This document shows positions 1-64,000 of a DNA stretch of 64,000 nt, piece by piece. The DNA is from Mycobacterium sp. Root265. Its GTDB lineage: Bacteria; Actinomycetota; Actinomycetes; Mycobacteriales; Mycobacteriaceae. Below the pieces are notes generated by a model. That model ran no database searches, was not told the origin of the DNA, and was given only the letters and a program-made list of their open reading frames with translations. Numbering within the stretch: position 1 is the first letter of the stretch; the number at the start of each line of letters is the position of its first letter. The stretch spans positions 286,897 through 350,896 of the forward strand of contig NZ_LMJA01000030.1 of NCBI RefSeq assembly GCF_001428895.1. The letters run 5' to 3'. The translations under genes were made by a program, and so were the position numbers.

Positions 1-120
1 ACGATCCACCGGGCGATAACCCCTAGCCATCACCCCATTCTCGAGGACACCAACCGCCAAGTCACCCCGACACACTCACCAATTCGCAACAGCCACTGAG
101 TCCGACAAAAACTCCACAAA

Positions 121-978
121 TCACCGGGGTTTGGTGCAGACGCCGGGATGGACCTGCACCCGGTGCAGGTCGTCGCCGAGTTCGATCTGGCGGTCGAACA
201 CCTCGGCCGCCAGGGCGCGCCACTCCTCGTACTGACCGCGGGCGGGGCTCGGTACGTAGTGGGTGAGGATCAGGATGCCCACCCCGGCGCGGGCGGCGGT
301 ATCGGCGGCCTGTTCGACCGATGAGTGGTAGTCGCAGATATCGCGGATCCGCTGCAGCGGCATCGCGTCGACCAGGTCGTGACGGATCGCGGTGTGCACC
401 AAAGCCCCTGCGCCCGCGGCCAGTTCGTCCAGGCTTTCGCACGGCACGGTGTCGCCGGCCAGCACCACCGACGCACCGTCGTGTTCGATGCGAAAGCCGA
501 CGGTCGGTGCGACCGGGCGATGGTCGGTCGGCGCGGCCAGAATCCGGACGCCGTCGACATCCCACACCACGCCCTCGGGGTACTCGTGCACCTCGATGGC
601 CGGTGGTGCGGTGAGATCGGCGTGATGGGCGATGCGGTAGCCGATGTCGTGACCGAACGCCGCCAGCGTCGCATCCACGACCTCGGCGGTGCCCGATGGG
701 CCGATGATCTGCAGCGGTGCGGGATTCGGGGCGAACGTGCTGATCCAGCGGGTGATGATCACGTCGCCGAGATCGGCGATGTGATCGCTGTGCAGATGGG
801 TCAGCAGCAGCGCCGTCAGCGTGTTGGCGGCGGATCCGGCGGCGGCCAGCCGCAGCTGGACCCCGCGTCCGCAGTCCACCAGGAAGGTCTGCCCGCCCGC
901 GCGGATCAGCGTCGACGGGCCGGCCCGATCGGGGTCGGGGATGGGGCTGCCGGTGCCCAGGAGCGTCACCTCGATCAT
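121..978 (-). CDS. rnz: Ribonuclease Z-like metallo-beta-lactamase fold hydrolase
   Basis: A 285-aa protein with the metallo-beta-lactamase signature [12 protein letters not shown] (HxHxDH, about residues 58-69), which binds the catalytic zinc pair, and later metal-ligand regions such as LAGDT and LTHYVP. The chosen ATG gives an N terminus ([12 protein letters not shown]) that starts directly with the first beta strand of the fold. The reading frame stays open far upstream, but that extension crosses the divergent CBS gene and has no family resemblance. In M. tuberculosis the Rv2407 ribonuclease Z sits beside the same CBS neighbour, which supports tRNA 3' processing or a related phosphodiesterase role. 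The exact substrate is inferred from family and synteny only. Confidence 0.85.
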
Positions 979-1092
979 GGGCTCAGATATACGCGGGTAT
1001 CGGCGCGGGTTCCGCACAATCGGCCAAACGGCCACCGATCCGACGTAGCCTGGAATGTGTTCGGGATCACATTCACCGATGGGGAGGGTGCC

Positions 1093-1521
1093 ATGCGTAT
1101 CGCCGACGTGCTGAAGGCCAAGGGAGCCGCCGTCGCGACGATCACCCCGGAGACACCGGTGGCCGTCCTGCTCACCGGCCTGGTCGACCGCAATATCGGA
1201 GCGATGGTGGTCGTCGGCCCGGACGGGCCGGTCGGCATCGTGTCCGAACGCGATGTGGTGCACAAGCTGCACGATCTCGGCGCAGACCTGCTGGGCAGGC
1301 CGGTCAGCGACATCATGACCAAACACCTGGTGTTCTGCTCGCCCGAGGACTCGGTGGACAGTCTCAGCGTCGTGATGACCCACAAACGGGTGCGGCACAT
1401 CCCGGTGCTGGTGGACGGGAAACTGGCCGGCATCGTCAGCATCGGCGACGTGGTCAAGACCCGGATGCAGGAGCTGGAGTCCAGCAAGGAGCAGTTGCAG
1501 GCTTACATCACGCAAGGCTGA
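1093..1521 (+). CDS. Two-CBS-domain protein (Rv2406c-like)
   Basis: A 142-aa protein made almost entirely of a tandem CBS pair. The first repeat covers about residues 10-60 ([21 protein letters not shown]) and the second about 75-130 ([20 protein letters not shown]). CBS pairs bind adenine nucleotides or similar ligands; no effector domain is attached, so it is probably a stand-alone sensor or partner protein. The ATG is preceded by a strong purine-rich ribosome site (ggggaggg). The gene is divergent from rnz across 114 bp and abuts the next acetyltransferase, whose ATG follows directly after this stop. Length and position match M. tuberculosis Rv2406c. The biochemical role is unknown. Confidence 0.85.
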
Positions 1522-2148
1522 ATGGAGCGCGTGAGCAACACCGACGACGTTGTGGTCCGCCCAGCGGCGCGCGCCGATATCCCTGCGCTGTCCCACGCCC
1601 TGGGCCGCGCGTTCTTCGACGACCCGGTGATGGCGTGGCTGCTGCCCGACGCCCGTGCCCGGCGGCGCAAGTTGCCCAAGTTGTTCGCCGCCCTGACCCG
1701 TCATCACCACCTGGCCCGCGGTGGGGTGGAGGTCGCGTCGGTCGGGCCGGCCATCGGCGCGGCGGCACTGTGGGATCCGCCGGGTCAGTGGCAGCACACC
1801 ACCGTCGAGGAGTTGCGTGCCGCGCCGGGCATGCTGCTGACCTTCGGGACCGCGGTGCGTCGCGGTATCCGCGTCACCGAATTGATGAAACGCGAGCATC
1901 CCGAAGAACCGCACTGGTATCTGGGCGTGATCGGCAGCGACCCGCAGGTGCGCGGAGCCGGACTCGGGCACGCCCTGATGCGGTCACGGCTGGATCGTTG
2001 CGATGCCGAGTTCGCGCCGGCCTATCTGGAGTCGAGCAACCCCGACAACATCGGCTACTACCAGCGGTTCGGTTTCGAGGTGACCGGCGAGATCGGGCTG
2101 CCCGACGGCGGGCCCGTCCTGTACCCCATGTGGCGGCATCCACGCTGA
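1522..2148 (+). CDS. GNAT family N-acetyltransferase
   Basis: A 208-aa single-domain GNAT protein. The acetyl-CoA pyrophosphate-binding motif is visible as [11 protein letters not shown] (about residues 136-146), followed by the usual C-terminal half ([20 protein letters not shown]) that closes the acceptor site. The substrate cannot be read from sequence. The ATG directly follows the CBS stop codon, so the two are probably co-transcribed; a GTG nine bases further in is an alternative start. It marks the left edge of an accessory block lying between Rv2406c-like and Rv2405-like core genes. Confidence 0.8.
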
Positions 2149-2167
2149 CCCGATCGCGGTAGAGTGC

Positions 2168-2258
2168 GGGTGCTGACCTGCAGGGGAATCCGGTGAGAAT
2201 CCGGAGCTGACGCGCAACGGTATGAGGCCCGACCTCTGAGTCCGAATGCCTGCGGTCG
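2168..2258 (+). promoter_or_regulatory. Cobalamin riboswitch (AdoCbl-type leader)
   Basis: The leader shows the order of conserved blocks of cobalamin riboswitches: GGGGAATCCGGTGAGAATCC (2183-2202), then GCTGACGCGCAACGGTA, then a B12-box-like AGTCCGAATGCCTGC (2239-2253). The segments gcagg (2180-2184) and cctgc (2249-2253) can pair. A possible -10 TAGAGT lies at 2160-2165, placing the transcript start close to the riboswitch. Downstream, ggccc/gggcc (about 2271-2288) can form a hairpin just ahead of the ribosome site gaagga of the first ABC gene, so translational control is plausible. Bound cobalamin would be expected to turn expression of the importer down. Confidence 0.8.
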
Positions 2259-2311
2259 CCGAACCGTCGACGGCCCCGCGCTTGGGCCCTGCACCGAAGG
2301 AAGTCACCGCC

Positions 2312-3337
2312 GTGCGTGTGTTCATCACGCTTGTATCCCTTTCACTCCTCGTCACCGCGTGCAGCCGCACCGAAACGCCCGCCCCGGCACCCGCGGAAGG
2401 CGGCACCACCGGTGCCACCAGTTATCCGCTGACACTGCAGAACTGCGGTGTGGAGGTCACCTTCGCGCAGGCGCCGCAGCGCGCGGTGTCGTTGTATCAG
2501 GCCTCTACCGAGATCCTGCTCTCGCTCGGTCTGGCCGACCGCATGGTCGGCACCTCCACCTGGTTCGATCCGGTGCTTCCCGAGTTGGCGGCCGACAACG
2601 ACCGGGTGCCCCGGCTCGCGGACAACGACCCAGGTCTGGAAGCCGTGCTCGATCTGGAACCCGACATCATCACCTCGGCGAGCGCACACACCTTCACCCC
2701 GGCGGTCGTCGGGGAACGCGCCCGCCTGGCCGAACTCGGGATACCCACCTACCAGTCGCCGTCGGTGTGCACCGACGCGGTGGTGGAGGGCGAGACGGTG
2801 ACCCGCACCGCGCCGCTGGAAATGGACACCCTGTTCCGTGAGATCACGGAACTGGCACAGATTTTCGATGTACAGGACCGCGGTGCGCAGCTGGTGGGCG
2901 ATTTGCGGAAGCGGCTGGGCGACGCGCCGGCGGTCCCGCAGCAGGATGCCACCGTCGCGTTCTGGTTCTCCGGGCTGCGCACGCCCTATCTGGCCGGATG
3001 CTGTTCGGCACCCGGCCTCTACGCCCGCGAGGTCGGCGCCACCAACGTGTTCGCCGACGCCAGGGAGGACTGGCCGGAGATCAGCTGGGAGGCACTGGCC
3101 GACCGCGACCCCGACGTGCTGGTGCTGGCGGATCTGAGCCGCAAGCGCATCGACGGCGACGCGCTGGACACCAAAATTGCGTTCCTGGAGTCCAATCCGG
3201 TGACCCGCACCATGACGGCGGTGCAGCAGGAACGCTATGTCGTGCTGACCGGTTCGGAGCTCGATCCCGGTATCCGGCAGGTCGCCGCCGTCGAGAAGCT
3301 CGCCGCGGGCTTCACGACCGCCGGGCAGCCCGGATGA
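2312..3337 (+). CDS. ABC importer substrate-binding lipoprotein 1 (BtuF/FepB type)
   Basis: A 341-aa periplasmic-binding protein of the class III (FecB/BtuF) fold. The GTG start at 2312 is preferred over an ATG 66 bases upstream because it sits behind gaaggaagtc and gives a compact lipoprotein signal ending in the lipobox LVTAC; the upstream start lies inside the riboswitch expression region. Features include QRAVSLYQASTEILLSLGL near the N terminus and a Gly-Cys-Cys segment (AGCCSAP) in the second lobe. It is the first gene after a cobalamin riboswitch and overlaps the next binding protein by ATGA. Uptake of cobalamin or another corrinoid is inferred from the riboswitch; cobalt or iron chelates remain possible. 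Confidence 0.8.
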   Translation: MRVFITLVSLSLLVTACSRTETPAPAPAEGGTTGATSYPLTLQNCGVEVTFAQAPQRAVSLYQASTEILLSLGLADRMVGTSTWFDPVLPELAADNDRVPRLADNDPGLEAVLDLEPDIITSASAHTFTPAVVGERARLAELGIPTYQSPSVCTDAVVEGETVTRTAPLEMDTLFREITELAQIFDVQDRGAQLVGDLRKRLGDAPAVPQQDATVAFWFSGLRTPYLAGCCSAPGLYAREVGATNVFADAREDWPEISWEALADRDPDVLVLADLSRKRIDGDALDTKIAFLESNPVTRTMTAVQQERYVVLTGSELDPGIRQVAAVEKLAAGFTTAGQPG

Positions 3338-4347
3338 TCGGCCGCCGGATCCTCGTCGCGGCCTCGGTGGCGGTGCTGACCGCCTGCGGCCAGCCCGAGG
3401 CCCCCGCCGAACGCAGCAATGCAACAGCCGGTTTCCCGATCACGGTGCAGAACTGCGGCCGTGACGTGGTGATCGACGCGCCACCGCAGCGCGCGGTGTC
3501 GCTGAACCAGGGCTCCACCGAGATCCTGCTGTCCCTCGGCCTGGCCGACCGTATGGTCGGCACCGCGACGTGGACGGATCCGGTGCGCGAGAACCTCGCC
3601 CAGGACAACGCCGGGGTGCCGCAGTTGGCGGTCAACAAACCCTCGCTGGAGACCGTGCTGGACGCCGAACCGGACTTCGTGTCGGCATCGTTCGCCGGGA
3701 CCCTGGGACCCGGTGGCGTCGCCGACCGCGACCAGTTCGAATCGCTGGGCGTGCCCAGCTATCTGGCGCCCAGTGACTGCGTGGGCAAGGTGTCGGTCAA
3801 CGCCGACGGTGCCCGCACCGAGCCGTTCACGATGGACGCGATCTACGGCGAGATCCGGGATCTGGCGCGCATCTTCGACGTCACCGAGCGCGGTGAGGAA
3901 CTGATCGCCGGTCTGGAGCAGCGGATCCAGGACAGCCGGCTCGGCGCCGATGCCGACCTGGCGTACTGGTTCTCCGATATCCGGGCCCCGTACTTCGGCG
4001 GCTGCTGCGGTTCACCCGGGGTGATCACCGACACCGTCGGTGCGCGCAACATCTTCGTCGACACCACCGAGGAGTGGCCGCAGGTGAGCTGGGAGGTGAT
4101 CGCCGACCGCGACCCGGATGTGCTGGTGCTCGCCGACCTGAGCCGGCGCACCATCGACGGCGACGCACTGGCGGCCAAAATCGCATTCCTGGAATCGAAT
4201 CCGGTGACCTCGCGGCTGACCGCCGTCCAGCAGAAGCGTTACATCGTCGTCAACGGGGCCGATCTGAATCCCTCGATACGGACCGTGGACGGCACCGAGA
4301 AGGTGGCCGACGGCCTGCGTCGACTCGGATTCGCCTCCGGCCGTTGA
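3334..4347 (+). CDS. ABC importer substrate-binding lipoprotein 2, paralogue of the preceding gene
   Basis: A 337-aa lipoprotein (lipobox VLTAC) clearly paralogous to the gene before it. Both share segments such as STEILLSLGLADRMVGT and DRDPDVLVLADLSR, plus the Gly-Cys-Cys lobe-2 motif (here GGCCGSPG). The start ATG overlaps the previous stop (ATGA), indicating translational coupling. Two binding proteins feeding one permease suggest two related ligands, for example complete cobalamin and a precursor corrinoid. That is inference: no ligand-specific residue is recognised. The duplication is old enough for the lipoprotein signals and linkers to have diverged. Confidence 0.8.
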   Translation: MIGRRILVAASVAVLTACGQPEAPAERSNATAGFPITVQNCGRDVVIDAPPQRAVSLNQGSTEILLSLGLADRMVGTATWTDPVRENLAQDNAGVPQLAVNKPSLETVLDAEPDFVSASFAGTLGPGGVADRDQFESLGVPSYLAPSDCVGKVSVNADGARTEPFTMDAIYGEIRDLARIFDVTERGEELIAGLEQRIQDSRLGADADLAYWFSDIRAPYFGGCCGSPGVITDTVGARNIFVDTTEEWPQVSWEVIADRDPDVLVLADLSRRTIDGDALAAKIAFLESNPVTSRLTAVQQKRYIVVNGADLNPSIRTVDGTEKVADGLRRLGFASGR

Positions 4348-4349
4348 CC

Positions 4350-5369
4350 GTGCGTACGCGATCGCTGCCAGTGCTGTGGGTGCTGGGACTCGCGCTGCTC
4401 GTCGTCTCGGCGGCGGTGGCCATCACGATCGGTCCGGCCGCCCTGTCGGTCCGCGACGTGTACGGGATCGTCGCCGAGCATCTGGGCGCCGGTCCGTCGG
4501 GCGCCACCCGGATCCAGGACGGCATCGTCTGGCAACTGCGGCTGCCCCGGGTACTGCTGGCCGCGGTGTGCGGTGCGGGCCTGGCGCTGTGCGGGGCGAT
4601 CCTGCAGTCGTTGCTGCGCAACCCCCTTGCCGATCCGTTCGTGCTCGGGGTTTCCTCGGGCGCCTCGACGGGGGCCGTGCTGATCGCGGTGCTCGGCGTG
4701 GGCGCCGGCACGCTCACCCTGTCGAGTGGTGCGTTCGTCGGGGCGGTGCTGTCCTTCGGGGTGGTGCTGCTGCTGGCGTACGCCGCGGGTGGCGGCACCG
4801 ACCGGGTGGTGCTCGCCGGCGTGGCGGCCACCCAACTGTTCTCGGCACTGACCTCGTTCATCGTGCTGTCCTCGGCCGACGCCGAGCAGACCCGCGGGGT
4901 GCTGTTCTGGCTGCTCGGGTCGCTGGCCGGGGTGTCCTGGAACGACGTCGCGGTGTGCAGCGCGGTCGTCGGCGCCGGACTGGTGTGCTGCCTTGCCTAC
5001 GCACGGACCCTGGACGCCTTCGCCTTCGGCGACGACGCGGCCGCCACGCTCGGAGTGTCGGTGCGGCAGGCGCGGATCGTGCTGCTGGTGATGACCGCGC
5101 TGATCACCGCGGCACTGGTCAGCGCCGCAGGCGCGATCGGCTTCGTCGGCCTGGTGCTGCCGCACGCGGCGCGCTTCGTGGTCGGGCCCGCACACCGGCG
5201 TCTGCTGCCGACGGTGGCCATCTTCGGCGCGGTGTTCATGGTGTGGGTGGACACGCTGGCCCGCACCGTGTTCGCGCCGCAGGAGCTGCCCACGGGCGTG
5301 GTGACGGCACTGCTGGGCGTCCCGGCGTTCGCGCTGATCCTGCTGCGCCGCCGTGGGATACCGGCATGA
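4350..5369 (+). CDS. FecCD/BtuC family ABC importer permease
   Basis: A 339-aa integral membrane protein with about nine to ten hydrophobic segments. It has the FecCD-family N-terminal RLPRVL motif (about residue 60) and the cytoplasmic coupling motif GFVGLVLPHAARFVVG that contacts the ATPase. The GTG at 4350 begins two bases after the previous stop; a TTG six bases earlier would also be in frame and overlap that stop. It is the membrane channel of the riboswitch-controlled importer, working as a homodimer with the next gene's ATPase and the two lipoproteins upstream. Confidence 0.85.
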   Translation: MRTRSLPVLWVLGLALLVVSAAVAITIGPAALSVRDVYGIVAEHLGAGPSGATRIQDGIVWQLRLPRVLLAAVCGAGLALCGAILQSLLRNPLADPFVLGVSSGASTGAVLIAVLGVGAGTLTLSSGAFVGAVLSFGVVLLLAYAAGGGTDRVVLAGVAATQLFSALTSFIVLSSADAEQTRGVLFWLLGSLAGVSWNDVAVCSAVVGAGLVCCLAYARTLDAFAFGDDAAATLGVSVRQARIVLLVMTALITAALVSAAGAIGFVGLVLPHAARFVVGPAHRRLLPTVAIFGAVFMVWVDTLARTVFAPQELPTGVVTALLGVPAFALILLRRRGIPA

Positions 5370-6121
5370 GCTTGCTCGCGGCCGAGGTCAGCTGGACGCG
5401 GTCCGGCCGACTGGTGCTCGACGGTGTCACGGTGGAACCGGCGCCCGGTGCCACGGTGGGACTGCTGGGACCCAACGGCTCCGGCAAATCGTCACTGCTG
5501 AAACTGCTGGCCGGGGTGGACCGGCCGAGTCGCGGCACAGTGCACCTCGACGGTGAGCCGCTGGCCCGGATGCCCCGGCGCGCACTGGCCCGCCGGGTGG
5601 CGATGGTCGCCCAGCATGCCGAGACCGAACTGCACGTCACGGTGCGCGATGTGGTGCGGCTGGGCCGCATCCCGTACACCGGGATGATCGGCGCGGACCC
5701 CGGGGGCGCGGCCGTGGTCGAGGCCGCGCTGGCCGCCACCGGGCTGCGGGACATGACCGACCGGTACTGGCACATGCTCTCGGGCGGGGAGCGCCAGCGG
5801 GTCCAGATCGCCAGGGCCCTGGCCCAGGATCCCGATCACCTGCTGCTGGACGAGCCGACCAACCATCTCGACATCGCCCACCAGCTGGAGATCCTGGCAC
5901 TGGTGCGGAAATTGAACGTCACCACCGTGGTGGCGCTGCACGACCTAAATCTGGCCGCCATGTTCTGCGACCACATCGTGGTGCTTTCCGGTGGCCGGAT
6001 CGTGGCCACCGGCACGCCCGTCCAGGTGCTCACCGAACGTCTCATCGGCACGGTCTACGGCGTGCGGTGCCGCGTCAGCATCGAGGACGGCCTGCCGCAC
6101 GTGCGGTTCGCGCGGGAGTGA
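5366..6121 (+). CDS. ABC importer ATPase (BtuD/FecE type)
   Basis: A 251-aa nucleotide-binding subunit. Visible motifs are Walker A GPNGSGKSS (about residues 34-42), signature LSGGERQRV, Walker B HLLLDEPTNHLD and the switch histidine in VVALHDLNLAA. It overlaps the permease by four bases (ATGA) and ends the cobalamin-riboswitch operon. The FecE/BtuD-like sequence type fits an importer of chelated cofactors. The next gene is on the opposite strand and its stop codon starts one base after this one, so two convergent transcripts meet here with no room for a separate terminator. Confidence 0.85.
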   Translation: MSLLAAEVSWTRSGRLVLDGVTVEPAPGATVGLLGPNGSGKSSLLKLLAGVDRPSRGTVHLDGEPLARMPRRALARRVAMVAQHAETELHVTVRDVVRLGRIPYTGMIGADPGGAAVVEAALAATGLRDMTDRYWHMLSGGERQRVQIARALAQDPDHLLLDEPTNHLDIAHQLEILALVRKLNVTTVVALHDLNLAAMFCDHIVVLSGGRIVATGTPVQVLTERLIGTVYGVRCRVSIEDGLPHVRFARE

Positions 6122-7555
6122 TCAGGCGCTGGTGCTGAGACCCTGTCGCTGGTGCGGTGCGGGCTCCGGCACCTGATCGGCCAGCGAGTTGTCGGTGAAC
6201 GCCCCGCGGTACCTGGCCGCCGGATGACTCGCCGGCAGGCGGTCGCCGCGTCCGAGTAGCTTCTGGCGCAACGTGCCCGACTTGTCGGTACCGATCAGCC
6301 CACGCTCGCGCAGTGTCGGGAACAACCGGTCGGCCACCTCGCGGAACGACTGGGGCACGGTCGCGTGATAGACGTTGATGCCGTCGACGCCGGCCTCGCG
6401 CCACTCCTCCAGCCGATCCGCGATCTCCTCGGGAGTGCCGACGACGCGGTTGGCGCCCTCCATCACCCAGGCCATGTCACGGATGGTGGGCTCCTCGTTG
6501 CCGGACACCTCGGCGGCCCAGCGCTTGAAGCTCTGGATACCGGTGAATTCGCCGAGCTCACTGATCGGGGTGTCCAGCGGAAGGCCGCCTGCATCGATAC
6601 CGGCATCGCCGAGCGCGTGCAGGGCGATGCCCTCCAGGTCGAGATACCGTTTGAGTTCGTCATTGCGGCGGATCGCATCGGCATGGCTGTCACCGATGAC
6701 GAACGACAGCCCCTGGGCGAAGGTGATGTCCTGCGGGTCGCGGCCGTGTTCGGCTGCCAGCGCGCGGGTTTCGCTGGTCAACTTGTAGGCATCGGCCGGT
6801 GTCGGGCTGCCGATGTAGACACCCTCGGCGTTACGGGCGGAGAACAGCTGTCCTGCCGGCGACGACCCGGCCTGGAACAGCACCGGTGTGCGCTGCGGGG
6901 ACGGGGAGGTGAAATGCGGCCCCTCGACGCTGTAGCGCTGTCCGACGTGGTTGATCTTGTGGATCTTCGCCGGATCGGAGTGCACGCTGCGCTCCTTGTC
7001 CTGCACCAGCGCGTCCTCATCCCAGGAGCCCTCCCACAGCTTGTAGGCGACATCCAGGTATTCGTAGGCCCACTCGTAGCGCTGGTCGTGGGCCAGGGTG
7101 CCTTCGTATCCGAAGCTGCGAAACATGTTGGCGTTGAAGCTGGTGACGATGTTCCAGCCGAGCCGCCCCTCGGTGTAGTGGTCCAGCGAGGACATTTTCC
7201 TGGCGAAGTTGAACGGGTGGTCCTGGATGATCGAGCTGGTGAACACGATGCCCAGGTTCTCCGTCGCGGCCGCCAGCGCCGACGCCAGCACCGAGGGATC
7301 GTTGACCGGGATCTGGATCCCGGCCTCGACCGACTTGCGCCAGTTGCCGTTCCACGGTGCCCGCAGGCCGAACACGTCGGCGAAGAACAGCAGGTCGTAG
7401 CCGGCCTTGTCGACCTCGGCGGCCAGCGACGTCCAGTGCCGCAGCGAGTTGAACTTGTGGTTCTGCGCCTCCGGGGCCCGCCAAAGACCGTGTAGCACAT
7501 GGGAGGCGGTGTTCATGACGAACGCCGAGTAGTACAGCGGCTTCTTGGTGGTCAC
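6122..7555 (-). CDS. FMNH2-dependent monooxygenase, NtaA/SnaA/DszA type
   Basis: A 477-aa bacterial-luciferase-like (LLM) monooxygenase of the NtaA/SnaA/DszA group, with family segments YDLLFFADVFGL, LGWNIVTSFNANMFRSFG, QRYEWAYEYLDVAYKLWEGS and PVLFQAGSSPAGQ. These enzymes use reduced flavin from a separate reductase to cleave C-S or C-N bonds. The GTG start overlaps the stop of the MetQ-like gene (GTGA), so the enzyme is the last gene of a metN-metI-metQ operon, suggesting that the importer brings in its substrate. It contains no Cys. The substrate is unknown; an organosulfur compound is inferred from the neighbours. Confidence 0.85.
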   Translation of the reverse strand: MTTKKPLYYSAFVMNTASHVLHGLWRAPEAQNHKFNSLRHWTSLAAEVDKAGYDLLFFADVFGLRAPWNGNWRKSVEAGIQIPVNDPSVLASALAAATENLGIVFTSSIIQDHPFNFARKMSSLDHYTEGRLGWNIVTSFNANMFRSFGYEGTLAHDQRYEWAYEYLDVAYKLWEGSWDEDALVQDKERSVHSDPAKIHKINHVGQRYSVEGPHFTSPSPQRTPVLFQAGSSPAGQLFSARNAEGVYIGSPTPADAYKLTSETRALAAEHGRDPQDITFAQGLSFVIGDSHADAIRRNDELKRYLDLEGIALHALGDAGIDAGGLPLDTPISELGEFTGIQSFKRWAAEVSGNEEPTIRDMAWVMEGANRVVGTPEEIADRLEEWREAGVDGINVYHATVPQSFREVADRLFPTLRERGLIGTDKSGTLRQKLLGRGDRLPASHPAARYRGAFTDNSLADQVPEPAPHQRQGLSTSA

Positions 7556-8478
7556 GACGTGGATTCCGCGCTCTCGGTACCGGACGCACCGATCGGGCCC
7601 AGGGTGTCGCGGATGAGGGCGTTGTCGGTGGTCTCCAGGAACTCGGCGATCTTCGGATCCTGGAAGGTGGCGATCAACTTCTGCACGTTGGGATCGTCGA
7701 GGTGCTTGTTGCTGACCACCAGGCCGCCCTCGCTACCTTCCGGCGCGGGGTGCCGGTCCAGGATCTGATCTTCACGCAGTCCCGCGGCGTACACATCGGA
7801 GATGTGCACGACGACGGCATCGACATCGGGCAGGCTGCGGGCCAACTGGCCGATGGGTACCTGGACGAACTCGTAATTTTTGGGGTTCGTGGCGACATCA
7901 CCGAGCTGGGGCAGGCCCGCGACAGTGTCCTTGCCCGGCTTCAGCGTGATCTGGCCGGCCTCGGCCAGGTCGAGCAGCGCGATGGCCTGCCCGGCCGGAT
8001 CGTCACGCAGCGCGACCTTGGCCCCGCGGGGCAGCTCGTCCCAGCTGTTGTACTTGTCCGAGTAGGTGGCCTGATCCCAGGTGAATGTCGGTGCGGCCAA
8101 GGTGAGTTCGAATCCGTTGGCGGCGATGGCATCGTTGAGGAAGGGCTGATGCTCGAAGAAGTTCCCCGCCACGGTGCCCGCGTCGACGGCCCGGTTGATC
8201 TCGATCAGATTGTCGATCTGGACCGGCTTGATGGTGATGCCGTGATCGGGGGCAACGTTCTCGGAGATGTAGGCCAGCAGGTTCTCCGCGGCGATATCGG
8301 TGCTCCACGTCGCCACCTCGAGTTCGGTGCCGAACGGCTTGTCGCGGTTGGAGAGTTGGCCGTAGGCCACCCCGCCGGCGATGGCGACCACCGCCACCAC
8401 CGCACCCGCCGCCCAGGGCCAGCGCTTACGTTTCTTGATCTCGATGTCGAGGCCGGGAGTGCCGCTCTGATCTGCCAC
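7552..8478 (-). CDS. MetQ/NlpA-type substrate-binding protein with a membrane anchor instead of a lipobox
   Basis: A 308-aa NlpA/MetQ-family binding protein (WSTDIAAENLLAYISENVAPDHG, NFFEHQPFLND, LDRHPAPEGSEGGLVVSNKHLDDP). The GTG start follows a clear ribosome site (agaaggaacgact). Most MetQ proteins are lipoproteins, but this one contains no Cys. It begins with a basic stretch and a single hydrophobic segment (about residues 19-39), so it is predicted to be held by an uncleaved transmembrane anchor. It contains no Met beyond the start. Its neighbours are metI upstream and an LLM monooxygenase downstream. The ligand may be methionine or a sulfur-containing analogue; unproven. Confidence 0.8.
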   Translation of the reverse strand: MADQSGTPGLDIEIKKRKRWPWAAGAVVAVVAIAGGVAYGQLSNRDKPFGTELEVATWSTDIAAENLLAYISENVAPDHGITIKPVQIDNLIEINRAVDAGTVAGNFFEHQPFLNDAIAANGFELTLAAPTFTWDQATYSDKYNSWDELPRGAKVALRDDPAGQAIALLDLAEAGQITLKPGKDTVAGLPQLGDVATNPKNYEFVQVPIGQLARSLPDVDAVVVHISDVYAAGLREDQILDRHPAPEGSEGGLVVSNKHLDDPNVQKLIATFQDPKIAEFLETTDNALIRDTLGPIGASGTESAESTS

Positions 8479-8510
8479 AGTCGTTCCTTCTGTATATGGG
8501 TGTAAGGGGT

Positions 8511-9194
8511 TCAGCGGGTGAGGGCTTTGACGGCGCGATCCCCGGTGAACTGCACCAGCTGGATGGTGAGGATCAGCGCGATCACCGTGGCGATCATGAT
8601 GTTGTCGTCGAAGCGGTTGTAGCCGTAGGTGATTGCCAGATGCCCGACACCGCCTGCGCCGATGGACCCGGCGATTGCCGAATACTCGATCATGGCGATG
8701 GTGTTCACGGTCAGCGCTCCGGCAAGGGCGGGCAGCGCCTCGGACAACTGCACCGAGCGGATGACCTGAACGTGGGATCCGCCCGACACCAGACCCATGT
8801 CGGTGACATCGGAACGGACCTCGCGCAGCGCGTTCTGGACGAGGCGGGCGAAGAACGGCACACCGGCCACTGTCATCGGGACGATGGCCGCCGCCACACC
8901 AATGGTGGTGCCGACGATGAACCGCGTGACCGGGATGATGGCCGCCATCAGGATGAGGAAGGGCAGCGACCGGCCGACGTTGACGATGGTGTTGAGCGCG
9001 TTGAACACCCGAGGATCCGGGAACAGCCCGAGTGTCGAGGTGTTGTGCAGGATGATGCCGACCGGGGTGCCGATCAGGACGACCAGTGCCATCGTGATGC
9101 CCACCATCAGCCAGGTCTGGCCGTAGGCGGGCAGCAGCAGATCGGGAACCCTCGACCACGGCGTGCTGAAGTCCTCCTGGGCCAGATAGTTCAC
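8511..9194 (-). CDS. metI: MetI-type ABC permease
   Basis: A 227-aa permease with five to six hydrophobic segments and the MetI-family coupling loop around [21 protein letters not shown] (about residues 130-150). The sequence [18 protein letters not shown] is also characteristic of MetI. The GTG start overlaps the stop of metN by four bases, showing translational coupling, and 32 bases separate it from metQ. It would form a homodimer channel with the MetN ATPase. The NIL domain on MetN supports a methionine-type importer, but the ligand of this copy could be another sulfur compound because the operon ends with a monooxygenase. Confidence 0.85.
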
Positions 9195-10192
9195 GCGGCT
9201 TCCTCATCGGCGACGGCGCTCACGGGGCGCACGTGCAAGCCGCGGTCACGCAGCTGACGCTCGAAACCGGCTGGGGTGCCCGGGGACAGGGCCAGCACCG
9301 CGCGGCCCACGGCCACGCCACGGATGGCCTCCACGCTGGCGCTGAGCACGCTGACCTGGGTGCCGGCCAGGCCCGGGATGGACTGAATGGAGGTCAGCCA
9401 GTCCAGCGGGACATCGCGGGAGGCATAGGACACCTCCCAGATGTCTCCGGCCCCGCGCAGCGCCACGCTGGGCCGGTCCGGCAGCAGTTCGTGGGCCAGT
9501 GGTGATGCCGGATCAAGGATGATGTCCTCGACCGAGCCACTTTCGATGATGCGGCCGTCCTCGATCCGTGCCACCGAGTCGGCGACCTCTCGGACCACCT
9601 CCATCTCGTGGGTGATCAGGATGATCGACAGGCCGAACTCGTCGCGAAGATGGCTCAGCAGCTTGAGGATCGACTTCGTGGTGGCCGGGTCCAGACCCGA
9701 GGTCGCCTCGTCGGACAGCAGGTTCGACGGACCCAGCGCGAGCGCGCGGGCGATGCCGACACGCTGCTTCTGCCCACCGGAGAGCTGTGCCGGAAAGTAG
9801 TCGCGGCGGTCGCCGAGACCGACCCGGTCCAGCAGCTCGGACACCCGCTTGTCCACCGAGCCGTCGGTGGCGTGCAGATACTGCAACGGCAGCGCGATGT
9901 TCTGCGCCACGGTGCGGCGCCGCAGCAGCGGCGCGGTCTGGAAGATCACCCCGACACTGCGGCGTGCGGCTACCAGCGCGTCACCGTCGAGGCGGGAGAA
10001 GTCCTTTCCGTCCACCCGCACGGTGCCGCTGGTGGGGCGCTCCAGAAAACTGACACAGCGCGACAAAGTGCTCTTACCGGCGCCACTGGGCCCGACCACG
10101 GCCAGGATTTCCCCGCTACCGACGGACAACGAGATGTCGTCCAGGACGGTGCGGTCGCCGAACCTCTTGGTCAGGTTCTCGATCTCGATCAC
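9191..10192 (-). CDS. metN: MetN-type ABC ATPase with NIL domain
   Basis: A 333-aa ATPase with Walker [10 protein letters not shown] (about residues 32-40), signature LSGGQKQRV, Walker [13 protein letters not shown] and switch His in ILITHEMEV. The C-terminal hundred residues ([15 protein letters not shown] onward) look like the ligand-sensing NIL domain of MetN, which gives substrate inhibition. The GTG at 10192 is chosen because the protein then starts at the first strand ([13 protein letters not shown]) behind a gagag site. An open frame continues 51 codons upstream without family resemblance. First gene of metN-metI-metQ-monooxygenase, divergent from the SfnG-like gene. Confidence 0.85.
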
Positions 10193-10282
10193 AGGAATGC
10201 TCTCTTGCTCGAACGGTTTTCGGCCACGCTGCGCTGCACCGCACTGTGAGGCAACGCACATGGGCCCGACCGCAATGGCCCG

Positions 10283-10310
10283 GCTTGCGGGAAAGGTGGG
10301 GTTCGCAAGC
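10283..10310. promoter_or_regulatory. Inverted repeat in the metN / SfnG-like divergent promoter region
   Basis: GCTTGCG (10283-10289) and CGCAAGC (10304-10310) are perfect inverted copies separated by 14 bases. They lie near the middle of the 242-bp gap between the divergent metN and SfnG-like genes. The position suits an operator for a shared regulator of two sulfur operons, but no regulator gene is adjacent. It may also be a chance repeat. No promoter element was confidently recognised in this gap. Confidence 0.35.
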
Positions 10311-10434
10311 GGGCGACGGTCAGGGAACGGAATCAAGCTACGCATGCCGGGGGGCGGGCGGAAGAGTAGAGATCTGGCTGATCCGAACTAGGTCCGGTTT
10401 TCTCAAAGTGCTTGGTGGTGAGTACTTTTGTGGC

Positions 10435-11517
10435 GTGGCAGTCTCGCGCGAACACGATCGTCCCAGGTTCGGGGTGTGGGCCAATGTGCACGGCACGATG
10501 GCCGCCCTCGCGCATCCGCAGGATCCCATCGATGCCTCCTGGGCGCGGGTGCGCGACCAGGTGCTGCTGGCAGAACGGCTGGGATTCGATTCGACCCTGA
10601 TCGCCCAGCACACGATGAATCCGCTGGGCGAACACCTCGACCAGCTGGATGCCTGGAGTGCCGCGGCCGCGCTGGCGGCGCTCACCGACACGATCGAGAT
10701 CATCGCCGCGGTGAAGCCGTCGATCATCCACCCGACGATCCTGGCCAAGCAGGCCCAGGGCATCCAGGAGATCAGCGGCGGCCGGTTCGCCGTGAACGTG
10801 GTCAATGCCTGGTGGATCCCGGATCTGGAACGCTCCGGGATCGGCATGCTGGAGCACGGCGAACGCTACGTGTACGGCACCGAATGGTTGCACGCCGTGC
10901 GCTCGCTGCTGTCCGGAGAACGAACGACATTGCGGGGAAAGTACTTTCAGATCGACGATTTCGTCATCCATCCCGCGGGTGTGCGACCGCGTATCTATCT
11001 GGGCGGGGAGTCCGAGCAGGCCCGCACCCTGGCCGCCGCAGAAGCCGATGTGCTGTTCCTGAACGGCCAGTCGCCGCAGGACGCCCGCACACTGCTCGAC
11101 GATGTGCGGCGCCGACCGCGCACCGGGGCGCCGTTGCGATTCGGGATGGCGGGGTTCGTGGTGACCGCGCCGACGGCACACGAGGCGGCCGAAATCATGG
11201 ATTACCACTGGGAGTTGCAACGCGCCGATCAGGCTCGCCCGGATGACGTCACCGCCAAGTTCGGGCGCGACACCGATCCGGCGTCACCGATGTGGCAGCG
11301 GCTCAGTGCCCTTCCGCATGTCGGCCCCAACGGGGGCACCGCCGCCGGGCTCGTCGGCGACTACGACACCGTGGCACGGCGCATCGTGGACTGGTTCGGC
11401 GACGGTATCGAGACATTCATGTTGGCGTTCCAGCCTTTCGAGGCGGAGATGGAACGCTTTGCGGCCGAAGTGATGCCGCGCGTGGACGATCTACTGGAGA
11501 ACGCGAGGGTCGCTTGA
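10435..11517 (+). CDS. LLM flavin monooxygenase, SfnG-like (dimethyl sulfone / sulfonate type)
   Basis: A 360-aa luciferase-like monooxygenase resembling the dimethyl-sulfone monooxygenase SfnG. Supporting segments are ISGGRFAVNVVNAWW, HGERYVYGTEWLHAVRSLL, RPRIYLGGESEQARTLAA and GMAGFVVTAPTAHEAAE. It would use FMNH2 and oxygen to cleave a C-S bond; the flavin reductase is not in this window. The start is uncertain: GTG 10435 is preferred because the protein then begins just before the first barrel strand (RFGVWANV), but GTG 10408 is possible. It overlaps ssuD by one base (TGATG), forming a desulfonation pair. Confidence 0.8.
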   Translation: MAVSREHDRPRFGVWANVHGTMAALAHPQDPIDASWARVRDQVLLAERLGFDSTLIAQHTMNPLGEHLDQLDAWSAAAALAALTDTIEIIAAVKPSIIHPTILAKQAQGIQEISGGRFAVNVVNAWWIPDLERSGIGMLEHGERYVYGTEWLHAVRSLLSGERTTLRGKYFQIDDFVIHPAGVRPRIYLGGESEQARTLAAAEADVLFLNGQSPQDARTLLDDVRRRPRTGAPLRFGMAGFVVTAPTAHEAAEIMDYHWELQRADQARPDDVTAKFGRDTDPASPMWQRLSALPHVGPNGGTAAGLVGDYDTVARRIVDWFGDGIETFMLAFQPFEAEMERFAAEVMPRVDDLLENARVA

Positions 11518-12632
11518 TGAAGTTCCACTGGTATCTGCCGACGCACGGGGACACCACCACCATCGCGGACAACCGGGGCAGCTCCTCGCAGCGGGTGCAG
11601 TCGCATCTGCAGCCGACGCTGGAGAACCTGACCGCGTTGGTGCGCAGCGCCGAGGACCTCGGCTTCGAGGCGGCACTCACACCGACCGGCTCGCACTGCG
11701 AGGACTCCTGGCTGGCCACCGCCGCGCTGGCGCAGCACAGCCGCCGGCTCAAGTTCCTGGTGGCGTTCCGGCCGGGGGTGCTGTCGCCGACGCTGGCCGC
11801 CCAGCAGGTCAGCACCTACCAGCGTTTCACCGGAAATCGGTTGGCGCTCAACATCGTCACCGGCGGTGACGACCTGGAGATGCGCCGCTACGGCGACGGC
11901 GTCGACAAGGCCGCCCGGTACCGGCGCACCGGTGAGTTCCTCGCGGTGGTGCGCGGGGCCTGGAGCAACCCCGAGTTCACCTTCCACGGCGAGTTCTACG
12001 ATGTGGAGGCGGCCAGGATAGCCTACCCGGTGGTCACCCTGCCGACCATCTACTTCGGTGGGTCCTCCCCGGAGGCCATCGAGGTCGCCGCCGAGCACGC
12101 CGACGTCTACCTCACCTGGGGTGAGCCCCCCGAGCAGGTCGCCGAGAAGATCGAGCGGGTGCGTGCCGCGGCCGCGAAACGCGGCCGGGAGCTGAAGTTC
12201 GGTCTGCGCCTGCACACCGTCGCGCGCGCAGACGAGGAGCAGGCGTGGCAGCGCGCCGACGAACTGATCGCCGGACTGTCCGCCGAGGAGGTGCGTCGCG
12301 CCCACGAGCGCTACCTGGCCAGCGGATCGGAGGGGCAGCGCCGGATGGCGGCACTGACCACCGGCGAATTGGTGGATGCGCGCAGCCTTGAGGTGCATCC
12401 CGGTCTGTGGGCCGGGCCGAGTCTGCTGCGCGACGGCGCGGGGACCGCGGCGATCGGGAGCTATCAGCAGGTGGCCGACGTGTTCGCCGAGTACGCCGGC
12501 CTCGGCATCAGCGAGTTCGTGTTGTCGGGATACCCGCAGGCCGACGAGATCCGCCACGTTGGCGAGGGCGTACTGCCGCTGGTGCGCGAACTCAGCTCCA
12601 GGAGAACTCGGCCCGCAGCCGCGTCGCGATGA
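11517..12632 (+). CDS. ssuD: Alkanesulfonate monooxygenase SsuD
   Basis: A 371-aa protein with the SsuD hallmarks: N-terminal MKFHWYLPTHGDT, the active-site cysteine context TGSHCEDSW (about residues 59-67), NIVTGGDDLEMRRYGD, and a C-terminal GYPQADEIRHVGEGVLP. It converts alkanesulfonates and FMNH2 to aldehydes and sulfite, so it feeds sulfite to SirA when sulfate is scarce. The ATG overlaps the SfnG-like stop by one base. The 3' end overlaps the convergent Rv2405-like gene by 41 bp, so the two mRNAs are complementary there. No ssuABC transporter is adjacent. Confidence 0.9.
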   Translation: MKFHWYLPTHGDTTTIADNRGSSSQRVQSHLQPTLENLTALVRSAEDLGFEAALTPTGSHCEDSWLATAALAQHSRRLKFLVAFRPGVLSPTLAAQQVSTYQRFTGNRLALNIVTGGDDLEMRRYGDGVDKAARYRRTGEFLAVVRGAWSNPEFTFHGEFYDVEAARIAYPVVTLPTIYFGGSSPEAIEVAAEHADVYLTWGEPPEQVAEKIERVRAAAAKRGRELKFGLRLHTVARADEEQAWQRADELIAGLSAEEVRRAHERYLASGSEGQRRMAALTTGELVDARSLEVHPGLWAGPSLLRDGAGTAAIGSYQQVADVFAEYAGLGISEFVLSGYPQADEIRHVGEGVLPLVRELSSRRTRPAAASR

Positions 12633-13173
12633 TCTCGAAGCGATCCTTGTCGAGGACGGCGCCCTCACGCCGGATACCGTCCTCGGGCACGTCGAGCACC
12701 CGGTCCAGGCGCACCCAGGAGGGCCGGCCGTCGTAGTCCCAGTTGCCCGCCCCGATCCCGACCCACTGGTCGTCGTGGGCGTGGTGGTCCTGGCTGGACA
12801 GCATGAGCCCCAGCAGGGTGCGCTGGTCACGGCCCACCACCAGCACCGGGCGGTCCTTGCCGCGGGTCGGATCGTCCTCGTAGACCACCCAGGTCCAGAC
12901 GATCTCGCCCGGATCGGCCCGGCCGTCCAGGTCGGGGGAGTAGGCGATGCGCCGGGCCCGCTGCGCGGTGGGCACGCTGGCGCTGGTCACCGGCCGTCCG
13001 CTGGTGAGAGCGACCGGCGACGGGTTGGCCTGGGCCGCGAGTGCCTCCATACCGATCTTGAGGCCCTGCTGGAGGACGCGCTCGGGGTTGGGCAGCTGGC
13101 GGATGAGTTTCGGGGCCTCGTTGAACACGAGGTTCTCCGCGAACCTCTGGAAGGCCTTCCACTGGGACGCCAT
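12592..13173 (-). CDS. PemK/MazF-like conserved protein (Rv2405-like)
   Basis: A 193-aa protein whose C-terminal half resembles the PemK/MazF barrel ([26 protein letters not shown], then [10 protein letters not shown]), preceded by an N-terminal helical region of about 90 residues ([20 protein letters not shown]). No antitoxin gene accompanies it, and it sits at the same place as M. tuberculosis Rv2405 next to lepA. It is therefore a conserved chromosomal protein rather than a plain toxin-antitoxin module. The ATG at 13173 is chosen for match to family length; an open frame extends 25 codons upstream. The tail overlaps ssuD by 41 bp. RNase activity is unproven. Confidence 0.75.
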
Positions 13174-13274
13174 AGCCGCCAAGCATAGCGAGGCCAGGCA
13201 CGCCCGATTGTGTCCAAGGGGCTCGCTGTCGATACCCTGGGATAACACGATCGCGCCAGGACCAGGAGATTCCC

Positions 13275-15116
13275 ATCAGCAGTTTCGCCGACAAGACGTT
13301 CACCGCGCCGGCGCAGATACGGAACTTCTGCATCATCGCCCATATCGACCACGGCAAGTCGACGCTGGCCGACCGCATGCTCGGAATCACCGGGGTCGTC
13401 GCCGACCGCGATATGCGGGCCCAGTACCTGGACCGGATGGATATCGAGCGCGAACGCGGCATCACCATCAAGGCGCAGAACGTCCGGCTGCCGTGGCAGG
13501 TCAACGGCGAAGACTTCGTTTTGCACCTGATCGACACCCCTGGCCACGTCGACTTCACCTACGAGGTGTCGCGCGCGCTGGAGGCCTGCGAGGGCGCGGT
13601 GCTGCTGGTCGACGCCGCTCAGGGCATCGAGGCGCAGACGCTGGCCAACCTGTACCTGGCCCTGGACCGGGATTTGACCATCATCCCGGTGCTCAACAAG
13701 ATCGACCTGCCCGCCGCCGACCCGGACCGCTACGCCGGCGAGATCGCCCACATCATCGGCTGCGAACCCAGCGATGTGCTGCGGGTGTCCGGTAAGACCG
13801 GGGTGGGCGTGCGGGAGCTGCTCGACGAGGTGGTGCGCCTGATCCCGGCCCCGGTCGGCAAGGACGACGCGCCCGCGCGGGCGATGATCTTCGACTCGGT
13901 CTATGACATCTACCGCGGTGTGGTGACCTACGTCCGGGTGGTGGACGGCAAGCTCAATCCCCGCGAGAAGATCAAGATGATGTCGACCGGAGCGACACAC
14001 GAGCTGCTCGAGGTCGGCATCGTCTCGCCGGATCCCAAGGCCTCGGACGGGCTCGGCGTCGGCGAGGTGGGTTACCTCATCACGGGTGTGAAGGACGTCC
14101 GGCAGTCCAAGGTCGGCGACACCGTCACCACGGCGCGCCACGGCGCCACCGAAGCGCTGGTCGGCTACCGCGAACCGCGGCCGATGGTCTACTCGGGCCT
14201 GTACCCGGTGGACGGCTCGGACTATCCCGTACTGCGCGAGGCCCTGGACAAGCTGCAGCTCAACGACGCGGCGCTGACCTACGAACCGGAGACCTCGGTG
14301 GCGCTCGGGTTCGGGTTCCGCTGCGGGTTCCTGGGTCTGCTGCACATGGAGATCACCCGGGAGCGGCTGGAGCGCGAGTTCAATCTCGACCTGATCTCCA
14401 CGGCACCCAACGTCGTCTACCGCGTGGTCAAAGAGGACAACACGGAGATGATCGTCACCAACCCGTCGGACTGGCCCGAGGGCAAGGTCCGTGCCGTCTA
14501 CGAGCCGGTGGTGAAGACGACGGTGATCGCGCCCAGCGAGTTCATCGGCACCATCATGGAGCTCTGCCAGGCCCGCCGCGGTGAACTGGGCGGGATGGAC
14601 TACCTGTCGCCGGAGCGCGTGGAACTGCGCTACACGATGCCGCTCGGCGAGATCATCTTCGATTTCTTCGACTCGCTGAAATCGCGCACCCGCGGCTACG
14701 CCAGCCTGGATTACGAGGAGGCCGGCGAGCAGGAGGCCGAACTGGTGAAGGTCGACATCCTGCTGCAGGGTGAGGCCGTCGACGCGTTCAGCGCGATCGT
14801 GCACAAGGACGGCGCCGCTGCCTATGGCAACAAGATGACCACCAAGCTCAAGGAGCTCATCCCACGCCAGCAGTTCGAGGTGCCCATCCAGGCGGCCATC
14901 GGATCGAGAATCATTGCCCGCGAGAACATCCGGGCCATCCGCAAGGACGTGCTGTCCAAGTGCTACGGCGGTGACATCACCCGTAAGCGCAAGCTGCTGG
15001 AGAAGCAGAAAGAGGGCAAGAAGCGGATGAAGACGATCGGCCGGGTCGAGGTGCCCCAGGAGGCCTTCGTCGCGGCGCTGTCGACCGACGCGGCCGGAGA
15101 CAAAGCGAAGAAGTGA
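13275..15116 (+). CDS. lepA: Elongation factor 4 (LepA), apparently initiated at an ATC codon
   Basis: A 613-aa ribosome-associated GTPase. It has G1 AHIDHGKST (about residues 23-31), G3 DTPGHVDF, G4 NKIDLP, EF-G-like domains, and the C-terminal LepA domain ending [21 protein letters not shown], which contacts tRNA. LepA acts on stalled or mistranslocated ribosomes. Reading upstream in frame, a TAG occurs at 13173-13175, and between it and ATG 13377 there is no ATG, GTG or TTG. ATG 13377 lies after the P-loop, so it cannot be the start. AGGAG at 13264-13268 sits six bases before ATC 13275, the best-placed start. ATT 13269 is the alternative. Confidence 0.93.
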
Positions 15117-15147
15117 CTCCGGGCGCGCCATCGGTCACAATGACGCG

Positions 15148-15870
15148 GTGAACAGTGCCGCAGGATCGCCGCGCGTGCGGTATGCCCGTCATGCCCTCGT
15201 CGCCGTGTCGATCGGATGCGCGCTGCTGACCGGGTGTTCGAGCACCGTCACCGGTCAGGCCGTCCGGGATGAGAACGCGGCGCCCGTGGACGCGCCGCCA
15301 CTGAAGGAGAGCCAGCTCGACGACGTGCTGCTGTCCATCGGGGACATCAACGACATCATGGGCTCGGACAGCATGGAGATCACCGGCGAGCTCGACCAGA
15401 TGGTGGATCACTCCGGCGACGTGTCCGAACCGGATTGCCTCGGTTCGATCTTCGGCGCCGAGCAGCCGGTCTACGGGGACAGCGGGTACACCGCGGTCCG
15501 CGACCAGGTGTCCCGCGAACCCGATGAGGACAACGCGCACTGGGTGGAACAGACCGCGGTGCTCTACCCGTCGGCGGACAAGGCGCAGCGGTTCTTCGAC
15601 AACGCCCGGTCCGGCTGGGACGCGTGCGCCGGCACGTCGATCGCCATCGACGACGGAACGGACAGCTACACCTGGCAGATCGAGGATCTGACCGCCACCG
15701 ACGCTGTGCTCACCCAGATCACCACCCAGGACGACGCCGACGGCTGGGAGTGCCAGCATGCGCTGTCGGCGGTCACCAATGTGATCGTGGAAGCCTGGGC
15801 GTGCAGCTACGGCGCGGGCGACGAGGCCGCCGATATCGCGGCGAAGATGGTCGAGAACGCCGTCACCTAG
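15148..15870 (+). CDS. lppR: Sensor-domain lipoprotein LppR
   Basis: A 240-aa exported lipoprotein (GTG start, signal RYARHALVAVSIGCALLTGC with lipobox LLTGC). The mature part resembles the PknH-type extracellular sensor domain, with paired Cys (SEPDCLG, WDACAG, WECQHAL, AWACSYG) suited to disulfides as in that fold, and the segment VEQTAVLYPSADKAQRFFD. It follows lepA by 31 bp, as lppR (Rv2403c) does in M. tuberculosis. The ligand is unknown. Its stop overlaps the convergent TetR gene by 8 bp. It marks the left border of the large accessory sulfur block. Confidence 0.85.
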   Translation: MNSAAGSPRVRYARHALVAVSIGCALLTGCSSTVTGQAVRDENAAPVDAPPLKESQLDDVLLSIGDINDIMGSDSMEITGELDQMVDHSGDVSEPDCLGSIFGAEQPVYGDSGYTAVRDQVSREPDEDNAHWVEQTAVLYPSADKAQRFFDNARSGWDACAGTSIAIDDGTDSYTWQIEDLTATDAVLTQITTQDDADGWECQHALSAVTNVIVEAWACSYGAGDEAADIAAKMVENAVT

Positions 15871-16417
15871 CCGCCTGCAGCCCGTTGATCACCACGCGCA
15901 GCAGCCGGGCGCGCTGATCCGCGTCGCGATGGGGCTGTTCGCCGACCCAGGCGATGGCCGCGGCCATGTCGAGCACATCGTCGATGTGGGTATCCCGGTG
16001 CACCAGACCGGCTTTGGCGGCACGGGCGATGAGCGCGCCACCGGCGTCGCGGGCCATCCGGCAGGTACTCGATTCGCCGGCCGGCGGGCTGGCCAGGGTG
16101 CGGGCCAGCCCTTCGAAGACACCGCCCTGTTCCACATAGGCGGTCAGCCACCGGTGCAGCGCCTCCAGCGGGTCATCGGATTCGAGCAGTTCGGCGCCGA
16201 GGTCGCGGATGCCGATCAGGCCGTCGTCGATCACGGCCAACACCAGTTGATCGCGGGTGGGGAAGTGCCGGTAGAGGGTTCCCGGGCCGACCCCGGCGGC
16301 GCGGGCCACCTCGTCGAGGGAGGCCGTCACGCCGTGCGCGCCGAAGGCCTCGCGGGCGGCGTCCAGCAGCAGTTGACGGTTGCGGGCGGCGTCGGCGCGT
16401 AACGGGCGGGCCGTCAT
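15863..16417 (-). CDS. TetR family transcriptional regulator
   Basis: A 184-aa TetR protein. The N-terminal helix-turn-helix is clear (REAFGAHGVTASLDEVARAAGVGPGTLYRHFPTRDQL, written here only to show its extent at about residues 20-56). The C-terminal ligand domain is less conserved. The ATG at 16417 is preceded by gaggaagcg; a longer frame upstream runs through the operator region. It is divergent from the F420-type oxidoreductase gene, and two tandem palindromes lie between them, so it probably represses both itself and that enzyme. Inducer unknown. Confidence 0.85.
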   Translation of the reverse strand: MTARPLRADAARNRQLLLDAAREAFGAHGVTASLDEVARAAGVGPGTLYRHFPTRDQLVLAVIDDGLIGIRDLGAELLESDDPLEALHRWLTAYVEQGGVFEGLARTLASPPAGESSTCRMARDAGGALIARAAKAGLVHRDTHIDDVLDMAAAIAWVGEQPHRDADQRARLLRVVINGLQAAR

Positions 16418-16442
16418 CGGTTCTCGCTTCCTCTGGACAAGC

Positions 16443-16455
16443 GGAGACTGTCTCC
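16443..16455. promoter_or_regulatory. Putative TetR operator 1
   Basis: A perfect palindrome GGAGACtGTCTCC lies in the 86-bp gap between the divergent TetR gene and the F420-type oxidoreductase. It is repeated with one mismatch 24 bases further along. The pairing of the two sites, spaced by slightly more than two helical turns, is typical for co-operative TetR dimers. Confidence 0.65.
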
Positions 16456-16466
16456 ATATATTGATC

Positions 16467-16479
16467 GGAGGCAGTCTCC
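16467..16479. promoter_or_regulatory. Putative TetR operator 2
   Basis: A near-perfect palindrome GGAGGCaGTCTCC, differing from operator 1 in a single position of the left arm and in the central base. It lies about 25 bases ahead of the oxidoreductase ATG, where binding would block transcription start or early elongation. Confidence 0.6.
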
Positions 16480-16503
16480 GAATCATATCGAGGTGTTCCC
16501 GCC

Positions 16504-17421
16504 ATGAAAATCAGTCTCACCGTTCTACCCGATCCCACCGGGTTCCCCGGCGTCCTGGAGGCTGTGCGCCACGCCGCCGGCGCCGGATTTCCGCGGGTGT
16601 GGTTCCCGCAGTTGCCGCCGTCCCCGGACATGGCCGGCTGGGACGCGCTGACCACGCTGGGCCTGGCGGGCGCGGCGGTGCCGCAGGTCGAATTGGGCTC
16701 CGCGGTGGTGGTGGCCCAGACCCAGCATCCATTGGCACTGGCACGACAGGCGCTGACGGTCTCGGCCGCCACCGGCGGCCGGCTGATCCTGGGGATCGGT
16801 GTCAGCCACCGCGTCCTGGTGACCGACGTGTTCGGCTATGACTACGACGCGCCGGCCGCTTATCTGCGCGAGTACCTGCAGGTGCTGGGACCGGCGCTGC
16901 GCGGCGAACCGGTGGATCACCACGGTGCGCGGATCACCGCGGTCGGCCAGTTCGGGCTGCCCGGCGCACCCGCGCCGCCGGTCCTCGCCGCGGCGCTGGG
17001 ACCACGGATGCTGGATCTGGCCGGCGAACTCACCGAGGGCACCGTGACCGCCTGGACTGGGCTGAAAGTCGTTGACAGTCACATCGTTCCGCGAATCGGC
17101 GCGGCGGCCGAGCGGTTCGGCAGACCCTCCCCGCAGGTGGTGGTCGGCCTGCCGGTCAGCGTCACGTCGGATGTGGCGGCCGCGCGCGCCGAGATCGCGG
17201 GCATGTTCAATCCGGGTGACCTGCCCGCATACCGGGCGATGCTGGACCGCGAAGGCGTCGACGACGTCGCCGACATCTGCGTGTTCGGCGACGAGGAGTC
17301 GGTGCTGGCCCAGCTGCGCCGGTTCGCGGCTGCCGGCGCCACCGAGTTCAGCGGGTTCACGATCGGGGATCCGCAGACCCAGGCCCGCACCGTCGAAGTG
17401 CTGGCCGCGTACCGGGATTGA
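16504..17421 (+). CDS. F420-dependent-type LLM oxidoreductase
   Basis: A 305-aa luciferase-like oxidoreductase of the shorter, F420-type actinobacterial group. Visible features are the N-terminal strand MKISLTVLPDPTGF, RVWFPQL, LATGGRLILGIGVSH-like core (AATGGRLILGIGVSHRV) and GAAAERFGRPSPQVVVGLPV near the C-terminal half. The family transfers hydride from reduced F420 to diverse carbonyls or imines; the substrate here is unknown. It is divergent from, and probably controlled by, the adjacent TetR. No downstream partner gene is tightly coupled; the next gene starts 56 bp later with its own promoter. Confidence 0.8.
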   Translation: MKISLTVLPDPTGFPGVLEAVRHAAGAGFPRVWFPQLPPSPDMAGWDALTTLGLAGAAVPQVELGSAVVVAQTQHPLALARQALTVSAATGGRLILGIGVSHRVLVTDVFGYDYDAPAAYLREYLQVLGPALRGEPVDHHGARITAVGQFGLPGAPAPPVLAAALGPRMLDLAGELTEGTVTAWTGLKVVDSHIVPRIGAAAERFGRPSPQVVVGLPVSVTSDVAAARAEIAGMFNPGDLPAYRAMLDREGVDDVADICVFGDEESVLAQLRRFAAAGATEFSGFTIGDPQTQARTVEVLAAYRD

Positions 17422-17464
17422 GTTCTCGACGCGTTTAACCCGTTTCACCTCGTGGCAACGTCGG

Positions 17465-17470
17465 TACCGT
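17465..17470 (+). promoter_or_regulatory. -10 element for a predicted leaderless organosulfur operon mRNA
   Basis: TACCGT fits the TANNNT mycobacterial -10 pattern and ends seven bases before the GTG at 17478. That spacing puts the transcription start at or next to the GTG, so the five-gene operon is predicted to begin with a leaderless mRNA. No clear -35 is seen. Confidence 0.5.
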
Positions 17471-17477
17471 CGCCGCA

Positions 17478-18770
17478 GTGACTCGTGAAGTGCATCTGTT
17501 GGCCTTCGGCAACACCCGGTCGGCGGGGCCGTGGCGGCACCCCGACGTCGACAACAGCACCGCAGGTGTGCGCCGACGTCTGATCCGCCACGCCCAGACC
17601 GCCGAGGCCGGCACCTTCGACGCGCTGTTCTTCGCCGACGGCCTCAACTACGGTCCGCCGGCCACCTGGGCCTACAAGACCACCGAGGATTTCGAACCGC
17701 TGACGGCCACGGCGGCGCTGTCCTCGGTCACCGAGCGGATCGGCCTGGTGGTCACCGGGTCGGCGACCCTGCAACACCCATACCACCTTGCCCGTCAGCT
17801 TCTTTCGCTGGATCACCTGAGCCTGGGCCGGGCGGGCTGGAACCTGGTCACCAGCTTCGCAGCAGCGGCCGCCGACAACTTCAGCGCCCGCGGTGTCGTC
17901 GATCACGATGAGCGGTATCGGGTGGCCGAGGAAGCCATCGAGGTGGTGAAGAAGCTCTGGGCTTCCTGGTCCGAGGACACCATCGTGGAGGACCGGGCCG
18001 CCGGAGTCTTCAACGATGTCAGCAAGATCGAAGTACCGGAGCACCACGGCCGGTACTTCGATGTGAAGGGCCCGATCGGGGCCGCGCGCTCGACGCAGGG
18101 CCGGCCGGTCATCTTCCAGGCCGGATCATCGAACACCGGAAGGACATTCGCGGCCACCCACGCCGAGGTGATCTTCACCAGCCACGGAAACAAGGCCCGC
18201 GGCCAGGAGTTCTACCGGCAGATCCACGCCGAAGCCCGTGCCCTGGGCCGCTCCACGCCGCCGCTGATCACCCCCTCGCTGCGGTATGTCATCGGGTCCA
18301 CCGAGGACGAGGCGCAGCGCGCCGAACGCGAGGAGTACCAGTACTTCAGCCCCGAGTATCAGGCGGGCTGGCTGCTGGAGGTGGACGTCGATGTCACTGG
18401 AGCCGACCTGGACGGCCCGGTGCCCGCCTCGGCATTCCCGGACAGCACCGAAACCCACCAGACCGCGCTCGCCGGCTATCGGGCGCTCGCCGCGGACGGT
18501 AACCCGACGGTGCGGGAGTTCCTGTACAAGACCGTGAACGGTTGGGGCGCCTCGGTTGTCGGCACCCCCGAGCGGATCGCCGACCAGATCGAGGACTGGT
18601 TCACCGATGGCGCCGCCGACGGTTTCGTGCTGCGCGACAGCGGACTGCCCGGCCAGGAGGAACTGTTCGTCGAACAGGTGGTGCCGGTGCTGCGCAAGCG
18701 CGGGCTGTTCCGTCACGAGTACACGGGCACCACCCTGCGCTCGCACCTCGGCCTGGACGTGCCGGCGTGA
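17478..18770 (+). CDS. FMNH2-dependent monooxygenase, NtaA/SnaA/DszA type (operon gene 1)
   Basis: A 430-aa LLM monooxygenase with family motifs FDALFFADGLNYG, SLGRAGWNLVTSF, DHDERYRVAEEAIEVVKKLW and PVIFQAGSSNTGR. It would use FMNH2 supplied by a flavin reductase to oxidise a sulfur- or nitrogen-containing carbon compound. The GTG start lies seven bases after a -10, suggesting a leaderless transcript. It overlaps the next monooxygenase by four bases (GTGA). Apart from its initiator, the protein contains no Met and no Cys, which is remarkable for 430 residues and is shared by the whole operon. Confidence 0.85.
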   Translation: MTREVHLLAFGNTRSAGPWRHPDVDNSTAGVRRRLIRHAQTAEAGTFDALFFADGLNYGPPATWAYKTTEDFEPLTATAALSSVTERIGLVVTGSATLQHPYHLARQLLSLDHLSLGRAGWNLVTSFAAAAADNFSARGVVDHDERYRVAEEAIEVVKKLWASWSEDTIVEDRAAGVFNDVSKIEVPEHHGRYFDVKGPIGAARSTQGRPVIFQAGSSNTGRTFAATHAEVIFTSHGNKARGQEFYRQIHAEARALGRSTPPLITPSLRYVIGSTEDEAQRAEREEYQYFSPEYQAGWLLEVDVDVTGADLDGPVPASAFPDSTETHQTALAGYRALAADGNPTVREFLYKTVNGWGASVVGTPERIADQIEDWFTDGAADGFVLRDSGLPGQEELFVEQVVPVLRKRGLFRHEYTGTTLRSHLGLDVPA

Positions 18771-20155
18771 CCGATCCGTTCGTGCTCGCCGCCTTCACCA
18801 TGTCCACGGTGTCGCACGGCAACTTCGGGCTGTGGCGCCACCCCGAGGACCAGACCTCCCGGTACACCGACATCCGCTACTGGGTGGCGCTGGCCGAACT
18901 GCTCGACGCGGGTGGCTTCGACGCGCTGTTCATCGCCGACGCCGTCGGACAGCTCGATGTGTTCGGCGGTGACGCCGATGCCGCCCTGACCCGTGGTGTG
19001 CAGACACCGGTCACCGATCCGCTGCTCGCGGTGTCGGCGATGGCGGCCGCGACAACCCATCTGGGCTTCGGCGTGACGGTGTCGACGACCTACGAGAGCC
19101 CCTACCTGCTGGCCCGCAAGTTCAGCACGCTGGACCATCTGACCGGCGGCCGGGTCGGCTGGAACATCGTCACCTCGCTGCTGGACAGCGCGGCCCGCAA
19201 CATCATCGGGCGCGACCGGCAGATCCCGCACGACGAGCGCTACGCGATGGCCCAGGAATTCCTCGAGGTCACCTACAAGCTGTGGGAGGACTCCTGGGAG
19301 GCGGACGCGGTGCTCCGCGACCGCGACCGCGGCATCTACACCGACGCCGCCAAAGTCCACGCCATCGGTCACGAGGGCACGTACTTCCAGGTGCCCGGAG
19401 CACATCTGGTGGAACCTTCGCCGCAACGCACCCCGGTGCTCTTCCAGGCCGGCACCTCCCCGGCAGGGCGCGAATTCGCGGCGCGCAACGCCGAACTGGT
19501 CTTCGCCAGCGACCCGCGCCCACAGGTGTTGCGGGCCAATATCGAGGACATCCGCCGGCGAGCGGTGGCCCACGGGCGCCGGCCCGACTCGATCAAGTTC
19601 CTGACCTCCGTCGAGATCGTCACCGACAGCACGGATTCCGCCGCCCGCGCCAAGGCCGCCGACCTGGCGAAGTATCACGACCTGGAAGCGGGCCTGGTGC
19701 TGCTGTCGGCGCTCAGCGGCGTGGACTGGTCGGAGTACGGGGTGGACCGCCCGATCGAACAGTTCGACACCGACGCCAGTCGATCCATTCTGGCCGCAGT
19801 GGACGGGGCCGGGGACCGGCACCGGATCACCCTGCGCGACTACGTCGGTGAGCTCGGCGGTTTCGGCGGGCAACTGTTCGTCGGATCCGCTGGCACGGTG
19901 GCCGACGAACTGGAGGCCTACGCCGAGAGCACCGGTATCGACGGTTTCAACATCACCTATCACGTCACGCCCGGCAGCTTCGCCGATGTCGCCGATCACC
20001 TGATCCCCGAACTGCGTCGCCGTGGGCGCGCCCGCGAGGCCGGCGAGGCGACCACGCTGCGGGAGCGGCTGTTCGGAGGGGCGGCGCTGCTGCCCGATGA
20101 CCACCCTGGCGCGGGTTTCCGGTTGGTAAAAGAATCGCGTCGATCCGATAGCTGA
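18767..20155 (+). CDS. FMNH2-dependent monooxygenase, NtaA/SnaA/DszA type (operon gene 2)
   Basis: A 462-aa LLM monooxygenase (VSHGNFGLWRHPEDQTSRY, FDALFIADAVGQLDVFGG, GGRVGWNIVTSLLDSAARN, PVLFQAGTSPAGREFAARN). The GTG start overlaps the preceding stop (GTGA), so the two enzymes are co-translated and may act on the same substrate class. It is closely similar in layout to the monooxygenase at 32675-34060, for example in the RQIPHDERY and KLWEDSWE/KLWEGSWE segments, so the two probably arose by duplication. It has no Cys and four Met counting the start. A 102-bp gap follows before the permease. Confidence 0.85.
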   Translation: MTDPFVLAAFTMSTVSHGNFGLWRHPEDQTSRYTDIRYWVALAELLDAGGFDALFIADAVGQLDVFGGDADAALTRGVQTPVTDPLLAVSAMAAATTHLGFGVTVSTTYESPYLLARKFSTLDHLTGGRVGWNIVTSLLDSAARNIIGRDRQIPHDERYAMAQEFLEVTYKLWEDSWEADAVLRDRDRGIYTDAAKVHAIGHEGTYFQVPGAHLVEPSPQRTPVLFQAGTSPAGREFAARNAELVFASDPRPQVLRANIEDIRRRAVAHGRRPDSIKFLTSVEIVTDSTDSAARAKAADLAKYHDLEAGLVLLSALSGVDWSEYGVDRPIEQFDTDASRSILAAVDGAGDRHRITLRDYVGELGGFGGQLFVGSAGTVADELEAYAESTGIDGFNITYHVTPGSFADVADHLIPELRRRGRAREAGEATTLRERLFGGAALLPDDHPGAGFRLVKESRRSDS

Positions 20156-20158
20156 TGT

Positions 20159-20174
20159 CTGAGAGCATTCTCAG
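20159..20174. repeat. Short perfect inverted repeat inside the organosulfur operon
   Basis: CTGAGA and TCTCAG flank the four bases GCAT, directly after the second monooxygenase. The following 80 bases are unusually AT-rich for this genome (caatatctctttaaacaact). Together they could mark an internal promoter with an operator, or an mRNA processing point separating the enzymes from the permease. There is no poly-T run, so a classical terminator is unlikely. Confidence 0.4.
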
Positions 20175-20257
20175 GCATCGTCATCGTGACATCAATATCT
20201 CTTTAAACAACTGCGCGTCAGAAGATTTCATGATGCACAGGGCAGGAAGGCGGCATC

Positions 20258-21805
20258 ATGGCCACACCGAATCGGGTCGAACTGGGGGGTCGACCGCTGT
20301 CCCAGATCGAAGACCACGGCCTCGAACGCGACGCACTCGGCTTCTGGGGTGTCTTCGCCCAGGGCCTGGCCGCTGCGGCGCCCAGCGTGGCCGTGGCCTC
20401 CGTGCCGTTCATGCTGTTCCTGGCCGCAGGCAAGGGCGCGGCGTGGGCGGTGATCATCGGCCTGGTCATCGTCATCCTGATCGCGACCACGATCAGCTTT
20501 CAGGCCAAACGCACGGTGTCCTCCGGCTCGCTGGGCACCTACACCGGCAATGGTCTCGGCCCGGGATTCGCCTATGCCGCCGGCTTCAGTCTGCTGGTCG
20601 GCTACATCGGTTTCGCCGTCACCGGCACCCTCGGCGGCGTCCTCTATCTGGATTCGTTCCTGCAATCCTTCGGACTGGGGTCGGAGGCCACCTGGTTCAA
20701 GCTGATTCTCGTGGTGCTCATCGTCGGGGTCGGGGTGTACCTGCCGTACCGCGGGGCCTCGCTGGCCGCGCGGTATGAACTGATCTTCGAGATCATCGCG
20801 GTGGCCACCATTCTCGTCATCGTGGTGGCGTCCTATGCCACCTACGGCTGGCGGATCGACTGGGAGCAGTGGGATCTCGGGCACCTCAGCACCAGCGCCA
20901 CCTTCATCGCCGCAGTGTCGGCCGTCGGCTCCTACGCGGGATTCGAGAGTGTGGCATCCCTGGGCGCGGAAGCCAAGGACGCACACCGCACCATCGCCCG
21001 CTCACTGCTGCGGGTGGTGATCCTGCTCGGTGTGCTCTACATCGTCGCCACCTACCCGCAGGTGCTGTTCTTCGAGGGCATCAACGGTGACGAGGCGGTG
21101 CTGCCACAACTGGCCGACGCCACCAACGTGTCGTGGATCAATCACGTGATGAGCGGCGCCGTCGCGATCGCCTTCATCGTGTTCGTCACCGCGGTGACCA
21201 CCGCTGCGGCCCGCTCGCTGTTCACCTTCGCCCACGAGGGCGCGCTGCCCAGCGCGTTCGCGAAAGTGCATCCCGCACACCGCACCCCGTGGGTCGGCAT
21301 CGTGTTCATCGGGATATTGGCGTTCCTGTTCTCGGCGGTGGCCACCATCAGCTCGGCGGGCCGGCTGGTCTTCGAGGTCTACGGGGGCTACGTCGCCACC
21401 TGGGGCTTCTTGATCAGCTACCTGCTCGTGGTGATCGCCACCCCGATCTGGCTGCACAAGATACGGGCCCTGACCCCGCTGCGGCTGCTCGTGTCCGTGG
21501 CCGCGACCCTGGCCCTGGGTTACGTGATCTTCAGCAACTTCTACCCGGTGCCCGAGTTCCCGTTCAACATCCTGCCGTTCATCTTCGGCGGCATCCTGCT
21601 GGTCGGTCTGCTCTGGTACTGGTACCTGAAGTTCACCAACCCCGAGGTGGCCAAGCGGGTCGGCACCATCCAGACCCTGTCGGATGCCGAGCAGCAGCGT
21701 CTGGTCGATGAGGGCATCGTCGACGTGCTGGAGCATCGCGACGATACCCCCGACCCCGACGGTGACCCGGAGGCACGGCAGGACAAGGAACCGGTCGCGC
21801 CATGA
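20258..21805 (+). CDS. APC superfamily permease (operon gene 3)
   Basis: A 515-aa membrane protein of the amino acid-polyamine-organocation superfamily with about twelve hydrophobic segments. Family features include FWGVFAQGLAAAAPSVAVAS in TM1, SYAGFESVASLGAEAKDAHRTI (TM6 region with the conserved FESVASLG-E pattern) and SLFTFAHEGALPSAFAKVHPAHRTP. The hydrophilic C-terminal tail is acidic. The ATG follows ggaaggcggcatc. It is coupled by ATGA to the next gene and is probably the importer for the substrate of the two monooxygenases; substrate unknown. Only three Met and no Cys occur, unusually low for a membrane protein. Confidence 0.85.
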   Translation: MATPNRVELGGRPLSQIEDHGLERDALGFWGVFAQGLAAAAPSVAVASVPFMLFLAAGKGAAWAVIIGLVIVILIATTISFQAKRTVSSGSLGTYTGNGLGPGFAYAAGFSLLVGYIGFAVTGTLGGVLYLDSFLQSFGLGSEATWFKLILVVLIVGVGVYLPYRGASLAARYELIFEIIAVATILVIVVASYATYGWRIDWEQWDLGHLSTSATFIAAVSAVGSYAGFESVASLGAEAKDAHRTIARSLLRVVILLGVLYIVATYPQVLFFEGINGDEAVLPQLADATNVSWINHVMSGAVAIAFIVFVTAVTTAAARSLFTFAHEGALPSAFAKVHPAHRTPWVGIVFIGILAFLFSAVATISSAGRLVFEVYGGYVATWGFLISYLLVVIATPIWLHKIRALTPLRLLVSVAATLALGYVIFSNFYPVPEFPFNILPFIFGGILLVGLLWYWYLKFTNPEVAKRVGTIQTLSDAEQQRLVDEGIVDVLEHRDDTPDPDGDPEARQDKEPVAP

Positions 21806-22791
21806 GCGTGTCGGTCTCGGAGAAGACCTGGACGGTCCGGGCCGCCACCGCGGTCGACCACCCGCACATCGCGGACTTCCTGGCCACCACCGCGGGTATC
21901 GCGGGCCGCAAGTTCGCCGCGGACTCCCGCGATATCGCCGAACAACTCGACGGCGTGTTCCCCGGTGCGGTGCCGGTGGTCCGCGACGAGACGGGGCGCG
22001 TCCGCGGCTACGCGGTGCTGCACCAGCCGTACGGCCTGGAACCCGAGATCGGGGCCGAGTTCGTCTTCGCCCCGGCCACCCCCACGCCGCTGGTCGACAG
22101 GGTCGTCGCCGCCACCGTGGACCGGTTCCTGGCCGAATCCGCCGACATCCCGGGGGCGTACCTGCGGAGCTTCATCGGCACGGACCAGCAGCCGGCGATC
22201 GATGCGCTCGTGGCGCGCGGAGCCCGGCAGGAAGGACAGTTCATCCGGACCCGCAAGGATCTCGCCGGGGAGGACACCGATGCGCTGGATCGTGCCGAGA
22301 TCGACGGGCTCACCCTGTTGAGCTGGCCGGAGGTGATCGAGCGGGACCTGCTCGAACAGGTGCGCCAACTGCAGTACGCCACCTTCCTCGAGCATTTCGG
22401 CAACATGTCCAAGACGCCGGAGATCTTCGCTCACCACATCGAAAGCCGGTCTTTCACCGCAGATTTCAGCAACGCCGCGGTGAACGATGACGGCCAGGTG
22501 GTGGGTTACGTGCTGGGCTCCACCTACACCCATCTCGACGGTGACCGCGAGGAACGCAGCGCCCACACCGACTACATCGGGGTGCGCAGGGACCAGCGCA
22601 AGCGCGGGATCGCGGAGTTCCTGCTGCGCAAGATCTGGCTGGCCGCGCTGCGTCGTGGCCTGAGCCTGGCGTCGCTGGGCACCGACATCCACAACCGCAG
22701 CAACGCCCACATCCTCTACGAACGGCTCGGCTACCAGGCCGTCGAGCACCAGTTCGCCTACCGCATCGATGCACCGACAGGAATCAGATGA
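21802..22791 (+). CDS. Double-domain GNAT acetyltransferase (operon gene 4)
   Basis: A 329-aa protein with two GNAT-like halves, an architecture like mycothiol synthase. The C-terminal half carries the acetyl-CoA motif RRDQRKRGIAEFLLRKIW (about residues 259-276) and the acceptor-side NRSNAHILYERLGYQ. The N-terminal half (about 10-150) is degenerate. Both ends overlap neighbours by ATGA, so it is tightly integrated in the operon. It may acetylate the imported compound or a degradation product, for detoxification or to prepare it for desulfurisation; this is inference. Two Met, no Cys. Confidence 0.8.
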   Translation: MSVSVSEKTWTVRAATAVDHPHIADFLATTAGIAGRKFAADSRDIAEQLDGVFPGAVPVVRDETGRVRGYAVLHQPYGLEPEIGAEFVFAPATPTPLVDRVVAATVDRFLAESADIPGAYLRSFIGTDQQPAIDALVARGARQEGQFIRTRKDLAGEDTDALDRAEIDGLTLLSWPEVIERDLLEQVRQLQYATFLEHFGNMSKTPEIFAHHIESRSFTADFSNAAVNDDGQVVGYVLGSTYTHLDGDREERSAHTDYIGVRRDQRKRGIAEFLLRKIWLAALRRGLSLASLGTDIHNRSNAHILYERLGYQAVEHQFAYRIDAPTGIR

Positions 22792-24008
22792 GCACCGCCA
22801 CAACCTATCTGAGCGCGCCCACCGCGGACCTCGAAGAACTGCGGGCGCACTTCGCGCCGGTGTTCGCCAAGATCGCCGAGGGCAACCTGGAACGCGAACG
22901 TGACCGCGTCTTCCCGCACGAGCAGGTGAAGTTGCTCAACGAGGCCGGCTTCGGCACCCTGCGGATCGCCACCGACCGCGGTGGCTGGGGCGCGTCGCTG
23001 CAACAGGTGTTCCTGCTGCTGGCCGATCTCGGCACCGCCGACGCGAACGTCGCCCACATCTGGCGCAACCACCTCGCTTTTGTCGAGGACCGGCTCAACG
23101 CCACGGTCTCGGAGGCCAACGACGCCTGGATCGCACGCTTCCTCGGCGGCCAGTTCGTCGGTGGAGGATGGACCGAGGCGAACAATGTCACGCTGGCCAA
23201 CCTGGTCACCACCGTGCAGACCGACGGTGATCACTTCGCCGTCACCGGCGCCAAGTTCTACGCCACCGGCAGTCTCTACGCCGACTGGCTCGATGTGCTC
23301 GGCCGAGGCGATGACGGTGAGCTGCTGACCGCGCTGGTGCGCGCCGATGATCCCGGCGTCACGCTGCTGGACGACTGGGATGGCTTCGGGCAGCGCACGA
23401 CCGCCAGCGGCACGGCCCGCTATGAGAACGCGCGCGCCGAACGCGGTGACGTGTTCCCGGCCGCCGAACGTTTTGCCTACCAGGGCCACTTCTATCAGAC
23501 CGCGATGCTGTCGGTGCTGACCGGCATCACCCGGGCCGCGCTGCGCGACGGGTCGACGGCGCTGACCGGACGCAAGCGCAACTACCCGCAGGGGCTGGCC
23601 CAGGTGCCATCCGACGACGCCCAACTGCTCGCCGTCATCGGCGAGGTGTCCGCCGACGCGTTCGCCGCCGAGGCTGCACTGGCACAGGCCGGCGCGGCAC
23701 TGGACCGGATCCACGGGGACGAGCAGAACGCGAAGCGGCGTCTGGTCGAGGCCGAGGTGGCCGTCACCCAGGCGCAGCTGGTCATCATCGCTGCCGCGCT
23801 GCGCGCCACCACCGCGGTCTTCGATGCGCTCGGCGCCTCCGGGGTGTCGGTGGAGCGCGGCCTGGACCGGCACTGGCGCAACGCGCGCACCCTGGCCTCG
23901 CACAACCCGCGGGTCTACAAGGCGCGCATCCTCGGCGACTACCTCATCAACGGCAAGGACCCGGTGTCCAACCTCGCCGCACTCGGCCGCGGCGGACAGG
24001 GCAACTAG
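22788..24008 (+). CDS. SfnB/DszC-like acyl-CoA dehydrogenase-fold monooxygenase (operon gene 5)
   Basis: A 406-aa flavoprotein of the acyl-CoA dehydrogenase fold, close in type to the sulfur-acquisition proteins SfnB and DszC. Segments include GGWGASLQQVFLLLADLGTADANVAHIWRNH (residue span about 63-95), GKFYATGSL-like AKFYATGSLYADW, and the C-terminal RNARTLASHNPRVYKARILGDYLING. It lacks the catalytic Glu context of true dehydrogenases as far as can be judged, and DszC relatives instead insert oxygen at sulfur. The ATG overlaps the GNAT stop; the operon ends here. Two Met, no Cys. Substrate unknown. Confidence 0.8.
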   Translation: MSTATTYLSAPTADLEELRAHFAPVFAKIAEGNLERERDRVFPHEQVKLLNEAGFGTLRIATDRGGWGASLQQVFLLLADLGTADANVAHIWRNHLAFVEDRLNATVSEANDAWIARFLGGQFVGGGWTEANNVTLANLVTTVQTDGDHFAVTGAKFYATGSLYADWLDVLGRGDDGELLTALVRADDPGVTLLDDWDGFGQRTTASGTARYENARAERGDVFPAAERFAYQGHFYQTAMLSVLTGITRAALRDGSTALTGRKRNYPQGLAQVPSDDAQLLAVIGEVSADAFAAEAALAQAGAALDRIHGDEQNAKRRLVEAEVAVTQAQLVIIAAALRATTAVFDALGASGVSVERGLDRHWRNARTLASHNPRVYKARILGDYLINGKDPVSNLAALGRGGQGN

Positions 24009-24024
24009 TCCTAGGGTGGGTCCT

Positions 24025-24561
24025 GTGAGCGAGCAGGACCGCACCCGCTGGGACGCGGCGTACACCGACCGCGACGCCGCGCCCACACCGGGTCTGCCTG
24101 CGGTGTTCAGGGACCACGCGCATCTGTTCCCGCGCACCGGCACCGCACTGGAGATCGCCTGCGGCTCAGGCGCGGCAGCGGTGTGGCTGGCCCAGCGCGG
24201 CCTCGACGTGCAGGGCGTGGACGTCTCCACCGTCGCCATCGACCGGGCGCGTGCTCTGGCAGAACAGGCCGGTGTCACGGCGCGTTTCGAGGCCGTCGAC
24301 CTCGACGATGGTCTGCCTCCCGGTGACCCGGTGAGTCTGCTGCTGTGCCACAAGTTTCGCGACGCTCGACTCGACGGGCAGATCATCGAGCGGCTCGCGC
24401 CCGGCGGGCTGCTGGCCATCTGTGTGCTCAGCGAGGTCGGCGCCGCACCTGGGCGGTTCCGTGCCACCCCCGGGGAACTGCGCACCGCGTTTTCGACGCT
24501 CGACGAGACCGCGGCTGGGGAGGGCGACGGCCAGGCCTGGTTGCTCGCCCGGCGTCGCTGA
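24025..24561 (+). CDS. Class I SAM-dependent methyltransferase
   Basis: A 178-aa methyltransferase. Motif I is ALEIACGSGAAAVWLA (about residues 40-55), followed by the acidic end of strand 2 (VQGVDVS) and the motif near strand 4 (PVSLLLCHKFRD). GTG 24025 is chosen so the protein begins SEQDRTRWDAAYTDRD, a usual start for this family; GTG 24016 is an alternative. It lies 16 bp after the SfnB-like gene on the same strand and might be the last operon gene. However, it contains ordinary Cys residues (ACGSG, LLCHK, ICVLS), unlike the sulfur-poor genes before it, which suggests a separate history. Confidence 0.75.
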   Translation: MSEQDRTRWDAAYTDRDAAPTPGLPAVFRDHAHLFPRTGTALEIACGSGAAAVWLAQRGLDVQGVDVSTVAIDRARALAEQAGVTARFEAVDLDDGLPPGDPVSLLLCHKFRDARLDGQIIERLAPGGLLAICVLSEVGAAPGRFRATPGELRTAFSTLDETAAGEGDGQAWLLARRR

Positions 24562-24579
24562 CCGCGGGCGCCGGGCGGT

Positions 24580-24599
24580 CGACACAAAATAATGTGTCG
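24580..24599. repeat. Inverted repeat upstream of the DUF222-HNH gene
   Basis: CGACACA and TGTGTCG flank the AT-only spacer AAATAA, giving a seven-base-pair stem in the 62-bp gap between the methyltransferase and the DUF222-HNH gene. It could be a terminator-like hairpin, an operator, or a recognition mark linked to the HNH family. No poly-T follows. Confidence 0.45.
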
Positions 24600-24623
24600 G
24601 ACCCGCCTGGCATAGTCGAACAC

Positions 24624-26018
24624 ATGTTCGAGATCCTGTGTGTCGCCTCCCACCTTGATGCCACCCGCGATCAACTACGGGCCGAACGTCAGGCCGTTGC
24701 GCTCAAGGTGATCGAGGCCGGCAAGTTTGCACAGGCCAGGATGGCCGAGCTGGGCCACAGCTTCGAGGATCTCATCGTCGATGACTGGGAGTTGGTCGCC
24801 GCCGAGCTGGGTGCCGAACTCGGGATCAGCCGCGGCCGGGCCTGCACGCTGATCACCCAGGGCCGCGACCTGCTCACCCGGCTGCCGGCCTTCGCCGCGG
24901 TCTTCGCCACCGGCGCGGTGGATCTGCGGGTGTTGCGGGTCATCCTGCATCGCACGGCGCTGATCACCGATGACGACGTCATGTCGGTCATCGATGCGCA
25001 ATTGGCCGAGGCGGCGCCCTCGTGGAATGCGTTGTCCGATGAGCGGATCGCTGAGCTGGTCGACTGGATGGTCGTCGACGTGGACCCCGAGGCCGTACGG
25101 CGGGCACGGCAGGCGCGGCAGCAGCGTGGGATCACTGTCGAACCGGTCGGCGACGGCATGGTCGAGATTCACGGCCGCGTCGATGCCGCCAAGGGTACGG
25201 TCTTCGACCAGGGCTTGGATGCCTTGGCGCGCACGGTGTGCCCGGATGACCCGCGGTCGTTTCAGGAGCGCCGCGCCGATGCCGTCGAGCCGCTGAGCCT
25301 CGGCGCGAAGAGCATCCCGTGCCTCTGCGGACGCGAGGATTGCCCGGCCGCAGACAACGAGGTGTCCAAGGGACACATCGTGATCCATGTGCTCGCCGAA
25401 CAGGCAACGGTGACCGGCGCATCGCCGAAGGCGGCGCTGATCCCCGGGTACGGCGTCGTGCACGCCGAGCAGATCCAGGAGATGGTCCCGCACGCCGAGG
25501 TGCGGCCCGTGCCCATCGCGGCCGATCTCGGCATCGAGGGCGGCTACCAACCCTCGCGCAAGCTCGCCGACTTCATCGGGTGCCGTGATCTGACGTGTCG
25601 CTGGCCCGGTTGCAACGTCCCCGTCGGACGATGCGATATCGACCACACCGTGCCGTGGCCCTACGGGCCGACGCATCCGTCAAACACGAAGCTGTATTGC
25701 CGAATTCACCACCTGATCAAGACTTTCCACTGTGGTCCTGGCGGCTGGACCGATCAGCAGCATCCCGACGGGACCATCACGATCACCGCTCCCAATGGTC
25801 GTGTGTACACCACCATGCCCGACGGCGCCCTGTTCTTCCCGCAGTTCGCGGTGCGCACGGCGGAACTGGGGCCGACCACCATGCCGAGGCCGGGCCCGCA
25901 TCGCGAACTCGCCGCACCGAAACGCTCCCGCACCCGAGCGCAGAACCGCGCCTACCGAATAGCCCACGAGAGGGCGCTCAACCGTGCGTACCAGGAGGCC
26001 GACCCCCCGCCTTTCTAG
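24624..26018 (+). CDS. DUF222 / HNH endonuclease-domain protein (13E12-repeat-like)
   Basis: A 464-aa protein of the large actinobacterial DUF222-HNH family, which in M. tuberculosis includes the REP13E12 proteins. The N-terminal DUF222 region spans about residues 20-300. The C-terminal HNH nuclease motif is intact: CRWPGCNVP, then RCDIDHTVPW, a central Asn (HPSNTKLYC) and CRIHHLIKT. These genes are often multicopy and are suspected to be mobile or to mark phage attachment regions. No flanking direct repeats were found here. The ATG follows shortly after an inverted repeat. Confidence 0.85.
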   Translation: MFEILCVASHLDATRDQLRAERQAVALKVIEAGKFAQARMAELGHSFEDLIVDDWELVAAELGAELGISRGRACTLITQGRDLLTRLPAFAAVFATGAVDLRVLRVILHRTALITDDDVMSVIDAQLAEAAPSWNALSDERIAELVDWMVVDVDPEAVRRARQARQQRGITVEPVGDGMVEIHGRVDAAKGTVFDQGLDALARTVCPDDPRSFQERRADAVEPLSLGAKSIPCLCGREDCPAADNEVSKGHIVIHVLAEQATVTGASPKAALIPGYGVVHAEQIQEMVPHAEVRPVPIAADLGIEGGYQPSRKLADFIGCRDLTCRWPGCNVPVGRCDIDHTVPWPYGPTHPSNTKLYCRIHHLIKTFHCGPGGWTDQQHPDGTITITAPNGRVYTTMPDGALFFPQFAVRTAELGPTTMPRPGPHRELAAPKRSRTRAQNRAYRIAHERALNRAYQEADPPPF

Positions 26019-26048
26019 GTGGCGCGGGATCGGCTCGACGGAGCGGAG

Positions 26049-27815
26049 CTACCCGGTGACCGCGATATTGGTGATATCGCCGCTGTTGCCGAGTGACTGC
26101 CAGGTCCAGTTGACCACCCGATCGGAGGTGGGCACCGATTTCACCCGCTCGATCAGCGGGAACCAGGCCAGGTCTTCGGTGGCGATCCGGTTGGCCTGCT
26201 GCCAATCCGCCTTCGGGTCTTCGGCGGCGAACGCCCGCGTCACTGCGGCATTGAGTTCGGGGTTGTCGTAGGTCACCCCGTTCCAGGTGCCACCCGGCGC
26301 GAACTCCGAATCCAGCCAGCCGCCCAACGTCATCCGGGCGCTATTGCCCTGCCAGTCCGGGGTCCAGTTGGTGATCGCCAGATCCCACTGATCCAGTTTG
26401 GACTTGTCGGCAAGGAATGAGCTGAACGCGCCCCAGCCGTCACCCGGGATGGGTGTCAGTTTGACGTCGATACCTGCCCGCTTCGCCGCGGCCTGCACCG
26501 ACGTGGCGATCTTCTCGAACTCGGGGGTCGTCCGGTAGGCCACGTTCACGGTCAGATTCGGCTTCCCGGCCTCGGCGAGCAAGGCCTTCGCCTTTTCCGG
26601 ATCACCCTTGTCTTCGGGTGTGGGATAAAGGTTCTCGTCGTTGTAGCCCACGATCGTGGAGGTCAGGATCTCGTTGCTGGGAATCGCGGCGTCGGGGCCA
26701 CCCAACCCGCGCACCACGTCGGCACGGTTCAGCGCGTAGTTGAAAGCCTGGCGCACCTTGAGATCCTTGAACGCCTCCTGGGCGGGCGTCTTGGGTTCGG
26801 CCGGGTTGTTCCAGCTGACGAAGATCGCCGAGCCGCTGGCCGATTTGTGCAGGTGATCGGGATCGGTCTGCTTGTACTGTGCGATCACATTGGCCGGGTA
26901 GGCGCGGACGTACAGCGCGATGTCGGCAGTGCCGGTCTGCAGCTGCTGGGAGGCGGCGTCGGGGGAGGCCACCGTGGTGTCGAAGACGATCTTGTCGGCG
27001 TACGCCTTTCGAGGATCACCCTCGGCGTTGTAGCCGGGAACCTTGGCCAGCGTCAGTTGCTTGCCCGGGTCGTAGGACTCGATGAAGTAGGGGCCGCTGG
27101 AGACGTAGTTCTTGCGGAACTCCAGGCTGTCGGCGTAGTACTTCGACACCACCTCCTCGGGCAGTGGGGTGACGAAGTTCAGCGTCAGGATGTCCAGGAT
27201 GTCGCTGGCCGGCTGGGTGAGGGTGAGCTGTAACGTCTTGGCGTCCAGTGCCTTCAGCCCACTGATCTCGTGGGTGTCGATGAAGTTCTTGACCGCCCCG
27301 AGATCCCCGGTGGGCACCTTGGCGAACTCGTCGGAGTATTCGGTGAAGCCGTCGAACAGCGCGTTGTAATAGGTGATGGCGCTCACCTGTGCGTTGGGGT
27401 CCGGGAAACGCTTCACCGCGTAGACGAAGTCCTGTGCGGTGATGGGCCGGGTGCTGGCCCCGGAGAAGTTGATGTCGTCACGCAGGTGGAAGGTGTAGGT
27501 CTTGCGGTCCGGGCTGATATCCCAGCTCTCGGCGAGGTCGGGCACCACCTCGGTGTCGGCGCCGATGCTCTCCTTGTTGCCGGCGTAGGTGACCAGCTGG
27601 CGGGTGGTGGCCCGGATCACCTGCCAGGATTCCGCGGAGTACGCGATCAGCGGATCGAGTGCGTCGACATCGCCCACCGAGGCGACCTTCAGTGTCCCGC
27701 CGGTCAATTGGGCCGGGTCGGTCGGGGTCTGCTGTTCGGCGCCGGTGCCGCAGCCGGCGACCGCCAGCATGGCGGCCGCCGCTACGGCGACGATGGACCG
27801 TTTGGACATTCTCAC
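26049..27815 (-). CDS. Oligopeptide/nickel-type ABC substrate-binding lipoprotein (DppA/OppA family)
   Basis: A 588-aa solute-binding protein of family SBP_bac_5. A lipoprotein signal (IVAVAAAAMLAVAGC, lipobox AVAGC) is followed by the family pattern GGTLKVASVGDVDALDPLIAYSAES and PDLAESWDISPDRKTYTFHLRDDINFS. The GTG at 27815 follows ggagcgtcacc; an in-frame ATG two codons later is an alternative. It is the last gene of the operon ATPase-permease-permease-binding protein. The genes upstream are a monooxygenase and an encapsulated cysteine desulfurase, so a sulfur-containing peptide or glutathione-like ligand is a reasonable guess, unproven. Confidence 0.85.
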   Translation of the reverse strand: MRMSKRSIVAVAAAAMLAVAGCGTGAEQQTPTDPAQLTGGTLKVASVGDVDALDPLIAYSAESWQVIRATTRQLVTYAGNKESIGADTEVVPDLAESWDISPDRKTYTFHLRDDINFSGASTRPITAQDFVYAVKRFPDPNAQVSAITYYNALFDGFTEYSDEFAKVPTGDLGAVKNFIDTHEISGLKALDAKTLQLTLTQPASDILDILTLNFVTPLPEEVVSKYYADSLEFRKNYVSSGPYFIESYDPGKQLTLAKVPGYNAEGDPRKAYADKIVFDTTVASPDAASQQLQTGTADIALYVRAYPANVIAQYKQTDPDHLHKSASGSAIFVSWNNPAEPKTPAQEAFKDLKVRQAFNYALNRADVVRGLGGPDAAIPSNEILTSTIVGYNDENLYPTPEDKGDPEKAKALLAEAGKPNLTVNVAYRTTPEFEKIATSVQAAAKRAGIDVKLTPIPGDGWGAFSSFLADKSKLDQWDLAITNWTPDWQGNSARMTLGGWLDSEFAPGGTWNGVTYDNPELNAAVTRAFAAEDPKADWQQANRIATEDLAWFPLIERVKSVPTSDRVVNWTWQSLGNSGDITNIAVTG

Positions 27816-27827
27816 GGTGACGCTCCT

Positions 27828-28817
27828 CTACTTGCCGCTGCGGGCGTGGGTGATGATGTCGACGACCGAGGTGGCGACGACGAAGATGACCGCGCCCAGC
27901 AGGGTGCAGCCGATGACCACGGGGGCGTCGCCGCTGTTGGCGGCACTGACGGCCAGCCGTCCGACACCGTCAAGGCCGAAGATCTGTTCGGTGATGATCG
28001 CACCGCCGAGGATCGAGGCGAATTCGATGGCCCCGAGGGTGAGAATCGGATTCAGCGCCGCCGACAGCGCATGATCGAAGTACACCCCTTGTGGGCCGAC
28101 CCCTTTCGCGCGTGCCGTGCGGATGTAGTCCTTGCCGGCGACCTCCAGGACCGAGGCGCGTACCACGCGCTGGAACAGGCCGACCTGGGCGATCACCAGC
28201 GTCAGCCACGGCAGCAGGAGGTGGCGCGCCCATTCCGTCGGCGATGTCGTGAGTGCCACGTAGCCGCCGCTGGGGAAGAACTTCACCCCGGCCAGGGACA
28301 GCTGGTAGTAGCAGACGAACAGCAGGATGACGCCGGTGACGAAGGTCGGCACCGACAGGAACAGATAGGAGATCCCGGAGGTGACGGTGTCGAACCAGCC
28401 GCCGGGGCGTCGCGCGGCGTACACGCCGAACAGCACCGACAACGCGACCCAGGCCACCAGTGCGCCGACCGCCAGGCTGACCGTGACGGGCAGCTTCTCC
28501 AGGATCAGCCCGGTGACCGGACGCTGCTCGCGGTACGAATAGCCCAGGCTCGGCGGCCAATTCAACAGACCGCTCGCGGTGCCTTTGATGTCCGGGCCGC
28601 GCACGACGTAGTGCCACAGCTGTATATACCAGGGGTCGTCGAGGTGCAGGCTGCGGGTGATCGCGTCGACGGTCTCCTGGGTGGCGTTCTCGGGCGCCAG
28701 CATGCGGCCCGGATTCTGGTAGGCGATCTTGGTGAGCCCGAAGGTGATCAGCACGACCGCGAACACGGTCAGGCTCATCCGGGACAGCCGCCAGGCGATG
28801 AAGCGGGTCTGGGTCAT
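27828..28817 (-). CDS. ABC permease, DppB type
   Basis: A 329-aa permease with six hydrophobic segments and the DppB/OppB C-terminal coupling region (EVAGKDYIRTARAKGVGPQGVYFDHALSAALNP, about residues 222-254). The long periplasmic loop between TM1 and TM2 (about 30-105) is typical of DppB. It lies one base after the DppC stop and 12 bases before the binding-protein gene, within one operon. Confidence 0.85.
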   Translation of the reverse strand: MTQTRFIAWRLSRMSLTVFAVVLITFGLTKIAYQNPGRMLAPENATQETVDAITRSLHLDDPWYIQLWHYVVRGPDIKGTASGLLNWPPSLGYSYREQRPVTGLILEKLPVTVSLAVGALVAWVALSVLFGVYAARRPGGWFDTVTSGISYLFLSVPTFVTGVILLFVCYYQLSLAGVKFFPSGGYVALTTSPTEWARHLLLPWLTLVIAQVGLFQRVVRASVLEVAGKDYIRTARAKGVGPQGVYFDHALSAALNPILTLGAIEFASILGGAIITEQIFGLDGVGRLAVSAANSGDAPVVIGCTLLGAVIFVVATSVVDIITHARSGK

Positions 28818-28818
28818 G

Positions 28819-29751
28819 TCAGCCGACCGACCCCGGATCGAAGCGGCTGCGCAGCCGGGTGCTCAGCACGTTGAAGCCGAGGACGGTGATGAACAGCGCG
28901 GTGGCGGGGGCAATGAGCATCAGTGGCTGCGGCTGGTACAGCGCGGAATCCTGCGCGTTGGCAATCATCGTGCCCCAGCTGGGTGTCGGCGCCTTGATGC
29001 CGACCCCGAGATAGGACAGCGACGCCTCGGCGATGATGTTGATCGGCAGTTGCACGGCCCAGTAGATGATGACCGTCGGCGCGATATTGGGCAGGATCTC
29101 CCGGACGATCACCCTGGTGTGCGAGCTGCCGGCCCCGACGGCCGCCAGCACAAAGGGTTTGGACTTGATCTCGATCACCGAATTGCGCACCAGGCGGGCG
29201 AAATACGTCCAGGAGAACAGTGCCACGACGCCGATCACCACGAAGACGGGATCGATCAGCGTGCTGCCCGCGGTGCCCCGGTTCAGGGTGACCACGCTCA
29301 GCGCGGTCACCAGGAACGGGAACGCCAGGGCGATATTGGTGACCTCCGAGAGCACGGCGTCGATGCGGCCGCCGAAGTAGCCGCCGATCAGACCGACGAG
29401 GACGCCGACCAGCATGGCGATGGTGGTCGCCGGGATCCCGATACCCAGTGAGACCCGGGCACCGTAGAGGGTCCGGATGAAGACATCGCGGCCGCTGCCG
29501 TCGGCGCCCAGCAGGAAACCGTTCCCCCCGGTGATGGGCAGCCCTGCCGCGTCGAGGGTTTCGTCGGGGAACTGGTCGTTGGGTCCGTGCCCGACCAGGG
29601 CGGCGATCACCGGTGCGGCCAGCGCGGCCAGCACCACGAAGGCGACCAGCGCCGAACCGGCGACCAGGCCGGGATCGGCGAAGAAGGATCGCAGCCGGCC
29701 ACGGGCGGGCGGGGGCGGCCCGGCGGCGGGCCGCATCAACAGCTGACTCAT
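28819..29751 (-). CDS. ABC permease, DppC type
   Basis: A 310-aa permease with an N-terminal Pro/Arg-rich cytoplasmic tail, TM1 at about residues 27-50, the periplasmic loop GGNGFLLGADGSGRDVFIRTLYGAR typical of DppC, and a C-terminal coupling loop around VGAGSSHTRVIVREILPN. Its ATG overlaps the ATPase stop by four bases (ATGA). It contains no Cys and only five Met, continuing the low-sulfur composition of this block. Confidence 0.85.
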   Translation of the reverse strand: MSQLLMRPAAGPPPPARGRLRSFFADPGLVAGSALVAFVVLAALAAPVIAALVGHGPNDQFPDETLDAAGLPITGGNGFLLGADGSGRDVFIRTLYGARVSLGIGIPATTIAMLVGVLVGLIGGYFGGRIDAVLSEVTNIALAFPFLVTALSVVTLNRGTAGSTLIDPVFVVIGVVALFSWTYFARLVRNSVIEIKSKPFVLAAVGAGSSHTRVIVREILPNIAPTVIIYWAVQLPINIIAEASLSYLGVGIKAPTPSWGTMIANAQDSALYQPQPLMLIAPATALFITVLGFNVLSTRLRSRFDPGSVG

Positions 29752-31370
29752 GAGGCGTGCGCCTGCACCCGGGGTACCGCGTCCAGCAGCGTGCGGGTGT
29801 ATGCCGATTGTGGTGCGGTGAAAACGTCTGCGGTGTCACCGGTTTCCTCGACACCGTCGGGGCCCAGCACGATGACGCGCTCGGCGATCGAGGACACCAC
29901 CCCCAGGTCGTGGGTGATGAACAGGAACGCGGTCTGGTGCTCGCCGACGAGGCGACCGATGAGTTCGATGATCTCGGCCTGGGTGGTGACATCCAGGGAA
30001 GACAGCGCCTCGTCGGCCACGATCAATTGCGGGGACAGCACCAGCGCGCGGGCGATGGCCACCCGTTGGCGTTGTCCGCCGGAGAGTTCGGCGGGATGAC
30101 GGTCCATCAGGATGCCGGGCAGCCGGGCGGCATCGGCCGCTTCGGCGACCTTCGGGCCGATCTGTGCACGGTCCACCCCCTGGGCGAGCAGCGGCTCGGC
30201 CAGCGATCGCGCCACGGTACGGCGGGGGTTGAGGCTGGAGTACGGGTCCTGGAACACCAGTTGCACCGCGCGGCGGGTGGCCCTGTCCAGTGGCGGTACC
30301 CCGTCGTGTACCCCGGTGGGGTAGCGGGCACCGGCCAGCGTGATGTCGCCGGCGTCGGCGTACTGCAGGCCGGCCACGATCCGGCCCACCGTCGACTTGC
30401 CGGAGCCGGATTCGCCGACCAGACCGACGATCTCGCCGCGGCCGATGGTGAAGTCCAACTGGTCGATGACGGTCCGGCGCTCTGCGCGCGTGCGGTCCCG
30501 GTAGGACTTGCGCAGCCCGGTCACCTGTAACAACGGCGCGCGCTCCACGGTCGACCGTCGCGCGACCGTGGTGACGTCATGCAACCGGGACGCCGCCAAC
30601 AGTTCGCGGGTGTAGTCCTCCCGCGGGGAGTGAAAGATCCGGTCCCGTGGGCCCTGCTCGACGACCCTGCCGTCGCGCACCACGGCGACAGTGTCCGCGA
30701 TCTGGTGCACGACACCGAGATCGTGGCTGACGAACACGATGGCGGTGCCATGATCGCGCTGCAGACGGCTGAGCAGACGCAGGATGCCGGCCTGCACACT
30801 GACATCGAGTGCGGTGGTGGGCTCATCGGCGATGATCAGCGCGGGGTTGAGCGCGATCGCGATGGCGATCATCACCCGCTGGCGCATCCCGCCGGAGAAT
30901 TCGGCCGGGTAGCTGCCGTGCGCGGCCTCTGGGTCGGCGATGCCGACTTCGTCGAGCAACTCGATGACCCGGCGGCGACGGGCCCGCCGGTCACCGTAGC
31001 GGTGGATGCGCAGCACTTCGTCGATCTGTGCGCCGATGGTCTTGAACGGATGCAGATTGCTCTGCGGATCCTGGAAGACGAAACCGATGTCCTTGCCCAG
31101 TGTGCGTCGCAGATCCCGCGGGCTCAACGCCAGCAGGTCGCGGTCCCGGAAGCGCACCGCGCCCGAAACATCGGCATCCGGGCCGAGCAACCGGGTGGCC
31201 GCGAGCAGCGAGACGCTCTTGCCGGAGCCGGATTCCCCGACGATGGCCAGTGTCTGCCCGTCCTCGACGGTGAAGCTGAAGGACTCGACGGCCCGCACGG
31301 CTCGCCGGCCGGTGGCCCGGTTTCCGGTGTGCAGGGTGACGGCGAGTTCAGTGATCTCAAACAGAGCCAT
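29748..31370 (-). CDS. Fused double ATP-binding ABC protein (DppD-DppF type)
   Basis: A 540-aa chain carrying two complete nucleotide-binding domains. NBD1 has Walker A GESGSGKS (about residues 44-51), signature SGGMRQRV and Walker B LIIADEPTTALD. NBD2 has Walker A GESGSGKST (about 317-325), signature SGGQRQRV and Walker B LIVADEALSSLD. The canonical Pro of DEPT is Leu in NBD2 (DEAL). It energises the DppB/DppC channel. First gene of the importer operon, 81 bp after the Eis-like gene on the same strand, so read-through is possible. No Cys, four Met. Confidence 0.87.
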   Translation of the reverse strand: MALFEITELAVTLHTGNRATGRRAVRAVESFSFTVEDGQTLAIVGESGSGKSVSLLAATRLLGPDADVSGAVRFRDRDLLALSPRDLRRTLGKDIGFVFQDPQSNLHPFKTIGAQIDEVLRIHRYGDRRARRRRVIELLDEVGIADPEAAHGSYPAEFSGGMRQRVMIAIAIALNPALIIADEPTTALDVSVQAGILRLLSRLQRDHGTAIVFVSHDLGVVHQIADTVAVVRDGRVVEQGPRDRIFHSPREDYTRELLAASRLHDVTTVARRSTVERAPLLQVTGLRKSYRDRTRAERRTVIDQLDFTIGRGEIVGLVGESGSGKSTVGRIVAGLQYADAGDITLAGARYPTGVHDGVPPLDRATRRAVQLVFQDPYSSLNPRRTVARSLAEPLLAQGVDRAQIGPKVAEAADAARLPGILMDRHPAELSGGQRQRVAIARALVLSPQLIVADEALSSLDVTTQAEIIELIGRLVGEHQTAFLFITHDLGVVSSIAERVIVLGPDGVEETGDTADVFTAPQSAYTRTLLDAVPRVQAHAS

Positions 31371-31378
31371 CGCGCACC

Positions 31379-31395
31379 ATCATGGGAACCATGAT
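31379..31395. promoter_or_regulatory. Perfect palindrome upstream of the ABC importer operon
   Basis: ATCATGG and CCATGAT are perfect inverted copies around GAA, only eight bases ahead of the ATPase start codon. The spot would overlap the ribosome-binding or early transcribed region, so a repressor bound here, or the RNA hairpin, could limit expression of the importer independently of the Eis-like gene. No cognate regulator is identified. Confidence 0.45.
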
Positions 31396-31451
31396 CGGCC
31401 AACCAGCCTGCGCGGCCACCGGTTTGGCTCAGCCGGAAGTTATTCTCCGAC

Positions 31452-32678
31452 TCAGAAATAAATGCCGGAATGCGGTGCCTGCGCCACCGCGAACAGCTCA
31501 TCGGCGGCCGCGAGCGCCGCCGCGTTGCGCACCCGCACCAGGCCGGCCAACGCCAGATCCCTCCAGCGGGTGCCGCCCAGCAGTGCAGCCCCCAGCGCCG
31601 CGACATCCGCCTCCAGATCGGCGGGGGCAGTGGTGATCTCGGCCCCCTCCGCAGAGATCAGGTAGGTCGCGGTGTTCCGGGTCAGCACCGGGTCCTCGAT
31701 GCGCACGGTGACGGTGCCGGTCCCGGCGTAGCTGCGATTGCCCAGGGCGGCGGCCACATCGATCACCCGCAGCCAGGTCTCGTCCCGCAGGCCGGTGACC
31801 TGAGCCGCCCGGCGGTCGTGCAGCAGCCACGGCAGCGGGTCGTCGACCGGGGCGAGGCTGAACACCAGGCGGTCCACCAGATCGAGATCGAGCAGGAAAC
31901 GCAACAGTCCCAGGTAGGCCTCTTCGGAGGGGGCGAAGAGATCATCGACGACGACGGTGCGCTGGTCGCTGACGAACCAGGCGTCCGTGTCGACCGGGTG
32001 GTAGCGCACGAATCCGGTCTCGTCCCCGGCAGGTCCGTGCACCGCAACGTATCTGGCGGCCGGGCTCGCCTCGGCCCGCAGCTGCTGGTTCAGCCACCAG
32101 GCGGCATTGCGGTCGATCGTGCCGGCGCGATTGCCACGGTTGGCCGCATAGATCCGCGGTAGCACATCCCATTCCCGACCCGGGTCGATGAGCCGCACCG
32201 GGCCACCCGGCGCAACACCGGGACGCAGGCCCGCCCGGTCGGTGCGGACCTCGATGGTGGCCGTGCTACTGGCCACCGCGTAGCCGAATCGCTCGTAGAT
32301 GGTGGCTTCGGACGCCCGAAGTGAGGCCACCACCTCACCGCGGTCGGCGATATCGCGCAGCTGGTGGCGCAGCAGTTCGCGGGCGATCCCGCGGCGGGTG
32401 TAGGAGGGCAGCACCCCGACGTGGGTGACCGCGGCATGACTGACCTTCGCCCCGCCGGGCAGGGTGAGGGTGCTGGTGGTGGAATCGGAGGTGGCGGCCA
32501 GCCGGCCGTCGACGAAGACGCCGAGGGTGCGGCCGGGCTCCAGGAGCTTGCCGATCAGGCCACGCTGCTGTTCGTTCAGCGGCGGGAAGCCGATCATCGC
32601 GGTGCGGAAGATATTGCCCGCCTCGATGAGTTCGTCATCGGTGGTCAGTACCCGGATGTCAGGTGTCTCGCCGCTCAC
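31452..32678 (-). CDS. Eis-family GNAT acetyltransferase
   Basis: A 408-aa protein of the Eis family: an N-terminal GNAT domain with the acetyl-CoA motif VLPSYTRRGIARELLRHQL (about residues 88-106), a second degenerate GNAT region, and a C-terminal sterol-carrier-like domain ending in the family's terminal carboxylate (SGIYF), which acts as base in Eis. Eis proteins acetylate amines of aminoglycosides, peptides and polyamines at several positions. The GTG start overlaps the monooxygenase stop (GTGA). Whether it is the true eis orthologue or a paralogue specialised for this operon cannot be told. No Cys, two Met. Confidence 0.85.
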   Translation of the reverse strand: MSGETPDIRVLTTDDELIEAGNIFRTAMIGFPPLNEQQRGLIGKLLEPGRTLGVFVDGRLAATSDSTTSTLTLPGGAKVSHAAVTHVGVLPSYTRRGIARELLRHQLRDIADRGEVVASLRASEATIYERFGYAVASSTATIEVRTDRAGLRPGVAPGGPVRLIDPGREWDVLPRIYAANRGNRAGTIDRNAAWWLNQQLRAEASPAARYVAVHGPAGDETGFVRYHPVDTDAWFVSDQRTVVVDDLFAPSEEAYLGLLRFLLDLDLVDRLVFSLAPVDDPLPWLLHDRRAAQVTGLRDETWLRVIDVAAALGNRSYAGTGTVTVRIEDPVLTRNTATYLISAEGAEITTAPADLEADVAALGAALLGGTRWRDLALAGLVRVRNAAALAAADELFAVAQAPHSGIYF

Positions 32679-34060
32679 CGGCGCGACCGTACCTCGAGTG
32701 CGTCGCGGTACCGGGCGGCCGGGTGGTCGTCGCGCACCCGGGTGTGCCCGTACAGGCGTTCGCGCAGAGTGGCATGCCCGGTCGGTCTGGGTCGCAACCG
32801 GCCGCGCCGGTCCAACTCGGGGACAACGAGTTCGGCGAAGTCCCGGTAGCTGTCCGGGTTGACGATGTGGATGAGATTGATGCCGTCGGTACCGGTGTCG
32901 GCGAGCCAGGTCTCGAGCTCGTCGGTCACGGCGCCCGGGGTGCCCACCAGCGTGTGGGACCGGCCGAAGCCGGTTTCGGGCGCCAGGGCCTGGCGCAGTG
33001 TCCAGTTCCGGTCGGCGCCGGCGAACATGCTCAGCAGCGAGCGGTTCGAGTCGGTGTGATGGTGGCCGATCGGGCTATCCAGGTCCTGGCCGGAGAAATC
33101 CACCCCGGTGCTGGCCGAGTAGTGGGCCAGCGCACCCTCGACGCTGAAATAGCGCTGATAGTCGGCGAGTTTGGCCCGCGCGCCGGCCTCGGTGTCGTCC
33201 ACCACCACCGACAGCGCGCTGACGAATTTCAGTGAACCGGGGTCGCGGCCCTGCTCGGCGGCCAGCGATCTGATGGTGTCCACGTTGCGTCGAATGCCGG
33301 GTGCATCGGCCCCGGCGACGAACACCGTCTCGGCGTGCCGGGCGGCGAACAGCTGCCCGCGCGGGGAACCGCCGGCCTGGAAGAGCACCGGGGTGCGCTG
33401 CGGACTCGGCTCGGACAGATGGGCGTCGGGGACAGTGAAAAACCGTCCGTGATGCCCTATTCCGTGCACCTTGGCCGGGTCGGTGTAGACGTCGCGGGCG
33501 TGGTCCCGCACGACGGCGTCGTCCTCCCAGGAGCCCTCCCACAGCTTGTAGGTGACATCGAGGAACTCGTCGGCGCGCTCGTAGCGTTCGTCGTGCGGGA
33601 TCTGGCGGTCCAAGCCCAGGTTTCGCGCGGCGCTCTCCAGCTGCGAGGTCACCACGTTCCACGCGACCCGGCCCCGGGTCAGGTGATCCAGCGTGCTGAA
33701 CTTGCGGGCCAGCAGATAGGGATGCTCGTAGGTGGTGGACACGGTGATCCCGAATCCCAGGTGCGATGTGCTCGCCGCCATGGCCGACACCAGCAGCAGC
33801 GGGTCGCTCACCGGCGACTGGGTGCCGGTGCGCAGCGAGGCGTCGGCGTTGCCGCCGTGGGTGTCCAGCAGCACGAGGGCATCGGCGATGAACAGGGTGT
33901 CGAACCGGCCGTCGTCGAGGATGCGGGCGAGTTCGGTCCAGTATTCGATGGTGTTGTAGCGATGCGTCTGATCCCGGGGGTGCCGCCACAGTCCGTAGTT
34001 CACGTGCGAGACGGCATCCATCGAGAATGCGTTGAGCACGACCGGTTCGGGTGCCGCCAT
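32675..34060 (-). CDS. FMNH2-dependent monooxygenase, NtaA/SnaA/DszA type
   Basis: A 461-aa LLM monooxygenase (VSHVNYGLWRHPRDQTHRY, FDTLFIADALVLLDTHGG, RGRVAWNVVTSQLESAARN, PVLFQAGGSPRGQLFAARH). The ATG at 34060 is chosen because it overlaps the ANTAR stop by one base and starts the family N terminus (PEPVVLNAFSMDAVSH); the frame stays open 18 codons upstream. Closely related to the enzyme at 18767-20155. It is translationally coupled both to the ANTAR protein before it and the Eis-like enzyme after it. No Cys, four Met. Probably a desulfurising enzyme; substrate unknown. Confidence 0.85.
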   Translation of the reverse strand: MAAPEPVVLNAFSMDAVSHVNYGLWRHPRDQTHRYNTIEYWTELARILDDGRFDTLFIADALVLLDTHGGNADASLRTGTQSPVSDPLLLVSAMAASTSHLGFGITVSTTYEHPYLLARKFSTLDHLTRGRVAWNVVTSQLESAARNLGLDRQIPHDERYERADEFLDVTYKLWEGSWEDDAVVRDHARDVYTDPAKVHGIGHHGRFFTVPDAHLSEPSPQRTPVLFQAGGSPRGQLFAARHAETVFVAGADAPGIRRNVDTIRSLAAEQGRDPGSLKFVSALSVVVDDTEAGARAKLADYQRYFSVEGALAHYSASTGVDFSGQDLDSPIGHHHTDSNRSLLSMFAGADRNWTLRQALAPETGFGRSHTLVGTPGAVTDELETWLADTGTDGINLIHIVNPDSYRDFAELVVPELDRRGRLRPRPTGHATLRERLYGHTRVRDDHPAARYRDALEVRSRR

Positions 34061-34329
34061 CAGGATGCGGCGGGGACGGACACCGCGCGACGGCGGCCGA
34101 TCAGGTCTCCCCATGCGGCGAAAGCCTCGTCATGGCCGCCCGAGGACGCGCCGCGGGCCAGCGCCGCCAGTCCGGTGGCGATCCCGCCGATGCCGATTCC
34201 GGTGTGGTTGACCACCTCGACGAGTTCCTCGAACGCCGCCTGCTCCGAGCAGCCACGCAACCCGACCAGAATGCCGACGGCGACGTCGATCTCCCGACGC
34301 GATGTGTGTTCTCCGGCGCGATAACTCAT
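34060..34329 (-). CDS. Stand-alone ANTAR-domain protein
   Basis: An 89-aa protein that is almost only an ANTAR domain: SRREIDVAVGILVGLRGCSEQAAFEELVEVVNHTG (about residues 9-43) shows the conserved Arg-x-x-Ile-Asp, Gly-Ile-Leu and Ala-Phe positions. ANTAR domains bind paired RNA hairpins and prevent transcription termination. Usually they are attached to a receiver or GAF sensor; none is present here, so sensing must come from a partner or from expression level. The stop overlaps the monooxygenase start (TGATG), suggesting that it regulates this operon or a related sulfur transcript. A hairpin lies just upstream. Confidence 0.7.
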   Translation of the reverse strand: MSYRAGEHTSRREIDVAVGILVGLRGCSEQAAFEELVEVVNHTGIGIGGIATGLAALARGASSGGHDEAFAAWGDLIGRRRAVSVPAAS

Positions 34330-34352
34330 GCCGCCAATGGTGCGCGCCACCG

Positions 34353-34384
34353 GTCTGCCCGCCGATACTTTGGCGCGAGCAGAC
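34353..34384 (-). promoter_or_regulatory. Hairpin in the leader of the ANTAR gene
   Basis: On the minus strand GTCTGC pairs with GCAGAC (six base pairs) and, above a small internal loop, CGCC pairs with GGCG around the loop AAAGTATC. It lies 24 bases upstream of the ANTAR start, in the 70-bp gap after the cysteine desulfurase. It could be the end of the upstream transcript or an RNA target for the ANTAR protein itself. The two-hexaloop arrangement of known ANTAR sites is not obvious. Confidence 0.4.
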
Positions 34385-34399
34385 GCAAATGGCCAGCGG

Positions 34400-36223
34400 T
34401 CAGGCAGAGCCCTCCGCGATGCGGCGGACCGCGTCGATGAACACGTCGATCTCGTCGAACGTGTTGTAGAACGCGAACGACGGCCGCACCGTGGCCTCCA
34501 AGCCCAGACGGCGCAGGATCGGCTGGGCGCAGTGATGCCCGGCCCGCACCGCGATGCCCTCGGCGTTGAGTGCCTTGCCGACCTCCAGGGGTTCGTGGCC
34601 GGCCAGCACGAAGGACAGCACGCTGGCCTTCTCCTCGGCGGTCCCGACGAGCCGGACCCCGGGAATGGCGGCCAACCGCGGCGTGGCGTACTCCAGCAGG
34701 GCGTGCTCGTGGGCGGCGATGCGTTCGATCCCGATCTTCTCCACGTACCGAATCGCCTCACCCAGCCCGACGGCGTCGGCGATGTTGCCGGTGCCGGCCT
34801 CGAACTTGTTCGGGATGCCTTGGTAGATGGCACGATCCAGCGTGACGTCGGCGATCATGTTGCCGCCGCCCTGCCATGGTGGGGTCTCCTCGAGTGCGTC
34901 CTCGGTGCCGTAGAGCACGCCGATCCCGGTGGGCCCGAAGATCTTGTGCCCGGAGAACACGAAGAAGTCCGCCCCGAGCGACTGCACATCGATCGGGATG
35001 TGCGGTATCGACTGGGCGCCGTCGATGAGCACCCGGGCGCCGTAGCGGTGCCCGAGTTCGACGATCTTCTCCACCGGTGTGACCGTGCCCAGCGCATTGG
35101 AGACCTGCGTGGCGGCGACCAGCTTCGTCCTGGGCCCGAGCAGTTTCTCGAACTCGCCCAGCAGCAGGTTGCCGGCGTCGTCGACCGGGGCCACCTTCAG
35201 CACCGCTCCGGTGCGCTGCGAAAGCAGTTGCCAGGGAACGATGTTGGCGTGGTGCTCCAGGTGAGTGATGACGATCTCGTCGCCGGGGCCCAGATGCTTG
35301 CCACCCCACGAGTACGCCACCAGGTTGATCGCCTCGGTGGTGCCGCGCACGAAGATGATCTGCTCGGTCTTCGGTGCGCCGATGAACCGGCGCACCGCTT
35401 CGCGGGCGTCCTCGTACGCGTCGGTGGCCCGCGCCGCCAGCTCGTGCGCCGCCCGATGGATGTTCGAATTCTCGTGCGCATAGAAGTACGCCAGCCGGTC
35501 GATGACGGCCTGCGGTTTCTGGGTGGTCGCCGCGTTGTCGAACCAGATCAGCGGTTTGCCATTGACGGTTTCGCGCAGGATCGGGAAGTCGGCGCGGATG
35601 GCGTCGACATCGAAGATCTCGTGGTCATCGCGCAGCTTCGGCACGGGCGGGGAAGCATTCTCCGGGCCGGACAGGAAGTAGTAACTGTCGGCGTCCTGCG
35701 ACGCGGGCGCGGCACCCGTCCACCCCAGATGCGGCACATCGGGCACGGTTCCCGGCCAGGTGGGTGCCGACCCATGCGGCGACGGGGGAGCGGACGGCGG
35801 AGCCGCCAACACACCCGGTGCTGTCGGCACGAGCCCCTTCGGGACCGCGAACGCCTCCAGGCCACCGAACGGCGACACCGGACTCGCGGCGTTCCCGCGC
35901 GGCGCGACGGGAGCGACGCCCGGCGGAATGCCCTCGGGCCCAGGCGAAGTCGGTGCCGGAATGTTGACCTCCGGTACCGACACGAATTGGGCCGGGGTGC
36001 CCGGATGGGCGGCGCCCGCGGCGGTGGAACCCGCGGAGGTCGCCGTGGTGACGTCCGGGGCCACGCCGCGCGGGGCCACCTGGGTGGTCGCCGGCGGGCT
36101 GTCCGGACCGGGCCGGATGCTCGTCGCGAACAGCTGGGAGGCCAGCGCCGACAGTTCGGCTTCGCTTATCGGCAGGTCACTTTCGGCATCCAGCGAGCGG
36201 TACTCGTGCTCACTTGTACTCAT
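34400..36223 (-). CDS. Family 2A encapsulin cargo cysteine desulfurase (SufS-like)
   Basis: A 607-aa protein in two parts. Residues about 1-190 are Pro/Ala/Gly-rich and look disordered, as in cargo-loading domains of family 2A encapsulins. The rest is a SufS-type PLP enzyme: NAATTQKPQAVIDRL, THLEHHANIVPWQ, the PLP lysine in FVFSGHKIFGP, and the catalytic cysteine in AGHHCAQP near the C terminus. It removes sulfur from cysteine inside the shell, giving persulfide or stored elemental sulfur. The ATG overlaps the shell gene by 14 bp. The catalytic Cys is its only cysteine, and there are two Met in 607 residues. Confidence 0.9.
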   Translation of the reverse strand: MSTSEHEYRSLDAESDLPISEAELSALASQLFATSIRPGPDSPPATTQVAPRGVAPDVTTATSAGSTAAGAAHPGTPAQFVSVPEVNIPAPTSPGPEGIPPGVAPVAPRGNAASPVSPFGGLEAFAVPKGLVPTAPGVLAAPPSAPPSPHGSAPTWPGTVPDVPHLGWTGAAPASQDADSYYFLSGPENASPPVPKLRDDHEIFDVDAIRADFPILRETVNGKPLIWFDNAATTQKPQAVIDRLAYFYAHENSNIHRAAHELAARATDAYEDAREAVRRFIGAPKTEQIIFVRGTTEAINLVAYSWGGKHLGPGDEIVITHLEHHANIVPWQLLSQRTGAVLKVAPVDDAGNLLLGEFEKLLGPRTKLVAATQVSNALGTVTPVEKIVELGHRYGARVLIDGAQSIPHIPIDVQSLGADFFVFSGHKIFGPTGIGVLYGTEDALEETPPWQGGGNMIADVTLDRAIYQGIPNKFEAGTGNIADAVGLGEAIRYVEKIGIERIAAHEHALLEYATPRLAAIPGVRLVGTAEEKASVLSFVLAGHEPLEVGKALNAEGIAVRAGHHCAQPILRRLGLEATVRPSFAFYNTFDEIDVFIDAVRRIAEGSA

Positions 36224-37133
36224 GGAAGTGGTCCACTCCGACGTCCTCGAGGACCGCCAGCGCATCGTCGGTCAGCACGGCCAGCGACGAATACAGCGTG
36301 ACCAGGTAGGACGCGATGGCCGACCGGTTGATGCCGGTGAACCGCACCGACAGACCCGGCGCCTGCTCGCCGACCAGGCCGGGCTGGAACAGGCCGACCA
36401 CGCCCTGGCGCTCCTCGCCGGTACGGACCAGGATGAACTTCGTCTTGCCGTCGACCACCGGCACCTTGTCCGAGGGCACGATCGGGATGCCACGCCAGGT
36501 GATGAACTGGGCGCCGAACAGGCTGACCACTGGCGGCGGCACACCGCGCCGGGTCGCTTCCCGGCCGAACGCGGCCACCCCGAGCGGGTTGGTCAGAAAG
36601 AAGGCCGGCGTCTTCCACACCTTGGTGATCAGCGAATCGAGATCGTCGGGGGTGGGGGTGCCGCCGAGGGTCTGGATGGTCTGCTCCGGGGTGACCTGCG
36701 AGAGCAGGCCGTACTCCGGGTTGTTCACCAGCTCGGATTCCTGGCGTTCCTTGATCGTTTCGATGGTCAGCCGCAGCTGCTGGGCAACCTGGTCGTGCGG
36801 GCTGGAGTAGAGGTCCGAGACCCGGGTGTGCACATCGAGCAGGGTGGAGATGGACCGCAGCGTGTACTCGCGCGGGCTCGTCTCGTAGTCGACGTAGGTC
36901 TCGGGCAGCGGGTCGTCGGTGCCTGCGCCCTCATCCGCATGGATCGCCACCCGGTCGGGGTTGACGACCCGGTTCACCCGGTAGATACCGGCCTCGACGG
37001 GCACCCAGCTGAGCAGGTGCAGGAGGAAGCGCGGGGTGATGGTGGAGAGCTGGGGAACGGTCTTCGTGGCGTTGGCGAGTTGCCGTGCAGCGGCATCGCC
37101 AAGCGCCTGAGATTCGTTCTGGGCAGACGTCAT
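36210..37133 (-). CDS. srpI: Family 2A encapsulin shell protein SrpI
   Basis: A 307-aa shell protein with the HK97-like fold of family 2A encapsulins (sulfur-regulated plasmid-encoded protein I; the major membrane protein I of M. leprae and M. avium). Family segments are ARQLANATKTVPQLSTITPRFLLHLLSWVPVEAGIYRVNR (about 16-55) and the C-terminal GINRSAIASYLVTLYSSLAVLTDDALAVLEDVGVDHFHEYK region. The ATG follows a strong ggaggtag site; a -10-like TATCGT lies about 45 bases upstream. It encloses the cysteine desulfurase encoded next. The protein contains no Cys and only its initiator Met. Confidence 0.92.
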   Translation of the reverse strand: MTSAQNESQALGDAAARQLANATKTVPQLSTITPRFLLHLLSWVPVEAGIYRVNRVVNPDRVAIHADEGAGTDDPLPETYVDYETSPREYTLRSISTLLDVHTRVSDLYSSPHDQVAQQLRLTIETIKERQESELVNNPEYGLLSQVTPEQTIQTLGGTPTPDDLDSLITKVWKTPAFFLTNPLGVAAFGREATRRGVPPPVVSLFGAQFITWRGIPIVPSDKVPVVDGKTKFILVRTGEERQGVVGLFQPGLVGEQAPGLSVRFTGINRSAIASYLVTLYSSLAVLTDDALAVLEDVGVDHFHEYK

Positions 37134-37261
37134 GGTGCTACCTCCGACGGGTTTCTGTTGTGTGGTGCGGCGGCCACGATACGGCCTGAAAACGATCGGC
37201 ACAGCCTTAGCGCGCACCGCGAACCGAAAGCGCTCGGGCTGGTGTTTCGGCGGACTTGACG

Positions 37262-37267
37262 TATGGT
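37262..37267 (+). promoter_or_regulatory. -10 element for the poly-cysteine leader upstream of the thioester-like gene
   Basis: TATGGT fits the TANNNT pattern and ends six bases before the leader-peptide ATG at 37274. Transcription would start at or beside that ATG, giving a leaderless short reading frame. The 140-bp gap to srpI therefore carries two divergent sulfur-linked promoters. Confidence 0.5.
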
Positions 37268-37273
37268 GGCCGC

Positions 37274-37342
37274 ATGGCTCACGACGGATCTCAGCGCGCC
37301 GCATTCGCGCGCTGCCTCGTGATGCATTGTTGTTGTTGTTGA
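37274..37342 (+). CDS. Poly-cysteine leader peptide (22 aa) for cysteine-responsive attenuation
   Basis: The frame reads MAHDGSQRAAFARCLVMHCCCC then TGA: four consecutive TGT codons directly before the stop. It lies 92 bases upstream of the thioester-domain-like gene on the same strand. In mycobacteria, leaderless poly-cysteine short ORFs are known to act as attenuators: ribosomes stall on the Cys codons when cysteinyl-tRNA is low and open the downstream ribosome site. The -10 placed six bases upstream supports a leaderless transcript. Right after the stop, TTTTCTGA (37343-37350) can pair with TCAGAAAG (37418-37425), which covers the downstream ribosome site. Confidence 0.8.
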   Translation: MAHDGSQRAAFARCLVMHCCCC

Positions 37343-37425
37343 TTTTCTGACGCCGGCCCTCTGCGTTTCTGCCCGCCCTTCTCTGGCGGTGTGCGGAATA
37401 CGCGCTGCTCACAGCCTTCAGAAAG
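37343..37425 (+). promoter_or_regulatory. Candidate Shine-Dalgarno-sequestering stem of the poly-cysteine leader
   Basis: TTTTCTGA at 37343-37350, immediately after the leader stop, is complementary to TCAGAAAG at 37418-37425 (seven Watson-Crick pairs plus one G-U). The right arm contains AGAAAG, the ribosome site nine bases before the ATG at 37435. A ribosome paused on the four Cys codons would cover the left arm and free the site. This predicts expression when cysteine is scarce. A folding calculation was not possible. Confidence 0.55.
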
Positions 37426-37434
37426 CCAATTGCA

Positions 37435-38700
37435 ATGCCTGCTCTTGCTCTGCACACCCCCGCCCGCACCCCGGTCACGGTTCGCCGCTCGGTGCGCCGC
37501 ACTGCCGACATCCCCCGGATGACGAGGTACCGCGGCGGTACCTACTCGTCGACGGTGGACACCGTGGTGTTCGCCGATGGCAGCACCGCCCGCACCGATC
37601 TCATCCGCCTCAACCCGAATATCGACGCATATTCGCTGGACTTCGCGGGCGTGGCGCCGACCCGGCCGTCGCGGTACCGGCCGGCCAACTGGTCCGCGGT
37701 GCCCAATGCGTCGGCCCGTGCGTACGAGGCGGAGGTGGACTGGATCATCCGTAATTCGTTCCCGACGCTGGGCACCGCCGAGTTGAGCCGCCGGGTGCGC
37801 GCCGCCGGGCATCTGAGCGGGCAGGCGCACCTTGCCGACCATGAGGCGATCGCCGCCACCCAGGCCGCCATCTGGCATTTCACCAACGGTCTGGAGTTGG
37901 ACAACCGCCCACTCGACGTTCCGGTGTCCACCGTCGCAGCGCCGGGCAGCATCACCTTCGAATTCGACGGTGAGCCCCAAATAGCCAGCTATACAGTGCA
38001 ATTGGGTGCCGAGACGGCCGTCTCGCTGGTGTTACAGAAGTCGGTGGACGGCGTGCGGTGGCGCGATGTCGCGGCCTCGGGTCTCAATGTGCCCGCCGGT
38101 CGGGGTCGCCACCGGCGCAGCCTCGGCTACGGCACCACCACGTCGGAGGCCCGGCCCGGCCGGGCGCAGCGCGGCTACCGTTTCTATCGCCTGCAGTTGG
38201 GTTCCGAGGCGTGCCTCGGAACGGGCGTCGACATCGACGAGGTGACGTTCACGCTGCACGGGGCTCGTCGCTACCGCAACGCCGAGCGGGTCGTCGCGTT
38301 GTATGACCACCTGGTCGCCGGCGCGCGCGCGGCGCGCCGGCTGACCGTGGTGCCACGGCTGACCGCCGACCGCGCCGTCGTCGACACCGCGGGCATCGCC
38401 GGTCCGTTCGGATTCCACGCCACCGATGCCGCCGTGCTGACCGCATCCGCCGGAACGATCGTCGACGCCGACGGTGCGCCGATCACCGGGCCGGTGACTC
38501 CCGGCAGCGACATCTATCTGCGCGGGCAGCTGCCGGGCACGCCCATGACGATCACCGCGAGCATTCCCGCCGCCGGTGACGGCTTCGGCGGGCGGGTCAT
38601 CACCGGCGTGGCCCATGACGATGAGCGGCTGACGCCGGTCGCACTGGCCACGCCCGCACCGACCGTCATCGACTTCGAGATCACGCTCGCGGCGCGCTGA
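37435..38700 (+). CDS. Thioester-domain (TQXA)-like protein lacking the thioester cysteine
   Basis: A 421-aa protein. Residues about 25-160 resemble the TQXA/thioester domain of Gram-positive surface adhesins: AYSLDFAGVAP where the family has Tyr-Cys-(Ile/Leu)-Asp, a middle WIIRNSFPTL, and the Gln motif ATQAAIWHFTNG. The Cys that forms the Cys-Gln thioester is replaced by Ser, so covalent attachment chemistry should be lost. No signal peptide or LPXTG anchor is evident, and the N terminus is basic. Overall it has one Cys and three Met. It is controlled by a poly-cysteine leader, so it should be made in sulfur starvation. Function unknown. Confidence 0.75.
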   Translation: MPALALHTPARTPVTVRRSVRRTADIPRMTRYRGGTYSSTVDTVVFADGSTARTDLIRLNPNIDAYSLDFAGVAPTRPSRYRPANWSAVPNASARAYEAEVDWIIRNSFPTLGTAELSRRVRAAGHLSGQAHLADHEAIAATQAAIWHFTNGLELDNRPLDVPVSTVAAPGSITFEFDGEPQIASYTVQLGAETAVSLVLQKSVDGVRWRDVAASGLNVPAGRGRHRRSLGYGTTTSEARPGRAQRGYRFYRLQLGSEACLGTGVDIDEVTFTLHGARRYRNAERVVALYDHLVAGARAARRLTVVPRLTADRAVVDTAGIAGPFGFHATDAAVLTASAGTIVDADGAPITGPVTPGSDIYLRGQLPGTPMTITASIPAAGDGFGGRVITGVAHDDERLTPVALATPAPTVIDFEITLAAR

Positions 38701-38709
38701 TCCGACCTG

Positions 38710-40710
38710 TCAGGCCGGCGCGTTCGCGGGCTGGAAGACGCCGGTGCTGTCGGCCTCTTCCTCGGCGCGAATGACGTGCACCACCGCGTTGATCAGCGCC
38801 AGGTGGGTGAACGCCTGCGGGAAGTTGCCCAGGTGGCGTCCGGTGCGGGGCTCGATCTCCTCGGCGTAGAGGTGCAGCGGGCTGGCGAACGACAGCAGCC
38901 GCTCGCACAACCGTTTGGCCCGGCTGACCTCACCGATCTCGACCAGCGCGGACACCAGCCAGAACGAACAGATGGTGAAGGTGCCCTCCTCGCCGGACAG
39001 GCCGTCATCGGTCTCGTCGGTCCGGTAGCGCAGCACCAGCCCGTCCTCGGTGAGTTCCTCGGCGATGGCCAGCACGGTGGCCCGGATGCGCGGATCGTCC
39101 GACGGCAGGAACCGGGTGAGCACCGCGAGCAGCAGGGACGCATCGAGTGCGTCGTCGCCGTAGCGCTGGGTCAACACGCCGCGGGCGTCCACGCCGTGGG
39201 CCAGGATGTCGGCCTGGATCTCCTCGGCGATCTTGCCCCACTGCTGGGCGTAGCTCTTCTCACCCTGCAGCTCGGCCAGTTTGGCCCCGCGGTCCAGCGC
39301 CACCCAGCACATGATCTTGCTGGAGGTGAAGTGCTGCGGTTCGCCGCGCACCTCCCAGATGCCGCGGTCGGGTTCGCGCCAGTGCTTGATGGCCTCCTCG
39401 ACCTGGTTCTTCAGGATCGGCCACAACGCCTCGGGCATCTGCTCACGCGACTTGGCATGCAGGTACACCGAATCCAGCATGGTGCCCCAGATGTCGTGCT
39501 GCATCTGGTTGTACGCGCCGTTGCCGATCCGTACCGGCCGGGCGTTGTCATAGCCGGACAGGTGGTGCAGTTCCTCTTCGACCAGGCTGCGTTCCCCACC
39601 CACGCCGTACATCACCTGCAGCGGGTGCCGATCGCCGTTGGTGGCCCCGGACACGTCGGCGATGAACGAGAAGAAATCGTCGGCCTCACGGTCCAGCCCG
39701 AGCGTGTACAGACCCCACAGCGCGAAGGTGGAATCCCGTATCCACGAATAGCGGTAGTCCCAGTTGCGTTCTCCCTGAGGGGTTTCCGGCAGCGACGTGC
39801 TGCTGGCCGCCAGCAGGGCGCCGGTCGGGGAGTACACCAGGCCCTTCAGCGTCAGCGCGCTGCGCTGCAGGTAGGCCCGCCACGGATGGTCGGGGAAGTC
39901 GCCGATGTTGATCCACTGCCGCCACGACTCACTGGTTTTCCACATCTTGTCCGCGGCCTCTTCGAAGTTCTGCGGCGCAGGGTGTTTGGACCAGCTGAGA
40001 GCGACGAATACCTTGTCGCCCTCGGTGAGCCGGGTGCGGGCGCGGGCCTCGTGGCCCTCCAGGCCGATGCGCAGGTTGGTGGTCAGCCGCAGCGTCGGAT
40101 TGGCCTCGGGATCCTTCCTGGCGCGCGCGATCGCCTCCCCGTAGGCCGAGGAGGAGTACTCCCAGGTGGCCGGACTGCGGCCGTAGTCGAAGTTCGGCTC
40201 GCAGCTCATCACCAACTCGACGGTGCCGCTGACGCAGCGCACGGTGCGCAGCAGGATGTGTTCGGCATCCCAGTCGGTGGGGGTGCGGCGGTGGGTGCGT
40301 GAGCGCGTCTCGGTGTCGTGCCAGGGACCCATCACCAGCGCGTCCCGCACGATCATCCAGCCGGTATGGGTCTGCCAGGTGGTCTCCATGATGAGGCTGC
40401 CGGGCAGGTAACGCCGCGCCGAGGGCACCGAGACGCCGTACGGGCTCAACTTGAAGTGACCGGCGCCACGGTCCAAGATGGCGCCGAAGACGCTGGGCGA
40501 ATCGGGGCGCGGCACGCACATCCATTCCACTGCTCCCGCCGACGAGACCAGGCAGGTGTTCTCGCAGTCGGACAGGAACGCGTAATCCGCAATGGGCGGG
40601 AACGGGTTTCGCAGGGCTCCGGACGGGGCGTAGGCGATGGGAGCCGATGCCGTGAACGGCGTCGGCGTCGGATCGTGCTTGGTGTGTTCCAGAACCATGT
40701 CGCCCATCAT
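38710..40710 (-). CDS. treH: GH15-type trehalase (Rv2402-like)
   Basis: A 666-aa glycoside hydrolase family 15 protein that aligns by context and motifs with mycobacterial trehalase Rv2402. Visible are the N-terminal beta-sandwich (IADYAFLSDCENTCLVS, then FDYGRSPATWEYSSS) and the catalytic (alpha/alpha)6 barrel with NWDYRYSWIRDSTFALWGLY, GYDNARPVRIGNGAYNQMQHDIWG and GIWEVRGEPQHFTSSKIMCW, which contains the general-acid Glu. It hydrolyses trehalose in the cytosol. The first ATG is used; an ATG four codons later is an alternative. It has ordinary sulfur content (eight Cys), unlike the accessory genes to its left. Confidence 0.87.
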   Translation of the reverse strand: MMGDMVLEHTKHDPTPTPFTASAPIAYAPSGALRNPFPPIADYAFLSDCENTCLVSSAGAVEWMCVPRPDSPSVFGAILDRGAGHFKLSPYGVSVPSARRYLPGSLIMETTWQTHTGWMIVRDALVMGPWHDTETRSRTHRRTPTDWDAEHILLRTVRCVSGTVELVMSCEPNFDYGRSPATWEYSSSAYGEAIARARKDPEANPTLRLTTNLRIGLEGHEARARTRLTEGDKVFVALSWSKHPAPQNFEEAADKMWKTSESWRQWINIGDFPDHPWRAYLQRSALTLKGLVYSPTGALLAASSTSLPETPQGERNWDYRYSWIRDSTFALWGLYTLGLDREADDFFSFIADVSGATNGDRHPLQVMYGVGGERSLVEEELHHLSGYDNARPVRIGNGAYNQMQHDIWGTMLDSVYLHAKSREQMPEALWPILKNQVEEAIKHWREPDRGIWEVRGEPQHFTSSKIMCWVALDRGAKLAELQGEKSYAQQWGKIAEEIQADILAHGVDARGVLTQRYGDDALDASLLLAVLTRFLPSDDPRIRATVLAIAEELTEDGLVLRYRTDETDDGLSGEEGTFTICSFWLVSALVEIGEVSRAKRLCERLLSFASPLHLYAEEIEPRTGRHLGNFPQAFTHLALINAVVHVIRAEEEADSTGVFQPANAPA

Positions 40711-40752
40711 GGGTGCAGAATCCGCCGCCGTCTAGTCGCCGGGACCCCGGTG

Positions 40753-41961
40753 TCAGCGCCGGGCGAACGCCGGTATGTGCTCCGGTAACGGGCCGATCGC
40801 CACGCCGTAGCCGATGATCCTGCGCAGCAGCGGAACCCGGCCGACCACACGCACGGCGGCCGGTGCCTGCACCGGGGCGCCCTCGGTGACTGCGACGGCG
40901 ATCACCCGGTTGTGCACGGTCTTCTGCGCGGCCTGCACCAGCGCGGTGGGCAGCCACCTGCGGATCTGCACGCGCCGCAGCTGGCCCGTCGTCACCGCAC
41001 CGGAACGCAACGGGGCGGCGAGCAGGCGAGCGGCCGCCACGGCGTCGGCGACCGCCAGATTGATGCCCACCCCACCGACCGGTGACATCGCGTGTGCGGC
41101 GTCACCGATGAACAACAACCCGTCGGCGTACCAGCGCCTCAACCGATTCAACTGCACATCAAGCAGTTTCACGTCATCGAAGGAGGTGACCGAGTCGATC
41201 CGGTCGGCGATCCAGGGCACCACCGCGGTGACCCGCCGGTGCAGTGACTCGATACCCTCGGAGCGCAGCCGCTGATCGGATCCCTTCGGGATGACGAACG
41301 CGCACTGGTAATAGTCGCCGCGGTCGATCATGGCCACCACGTGGCCGGCCCCCATCGCGCCGGCAAGGCCTGCCGGGTCGGCTTCGGTGCGCGGCACCCG
41401 GAACCACCACACATCCATCGGTGCGCCAAAACTCCTGGGCACCAATCCCATTGTCGATCTCAGTGTCGAATCCCGGCCGTCGCAGGCCACCGTCAGCGGG
41501 GCATGGAGCTCGCGTTCGGTGCCGTGCTCATCGCGGTAGCGCACGCCGCACACCCGGCCGGACTGGCGCAGCGGCCCGAGCACCTCGCTGTGGCGCAGCA
41601 GCGTGAAGGTCGGCTCCTGTTGCGCCGCTCGGGCGAGCAACTCCAGGAAATCCCATTGCGGCACCAGCGCTATGTGTTGGTGTGCGCCGGGCAGGTGGCG
41701 CAGGTCGACCTCGACCGGGACTCCCTGCACCGAGAGGCGCAGCGATTCGATCAGCCGGTGCGGTAGCGCGGCGAAGCGATCACCGAGCCCGAGTTCGTCG
41801 AGCAGGCGCAGAGTGCTGGCGTGCACGGTGTCGCCGCGGAAATCGCGCAGGAAATCGGCATGCTTTTCCATCACGGTGACGTCCACTCCGGCCCTGGCCA
41901 GCAGCAGGCCCAGCATCATCCCGGCCGGCCCGCCGCCGACGATCACGCATCCGGTGGACAT
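40753..41961 (-). CDS. FAD-dependent aromatic-type monooxygenase (group A)
   Basis: A 402-aa flavoprotein hydroxylase: the Rossmann fingerprint VIVGGGPAGMMLGLLLARAG (about residues 6-25), the central DG motif LTVACDGRDSTLRSTMG (about 150-166) and the FAD-ribityl motif GLLFIGDAAHAMSPVGGVGINLAVADA (about 278-304). It probably uses NAD(P)H and oxygen to hydroxylate an unknown substrate. It precedes treH by 42 bp on the same strand, so the two may be co-transcribed, and is divergent from the small membrane-protein gene across 44 bp. The substrate is not predictable. Confidence 0.83.
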   Translation of the reverse strand: MSTGCVIVGGGPAGMMLGLLLARAGVDVTVMEKHADFLRDFRGDTVHASTLRLLDELGLGDRFAALPHRLIESLRLSVQGVPVEVDLRHLPGAHQHIALVPQWDFLELLARAAQQEPTFTLLRHSEVLGPLRQSGRVCGVRYRDEHGTERELHAPLTVACDGRDSTLRSTMGLVPRSFGAPMDVWWFRVPRTEADPAGLAGAMGAGHVVAMIDRGDYYQCAFVIPKGSDQRLRSEGIESLHRRVTAVVPWIADRIDSVTSFDDVKLLDVQLNRLRRWYADGLLFIGDAAHAMSPVGGVGINLAVADAVAAARLLAAPLRSGAVTTGQLRRVQIRRWLPTALVQAAQKTVHNRVIAVAVTEGAPVQAPAAVRVVGRVPLLRRIIGYGVAIGPLPEHIPAFARR

Positions 41962-41992
41962 GACTACATGGTGGCACCGAATACGGCCGCAC

Positions 41993-41998
41993 TACTGT
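41993..41998 (+). promoter_or_regulatory. -10 element for a leaderless small membrane-protein gene
   Basis: TACTGT (TANNNT) ends seven bases before GTG 42006, so the transcript probably starts on the start codon. This spacing is the reason for choosing GTG 42006 over the in-frame GTG at 41997, which lies inside the -10. Confidence 0.5.
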
Positions 41999-42005
41999 GG
42001 TTCTC

Positions 42006-42200
42006 GTGGGTGGATTCCTGAGCTGGTGGGACGGCGTCGAGCTGTGGCTGTCCGGGCTCGGTTTCGTTGCCCAAACCGCCATCGTGATGCCGGTCGTGCT
42101 GGTGTTGGCCTATGGGATCGCCGTGGTCCTGGACGGCGCGCTCGGAAACGGCATCCGGCTGCTACGCCGGGCGCTGCACAAGAACGAGGAGCCTTTGTGA
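42006..42200 (+). CDS. Small conserved membrane protein (Rv2401A-like position)
   Basis: A 64-aa protein with a Trp-rich amphipathic start (FLSWWDGVELWLSGLG) and one long hydrophobic segment (about residues 21-42, VAQTAIVMPVVLVLAYGIAVVL), ending in a basic tail (RLLRRALHKNEEPL). It probably has a single membrane span with the basic end in the cytosol. It lies between treH and subI, where M. tuberculosis has a small membrane gene. The start is set by a -10 seven bases before the GTG. Its stop overlaps the start of an even smaller membrane peptide. Function unknown. Confidence 0.7.
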   Translation: MGGFLSWWDGVELWLSGLGFVAQTAIVMPVVLVLAYGIAVVLDGALGNGIRLLRRALHKNEEPL

Positions 42201-42283
42201 ACCAGATGCCGCGGTCGCGGGTGACGCTGGCGCTGGTCGCCCTGCTGGTCCTGGTGGTCATCATGTGGCTGCTGGCGCGCTGA
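42197..42283 (+). CDS. 28-aa single-span membrane peptide
   Basis: The GTG overlaps the preceding stop by four bases (GTGA) and is preceded by a strong ribosome site GAGGAG at 42186-42191, five bases away, inside the upstream gene. The product is a short basic head (MNQMPRSR) followed by a single hydrophobic helix (VTLALVALLVLVVIMWLLAR). The coupling and strong site argue that it is translated. It might form a small membrane complex with the 64-aa protein. It is too short for homology-based assignment. Confidence 0.6.
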   Translation: MNQMPRSRVTLALVALLVLVVIMWLLAR

Positions 42284-42346
42284 GTTCGTCGACACCGCGA
42301 CAGCCCGGACCATGTGCCCCCATCAGGCAGTCTTCGTCAATTCTGG

Positions 42347-42352
42347 TACTCT
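42347..42352 (+). promoter_or_regulatory. -10 element for the subI poly-cysteine leader
   Basis: TACTCT (TANNNT) ends seven bases before ATG 42360, so the leader peptide is predicted to be leaderless and the sulfate-transport operon mRNA to begin at its first codon. No clear -35 was recognised. Confidence 0.55.
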
Positions 42353-42359
42353 TCCGGCC

Positions 42360-42452
42360 ATGCACGCAGCGACCGGCAACAAGAGCGGCCATATCTTGGC
42401 CCTCATTGCCGTGGGTTTTTCCGCTGTTGCTGATGTCTGTTGTTGTCGCTGA
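42360..42452 (+). CDS. Cysteine-rich leader peptide (30 aa) upstream of the sulfate transporter operon
   Basis: The frame starts MHAATGNKSGHILALIAVGF and ends ADVCCCR then TGA, with three consecutive TGT codons four codons before the stop. It precedes subI by 120 bases. A -10 seven bases upstream predicts a leaderless mRNA, the form in which poly-cysteine attenuators work in mycobacteria. Ribosome stalling during cysteine shortage would be expected to raise synthesis of the sulfate importer. Downstream, CCTTCCG (42519-42525) can pair with CGGAAAGG (42559-42566, one bulged A) and hide the subI ribosome site. Confidence 0.75.
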   Translation: MHAATGNKSGHILALIAVGFSAVADVCCCR

Positions 42453-42518
42453 CACCACACCCGTCTGCGGTTTGGCGTTGGTAGCGGCACGTGATTGCGT
42501 CGCGCACTGATCCATCAC

Positions 42519-42566
42519 CCTTCCGTATGCACGGGCAGCCCCGCCCCGTATCCCGCCCCGGAAAGG
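42519..42566 (+). promoter_or_regulatory. Candidate stem hiding the subI ribosome-binding site
   Basis: CCTTCCG at 42519-42525 is complementary to CGGAAAGG at 42559-42566 apart from one bulged A. The right arm is the subI ribosome site GGAAAGG, six bases before ATG 42573. Alternative pairings near the Cys codons would be needed to link it to ribosome stalling, since the left arm lies about 67 bases after the leader stop. Confidence 0.4.
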
Positions 42567-42572
42567 TTCTCA

Positions 42573-43595
42573 ATGCGCAACATCCTCACCTCCACCAAAC
42601 GCTGGAGCGCGCTCACCGCTCTTGCGCTGTCCACCACGCTCGTCGCAGCGTGTGGCGGCGGTGCCAGCGATGTCGCCGGTGAGGGGAACTCTGCCGACGC
42701 CGACACCACGCTGACCCTGGTGGCCTACGCGGTGCCGGAACCGGGCTGGTCGAAGGTCGGACCGGTGTTCGCCGGTACCGAAGAGGGCAAGGGCGTCGGT
42801 GTCACCGCGTCCTATGGCGCGTCGGGCGATCAGTCCCGCGGCGTGGAGTCCGGTAAGCCCGCCGATGTCGTCAACTTCTCCGTCGAACCCGACATCACCC
42901 GCCTGGTGAAGGCCGGACTGGTCGACGAGGACTGGAACTCCGGTGTCCAGAAGGGCGTGCCGTTCGGGTCTGTGGTCAGCCTGGCCGTCCGCGAGGGCAA
43001 CCCCAAGAACATCCGCGACTGGGATGACCTGCTCAAGCCCGGCGTGGAGGTCATCACGCCCAGCCCGCTGAGCTCGGGCTCGGCGAAGTGGAACCTGCTG
43101 GCGCCGTACGCGGCCAAGAGCAACGGCGGCCAGGATCACGCCGCCGGTATCGCGTTCGTGCAGGAACTGGTCAGCCAGCACGTCAAGCTGCGTCCCGGTT
43201 CGGGCCGCGAGGCCACCGACGTCTTCCGGCAGGGCACCGGCGATGTGCTGCTCGCCTATGAGAACGAGGCACTGCACTACGACCTGGAGTACGTGACGCC
43301 ACCGCAGACCTTCAAGATCGAGAACCCGGTCGCCGTCGTCAACACCAGCAAGCACCTGGACAAGGCCACCGAGTTCGTGAACTTCCAGTACACCCCGGAG
43401 GCGCAGAAGGTGTGGGCCGAGGCCGGTTTCCGGCCCGTCGATCCCACGGTCGCCGCCGAGTTCGCCGACAAGTTCCCGGCACCGGAGAAGCTGTGGACCA
43501 TCGCAGATCTCGGTGGCTGGTCCAAGGTCGACGGCCAGCTGTTCGACAAGGAGAACGGCGAGGTCACCAAGATCTACAAGCAGGCCACCGGTTAG
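42573..43595 (+). CDS. subI: Sulfate-binding lipoprotein SubI
   Basis: A 340-aa sulfate/thiosulfate-binding protein. The lipoprotein signal (RWSALTALALSTTLVAAC) ends in lipobox LVAAC. The mature part has family motifs TLTLVAYAVPEPGW, TASYGASGDQSRGVESGKPADVVNFS (the anion-binding loop), VITPSPLSSGSAKWNLLAPY and GTGDVLLAYENEAL. The ATG lies six bases after GGAAAGG. It delivers sulfate to the CysT-CysW channel and is the first structural gene of subI-cysT-cysW-cysA1, matching Rv2400c. Expression is probably attenuated by the upstream cysteine-rich leader. Confidence 0.93.
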   Translation: MRNILTSTKRWSALTALALSTTLVAACGGGASDVAGEGNSADADTTLTLVAYAVPEPGWSKVGPVFAGTEEGKGVGVTASYGASGDQSRGVESGKPADVVNFSVEPDITRLVKAGLVDEDWNSGVQKGVPFGSVVSLAVREGNPKNIRDWDDLLKPGVEVITPSPLSSGSAKWNLLAPYAAKSNGGQDHAAGIAFVQELVSQHVKLRPGSGREATDVFRQGTGDVLLAYENEALHYDLEYVTPPQTFKIENPVAVVNTSKHLDKATEFVNFQYTPEAQKVWAEAGFRPVDPTVAAEFADKFPAPEKLWTIADLGGWSKVDGQLFDKENGEVTKIYKQATG

Positions 43596-43627
43596 ACGAC
43601 GACAGCGAGAAGCGAAGCGGATCGCGC

Positions 43628-44500
43628 ATGACGGTTAGCACCAACCCCGAGGCGAGTCGCCCGGAGCTTTCTCCTGGCGACCCGTCTGCGCGGCGGCGGT
43701 TACCGCGGCGGGCCAACGCAGCCACCCTGCAGGTCGGGGTGGCCGTGTTGTGGCTCTCGCTGATCGTGCTGCTGCCCCTGGCTGCCATCGTGCTGACCTC
43801 GGCCGAGGGCGGCTGGAGCGCGTTCTGGTCGGCGGTGAGCTCGCCGTCGGCGCTCGCGTCGTTCCGGGTGACGCTGACCATCTCGATCGGCGTCACGGTG
43901 GTCAACGTGATCTTCGGACTGCTGATCGCCTGGGTCCTGGTCCGCGACGACTTCCCGCTCAAACGCGTGGTGGACGCCATCATCGATCTGCCGTTCGCGC
44001 TGCCCACCATCGTGGCCAGCCTGGTGCTGCTCTCGCTGTACGGACCCGGCAGCCCGGTGGGCATCCACATCCAGCACACCTCGTGGGGTGTGGCGCTGGC
44101 ACTGGCCTTCGTGACGCTGCCGTTCGTGGTCCGCGCCGTGCAGCCGGTGCTGCTGGAACTCGACCGCGAGGTCGAGGAGGCGGCGGCCTCGCTGGGCGCC
44201 AACAGCGCGACGATCTTCCTGAAGGTCATCCTGCCCGCGCTCGCCCCGTCACTGCTGTCGGGTGCGGGGCTGGCGTTCTCCCGGGCGATCGGAGAGTTCG
44301 GTTCCATCGTGCTGATCGGCGGGGCCATTCCCGGCGAGACCGAGGTGTCCTCGCAGTGGATCCGGACCCTCATCGAGAACGATGACCGGGTCGGTGCGGC
44401 GGCCATCTCGATCGTGCTGCTGCTGATCTCGTTCGTGGTGCTGTTCGTCCTGCGGTACTTCGGTGCGCGGGCGGCCAAACGGGAGGAGTCGGCCCGATGA
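43628..44500 (+). CDS. cysT: Sulfate ABC transporter permease CysT
   Basis: A 290-aa permease with six hydrophobic segments and the coupling loop EEAAASLGANSATIFLKVILPAL (about residues 179-201). The family segments DLPFALPTIVASLVLLSLYGPGSPVG and SRAIGEFGSIVLIGG are clear. It pairs with CysW to form the sulfate channel. The ATG follows gagaagcgaagc; the next gene, cysW, overlaps its stop by ATGA. Confidence 0.93.
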   Translation: MTVSTNPEASRPELSPGDPSARRRLPRRANAATLQVGVAVLWLSLIVLLPLAAIVLTSAEGGWSAFWSAVSSPSALASFRVTLTISIGVTVVNVIFGLLIAWVLVRDDFPLKRVVDAIIDLPFALPTIVASLVLLSLYGPGSPVGIHIQHTSWGVALALAFVTLPFVVRAVQPVLLELDREVEEAAASLGANSATIFLKVILPALAPSLLSGAGLAFSRAIGEFGSIVLIGGAIPGETEVSSQWIRTLIENDDRVGAAAISIVLLLISFVVLFVLRYFGARAAKREESAR

Positions 44501-45315
44501 CGCTGTCCCGTTCCACCCGGCTGATCCTGCGGGTCATCGCATCGCTGTACATCTTCGCGCTGCTGGTCGTCCCGTTGGGCGCGATCCTGTGGCGCGCACT
44601 CGCGCCCGGGCTGGGGGAGTTCGTTGCCTCCATCTCCACACCCGCTGCGCAGTCCGCCCTGTCGCTGTCGCTGCTGGTGGTGGCCATCGTGGTGCCGCTG
44701 AACGTCATCTTCGGTGTGCCGACGGCCATCGTGCTGGCCCGGCGGAAGTTCCGCGGCAAGAACGCGTTACAGGCCGCGATCGATCTGCCCTTCGCGGTGT
44801 CGCCGGTGGTCATCGGTGTCGCGCTCATCGTGCTGTGGGGCAGTGCCGGACTGTTCGGCTTCGTGGAGAACAGCTGGGGCTTCAAGATCATCTTCGGCTT
44901 CCCGGGCATCGTGCTGGCCAGCCTGTTCGTCACGATCCCGTTCGTCATCCGGGAAGTCGAGCCGGTGCTGCACGAGGTGGGTACCGACCAGGAGGAAGCG
45001 GCGGCCACCCTGGGCGCCAACTGGTGGCAGACCTTCTGGCGGATCACCTTGCCGTCGATCCGGTGGGGCCTCACCTACGGGGTGGTGCTCACGGTTGCGC
45101 GCACGCTCGGCGAGTTCGGTGCGGTGTTGATGGTGTCGTCCAACCTGCCCGGCCAGTCGCAGACGCTGACCCTGCTGGTGCACGACCGCTACACCCTGGG
45201 TAACCCGTACGGGGCCTACACCATCTCGGTGGTGCTGATGGCGGTGGCGCTCATCGTGCTGGTGGCCCAGATTTTGTTTGACGCCCAGCGTTCGCGTGTC
45301 AAGACTGAGGACTGA
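44497..45315 (+). CDS. cysW: Sulfate ABC transporter permease CysW
   Basis: A 272-aa permease homologous to CysT, with six hydrophobic segments and the coupling loop EEAAATLGANWWQTFWRITLPSI (about residues 166-188). DLPFAVSPVVIGVALIVLWG and ARTLGEFGAVLMVSSNLPG are typical CysW segments. It starts with ATGA overlap on cysT, which keeps the two channel halves at equal amounts, and is followed after 12 bases by cysA1. Confidence 0.93.
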   Translation: MTLSRSTRLILRVIASLYIFALLVVPLGAILWRALAPGLGEFVASISTPAAQSALSLSLLVVAIVVPLNVIFGVPTAIVLARRKFRGKNALQAAIDLPFAVSPVVIGVALIVLWGSAGLFGFVENSWGFKIIFGFPGIVLASLFVTIPFVIREVEPVLHEVGTDQEEAAATLGANWWQTFWRITLPSIRWGLTYGVVLTVARTLGEFGAVLMVSSNLPGQSQTLTLLVHDRYTLGNPYGAYTISVVLMAVALIVLVAQILFDAQRSRVKTED

Positions 45316-45327
45316 AGGAGATCAGAG

Positions 45328-46371
45328 ATGAGCGAAACCGCCATTTCGGTGACCGGCGCGAACAAGCATTACGGCGAGTTCGCGGCCCTGGACAACATCG
45401 ACTTCGTGGTGCCCAAGGGCTCGCTGACGGCGCTGCTGGGACCCAGCGGCTCGGGTAAGTCGACACTGCTGCGTGCCATCGCCGGCCTGGATCAGCCCGA
45501 TACCGGGTCGATCACCATCAACGGACGCGATGTGACGGGTGTGCCGCCGCAGAAGCGCGGTATCGGTTTCGTCTTCCAGCACTACGCCGCGTTCAAGCAC
45601 CTCACGGTCCGCGACAATGTCGCGTTCGGCCTGGCGATCCGCAAGAAGCCCAAGAGTGAGATCAAGGACAAGGTCGACAACCTGCTCGAGGTGGTCGGTC
45701 TGGCCGGATTCCAGAACCGCTACCCGGCCCAGCTGTCCGGCGGGCAGCGTCAGCGCATGGCGCTGGCCCGCGCCCTGGCCGTCGACCCCGAGGTGCTGCT
45801 GCTCGACGAGCCGTTCGGTGCGCTGGACGCCAAGGTCCGTGAGGATCTGCGGGCCTGGCTGCGCCGGCTGCACGACGAAGTCCACGTCACCACGGTGCTG
45901 GTCACCCACGATCAGGCCGAGGCGCTCGACGTCGCCGACCGGATCGCGGTGCTCAACAAGGGCCGCATCGAACAGGTGGGCTCACCGACCGAGGTCTACG
46001 ACTCGCCGGCCAATCCGTTCGTGATGTCCTTCCTCGGCACCGTGTCGCTGCTCAACGGAATCCTGGTGCGCCCGCACGACATCCGGGTCGGGCGCAACCC
46101 GGACATGGCCATCGCGGCGGGCGACGGCACCGCCGAGTCCACCGGTGTCACCAAGGCCGTCATCGACCGGATCGTGACGCTGGGCTTCGAGGTGCGGGTG
46201 GAACTCACCAGCGCGGTCAACGGCACGCCCTTCACCGCCCAGATCACCCGCGGCGACGCCGAGGCGCTCGGGCTGCGGGCCGGCGACACGGTGTACGTGC
46301 GGGCCACCCGGGTGCCGCCGATCGCCGGGGAACTGCAGAGCGCCGAGGTGCGCGCCGAGGCACTCACCTAA
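45328..46371 (+). CDS. cysA1: Sulfate ABC transporter ATPase CysA1
   Basis: A 347-aa ATPase with Walker [10 protein letters not shown] (about residues 34-42), signature LSGGQRQRM, Walker [13 protein letters not shown] and switch histidine [14 protein letters not shown]. The C-terminal regulatory region (about 240-347) has the TOBE-like folds of the CysA/MalK group. A strong gaaggag ribosome site lies ten bases before the ATG. It energises sulfate uptake by SubI-CysT-CysW. The stop codon overlaps the tail of the convergent amidase gene by four bases. Confidence 0.93.
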
Positions 46372-47837
46372 CAGGGTGCCACCCGGTCGGCCCACGGCAG
46401 CGCCTCCTCGAGCTGGGCGGCCAGCCGGATCAGCAGGGCCTCACCGGCCAGCGGCGCCACGAACTGGACGCCGAGTGGAAGCCCGTCGGTGGTCCAGTGC
46501 AGGGGCAGGCTGATCGCCGGGCGTCCGGTGAGGTTGGCCAGCTGCGTATAGGGCACCCAGCCGAGATTCTTGTCGACCATGTCGTCGACGATCGTGGTGT
46601 AGCGCAACAGCTTTGCGGTCCGGGTCCGCAGCAGCAGGTCGGCTCCGCGCGCCAGGGCGGCGGGCAGCTCGAATTCGCCGATCCTGGGCGGCGGGGTCGC
46701 CAGGGTGGGCGTGAGCAGCAGGTCATAATTCTCGAAGTAGGCGCTCAGCCTGCGGGTGTGTTCGTGGCGGCGCTGCACCGCGTCGACGTAGGCGACGCTG
46801 CTGGTCGCCCGCCCCAACGCGGCCATGATGAGGGTGTCGCGTTCGAAGGCGTCATCGCCCGCACCGGACAGGCGTTTGGCCTCGTCGACCTCCCACGCGA
46901 CGTAGACGAACCAGGTCAGCAGGAACTCGCGGGCCAGCTGGGCGTCGTCGAACGGTGCGGTGGGGAGTTCCTCGACGTGGTGACCGAGATCGGTCAGCAC
47001 CCGGATGGCCGTATCGACCGCCGCGTACGCCTCGCGATGCGGTTGCGGCGTGATCGCCGAGGGCACCCGGACACCGATCCGCAGCGTGCCGGGATCCTGC
47101 CCGACGACGGAGGCGTACGCCGCCTCGGCCGGCGCCGGGGTGTAGGGCCCGAACGGTTCGCCGCCGGCGATGACGTCGAACATGGCCGCGGTGTCGCGGA
47201 CGGTGCGGGACACCACGCCCTGGACCGCGGCGCCGTGCATGGACTCCGAGTGGCCGGGCCCCATCGGGGTCACGCCGCGGCCAGGTTTGAGACCGACCAG
47301 TCCGCAGCAGGCGGCCGGGATCCGGGTCGAGCCGCCACCGTCGTTGGCGCCCGCGCACGGGACGATGCCGGCGGCGACCGCGGCCGCCGAACCGCCCGAG
47401 GAGCCACCGGGTGTCCGGTCGAGGTCCCACGGGTTGCGGGCGGGACCCCAGAGCACCGGTTCGGAGATCGCCTTGGCGCCGAACTCGGGCAGGTTGGTCT
47501 TGCCGAAGATCACCAGCCCGGCGTCGATCCAGCGCTGCACCACCGTGGCGTGCTCGGCGGCGGGAGTGCCGGCCAGGGACCGCGAGCCCGCGGAGCTGGG
47601 TAGCCCGGCATAGTCCTGGGCGAGGTCCTTGATGAGGAACGGCACACCGGCGAACGGTCCGGTCAGATCGTCCGACGGTGTGGCGGGGACATCGCGGACG
47701 ATGGCGTTGATCTTCGGGTTGACCTCCGCTGCGCGCTCCCGGGCCAGCGTCAGCAGTTCGGCGGCCGATATCTGCTTGTCGGCGACCAGCTTCGCCAGAC
47801 CGGTGGCGTCATGACTGCGGTACTCGTCGAACCTCAT
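46368..47837 (-). CDS. Amidase signature family hydrolase
   Basis: A 489-aa amidase with the complete Ser-cisSer-Lys catalytic set: Lys in GVPFLIKD (about residue 70), the glycine/serine-rich signature [19 protein letters not shown], and the nucleophilic serine in [13 protein letters not shown]. The C-terminal segment [24 protein letters not shown] is also standard. It hydrolyses an amide to acid and ammonia; the substrate is unknown. It follows the sterol-desaturase gene by 29 bp on the same strand, so it may belong to that TetR-controlled group. It is not part of the sulfate operon despite touching cysA1. Confidence 0.87.
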
Positions 47838-47866
47838 GGCGTCAGATTAGGCGAGCAGCCCCTCAG

Positions 47867-48781
47867 TTACTTGTGCTTGCAAGTTTCCTGCGGGGACGCA
47901 GCCGGCGTCGTCTCGGTCCACCCGGGCGGCTGCAGCAGATAGCCGACCCGCGCCCGCCAGGTCTTGGCCCGCCACACGTCGCGGACCATCAGGGCGAACT
48001 CGTGGAAATTCACCTTGATGGGGTTGTAGGTGTCGATGTTGTGGGTCAACCCGTAGCGCACCTGCTCGGCCTCGTGGGCGTAGCTGTTGAACAGCCGGTC
48101 CCAGATGATCAGGATGCCACCGTAGTTCTTGTCCAGGTAGGGGTTGTTGGAGCCGTGGTGCACCCGGTGGTGTGATGGTGTGTTGAAGACGAATTCGATT
48201 GCTGGGTGCAGCTTTCCGATGCGTTCGGTGTGCAGCGGATACTGGAACAGCAGCACGATCGCCTGCGAGAGGAAGATCATCCACACCGGCACGCCGATCA
48301 GTGCGAGCGGAATGTAGACCACCGATGTCAGGAAGCGTCCCGGAATCAGCCACGGCAACCGCACCGCGGTGGACATGTTGAAGTGCTGACTGGAGTGGTG
48401 CACGCTGTGCGCCGCCCAGAACAGCCGCACCCGGTGCTGCATCCGGTGCTGGGCGTAGTAGCCGAGGTCGGCCCCGATGACGGCCAGCACCCACACCCAC
48501 CAGTCCGATGCGGACAGTGAGATCGGGGCCAGCATCGCGGCGAGCACCACGATGGGCAGCTGGATGAAGTCCTCGACCAGGTTGGCGAATCGGCCCAGCC
48601 CGTAGACGCCCAGGCTGGCGAACGTGTCGCGGGCGGAGAAACCCACGCGCCGAGGGCTTTCCGTGGTACCTCCGGCGCGACGCTCGCGGCGGCGCTCCAG
48701 GTGGTCGCCGAGGAACTCGATACCCAGCAGCAGCAGGAACGCCGGGATCCCATACAGCCCGATGTTGCCGATCCATTCCAT
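47867..48781 (-). CDS. Sterol desaturase / fatty acid hydroxylase family membrane protein
   Basis: A 304-aa integral membrane di-iron enzyme. The histidine clusters are present: HRMQH (HxxxH, about residues 112-116), HSVHHSS (about 125-131) and HHRVHH (about 204-209). There are about four hydrophobic segments, the first at residues 8-24. Such enzymes hydroxylate or desaturate sterols, carotenoids or fatty acids using oxygen; the substrate here is unknown. It starts one base after the stop of the upstream TetR gene, so it is almost certainly regulated by it. Confidence 0.85.
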   Translation of the reverse strand: MEWIGNIGLYGIPAFLLLLGIEFLGDHLERRRERRAGGTTESPRRVGFSARDTFASLGVYGLGRFANLVEDFIQLPIVVLAAMLAPISLSASDWWVWVLAVIGADLGYYAQHRMQHRVRLFWAAHSVHHSSQHFNMSTAVRLPWLIPGRFLTSVVYIPLALIGVPVWMIFLSQAIVLLFQYPLHTERIGKLHPAIEFVFNTPSHHRVHHGSNNPYLDKNYGGILIIWDRLFNSYAHEAEQVRYGLTHNIDTYNPIKVNFHEFALMVRDVWRAKTWRARVGYLLQPPGWTETTPAASPQETCKHK

Positions 48782-48782
48782 G

Positions 48783-49427
48783 TCAGCGGGTCTCTTCCGT
48801 CTTGCGGGGCATGCCGGCGATCTGCCAGCGCAGGGCCTGGCCGAACATCTCCTCGGTGACGCGTTCCGGTTCGATGCGGCGTTGCCGGATCAGGCCGCCG
48901 AACATGGCGAGGGTGGTGGTGGCGAAATCGTCGATGGAGATCGCCTCGACGTCGACTCCGTTACGGTCCAGCATCTCGGTGAGGATGCCGCGCACCGCTT
49001 CCAGGGTCTTCGCCGAGGATGCCGCCTCGATCCGCATGAGTTCGGGATTGCGGACCGCGTGCAGCCAGAACTCGGTGCGCAGCACGGCGACGTCGATCTC
49101 CTTGTCCGCCATGGCGATCAGCATCGCGCCCAGTGCGCGCATGGGGTCCGCCTCTTCGGCTCGCGCGTCGCGGATGGCCTGGGCCACCTCACTCATCCGG
49201 TCGACGGCGCGGTCGGTCATCAGCGTGGCGAAGAGTTGTTCCTTGTTGGTGAAGTTCGAGTAGACCGCGCCGACGGAGTAGCCCGCCGACTCGGCGATCT
49301 CCTCGACCGAGGCGGCGGTGTATCCGCGGTGCGCGAACACCTGCGCGGCGGCATCGAGAAGCCGCCGCCGGGTCTGCTCTTTGCTCTCGGCGCGGGTGAG
49401 TCGCCGCGGTTTCTCATCGGAGGCCAT
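48783..49427 (-). CDS. TetR family regulator, probably autoregulated
   Basis: A 214-aa TetR protein with a clear helix-turn-helix (about residues 20-60: AAAQVFAHRGYTAASVEEIA then YSVGAVYSNFTNKEQL). The ATG at 49427 is preceded by TACTAT six bases away, predicting a leaderless mRNA. A 26-bp inverted repeat covers that -10, so the protein probably represses its own promoter and the desaturase (and perhaps amidase) genes downstream. The inducer may be a sterol or lipid; inference only. Confidence 0.85.
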   Translation of the reverse strand: MASDEKPRRLTRAESKEQTRRRLLDAAAQVFAHRGYTAASVEEIAESAGYSVGAVYSNFTNKEQLFATLMTDRAVDRMSEVAQAIRDARAEEADPMRALGAMLIAMADKEIDVAVLRTEFWLHAVRNPELMRIEAASSAKTLEAVRGILTEMLDRNGVDVEAISIDDFATTTLAMFGGLIRQRRIEPERVTEEMFGQALRWQIAGMPRKTEETR

Positions 49428-49453
49428 ATTCAGATAGTAGCCATTATTTGAAT
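49428..49453. promoter_or_regulatory. Putative autoregulatory TetR operator
   Basis: ATTCAGATA (49428-49436) and TATTTGAAT (49445-49453) are inverted copies with one mismatch around an eight-base spacer. On the minus strand the -10 TACTAT (49439-49434) sits inside the repeat, immediately before the TetR ATG, so binding would block the promoter directly. Confidence 0.6.
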
Positions 49454-49496
49454 GGCGCGCACTATCCCGGCGGTGTGACGTCTGGGTGGGGCTGGA

Positions 49497-50222
49497 TCAG
49501 GCGGCGGCGGACAGCGCCAGTGCCGCGTCGAAGCGGTCCAGCACCGTCTCGGCCACCAGGCGGTGCGCCCCGAGCGGGGACGCCATCGGAATGCCTTGGG
49601 CCGCAGCGAATTCGGCGACCCGGTCGGTGATCTTGCCGTGCGCCAGGAACCACGGCGCGATCACGATGCGTTCGGCGCCGAGCAGCTGCAGGCGCTGCGC
49701 GGCGGCGGCCAGCGACGGTTTCGGTCCGGTGGCGAACGCGGTGGTCGTACCGATCCACCGGGTGCCGATCGCGACCGCCTGCGCCACCGTAGAGGTGCGG
49801 GCATTGGCCGCCGGGCGCGAGGACCCGACCGCGGTCACGATCACCCCGACATTCGAATCCTGCGCGGACACACCGGCTTCGGCGATCCGTCGGCGCAGCA
49901 CCGCCAGGAGCTGGTCGTCCTCGCCGAGTACCTGCGCCTGCCGTGCATGCACACCACTGTCGGCGATCATGGCCGGGATGTCGGTGCGTGCGTGAAAGGC
50001 GTCGGCCAGCAGCAGGGGAGTGACGACCGCGCGGTCACCGACGGCGCGCAGCACGTCGACCAGGTTGGGCGCGGTCTGCTCGCAGAACGCGGGCACCACC
50101 TCGAGGTCCGGCCGCAGCCTGCGGATGGTGTCGGCCACCGCGCGCACGGTCACCGCCGAGCGGGGATCGGCGCTGCCGTGGGCGGTGAGGACCAGGACCG
50201 GCGGCAGCACCGCCGGACTCAT
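49497..50222 (-). CDS. che1: Sirohydrochlorin ferrochelatase-like protein Che1
   Basis: A 241-aa CbiX/SirB-type chelatase. The N-terminal metal-binding motif is VLVLTAHGSADPRSAVTV (about residues 9-26), with a second half repeating the fold (IVIAPWFLAHGKITDRV). It would insert iron into sirohydrochlorin to make the siroheme needed by SirA. The ATG overlaps the cysH stop by four bases, so it is the third gene of sirA-cysH-che1, as in M. tuberculosis Rv2391-Rv2393. Cobalt insertion for cobalamin is the alternative activity of this family. Confidence 0.87.
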   Translation of the reverse strand: MSPAVLPPVLVLTAHGSADPRSAVTVRAVADTIRRLRPDLEVVPAFCEQTAPNLVDVLRAVGDRAVVTPLLLADAFHARTDIPAMIADSGVHARQAQVLGEDDQLLAVLRRRIAEAGVSAQDSNVGVIVTAVGSSRPAANARTSTVAQAVAIGTRWIGTTTAFATGPKPSLAAAAQRLQLLGAERIVIAPWFLAHGKITDRVAEFAAAQGIPMASPLGAHRLVAETVLDRFDAALALSAAA

Positions 50223-50926
50223 GACGCGTGCAGTCCGCATTCCGTCTTCGCCTGGCCGGCCCACCGGCCGCTGCGCGGATCGGCGCCCTCGACCGGCTTG
50301 CTGGTGCACGGGGCGCACCCGATCGACGGGTAGCCCTCGTAGACCAGCGGATTGACCAGGATGCCGTTGGCGTCGATGTAGGCCTGCATGTCCTCGTCGG
50401 TCCAGGCGGCGATCGGATTGATCTTCACCAGTCCGAACGCGGCGTCCCAACTGATCAACGGCGCGTTCGCGCGGGTCGGGGCCTCGACCCGCCGGATGCC
50501 GGTCACCCACGCCGAGTAACCGCGAAGCGACTTGCCCAGCGGCTCGACCTTGCGCATCCGGCAGCACGCCGCGGCGTCGCGGGCGAAGAGATCCTTGCCG
50601 TGCAGCTCGTCCTGGCGCGCCACGGTGTTCTCCGGGGAGACATTCACCACATGCACCCCGTAGACGGCCTCGACCGCGTCGCGGGTGCCGATGGTCTCGG
50701 CGAAGTGATAGCCGGTGTCCAGGAACAGGACGTCCACGCCGGGGCGCACCTTGGCGGCCATCTCGACGAGCACGCCGTCCTGCATGTTGGACGCCACGAT
50801 GTAGTTACCGGCGAAGTTCTCGTCGGTCCAGCGCAGGAGTTCCTCGGGACCGGCATCGGCCAGCTCGGCGGCACCGCGCTCGGCCAGCTGCTTCAGGTCG
50901 CTTTCTGTTCGTGTCACTGCCGTCAT
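50219..50926 (-). CDS. cysH: Adenosine 5'-phosphosulfate reductase CysH
   Basis: A 235-aa assimilatory APS reductase. The [4Fe-4S]-cluster cysteines are present as AACCRMRKVEPL and IGCAPCTSKP, which separate the APS type from PAPS reductases. The catalytic cysteine lies in the C-terminal KTECGLH. The ATP-pyrophosphatase-like fold shows FLDTGYHFAET. It reduces APS to sulfite and AMP using thioredoxin. ATG 50926 is chosen because the gaggtg ribosome site lies eight bases upstream; a GTG two codons earlier is too close to it. The gene begins just after the sirA stop and is coupled to che1. Confidence 0.92.
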   Translation of the reverse strand: MTAVTRTESDLKQLAERGAAELADAGPEELLRWTDENFAGNYIVASNMQDGVLVEMAAKVRPGVDVLFLDTGYHFAETIGTRDAVEAVYGVHVVNVSPENTVARQDELHGKDLFARDAAACCRMRKVEPLGKSLRGYSAWVTGIRRVEAPTRANAPLISWDAAFGLVKINPIAAWTDEDMQAYIDANGILVNPLVYEGYPSIGCAPCTSKPVEGADPRSGRWAGQAKTECGLHAS

Positions 50927-50933
50927 GTCCACA

Positions 50934-52628
50934 TCACCTCAAGTCCGCATCATCGGCGCGTACCGCCCACTGAGCGAAACGCTCATCGGGCTCGCGTTGT
51001 TTCACGAAGTTGCGAACGACCCGTTCGATGTAGTCGCCGAGCTCGGTCGCGAGCACCTTGTGCTGGCGCAGTTTGCGACCGAAACCGCTGTCCAGGCCCA
51101 GGCTGCCGCCCAGATGCACCTGGAAGCCCTCCTCGGGCCCGTTGCCGTCGTCGATCATCTGGCCCTTGAAACCGATATCGGCGACCTGGATACGGGCGCA
51201 CGAGTTGGGGCAGCCGTTGATGTTGATCGTCACCGGCACGTCGAGCTGGGCGTTGATGTCTTCGAGCCGCTTCTCCAGCTCGGGCACCAGCACCTGGGAG
51301 CGGCTGCGCGTCTCGGCGAAGCTCAGCTTGCAGAACTCGATGCCCGTGCAGGCCATCAGGTTGCGGCGCCAGTGCGACGGGGTCGAGGGCAGGTTGAGGG
51401 CATCCAGGCCGGCCCGCAGCTCGGCGAGCTTGTCATCGGCGACGTCGAGGATGATCAGCTTCTGGTACGGCGTGAAGCGGATGCGGTCGGATCCGGCGGC
51501 CTCGGCCAGGTCGGCGACCTTGGTCAGGATGGTGCCCGAGACGCGGCCCGCGATGGGGGCGACACCGACGGCGTTCAGGCCGTTCTTGAGGCGCTGCACG
51601 CCGACATGGTCGATCGGCCGGCTGACCGGCGCGGGCGCGGGTCCGTCGAGCAGCGGGCGCTTGAGGTACTCGGTCTCGAGAACTTCGCGGAATTTCTCGA
51701 CACCCCAGTCCTTGATCAGGAACTTCAGCCGGGCCTTCGCCCGCAGCCGGCGGTAACCGTAGTCGCGGAAGACGCTGACCACGCCCTCCCACACGTCGGG
51801 CACCTCGGCCAGCGGCACCCACACGCCGACCCGCTGGGCCAGCATCGGGTTGGTCGACAGCCCGCCGCCGACCCACAGATCGAAACCGGGGCCGTGTTCC
51901 GGGTGTTCGACGCCGATGAAGGCAACGTCGTTGACCTCGTGCACCACGTCCTGCAGACCCGAGATCGCGGTCTTGAACTTGCGCGGCAGGTTGGAGTACT
52001 CCGGCTTGCCGATGTAGCGCTTGACGATCTCGTGGACGGCGGGCGTGCCGTCGATGACCTCGTCGAGCGACTCGCCGGCCAGCGGGGAGTTCAGCACGAC
52101 GCGCGGGCAGTCACCGCAGGCCTCGGTGGTCTGCAGGCCGACCTCATCGAGGCGGCGCCAGATCTCGGGCATGTTCTTGACGTCGATCCAGTGGTACTGG
52201 ACGTTCTGCCGGTCGGAGATGTCGGCGGTGTCGCGCGCGAATTCGGTGGAGATGCCGCCCAGGGTGCGCAGCGCGGCGACCGTCAGGGCGCCGCCGTCGC
52301 TGCGGACCCGCAGCATGAAGTACTCGTCTTCGAGCATGTCGGTGTTCTCGTCACCGGTCCAGGTGCCGTCGTAACCGGGCTTGCGCTGGGTGTAGAGGCC
52401 CCACCACCGGAAACGGCCTCGCAGGTCGCCCTTGTCGATGGACTCGAAGCCGCCGGGGGCGTAGATGTTCTCGATCCGCTGACGCACGTTGAGCGGGTTG
52501 TCGTCCTTTTTGGCCTGCTCATTGGGGTTGAGCGGCTCGCGGTAACCCAGGGCCCACTGCCCTTCGCCGCGGGGCCGTTTGACCGGCTTGGCGGGCTTCT
52601 CAGGGGCGTTGGAGACGGTCTCGGTCAT
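50934..52628 (-). CDS. sirA: Ferredoxin-dependent sulfite reductase SirA
   Basis: A 564-aa siroheme/[4Fe-4S] reductase that takes sulfite to sulfide with six electrons. Cluster ligands are visible in LMACTGIEFCKLSFAETR and NINGCPNSCAR near the C terminus. The mycobacterial enzyme has a Tyr-Cys cross-link by the active site; candidate residues are Tyr in LRGRFRWWGLYTQR and Cys in QTTEACGDCPR. It acts after CysH and SsuD, both of which yield sulfite. The ATG lies ten bases after AAGGAG, which is part of a stable hairpin, and a cysteine-rich leader peptide lies upstream. Confidence 0.93.
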   Translation of the reverse strand: MTETVSNAPEKPAKPVKRPRGEGQWALGYREPLNPNEQAKKDDNPLNVRQRIENIYAPGGFESIDKGDLRGRFRWWGLYTQRKPGYDGTWTGDENTDMLEDEYFMLRVRSDGGALTVAALRTLGGISTEFARDTADISDRQNVQYHWIDVKNMPEIWRRLDEVGLQTTEACGDCPRVVLNSPLAGESLDEVIDGTPAVHEIVKRYIGKPEYSNLPRKFKTAISGLQDVVHEVNDVAFIGVEHPEHGPGFDLWVGGGLSTNPMLAQRVGVWVPLAEVPDVWEGVVSVFRDYGYRRLRAKARLKFLIKDWGVEKFREVLETEYLKRPLLDGPAPAPVSRPIDHVGVQRLKNGLNAVGVAPIAGRVSGTILTKVADLAEAAGSDRIRFTPYQKLIILDVADDKLAELRAGLDALNLPSTPSHWRRNLMACTGIEFCKLSFAETRSRSQVLVPELEKRLEDINAQLDVPVTININGCPNSCARIQVADIGFKGQMIDDGNGPEEGFQVHLGGSLGLDSGFGRKLRQHKVLATELGDYIERVVRNFVKQREPDERFAQWAVRADDADLR

Positions 52629-52637
52629 GTTGTCGGG

Positions 52638-52655
52638 GCTCCTTGTCGGAGGAGC
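52638..52655 (-). promoter_or_regulatory. Hairpin sequestering the sirA ribosome-binding site
   Basis: On the minus strand GCTCCT pairs perfectly with AGGAGC around the loop CCGACA. The right arm is the core of the sirA ribosome site, ten bases before its ATG. It is the natural switch element for the cysteine-rich leader about 100 bases upstream. A competing partner for the left arm was not identified by eye. Confidence 0.6.
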
Positions 52656-52751
52656 GGGCTCGTGAATCGCGCGTTCGCCGGGGGCTGGCCGGCGGCGCAG
52701 ATCCGGCGGCCGCTCAGGATGTGGGCGGGCTGATTCCGATATCGACGCGGG

Positions 52752-52847
52752 TCAGGACGGACAACGACAGGTGCAGATGCGCTTGAGGTCGACATGCCGC
52801 CGGACCACCAGCGCAATGCGGGTGGTGCTGTCAACGGCGGCGGTCAC
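52752..52847 (-). CDS. Cysteine-rich leader peptide upstream of sirA-cysH-che1
   Basis: A 31-aa frame starting at GTG (VTAAVDSTTRIALVVRRHVD) and ending LKRICTCRCPS then TGA, with three Cys codons in five positions near the stop. A CAGAAT -10-like hexamer ends seven bases before the GTG, predicting a leaderless message; an ATG nine bases earlier is an alternative start. It lies about 120 bases ahead of sirA on the same strand, where other mycobacteria also have a poly-cysteine attenuator. Low cysteine would stall ribosomes at CTCRC and raise SirA, CysH and Che1 synthesis. Confidence 0.72.
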   Translation of the reverse strand: MTAAVDSTTRIALVVRRHVDLKRICTCRCPS

Positions 52848-52940
52848 GCCCGACATTCTGCCACGACAGCCCCCACCTGCCCTAACCGGGCCAGATTTGC
52901 GATCAGGGTGAGCAAAACAGTTTCTGGGATGATTCGGGGC

Positions 52941-54074
52941 ATGAGCAGTGACGGCCCCTTCGGTATCTACATCCACGTGCCGTTCTGCGCGACCCGCTGC
53001 GGTTACTGCGACTTCAACACCTACACACCGTCCGAGCTCGGCGGGGCCAACCCCGACGGCTGGCTGGCCGCGGTGCGGGTCGAGCTGGAACTGGCGGCCT
53101 CCCAGGTGGGGCCGCGGCCGGTGGACACCGTCTTCGTCGGGGGTGGCACGCCGACGATGCTGGGCGGCCACGGCCTGGCCGCGGTGCTCGCGGCGGTACA
53201 GGACCATTTCGAGCTGGCACCCGGCGCGGAGGTGACCACCGAGGCCAACCCCGAGTCCAGCTCGCCGGAGCTGTTCGCGACGCTGCGCGCGGCCGGCTAC
53301 ACGCGCATCTCGCTGGGCATGCAGTCGGCCGCGACGCACGTGCTGAAGGTGCTCGATCGGGTGCATTCGGCCGGGCGTGCCCCGGCCGCCGCACTGGAGG
53401 CCCGCGCCGAGGGGTTCGAGCACGTCAACCTCGACCTGATCTACGGCACGCCCGGCGAAACCGACGATGATCTGGTGCGCTCCATCGAGACCGCCCTGGG
53501 TGCGGACGTCGACCATGTGTCGGCCTACGCGCTGATCGTCGAGGACGGCACCGCACTGGCCCGCCGGGTGCGCCGCGGCGAACTGCCGGCACCGGACAAC
53601 GATGTGCTGGCCGACCGCTACGAACTGCTCGACGCGCACCTGTCGGCGGCCGGCCTGCAGTGGTACGAGGTGTCCAACTGGAGCCGCCCCGGCGGCGAGT
53701 GCCGGCACAACCTCGGGTACTGGGACGGCGGGCACTGGTGGGGCGCCGGGCCGGGGGCGCACAGCTTCCTCGGCGCGACGAGATGGTGGAACATCAAGCA
53801 TCCCAACGCATATGCGCAGGCGCTGGCCGAGCGCCGGCTACCGGTGGCCGACTCCGAGGAGATCGACGCCGCCGCCAGGCACATGGAGGACGTGATGCTG
53901 CGGATGCGGCTGCGCAGCGGTCTGCCGCGCGGTGCGCTCACCGAACCCGAGCAGCGCCGTGCCGACACCGCGCTCACCGATGGACTGGTGGTCGCCGCCG
54001 CGGACCGGCTGGTGCTCACCGACCGGGGCCGGTTGCTGGCCGACGCGGTGGTGCGCGACCTGCTCGACGACTGA
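52941..54074 (+). CDS. hemW: Radical SAM protein HemW (HemN-like)
   Basis: A 377-aa radical SAM enzyme. The cluster motif is HVPFCATRCGYCDF (Cx3CxxC, with the HemN/HemW-specific extra Cys-x pattern at about residues 12-25), followed by FVGGGTPTML and TTEANPESS, then QSAATHVLKVLDRVH. HemW is a heme-trafficking chaperone; true oxygen-independent coproporphyrinogen oxidases carry further N-terminal residues absent here. ATG 52941 is chosen to match the family N terminus; ATG 52929 is in frame and possible. It is divergent from the sirA leader and convergent with the polyketide synthase, four bases from its stop. Confidence 0.87.
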   Translation: MSSDGPFGIYIHVPFCATRCGYCDFNTYTPSELGGANPDGWLAAVRVELELAASQVGPRPVDTVFVGGGTPTMLGGHGLAAVLAAVQDHFELAPGAEVTTEANPESSSPELFATLRAAGYTRISLGMQSAATHVLKVLDRVHSAGRAPAAALEARAEGFEHVNLDLIYGTPGETDDDLVRSIETALGADVDHVSAYALIVEDGTALARRVRRGELPAPDNDVLADRYELLDAHLSAAGLQWYEVSNWSRPGGECRHNLGYWDGGHWWGAGPGAHSFLGATRWWNIKHPNAYAQALAERRLPVADSEEIDAAARHMEDVMLRMRLRSGLPRGALTEPEQRRADTALTDGLVVAAADRLVLTDRGRLLADAVVRDLLDD

Positions 54075-54078
54075 GGCT

Positions 54079-57000
54079 TCAGGCGCAGGACGCGCTGATC
54101 TCTTCGGATTCCTCGGCACCCGAATGATCGTGCGGGGTCAGCATTTCCACGATCCTGGTGGTCACCGCCGCGGCGGTCGGATGCTCCCACAGCAGGGTCG
54201 GCGGCAACGCCAGCCCGGTCTTGCGCTCCAGCTGCTTGCGCAACGCCACCGTCATGATCGAGTCCACGCCGATCTCCGACAGCGGCAACCGCGGATCGAC
54301 ACCACCGTCGGGCAGGCCCAGTTCGGCGGCCACCGCGGCGACCACCACTTCGGCCACCCACACCGCGGTGTCCACCCCGTCGCGCCCGACCGGCAGCTGC
54401 AGGCCGCCCAGGCCGTCGTCGTCCTCGTCGTCCCGAGGTGCGATATCGGCAAGCATCGGCACCGAGGCGGCATCGGCGGTCACCGGGAGCACCACGATAT
54501 GGGCCTGATCGGCACGCACCGCGAGATCCAGGGCGCGCACGGCGTCGTCGGCCCCGACCGTGCCCATGCCCAGCGCGTTGAGCTGTGCGGCGACAAAGCT
54601 TGAGGCAGAACCCATTCCGAGGCCACGCCAGGCGGTCCAGGCCACCGCGGTGGTCCGGTCACCCAGGCTGCGACGGTGCTGGGCGAATGCGTCGAGGAAG
54701 GCGTTCGCGCACGCGTAGGCGCCCTGGCCGGGGAAGCCCGCGAGGTACCCGCAGGACGAGAACAGCACCAGCCAGTCCAGCTCACCGGGCGGGAACACCT
54801 CGTGCAGGGTCAGGGTGCCGTTCACTTTGGGGTGCATGGCCGTTGCGAAATCCTCGGCCGTGGTGCCGGCCAGCAGCGCGCCGGCCTCCACGCCGGCGGC
54901 ATGCACCACGCCGCGCACCGGCGGCAGATCGCGCAGCGCTGCGCGCAACTCGTCGGCCGCACCCGCTGCGGCGATGTCCACGGCGGCCACCCGCACCGAT
55001 ACGCCGCGTTCCTCGAGTGACAGGATGGTGCGATAAGGCTCTGCCGCAGCGTCATGCGCCGGGTCGCTGCGCTCCCGGACGGTGTCCCAGGACGCGCGGT
55101 CGGCGGCCAAGCCGCTGCGGGACAACAGCACGATGCGGCGTGCCCCCAGATCGGCCAGTCGGGCGGCGACACGCACACCCAGGGCGCCGGTGCCGCCGGT
55201 GATCAGATAGGTGCCGGCCGGCGAGCAGGACAGCGTGGCCCGCTTGGTGGGTTCGGCCTGGGCCAGGCGTGCGGTCAGCGCGATATCGTCGCGGACCACG
55301 ACCACACCCTGACCGCCGAGTGCGGCGAGCACCCCGATCGGCAGGCTGTCATCGGCCACATCCAGGACGCCGCCCCATAATCCGGGATGCTCGGCGGCCG
55401 CGACCCGGGAGAAGCCCCACAGCGGCGAACTGCCGATATCGCTGCCCTCGTAGACCCCGCGGGTCAGCGCCCACAGCTGAGCCGGAGCACCGCCCACTCT
55501 CCCGTCGCTGCGCTCGCCCAGACGGTCCAGCAGTGTGGTCAACGCTTGGTGCACCACGTTGACGGTGTCGCCGGGCGCATCTTCGGGCCGGGGCAGTACC
55601 AGCACGACCGCGCCCGGGGTCAGTGTCGTGGGGATCTCGTCCGGCGACTTGCACAGCCGGTGGTCCACATCGGCCGCAGCGAGATCGCGCATGCACCAGG
55701 CCAGCGTCTGCGCGTCACCACCGACCAGGATCACCTGTGACGGGCGTGCCGATTCGGCCCACTGCGCGGGATGCCAGGCCAGCTGCTGAATCATCCGGGC
55801 GACATCGTTGCCGCCGGGATTCTCCAGCTGGTCGAAGAACATGCCGTCGATCGCGCCGACCACCGTGCCCTCGGCGTCGGTGATCGTCACATCGGCGATG
55901 GTGCTGCCGGTACCGCGACGAATATGCATGAGCGCCAGGGAAACCGGTGCGCCGCGCAGCGCCACCCGGTCGATGCGGGCGGGCATCCGCAGCCGCAGCG
56001 GGCTCTCGAACACGATCGACGCCGCCGAGGTCGCGGCATCCAGCAGTCCGGCCCAGGTGGCCGGCGCGGAGCCGTCGGGTTCGGCGCGCACCACGGCCAG
56101 CATCTCGCCGTCACCGCGCAGCAGTTCGGTGATCTCCCACGGGAATCCCATGGCCGCGACGCCCAGGTCGGCGAGGGTGTCCACCACGTGCCCGGCGGGC
56201 AGCGTCTCGGTGCAGCGCGCCCGCGCGGCCACGATATCGGCTGCGGGAAGCGGGGTTTCGGTGCCGGCCGCGGCCACGGCGGTGCAGTGGGTGAGCCAGC
56301 CGCCGCCATCGGAATCGGCGCCGCTGTCGGCGTCCTCGATCCGGGAGGCCAGCGCCAGCGCCCGGTCCTGCAGCACGACCTGCACCGAGCGGGCCCGCCC
56401 CGGCGCCACCGGGGTGCGCAGTCGGACATCGGCGAGTGCGCCACCGCCCGCGGTCAGGAATGTGTTGAGCAGCACCGCGGCCGGGATGATCTCGGTGCCC
56501 TGCACCGGGTGATCACCCGGGTAGGGCCGGGTGTCCATGTCCAGCTGGGTCTGCCACACCTTGGCGGGTACCGCGGCGGTCACCTCGAGGCGGCCGCCGA
56601 GCAGGGTGTTGGCCTGCGGGTCGTGCACCGCGCCGCCACCGGGCGGTGCGGCCGGGGTGCGCCAGAACCGTCGGTGCTGCCACTGCGTGCCGGGCAGATC
56701 AGGTGCCCACCGGGCGGGTGACGGGTGCAGTGTCACCGGCGCCCCGTGACAGTGCAGCGCGGCGATCGCGGTGGTGACCGACCGCACCTCGGGCATGTTG
56801 CGCCGGTGCAGCGGAAGCACCGCGTAGTCGTCGATACCGACGTGCGACAGGGTGTCCACGATGGAATGCGAGACCACCGGATGCGCGGCGATCTCCAGGA
56901 ACAGTCGGTGCCCGTCCTCAGCGGCGGCGGTGACGGCCTCGGTGAACCGGACCCGGCCACGCAGATTGGCCACCCAGTAGTCGGGACCGCGCAGTGCGCT

Positions 57001-59289
57001 CGACCGTGGATCGGTCATGGCGGTGCTGTAGAGCGGGATGGTCGGTGCCTGCGGGCTCAGGGCACCGGTGAGGCGGGCCAGCTCGGCGGTCAGGTCGTCC
57101 ATGGCGGGGCTGTGGAACGCGACATCGGTGTTCACCTCGCGGGTCACGATGCCTTCGGCCGACCAGTCGGCGGCGATGGCCCGCACCTCGTCGGCGGTGC
57201 CGGAGATGACGGTGGATTCGGGGGAGGCGCTGATCGCGGCGACCACCTGGGTCTGGCCGGCCAGGCGCTGCTCGGCCTCGGCGAACGACAACGCGACCAG
57301 GGCCATCGCGCCCTTGCCCTGGACGGAGCGGAAACCGCGGGCCCGGTAGCAGGCGACCCTGGCGCCATCGGTCAGGTCGAACACCCCGGCGATGACGCAG
57401 GCGGCGACCTCGCCGACGGAGTGCCCGATGACCGCTGCCGGTGCCGCGCCCCGGGAGCGCAGCACCGCGGCCAGCCCGACCTGCATCGCGAAGGTCAGCG
57501 CCTGCACCTGGTCGGTGCCGCCGTGCTCGCCTGAGGTGAGCGCCGCGCGGGCCGAGAACCCCAGTTCGGCGCCGAACACCGGGTCGATCGCATCGATGAC
57601 GGCGGCGAAATCCGGTTCCTCGCGTAGCAGTTCGGCACCCATGCCGACCCAGTGCGAGCCGTGCCCGGAGCACACCCAGACGGCGCCGCCGGCGGCACCG
57701 GGTACCACCGAACCGGTGGCCACCGAGGAATTGCGCTCACCGTTGCCCAGTGCGTCCAGGCCGACGATCAGTTCCTTGTGGTCCTCGGCGATGATGGCCG
57801 CGCGCACCGGCTCATGGGAGCGCCGCGACCACAGGGTGGCGGCCACATCGTTGAGCGCGTGGTGCGCGGAACGCAGATGGTCGCCGAGTGCCTCGGCGTT
57901 CGCCGACAGCCGCGACGGTGACCGCCCGGACACCGGAATGACTTGGTAGGAAGCATCGTTCGGCGTCTCGACGGAGGCCGGTGCGGGTGCCTCTTCGAGC
58001 AGGACGTGCGCGATGGTGCCGCCGTAGCCATAGCTGCACACCGCCGCGCGGCGTGGCTGTGCGGCGCGCGGCCAGCTCTCGGTCTCGGTGTTGACCCGCA
58101 GGCCGTTGGTGGTCCAGTCCACCGCGGTGGTGGGGGTACGCACGCCGGCGGTCGGGGGGATCGCCTCGTGGTGCAGCGCCAGTGTCGCCTTGACCAGGCC
58201 GACCACCCCGGCCCCACCCTCCAGGTGGCCGGTGTTGGGCTTGACCGAGCCGACCACGCACGGCTGATCCGCGCGGCCCGCTCCGTATACGGCGGACAAC
58301 GCGGTCAGTTCCACCGGGTCACCGGTCGGGGTGCCGGTGCCGTGCGCCTCCACGAAGCCGATGCTGGCCGGGTCGATACCGGCGGTGCGGCAGGTGCGCC
58401 GGAACATCTGCTCCTGTGCCTCACCGTTGGGCGACATGATGCCGACGGTCTTGCCGTCCTGGGCGACGGCGCCGCCTCGCACGATCGCGAGCACCCGGTC
58501 GTTGTCGCGCTGCGCGTCGGCCAGGCGTTTGAGCACCACCACGGCGGCACCTTCGCCGCGGCCGTAGCCGTCGGCGGAGTCGTCGAAGGATTTGCACCGT
58601 CCGTCCGGGGCGGTGGCCCCGGCCACGTCCAACACCCGGGTCAGCCCGGGGCCGATCAGCGCGCTGACACCACCGGCCAGTGCCAGTGAGGTCTCGCCGG
58701 CGCGCAACAGTTGGCAGGCCTGGTGCACGGCGACCAGGGAGGCCGCGCAGGCGGCGTCCAGGGCGACGCTGGGTCCGCGCAGGTCTAGCAGATGCGAGAC
58801 CCGGTTGGCGATACCGCACAGCGCGGTGCCGATCCCGGTCCAGGCTTCGATGCCGGGCAGGTCCTCCATGACGAGCTTGCCGTAGTCGTCGGAGTTGACG
58901 CCCATCAGCACCGCGGTGTCACTGCCGGCCAGCGAACGGGGCGGCACGCCGGCGTCCTCCAGCGCCTCCCAGCTGACCTCGAGCGCCAATCGCTGCTGCG
59001 GGTCCATCAATTCGGCCTCGCGCGGGGAGACCCCGAAGAACTCGGCGTCGAAACCGGGCAGGTCGGACAGGAAGCTGCCCTTGTGAGTGGTGGCCTTGAG
59101 GATGGCGGCGTTGCGGGGATCGCGGCGCAGATACGGCTCCCACCGTTCGGCCGGAACCTCGCCGACCGCGGTACCGCTGTCGAGCAGGAACCGCCAGAAA
59201 TCGGCCGGGGTGTTGACGTCGCCGGCGAGCCGGCACCCGATACCGACGATGGCGATCGGTTCCAGGGTGGGGTCCTGGTTAAGCGTCAC
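54079..59289 (-). CDS. 6-methylsalicylate-synthase-type iterative polyketide synthase
   Basis: A 1736-aa type I PKS with domains KS-AT-DH/TH-KR-ACP. KS: DAACAAS with catalytic Cys181, EAHGTGTPTGD (His316), NTGHLEGGAG (His355). AT: GHSVGEVAA (Ser624) and malonyl-type AFHS (724-727). DH/TH: HPVQGTEIIPAAV (His927) with Asp about 1084. KR: TGGTGALG (1364-1371). ACP: GVDSIM (Ser1677). The segment after KR, WTAWRGLGMGSASSFVAAQL, is characteristic of 6-methylsalicylate synthases. The GTG follows aagaggat. It sits between hemW and mbtA, where M. tuberculosis has mbtI, so it probably supplies 6-methylsalicylate to MbtA. A naphthoate-type product is the main alternative. Confidence 0.82.
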   Translation of the reverse strand: MTLNQDPTLEPIAIVGIGCRLAGDVNTPADFWRFLLDSGTAVGEVPAERWEPYLRRDPRNAAILKATTHKGSFLSDLPGFDAEFFGVSPREAELMDPQQRLALEVSWEALEDAGVPPRSLAGSDTAVLMGVNSDDYGKLVMEDLPGIEAWTGIGTALCGIANRVSHLLDLRGPSVALDAACAASLVAVHQACQLLRAGETSLALAGGVSALIGPGLTRVLDVAGATAPDGRCKSFDDSADGYGRGEGAAVVVLKRLADAQRDNDRVLAIVRGGAVAQDGKTVGIMSPNGEAQEQMFRRTCRTAGIDPASIGFVEAHGTGTPTGDPVELTALSAVYGAGRADQPCVVGSVKPNTGHLEGGAGVVGLVKATLALHHEAIPPTAGVRTPTTAVDWTTNGLRVNTETESWPRAAQPRRAAVCSYGYGGTIAHVLLEEAPAPASVETPNDASYQVIPVSGRSPSRLSANAEALGDHLRSAHHALNDVAATLWSRRSHEPVRAAIIAEDHKELIVGLDALGNGERNSSVATGSVVPGAAGGAVWVCSGHGSHWVGMGAELLREEPDFAAVIDAIDPVFGAELGFSARAALTSGEHGGTDQVQALTFAMQVGLAAVLRSRGAAPAAVIGHSVGEVAACVIAGVFDLTDGARVACYRARGFRSVQGKGAMALVALSFAEAEQRLAGQTQVVAAISASPESTVISGTADEVRAIAADWSAEGIVTREVNTDVAFHSPAMDDLTAELARLTGALSPQAPTIPLYSTAMTDPRSSALRGPDYWVANLRGRVRFTEAVTAAAEDGHRLFLEIAAHPVVSHSIVDTLSHVGIDDYAVLPLHRRNMPEVRSVTTAIAALHCHGAPVTLHPSPARWAPDLPGTQWQHRRFWRTPAAPPGGGAVHDPQANTLLGGRLEVTAAVPAKVWQTQLDMDTRPYPGDHPVQGTEIIPAAVLLNTFLTAGGGALADVRLRTPVAPGRARSVQVVLQDRALALASRIEDADSGADSDGGGWLTHCTAVAAAGTETPLPAADIVAARARCTETLPAGHVVDTLADLGVAAMGFPWEITELLRGDGEMLAVVRAEPDGSAPATWAGLLDAATSAASIVFESPLRLRMPARIDRVALRGAPVSLALMHIRRGTGSTIADVTITDAEGTVVGAIDGMFFDQLENPGGNDVARMIQQLAWHPAQWAESARPSQVILVGGDAQTLAWCMRDLAAADVDHRLCKSPDEIPTTLTPGAVVLVLPRPEDAPGDTVNVVHQALTTLLDRLGERSDGRVGGAPAQLWALTRGVYEGSDIGSSPLWGFSRVAAAEHPGLWGGVLDVADDSLPIGVLAALGGQGVVVVRDDIALTARLAQAEPTKRATLSCSPAGTYLITGGTGALGVRVAARLADLGARRIVLLSRSGLAADRASWDTVRERSDPAHDAAAEPYRTILSLEERGVSVRVAAVDIAAAGAADELRAALRDLPPVRGVVHAAGVEAGALLAGTTAEDFATAMHPKVNGTLTLHEVFPPGELDWLVLFSSCGYLAGFPGQGAYACANAFLDAFAQHRRSLGDRTTAVAWTAWRGLGMGSASSFVAAQLNALGMGTVGADDAVRALDLAVRADQAHIVVLPVTADAASVPMLADIAPRDDEDDDGLGGLQLPVGRDGVDTAVWVAEVVVAAVAAELGLPDGGVDPRLPLSEIGVDSIMTVALRKQLERKTGLALPPTLLWEHPTAAAVTTRIVEMLTPHDHSGAEESEEISASCA

Positions 59290-59366
59290 GGCTGCGAATC
59301 CTCTTCACATCATTTGCGTTTAAACAGATCGTGGCACGGAACGGCGGTCGGTGGAGGCCTACCTGA

Positions 59367-59382
59367 TGTGCCCCTGGGCACA
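59367..59382. repeat. Inverted repeat between mbtA and the polyketide synthase
   Basis: TGTGCCC and GGGCACA flank CT in the 132-bp gap. A six-base-pair, GC-rich hairpin with a four-base loop could form in the mRNA. It may reduce read-through from mbtA or stabilise the transcript end. No IdeR-like box was seen in this gap, so the synthase probably depends on the mbtA promoter, with this hairpin as a possible attenuator. Confidence 0.4.
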
Positions 59383-59421
59383 CCGGGCGGCGAGAAGTGA
59401 AGTACGTGAACGGATTAGCGG

Positions 59422-61086
59422 TCACGAAGACCCCAGCAAGGCGACGATCTGTTTCTTGTCGACCTTGCCGACGGGGGTCTTGGGTAGCGACGGCAGCGGC
59501 GCGAGCATGTCCGGCTTGGTGTGCGAGGACACGCCGCGGCTGTCCAGGAAGCTGTTCAGCTCGGCCAGCGTGAGTGCCTTCCCGGAGAAAACGACTGCGG
59601 CGCAGATCTTTTCGCCGAGGTATTCGTCCGGCATGGCCACCGCCGCGGCAGCATAGATCCCGGGATGGGCGAACAGGTGCTCCTCCAGATCGGAGGCCGA
59701 CACCGTCTCGCCACCGCGGTGGATGACGTCCTTGATGCGCCCGGTCACCTCGACGTAGCCGGCCAGCGGGCCGTCGGCGAAGATCCGCACCCGGTCACCG
59801 GAGCGGTAGTAGCCTTCCGGGCTGAACGAGCGGGCGTTGGCTTCTTCGGCGCGGTAGTAGCCGTTGATGGTGTTCGGCCCGCGCACCAGCAGTTCGCCCT
59901 CGTCGCCGGGGGCCACGGCAGCGCCGTGCTCGTCGACGACCAGCATCTCGTCGAGCGGGGACATCGGCCGGCCCTGGGTGTGCAGCAGCACATCGACCGG
60001 GTCGCCGGGGCGGGTGAAGTTCAACATGCCCTCCGCCATCCCGAAGATCTGGCTGAGCCCCGGGGTGAGGTTGTCCAGGATGAACTTGGCCTCGTCGGCG
60101 GTCATCCGCGAGCCGCCGACCTGCACGACGCGCAGCGACTCGGGCAGCACCGGTTCCCAGTCGCAGGCCTGCGCCCAGACCTTGGCCAGCGCGTTGACCA
60201 GGCCCGTCACCGTCACGTGGTGCTTGTCGATGAGCGCGAAGGCGTTCTCCGGGCTGGGGTCGTGGGTGAAGACGGTGGGGGCGCCGACGGTCATGGCGCC
60301 CAGCAGTCCGGGGCAGCCCAGTGGGAAGTTGTGCCCGGCCGGCAGCGCGACGAGGTAGGTGTCATCGCTGGTCATCAGGTATTCCTGGGCCGAGGCGACG
60401 GCGGTGTAGACGTAGTCGTCGTGGGTGCGGGCGATCAGCTTGGGCAGCCCGGTGGTGCCGCCCGAGACGAGCAGCAGTGCGGGTTCGGCCGCGTCCAAGC
60501 CGTCCCGGGTGGGCGTTGCGGTCGGCGCGTCGCCGTCCGAATCGGTCAGCGCGGACCAGGCGAGGTACTCGCCGGGGTCGCCGTCGACGATCACGCGGGT
60601 CAGCGCGGGGTGATCTCTCTGCAGTTGGGCCGCCATCGTGCGGAAATCGAAACCGGCTGCGGTATCGGTGATTACGAGCCCGACCGCGCCGCTGATACCG
60701 GCGAAGTGGCTCAGTTCGGCCGAACGGTGACCGGACAGGCACATCACCGGGACCACGCCGGCGCGCAGCAGTCCGAAGAAGGCGACGGCGAACTGGGTGG
60801 TGTTCGGTAACTGCAGCAGCACGCGGTCACCGGCCCGCCATCCCAGGCCGGCGAGCCGGCCGGCAACACGGTCGGCCACCGCATCCAGTTCGGCGAAGGT
60901 GTAGCTGCGCTGCGCATCGACGATCGCAGTGACGTCGGGCCACCGTGCCGCGGCGTTGCTGAGTATCGAGTCCAGCGGTTGCCCGGTCCACAAGCCCGCC
61001 TGCCGGTAAGCGGCGGCACGATCCGCCGGGAACGCGACGAAACCGTCGTTCAGATCGCCGTGTCCCTGCGGAAAAACCGTGCTCAT
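59422..61086 (-). CDS. mbtA: Salicyl-AMP ligase MbtA (here probably also 6-methylsalicyl-AMP)
   Basis: A 554-aa aryl acid adenylating enzyme. Adenylation motifs are LLLVSGGTTGLPKLIARTH (A3, about residues 182-200), the aryl-binding HNFPLGCPGLLG, GMAEGMLNFTRPGD (A5), GYYRSGDRVR (A7), GRIKDVIHRGGETVSASDLE (A8) and the terminal lysine in LPKTPVGKVDKKQ (A10). It activates an aryl acid and loads it onto the MbtB carrier domain. The ATG at 61086 is chosen from family length; an open frame continues upstream through the IdeR boxes. It is divergent from mbtB. Confidence 0.92.
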   Translation of the reverse strand: MSTVFPQGHGDLNDGFVAFPADRAAAYRQAGLWTGQPLDSILSNAAARWPDVTAIVDAQRSYTFAELDAVADRVAGRLAGLGWRAGDRVLLQLPNTTQFAVAFFGLLRAGVVPVMCLSGHRSAELSHFAGISGAVGLVITDTAAGFDFRTMAAQLQRDHPALTRVIVDGDPGEYLAWSALTDSDGDAPTATPTRDGLDAAEPALLLVSGGTTGLPKLIARTHDDYVYTAVASAQEYLMTSDDTYLVALPAGHNFPLGCPGLLGAMTVGAPTVFTHDPSPENAFALIDKHHVTVTGLVNALAKVWAQACDWEPVLPESLRVVQVGGSRMTADEAKFILDNLTPGLSQIFGMAEGMLNFTRPGDPVDVLLHTQGRPMSPLDEMLVVDEHGAAVAPGDEGELLVRGPNTINGYYRAEEANARSFSPEGYYRSGDRVRIFADGPLAGYVEVTGRIKDVIHRGGETVSASDLEEHLFAHPGIYAAAAVAMPDEYLGEKICAAVVFSGKALTLAELNSFLDSRGVSSHTKPDMLAPLPSLPKTPVGKVDKKQIVALLGSS

Positions 61087-61131
61087 GCTGGAGAAACCGT
61101 CCCTCTGGGTAGGTGCGTTGCCGATATGAAT

Positions 61132-61150
61132 ATAGGGTAGCCTCACTGCA
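61132..61150. promoter_or_regulatory. IdeR-like iron box 1 in the mbtA-mbtB divergent promoter
   Basis: ATAGGGTAGCCTCACTGCA matches the remembered mycobacterial iron-box consensus TTAGGTTAGGCTAACCTAA at about 12 of 19 positions. Iron-loaded IdeR bound here would repress mycobactin genes in both directions. It is the weaker half of a tandem pair. Confidence 0.6.
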
Positions 61151-61151
61151 G

Positions 61152-61170
61152 TTAGGGCAGCCTGTACTAA
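61152..61170. promoter_or_regulatory. IdeR-like iron box 2 in the mbtA-mbtB divergent promoter
   Basis: TTAGGGCAGCCTGTACTAA matches the 19-bp IdeR consensus at about 13 positions, with both TTAGG and CTAA ends intact. It begins 20 bases after box 1 and lies 18 bases ahead of the mbtB start. Tandem boxes at this place are also known from M. tuberculosis. Confidence 0.75.
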
Positions 61171-61187
61171 ATCTGCGGAGGAATAGC

Positions 61188-64000
61188 GTGGCCGTCGCTG
61201 CGACGACATCAGAAACCGTTCGATCCGAGGTGGCCGAACTTCTCGGGATCACGGCGGATGCGCTGGACCCGAATGCTGATCTCATCGCGTCCGGTCTGGA
61301 CTCCATTCGGATGATGTCGCTGTCGGGACGCTGGCGGAAACAGGGCATCCAGGTCGGTTTCGCCGCGCTGGCCGCCAAGCCCACCGTCGCCGCCTGGCAG
61401 GACCTGGTAGCCGAACACGCGCCCGCCGACGCGGTACCCGCGGCCGAGGTGATCGCCGGCGATGCCGACGCACCGTTTTCGCTGGCCCCGATCGCCCACG
61501 CGATGTGGGTGGGCAGGCACGGCGAACAGGAACTCGGTGGTGTGGCCGCGCACCTGTATGTCGAATTCGACGGCGTCGGTGTCGATCCCGTCCGTTTGCA
61601 GAGCGCCGCCACGAAACTCGCTGCGCGCCATCCGATGCTGCGCCAGGAGATCCTGCCCGACGGCACCCAGCGGATCAGCGACCGGGGGTTGCCGGTCACC
61701 GTGTACGACCTGCGGGATCTGGCCGACGCGGACGACAGGTTGGAAAGGATCCGGGACGACAAGTCACATCAGTTGCTGGACAACGAGGTTCTGCAGATCT
61801 CGCTGTCCCTGCTGGCGGATGGGCGCACCCGGCTGCACGTCGACATGGACATGCAGGCGGCCGACGCGGTGAGCTACCGCAACTTCATGGCCGACCTGGC
61901 CGCGTTCTACCGAGGCGCCGAACTGCCCGAACTCGGGTACACCTACCGCGAATACCGGGCCCGGCTGACCGCGTCGACGCCGCCACCCTCGCCGGAGGAC
62001 CTGCAGTGGTGGGCCGAGCGGGTGCCCGATCTTCCGGAACCGCCTGCGCTGCCGCTGGTTCCGCGCGACGAGCAGCAGGATCCGTTGCGCAGCATCAGGT
62101 TGTGGCACATCTTCGACGTGGCCACCCGCGATGCGCTGTTCGCCGCCGCGCACCGGCGCGGACTCACCCCGGCGATGGCCGTCGCCGCCGCCTACTCCAA
62201 TGCGCTGGCCCGCTGGTCGACCGATTCACGGTTCCTGCTCAACCTGCCGATGTTCGGCCGCGAGCCCTACCACCCCGACGTCGACAAACTGGTGGGCTGC
62301 TTCACCTCGTCGCTGATGCTCGACATCGACCTGGCAGATACCTACACCGCGGCATCGCGGGCACGTGCGGTGCAGGAGACCCTGCACGCCACCGCCCAGC
62401 ACGCGTCGGTGTCCGGCCTGTCCGTGCTGCGCGATATGAGCAGGCACCGCGGCAACCAGACGCTGGCGACCATCGTCTACACGAGTGCGCTCGGCCTGGG
62501 TGACCTGTTCGCCGGTGACGTGACCGACCAGTTCGGCGAGCCGGTGTGGACCATCTCGCAGGGCCCACAGGTGCTCATCGACGCCCAGGCCACCCCGCTG
62601 GCCAACGGACTGATGATCAACTGGGACGTGCGGGTGGAAGCCTTCCCGCCCGGGGTGCCGGAGGCGATGTTCGCCTACGAGGTCGCCGAGCTCGCGCGCC
62701 TCGCCACCGATGACGCGGCCTGGGACGAACCGGACCCACCCGCGCTGGCCGACGCCTCACACGATGTTCGCGACACCGTCAACGCGAGCATCGTGGCGCC
62801 CAGCGGCGACAACCTCGTCGACGGTTTCTTCCGCAACGCCGCCGCCGGCCCCGAGGCCACCGCGCTCATCGCCCGTTCGGGCACGCTCAGCTACGGCGAA
62901 CTCTCCGACCGGGTGCTGGCGGTCGCAGGCACCCTGCAGGCCGCCGGCGTCGGCTCCGGCGATATCGTCGCGGTGCTGGGCCCCAAGGGCGCCCAGCAGA
63001 TTCCCGCGCTGCTCGGCATCCTCACCGCCGGTGCCGCCTACCTGCCGATCGGCGTCGATCAGCCCGCCGACCGCGCCACGCGCATGCTGACCACCGGCGG
63101 GGTGACATTCGCCCTCGTCTGCGGTGACGACGTTCCCGACGTCCTGGCAGCCACCGGGATACCGTCCCGGCGCATCACCGATATCGAGACGGCTGCAACA
63201 ACATTCGATGCCGTCACCGTCGCACCGAGCGATCTGGCCTATGTGCTGTTCACCTCCGGTTCCACCGGAGAACCCAAGGGGGTGGAGCTCACCCACGATG
63301 CGGTGATGAACACCCTGGAATTCCTCTACCGGCACTTCGAGATCGGGCCGCAGGACCGCGAATTGGCGCTTTCACACCTGGAGTCGGACATGTCGGTGCC
63401 CGATGTGTTCGGCATCCTGCGCGCCGGCGGCGCCATCGTGATGGTCGACGAAGACCAGCGCCGCGATCCGGACGCCTGGGCCCGGCTCATCGAGCAGCAT
63501 CAGGTCTCGGTGGTCAATTTCCTGCCCGGATGGCTGCAGATGCTCACCGAGGTGCCCGGCTCTCTGGAGTCGTTGCGGGTGGTGCTCACCGGTGGTGACT
63601 GGGTACGTCCGGAGATGGCCAGGGCACTACGCGCCCGGGCGCCGCGGATGCGGTTCGCCGGTCTGGGCGGGGCCACCGAGACCGCCATCCACGGCACCAT
63701 CTTCGAGATCGGGCCCGACGACGAGATTCCCGTGAAACCGTCGGTGCCCTACGGGGTGCCGTTCCCGAACAACGCCTGCCGGGTGGTCAGCCCGGCCGGT
63801 GAGGACTGCCCGGACTGGGTGCCCGGCGAGCTGTGGTTCACCGGCCGCGGCATCGCCCGCGGCTACCGTGGCCGCCCGGATCTGACCGCGGAGAAGTTCG
63901 TCGAGTACGACGGGCGCACCTGGTACCGCACCGGTGACCTCGCCCGCTACTGGCCCGACGGCACCCTGGAGTTCATCGGCCGCACCGATCACCGCGTCAA
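61188..64000 (+). CDS. mbtB: Mycobactin phenyloxazoline synthase MbtB (partial, runs off the window)
   Basis: The first 937 or so codons of a non-ribosomal peptide synthetase. An aryl carrier domain (ASGLDSIRMM, phosphopantetheine Ser at about residue 39) comes first. A cyclisation domain follows with the Cy motif DMQAADAVS in place of the condensation HHxxxDG. The adenylation domain begins at about residue 545, with LFTSGSTGEPKGVELTH and GLGGATETAIHGT. It receives the aryl group from MbtA, activates Ser/Thr and closes the oxazoline. GTG 61188 follows gcggaggaa by five bases. The carrier and thioesterase part lies beyond the window. Confidence 0.9.
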   Translation, partial: MAVAATTSETVRSEVAELLGITADALDPNADLIASGLDSIRMMSLSGRWRKQGIQVGFAALAAKPTVAAWQDLVAEHAPADAVPAAEVIAGDADAPFSLAPIAHAMWVGRHGEQELGGVAAHLYVEFDGVGVDPVRLQSAATKLAARHPMLRQEILPDGTQRISDRGLPVTVYDLRDLADADDRLERIRDDKSHQLLDNEVLQISLSLLADGRTRLHVDMDMQAADAVSYRNFMADLAAFYRGAELPELGYTYREYRARLTASTPPPSPEDLQWWAERVPDLPEPPALPLVPRDEQQDPLRSIRLWHIFDVATRDALFAAAHRRGLTPAMAVAAAYSNALARWSTDSRFLLNLPMFGREPYHPDVDKLVGCFTSSLMLDIDLADTYTAASRARAVQETLHATAQHASVSGLSVLRDMSRHRGNQTLATIVYTSALGLGDLFAGDVTDQFGEPVWTISQGPQVLIDAQATPLANGLMINWDVRVEAFPPGVPEAMFAYEVAELARLATDDAAWDEPDPPALADASHDVRDTVNASIVAPSGDNLVDGFFRNAAAGPEATALIARSGTLSYGELSDRVLAVAGTLQAAGVGSGDIVAVLGPKGAQQIPALLGILTAGAAYLPIGVDQPADRATRMLTTGGVTFALVCGDDVPDVLAATGIPSRRITDIETAATTFDAVTVAPSDLAYVLFTSGSTGEPKGVELTHDAVMNTLEFLYRHFEIGPQDRELALSHLESDMSVPDVFGILRAGGAIVMVDEDQRRDPDAWARLIEQHQVSVVNFLPGWLQMLTEVPGSLESLRVVLTGGDWVRPEMARALRARAPRMRFAGLGGATETAIHGTIFEIGPDDEIPVKPSVPYGVPFPNNACRVVSPAGEDCPDWVPGELWFTGRGIARGYRGRPDLTAEKFVEYDGRTWYRTGDLARYWPDGTLEFIGRTDHRV

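What the first reader, a model, noticed from the sequence alone, without database searches (positions are those of the whole stretch)
54079..61086. A 6-methylsalicylate synthase replaces the salicylate synthase in a mycobactin cluster
Seen: a 1736-aa KS-AT-DH/TH-KR-ACP synthase lies between hemW and mbtA, on the mbtA strand, and ends in the WTAWRGLGMG-type tail after its KR. Known: MSAS-type enzymes make 6-methylsalicylate. In M. tuberculosis this place holds mbtI, the salicylate synthase. Some classical mycobactins (for example mycobactin P of M. phlei, from memory) carry a 6-methylsalicyl cap. Inference: a non-homologous swap of the starter-unit gene at a conserved locus gives this organism a 6-methylsalicyl mycobactin and removes the drain on chorismate. 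No mbtI-like gene is visible here.
Basis: partly seen in the sequence, partly recalled or inferred. Interest (0 to 1): 0.85.

Follow-up and report, generated by a model that had tools for sequence, protein, structure and literature searches.

The report
Alternative starter enzyme for mycobactin siderophore
This mycobacterium appears to build the iron-binding cap of its mycobactin siderophore with a polyketide enzyme sitting exactly where relatives keep the salicylate enzyme, and about a third of the mycobacterial genomes sampled carry the same alternative.

Summary
In detail: window 54079-59289(-) is an intact 1736-aa KS-AT-DH/TH-KR-ACP synthase between hemW and mbtA, on the mbtA strand. The genome has three chorismate-utilising genes and none is MbtI.

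Of 397 Mycobacterium genomes: synthase only 106, MbtI only 190, both 20, neither 81. None of the 57 'neither' genomes that are at least 90% complete shows an mbtA. The synthase lies between hemW and mbtA in 34 of 34 stretches holding all three. Where it points against mbtA it has its own iron box (25 of 25 loci); where it follows mbtA it has none (0 of 21). On the same 44 genomes the starter type changes once on the MbtA tree and four times on the tree of a neighbouring gene, so the cassette has moved between lineages. Fortuitum-type genomes hold mbtI and the synthase side by side; M. triplex-like genomes keep mbtI alone at the old site.

6-Methylsalicyl mycobactins have long been known (recalled). 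No held paper that I found names the gene. Verdict: new variant of a known kind.

The parts
54079..59289 (-). 6-methylsalicylate-synthase-type iterative type I polyketide synthase, 1736 aa
57991..59262 (-). KS domain (residues 10 to about 433; active-site string DAACAAS at 178)
56740..57681 (-). AT domain (residues 537-850; GHSVGE, AFHS, the latter a malonyl-type motif by recall)
55810..56604 (-). DH/TH-type domain (residues about 896-1160; HPVQGTEIIP at 927, LLDAATS at 1082)
54625..55215 (-). KR domain (residues 1359-1555), motifs intact
54154..54348 (-). ACP domain (residues 1648-1712; GVDSIM at 1674)
59422..61086 (-). mbtA, aryl-acid adenylate ligase (likely start 61086; longest ORF reaches 61209)
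   Evidence: nearest solved relative 5kei
60193..60195 (-). codon of Asn339 (595-aa numbering), the residue that marks synthase-linked MbtA
61152..61170 (.). IdeR-box-like site between mbtA and mbtB, 5 mismatches to the consensus; the same spacer has such a site in 45 of 46 synthase loci
   Evidence: no site at 3 or fewer mismatches in the window
61188..64000 (+). mbtB-type NRPS, likely start 61188, runs beyond the window
52794..54074 (+). hemW, conserved flank of the slot
50934..52628 (-). sulfite/nitrite-reductase-like gene, second conserved flank, used as the comparison tree
   Evidence: name given by reading, no family search

Best explanation
The gene is the starter-unit enzyme of this organism's mycobactin. 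The synthase condenses one acetyl and three malonyl units, reduces once with its KR, and releases 6-methylsalicylate. MbtA adenylates it and loads it on the aryl carrier of MbtB, giving a mycobactin capped by 6-methylsalicyl instead of salicyl. Transcription comes from the iron-box promoter between mbtA and mbtB, the synthase being read after mbtA. In evolution the synthase with its matched mbtA and mbtB displaced mbtI-type clusters in several mycobacterial lineages. Shown by sequence: the gene, the slot, absence of MbtI, distribution, iron boxes, MbtA co-segregation. Inferred: the exact product, its release, loading by MbtA, and the siderophore structure.
For: Domain order and motifs of a reducing aromatic iterative PKS. 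No MbtI in the genome; two chorismate-mutase-fold genes, as in the MbtI genome G338. Distribution over 397 genomes: 106 / 190 / 20 / 81 for synthase only / MbtI only / both / neither, Fisher p 5e-25, which ignores kinship. Of 57 'neither' genomes at least 90% complete, 0 had an MbtA-like gene over 41% identity, while the 9 known carriers in the same call all rang. Slot: synthase between hemW and mbtA in 34 of 34 stretches with all three, and 56 of 56 in named genomes; MbtI there in 11 of 11. Iron boxes: 25 of 25 synthases that point against mbtA, 0 of 21 that follow it; named loci 49 of 49 and 0 of 13 (these overlap the first set); hemW 0 of 41, sir 0 of 42; random stretches 53 of 2000; mbtI 23 of 25. 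Same 44 genomes: one change of type on the MbtA tree, support 100/100; four on the sir tree, one clade rejected at p 4e-36. MbtD over cut-off downstream. Named carriers without MbtI over cut-off, 16 of 24 tested, include M. aurum and M. vaccae. M. aurum, M. phlei, M. fortuitum and M. thermoresistibile are, from memory of Snow 1970 (not held), the classical makers of 6-methylsalicyl mycobactins.
Against: No product or siderophore was measured. No characterised 6-MSA, orsellinate or naphthoate synthase was at hand, so the product class rests on domains and context; naphthoate synthases share this architecture (recalled). Methyl methylsalicylate (isomer not stated) was reported from M. vaccae, which fits, but also from M. 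avium, and not from M. aurum or M. neoaurum (PMC3302092, passages). Asn339 of MbtA, constant in synthase loci, is Pro in 12 of 12 aryl ligases beside synthases of this type in other actinomycetes, so it is a clade mark with one origin and not a proven 6-methyl code. The window's own iron box is weak (5 mismatches). M. phlei and M. thermoresistibile were not identified among the genomes.
Confidence: 0.88

Rival explanations
1. The synthase makes a related aromatic acid (orsellinate, or a methyl-naphthoate), and the mycobactin cap is something other than 6-methylsalicyl.
For: Relatives of the same architecture in other actinomycetes are uncharacterised here, and some relatives lack a KR (L235, L238, L246), so product classes do differ in the wider family.
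Against: The KR motifs are intact in the window and in the two other mycobacterial rows printed, against orsellinate. MbtA keeps a salicylate-type pocket close to that of MbtI-type enzymes. 6-Methylsalicyl mycobactins are known chemistry (recalled) and no naphthoyl mycobactin is known to me.
Confidence: 0.07
2. The synthase serves another metabolite and only happens to lie in the mbt locus; salicylate for mycobactin comes from the isochorismate-synthase-like gene plus an unrecognised lyase.
For: An isochorismate-synthase-like gene is present, as in MbtI genomes; exogenous 14C-salicylate labels mycobactins in several species (PMC9505556, PMC4810606, passages).
Against: No extra chorismate-mutase-fold gene; constant slot over many genomes with either orientation; iron boxes only where the gene needs its own promoter; exclusion with MbtI; co-segregation with MbtA type.
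Confidence: 0.03
3. The synthase adds a second, facultative starter; the species makes salicyl and 6-methylsalicyl mycobactins from a relaxed MbtA.
For: 20 of 397 genomes hold both genes, and in the 7 such stretches of the fortuitum type mbtI and the synthase lie side by side. In Streptomyces gandocaensis one adenylation enzyme uses salicylate and 6-methylsalicylate (PMC4757757, passages).
Against: For the window's organism there is no MbtI, so no dedicated salicylate source. It remains likely for the genomes with both genes.
Confidence: 0.15

Closest known systems
M. tuberculosis mycobactin cluster with MbtI (mbtI-mbtJ-mbtA-mbtB...)
   Same: Same place beside hemW and mbtA, same downstream NRPS/PKS line, same kind of iron-box control; MbtI has boxes in 23 of 25 loci here.
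   Different: Starter made by a non-homologous polyketide synthase instead of from chorismate; MbtA of a separate clade.
Cahuitamycin pathway of Streptomyces gandocaensis (CahI salicylate synthase plus an unlinked 6-methylsalicylate synthase; PMC4757757, passages read)
   Same: A siderophore-type NRPS whose aryl ligase can be fed by a salicylate synthase or by an iterative 6-methylsalicylate synthase.
   Different: There the synthase is unlinked and both starters are used; here it sits in the cluster, in the mbtI slot, and MbtI is gone.
Actinomycete 6-MSA-type iterative PKSs (for example of chlorothricin, ChlB1; named from memory and PMC9573744 listing)
   Same: KS-AT-DH/TH-KR-ACP order and motifs; in 12 of 29 loci examined such a PKS lies beside an MbtA-like aryl ligase.
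   Different: The mycobacterial ones form one clade on a long stem, with KS string DAACAAS instead of DTACSSS-like ones.
[quoted passage not shown]
   Same: Probably the same genes: Mycobacterium, 6-MSAS-like, unknown function.
   Different: That paper gave no function or siderophore link in the passages seen; its accessions are in a figure not held, so identity is not checked.

Membership tests
6-methylsalicylate synthase (iterative type I PKS) | KS-AT-DH/TH-KR-ACP order on one chain of about 1700-1800 aa, no thioesterase | tested here: met
6-methylsalicylate synthase (iterative type I PKS) | Active KR (separates it from orsellinate synthases) | tested here: met
   motifs intact; activity not tested
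6-methylsalicylate synthase (iterative type I PKS) | DH/TH His motif | tested here: met
   HPVQGTEIIP; His invariant in the 26-row alignment
6-methylsalicylate synthase (iterative type I PKS) | Groups with characterised 6-MSA synthases and not with naphthoate or orsellinate synthases | tested here: inconclusive
   tree of 49 rows held no characterised reference
6-methylsalicylate synthase (iterative type I PKS) | Makes 6-methylsalicylate | not testable with these tools
   needs enzyme assay or LC-MS
Mycobactin cluster | Aryl-acid ligase MbtA | tested here: met
   best solved match 5kei, 772 bits; below the cut-off of the DHB-ligase model TIGR02275 (525 of 724 bits)
Mycobactin cluster | MbtD polyketide synthase | tested here: met
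   NF037940 1404 bits, cut-off 1150
Mycobactin cluster | IdeR-type iron box in the mbtA-mbtB spacer | tested here: met
   5 mismatches at 61152, position shared by relatives; none at 3 mismatches
MbtI salicylate synthase | TIGR03494 match over cut-off in the genome | tested here: not met

The most novel reading that the evidence does not exclude
Mycobacteria carry two interchangeable mycobactin cassettes, an MbtI type (salicyl) and a synthase-mbtA-mbtB type (6-methylsalicyl, marked by Asn339 in MbtA), and the second has repeatedly displaced the first by horizontal transfer, leaving mbtI stranded or decaying at the old site in M. triplex-like species and running beside it in fortuitum-type species. 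The methyl group would then be a population-level siderophore polymorphism that changes who can use whose mycobactin, and would make about a quarter of the genus blind to MbtI inhibitors.
Probability: 0.5. Interest if true: 0.78.

Novelty: new variant of a known kind. Interest (0 to 1): 0.66.

Why it matters
It offers the gene behind a chemical difference among mycobactins described around 1970 (recalled), and turns it into a genotype that can be read from any genome. It explains why many nontuberculous mycobacteria lack mbtI. MbtI is an active drug target (titles and abstracts); 106 of 397 genomes here have the synthase and no MbtI over cut-off by the E-value count, so such inhibitors should miss those species, while MbtA inhibitors would have to fit a different MbtA. 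It is also a clean case of non-homologous replacement at a fixed locus with the intermediate states still visible.

Tried and rejected
One search used a wrong reading frame as the MbtI query (an antisense ORF of L034); found and redone, from which the counts are taken. The iron-box scan measured from the longest ORF start and missed sites in loci whose start was set too far upstream; one search measured from the start of the aligned region and is the one quoted.

Asn339 as a 6-methyl specificity code: rejected as proven, since the aryl ligases beside synthases in other actinomycetes have Pro; by alignment it lies near the aryl pocket, but that mapping is from memory.

A third, unknown starter route in genomes with neither gene: no support, none of the 57 that are at least 90% complete has a recognisable mbtA. 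In that call only the first 20 candidates per genome were scored, the first 4; the 24 less complete 'neither' genomes were not searched for mbtA.

Plasmid origin: the plasmid search found nothing over 60% identity (270 of 270 records); no mycobacterial plasmid carries this gene at that level in PLSDB.

Naming M. phlei among the genomes: G133 is one contig of 5349645 bases, a size I associate with M. phlei from memory, but could not confirm it; not used. Chemistry papers sought by id and not held. No literature search term brought up a paper that names a polyketide gene for a mycobactin cap; one search had 78 papers, 40 listed, of which I opened four for passages.

Full report
What is there. 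Window 54079-59289 on the minus strand is a single open frame of 1736 aa with KS, AT, DH/TH-type, KR and ACP domains in that order and intact motifs. It ends 4 bases from the stop of hemW, which runs the other way, and begins 132 bases after the stop of mbtA. mbtA and an mbtB-type NRPS diverge from a short spacer with an iron-box-like site at 61152-61170. Beyond the window the same contig continues with a KS protein, MbtD over its curated cut-off, and further NRPS genes. So this is a real mycobactin cluster.

Is mbtI gone? The genome (6.67 Mb, 100% complete by the tool's figure) has three Chorismate_bind genes. One is an isochorismate synthase by TIGR00543 and scores 74 bits on the salicylate-synthase model against a cut-off of 325; the other two read as TrpE- and PabB-like. 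The salicylate-synthase search gives a best E of 2.8e-50 in this genome. Two chorismate-mutase-fold genes are present, the same number as in MbtI genome G338 (G314 has one), so I see no separate isochorismate-pyruvate lyase. A second synthase of this type is absent (the only other match is a 71-residue piece at E 7e-4).

How common is it? I searched 397 genomes of the genus with the DH/TH region of the synthase and with the salicylate-synthase model. Best hits fall into two groups, E 1e-70 or better (52% identity and up, 126 genomes with the window's own) and 6e-35 or worse (about 35% identity or less). Counting MbtI by best E under 1e-100 gives 210; the tool's own tally over the cut-off is 211, the difference being most likely G181, whose gene passes only when its pieces are summed (as G403). 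The table is synthase only 106, MbtI only 190, both 20, neither 81; Fisher p 5e-25, a number that ignores kinship (the lists were copied by hand). One of the 20, M. genavense, has a broken mbtI. Of the 81 with neither, 57 are at least 90% complete; searched for MbtA they gave four hits of 33-41% identity and nothing better, while the nine known carriers in the same call gave 68-100%. Genomes without either starter gene thus also lack mbtA.

The slot. I took stretches of 11-18.5 kb around 40 synthases, all ten genomes with 75-91% identity and 30 of the remaining 115 carriers. mbtA is in 38 of 40, hemW in 36 of 40, all three in 34, and the synthase lies between hemW and mbtA in 34 of 34. One of the two lacking mbtA had it further out (L197); the other stretch ends with its contig. 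In 73 mycobacterial loci from named genomes (113 relatives found, best 80 kept, 7 of them from other genera) the figure is 56 of 56. In 20 MbtI-only genomes MbtI lies between hemW and mbtA in 11 of 11 stretches that show all three. The synthase points with mbtA in 20 and against it in 18 of 38 loci.

Intermediate states. In seven fortuitum-type loci the order is hemW, mbtI, synthase, mbtA, mbtB; by name this includes M. senegalense, septicum, peregrinum, porcinum and houstonense. In G110, G031, G364 and M. triplex (G164), mbtI sits beside hemW with no mbtA in the stretch, while the synthase, mbtA and mbtB lie elsewhere in the genome; each has one MbtA, the synthase-linked one. In Mycolicibacter longobardus the mbtI beside hemW lacks its middle, and in M. 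genavense it has stops; in M. genavense the synthase, mbtA and mbtB are broken too. No mbtI remnant was seen in the window, and of 111 synthase loci searched 11 had an mbtI-like hit, each over 300 aa.

Iron control. With the consensus TWAGGTWAGSCTWACCTWA (recalled) and up to 5 mismatches in 250 bases upstream, synthases that point against mbtA have a site in 25 of 25 loci, those that follow mbtA in 0 of 21 (46 of 48 loci, two without mbtA left out). Named loci, which overlap the first set in genomes, give 49 of 49 and 0 of 13 (62 of 71). Controls: hemW 0 of 41, sir 0 of 42, random 270-base stretches 53 of 2000, mbtI 23 of 25. The mbtA-mbtB spacer has a site in 45 of 46 synthase loci. The gene thus appears to be iron-regulated in either arrangement, directly or through mbtA. 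The window's own site is weak: nothing at 3 or fewer mismatches.

Co-evolution and transfer. On the MbtA tree of 48 rows all 38 from synthase loci form one clade, support 100/100. On the tree of the neighbouring sir gene, 67 rows, the labels are scattered. To compare like with like I used the 44 genomes with both genes: the type changes once on the MbtA tree and four times on the sir tree, and one clade of the MbtI type is rejected on the sir tree (AU p 4e-36). The simplest reading is transfer of the synthase with mbtA (and by its similarity mbtB) between lineages. MbtA residue 339 is Asn in 116 of 116 synthase-locus sequences and Pro in 12 of 12 of the MbtI type, and Pro in the five solved relatives shown. 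But the 116 include repeats of the same genomes, the clade has one origin, and aryl ligases beside synthases of this type in other actinomycetes have Pro in 12 of 12. It is a marker, not a demonstrated code.

Wider family. Outside the genus the type is rare: 4 of 396 genomes of the phylum sample, three of them Mycobacterium, and 34 of 249 of the order sample, 17 of them Mycobacterium, pass E 1e-40. Among 29 further loci (two of them other mycobacterial PKSs) 12 have an MbtA-like ligase of 39-44% identity beside the PKS. The mycobacterial synthases are one clade on a long stem. No characterised enzyme was in the tree, so the product class is not settled by phylogeny.

Literature. Read as passages: PMC4757757 (cahuitamycins: deletion of the MbtI homologue CahI left only the 6-methylsalicyl product), PMC2636887 (four Mycobacterium PKSs of unknown function next to fungal 6-MSAS), PMC3302092 (methyl methylsalicylate from M. 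vaccae and M. avium, not M. aurum or M. neoaurum), PMC9505556, PMC4810606, PMC12003420, PMC10296737, PMC2661021, PMC5225428, PMC5819568. Recalled and not held: Snow 1970 on mycobactin structures; Hudson, Campbell and Bentley 1970 on 6-methylsalicylate formation by M. phlei. In the held library brought up no paper naming the gene; subscription papers may.

Verdict. Observation confirmed; interpretation supported and widened. The chemistry is old, the gene, its distribution, its iron boxes and the mobile-cassette history seem new. New variant of a known kind, interest 0.66.

Noticed in passing
L147, L193, L185 (Mycobacterium genavense): Synthase matched in five pieces, mbtA and mbtB in two, mbtI with stops: the whole mycobactin start is broken, which fits this species' need for added mycobactin in culture (recalled).
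   Followed up: partly
L186:8468-9253 (Mycolicibacter longobardus): mbtI remnant beside hemW whose middle is missing, in a genome whose synthase-mbtA-mbtB cluster lies elsewhere.
   Followed up: partly
L144 and L187 (M. houstonense): Synthase matched in two pieces (first third apart) beside an mbtI without stops; either decay of the synthase or an assembly error.
   Followed up: no
L149, L150, L151, L154, L156, L226, L227, L228, L231, L233, L234, L238: 6-MSAS-type PKS directly beside an MbtA-like aryl ligase in Actinophytocola, Lentzea and unnamed actinomycetes: possibly other 6-methylsalicyl-capped peptides or siderophores.
   Followed up: partly
window 54079-59289, residues 178-184: KS active-site string DAACAAS in the three mycobacterial rows printed, against DTACSSS-like strings in nearly all others; meaning unknown.
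   Followed up: no
L247:11980-17229 (Pseudonocardia plasmid pLS2-1): 6-MSAS-type PKS on a plasmid with an adenylate-forming enzyme, an acyl-CoA reductase and a P450 beside it.
   Followed up: no
L067 (G133, one contig of 5349645 bases): Synthase-only genome whose size I associate from memory with M. phlei, the source of mycobactin P; could not be confirmed.
   Followed up: partly
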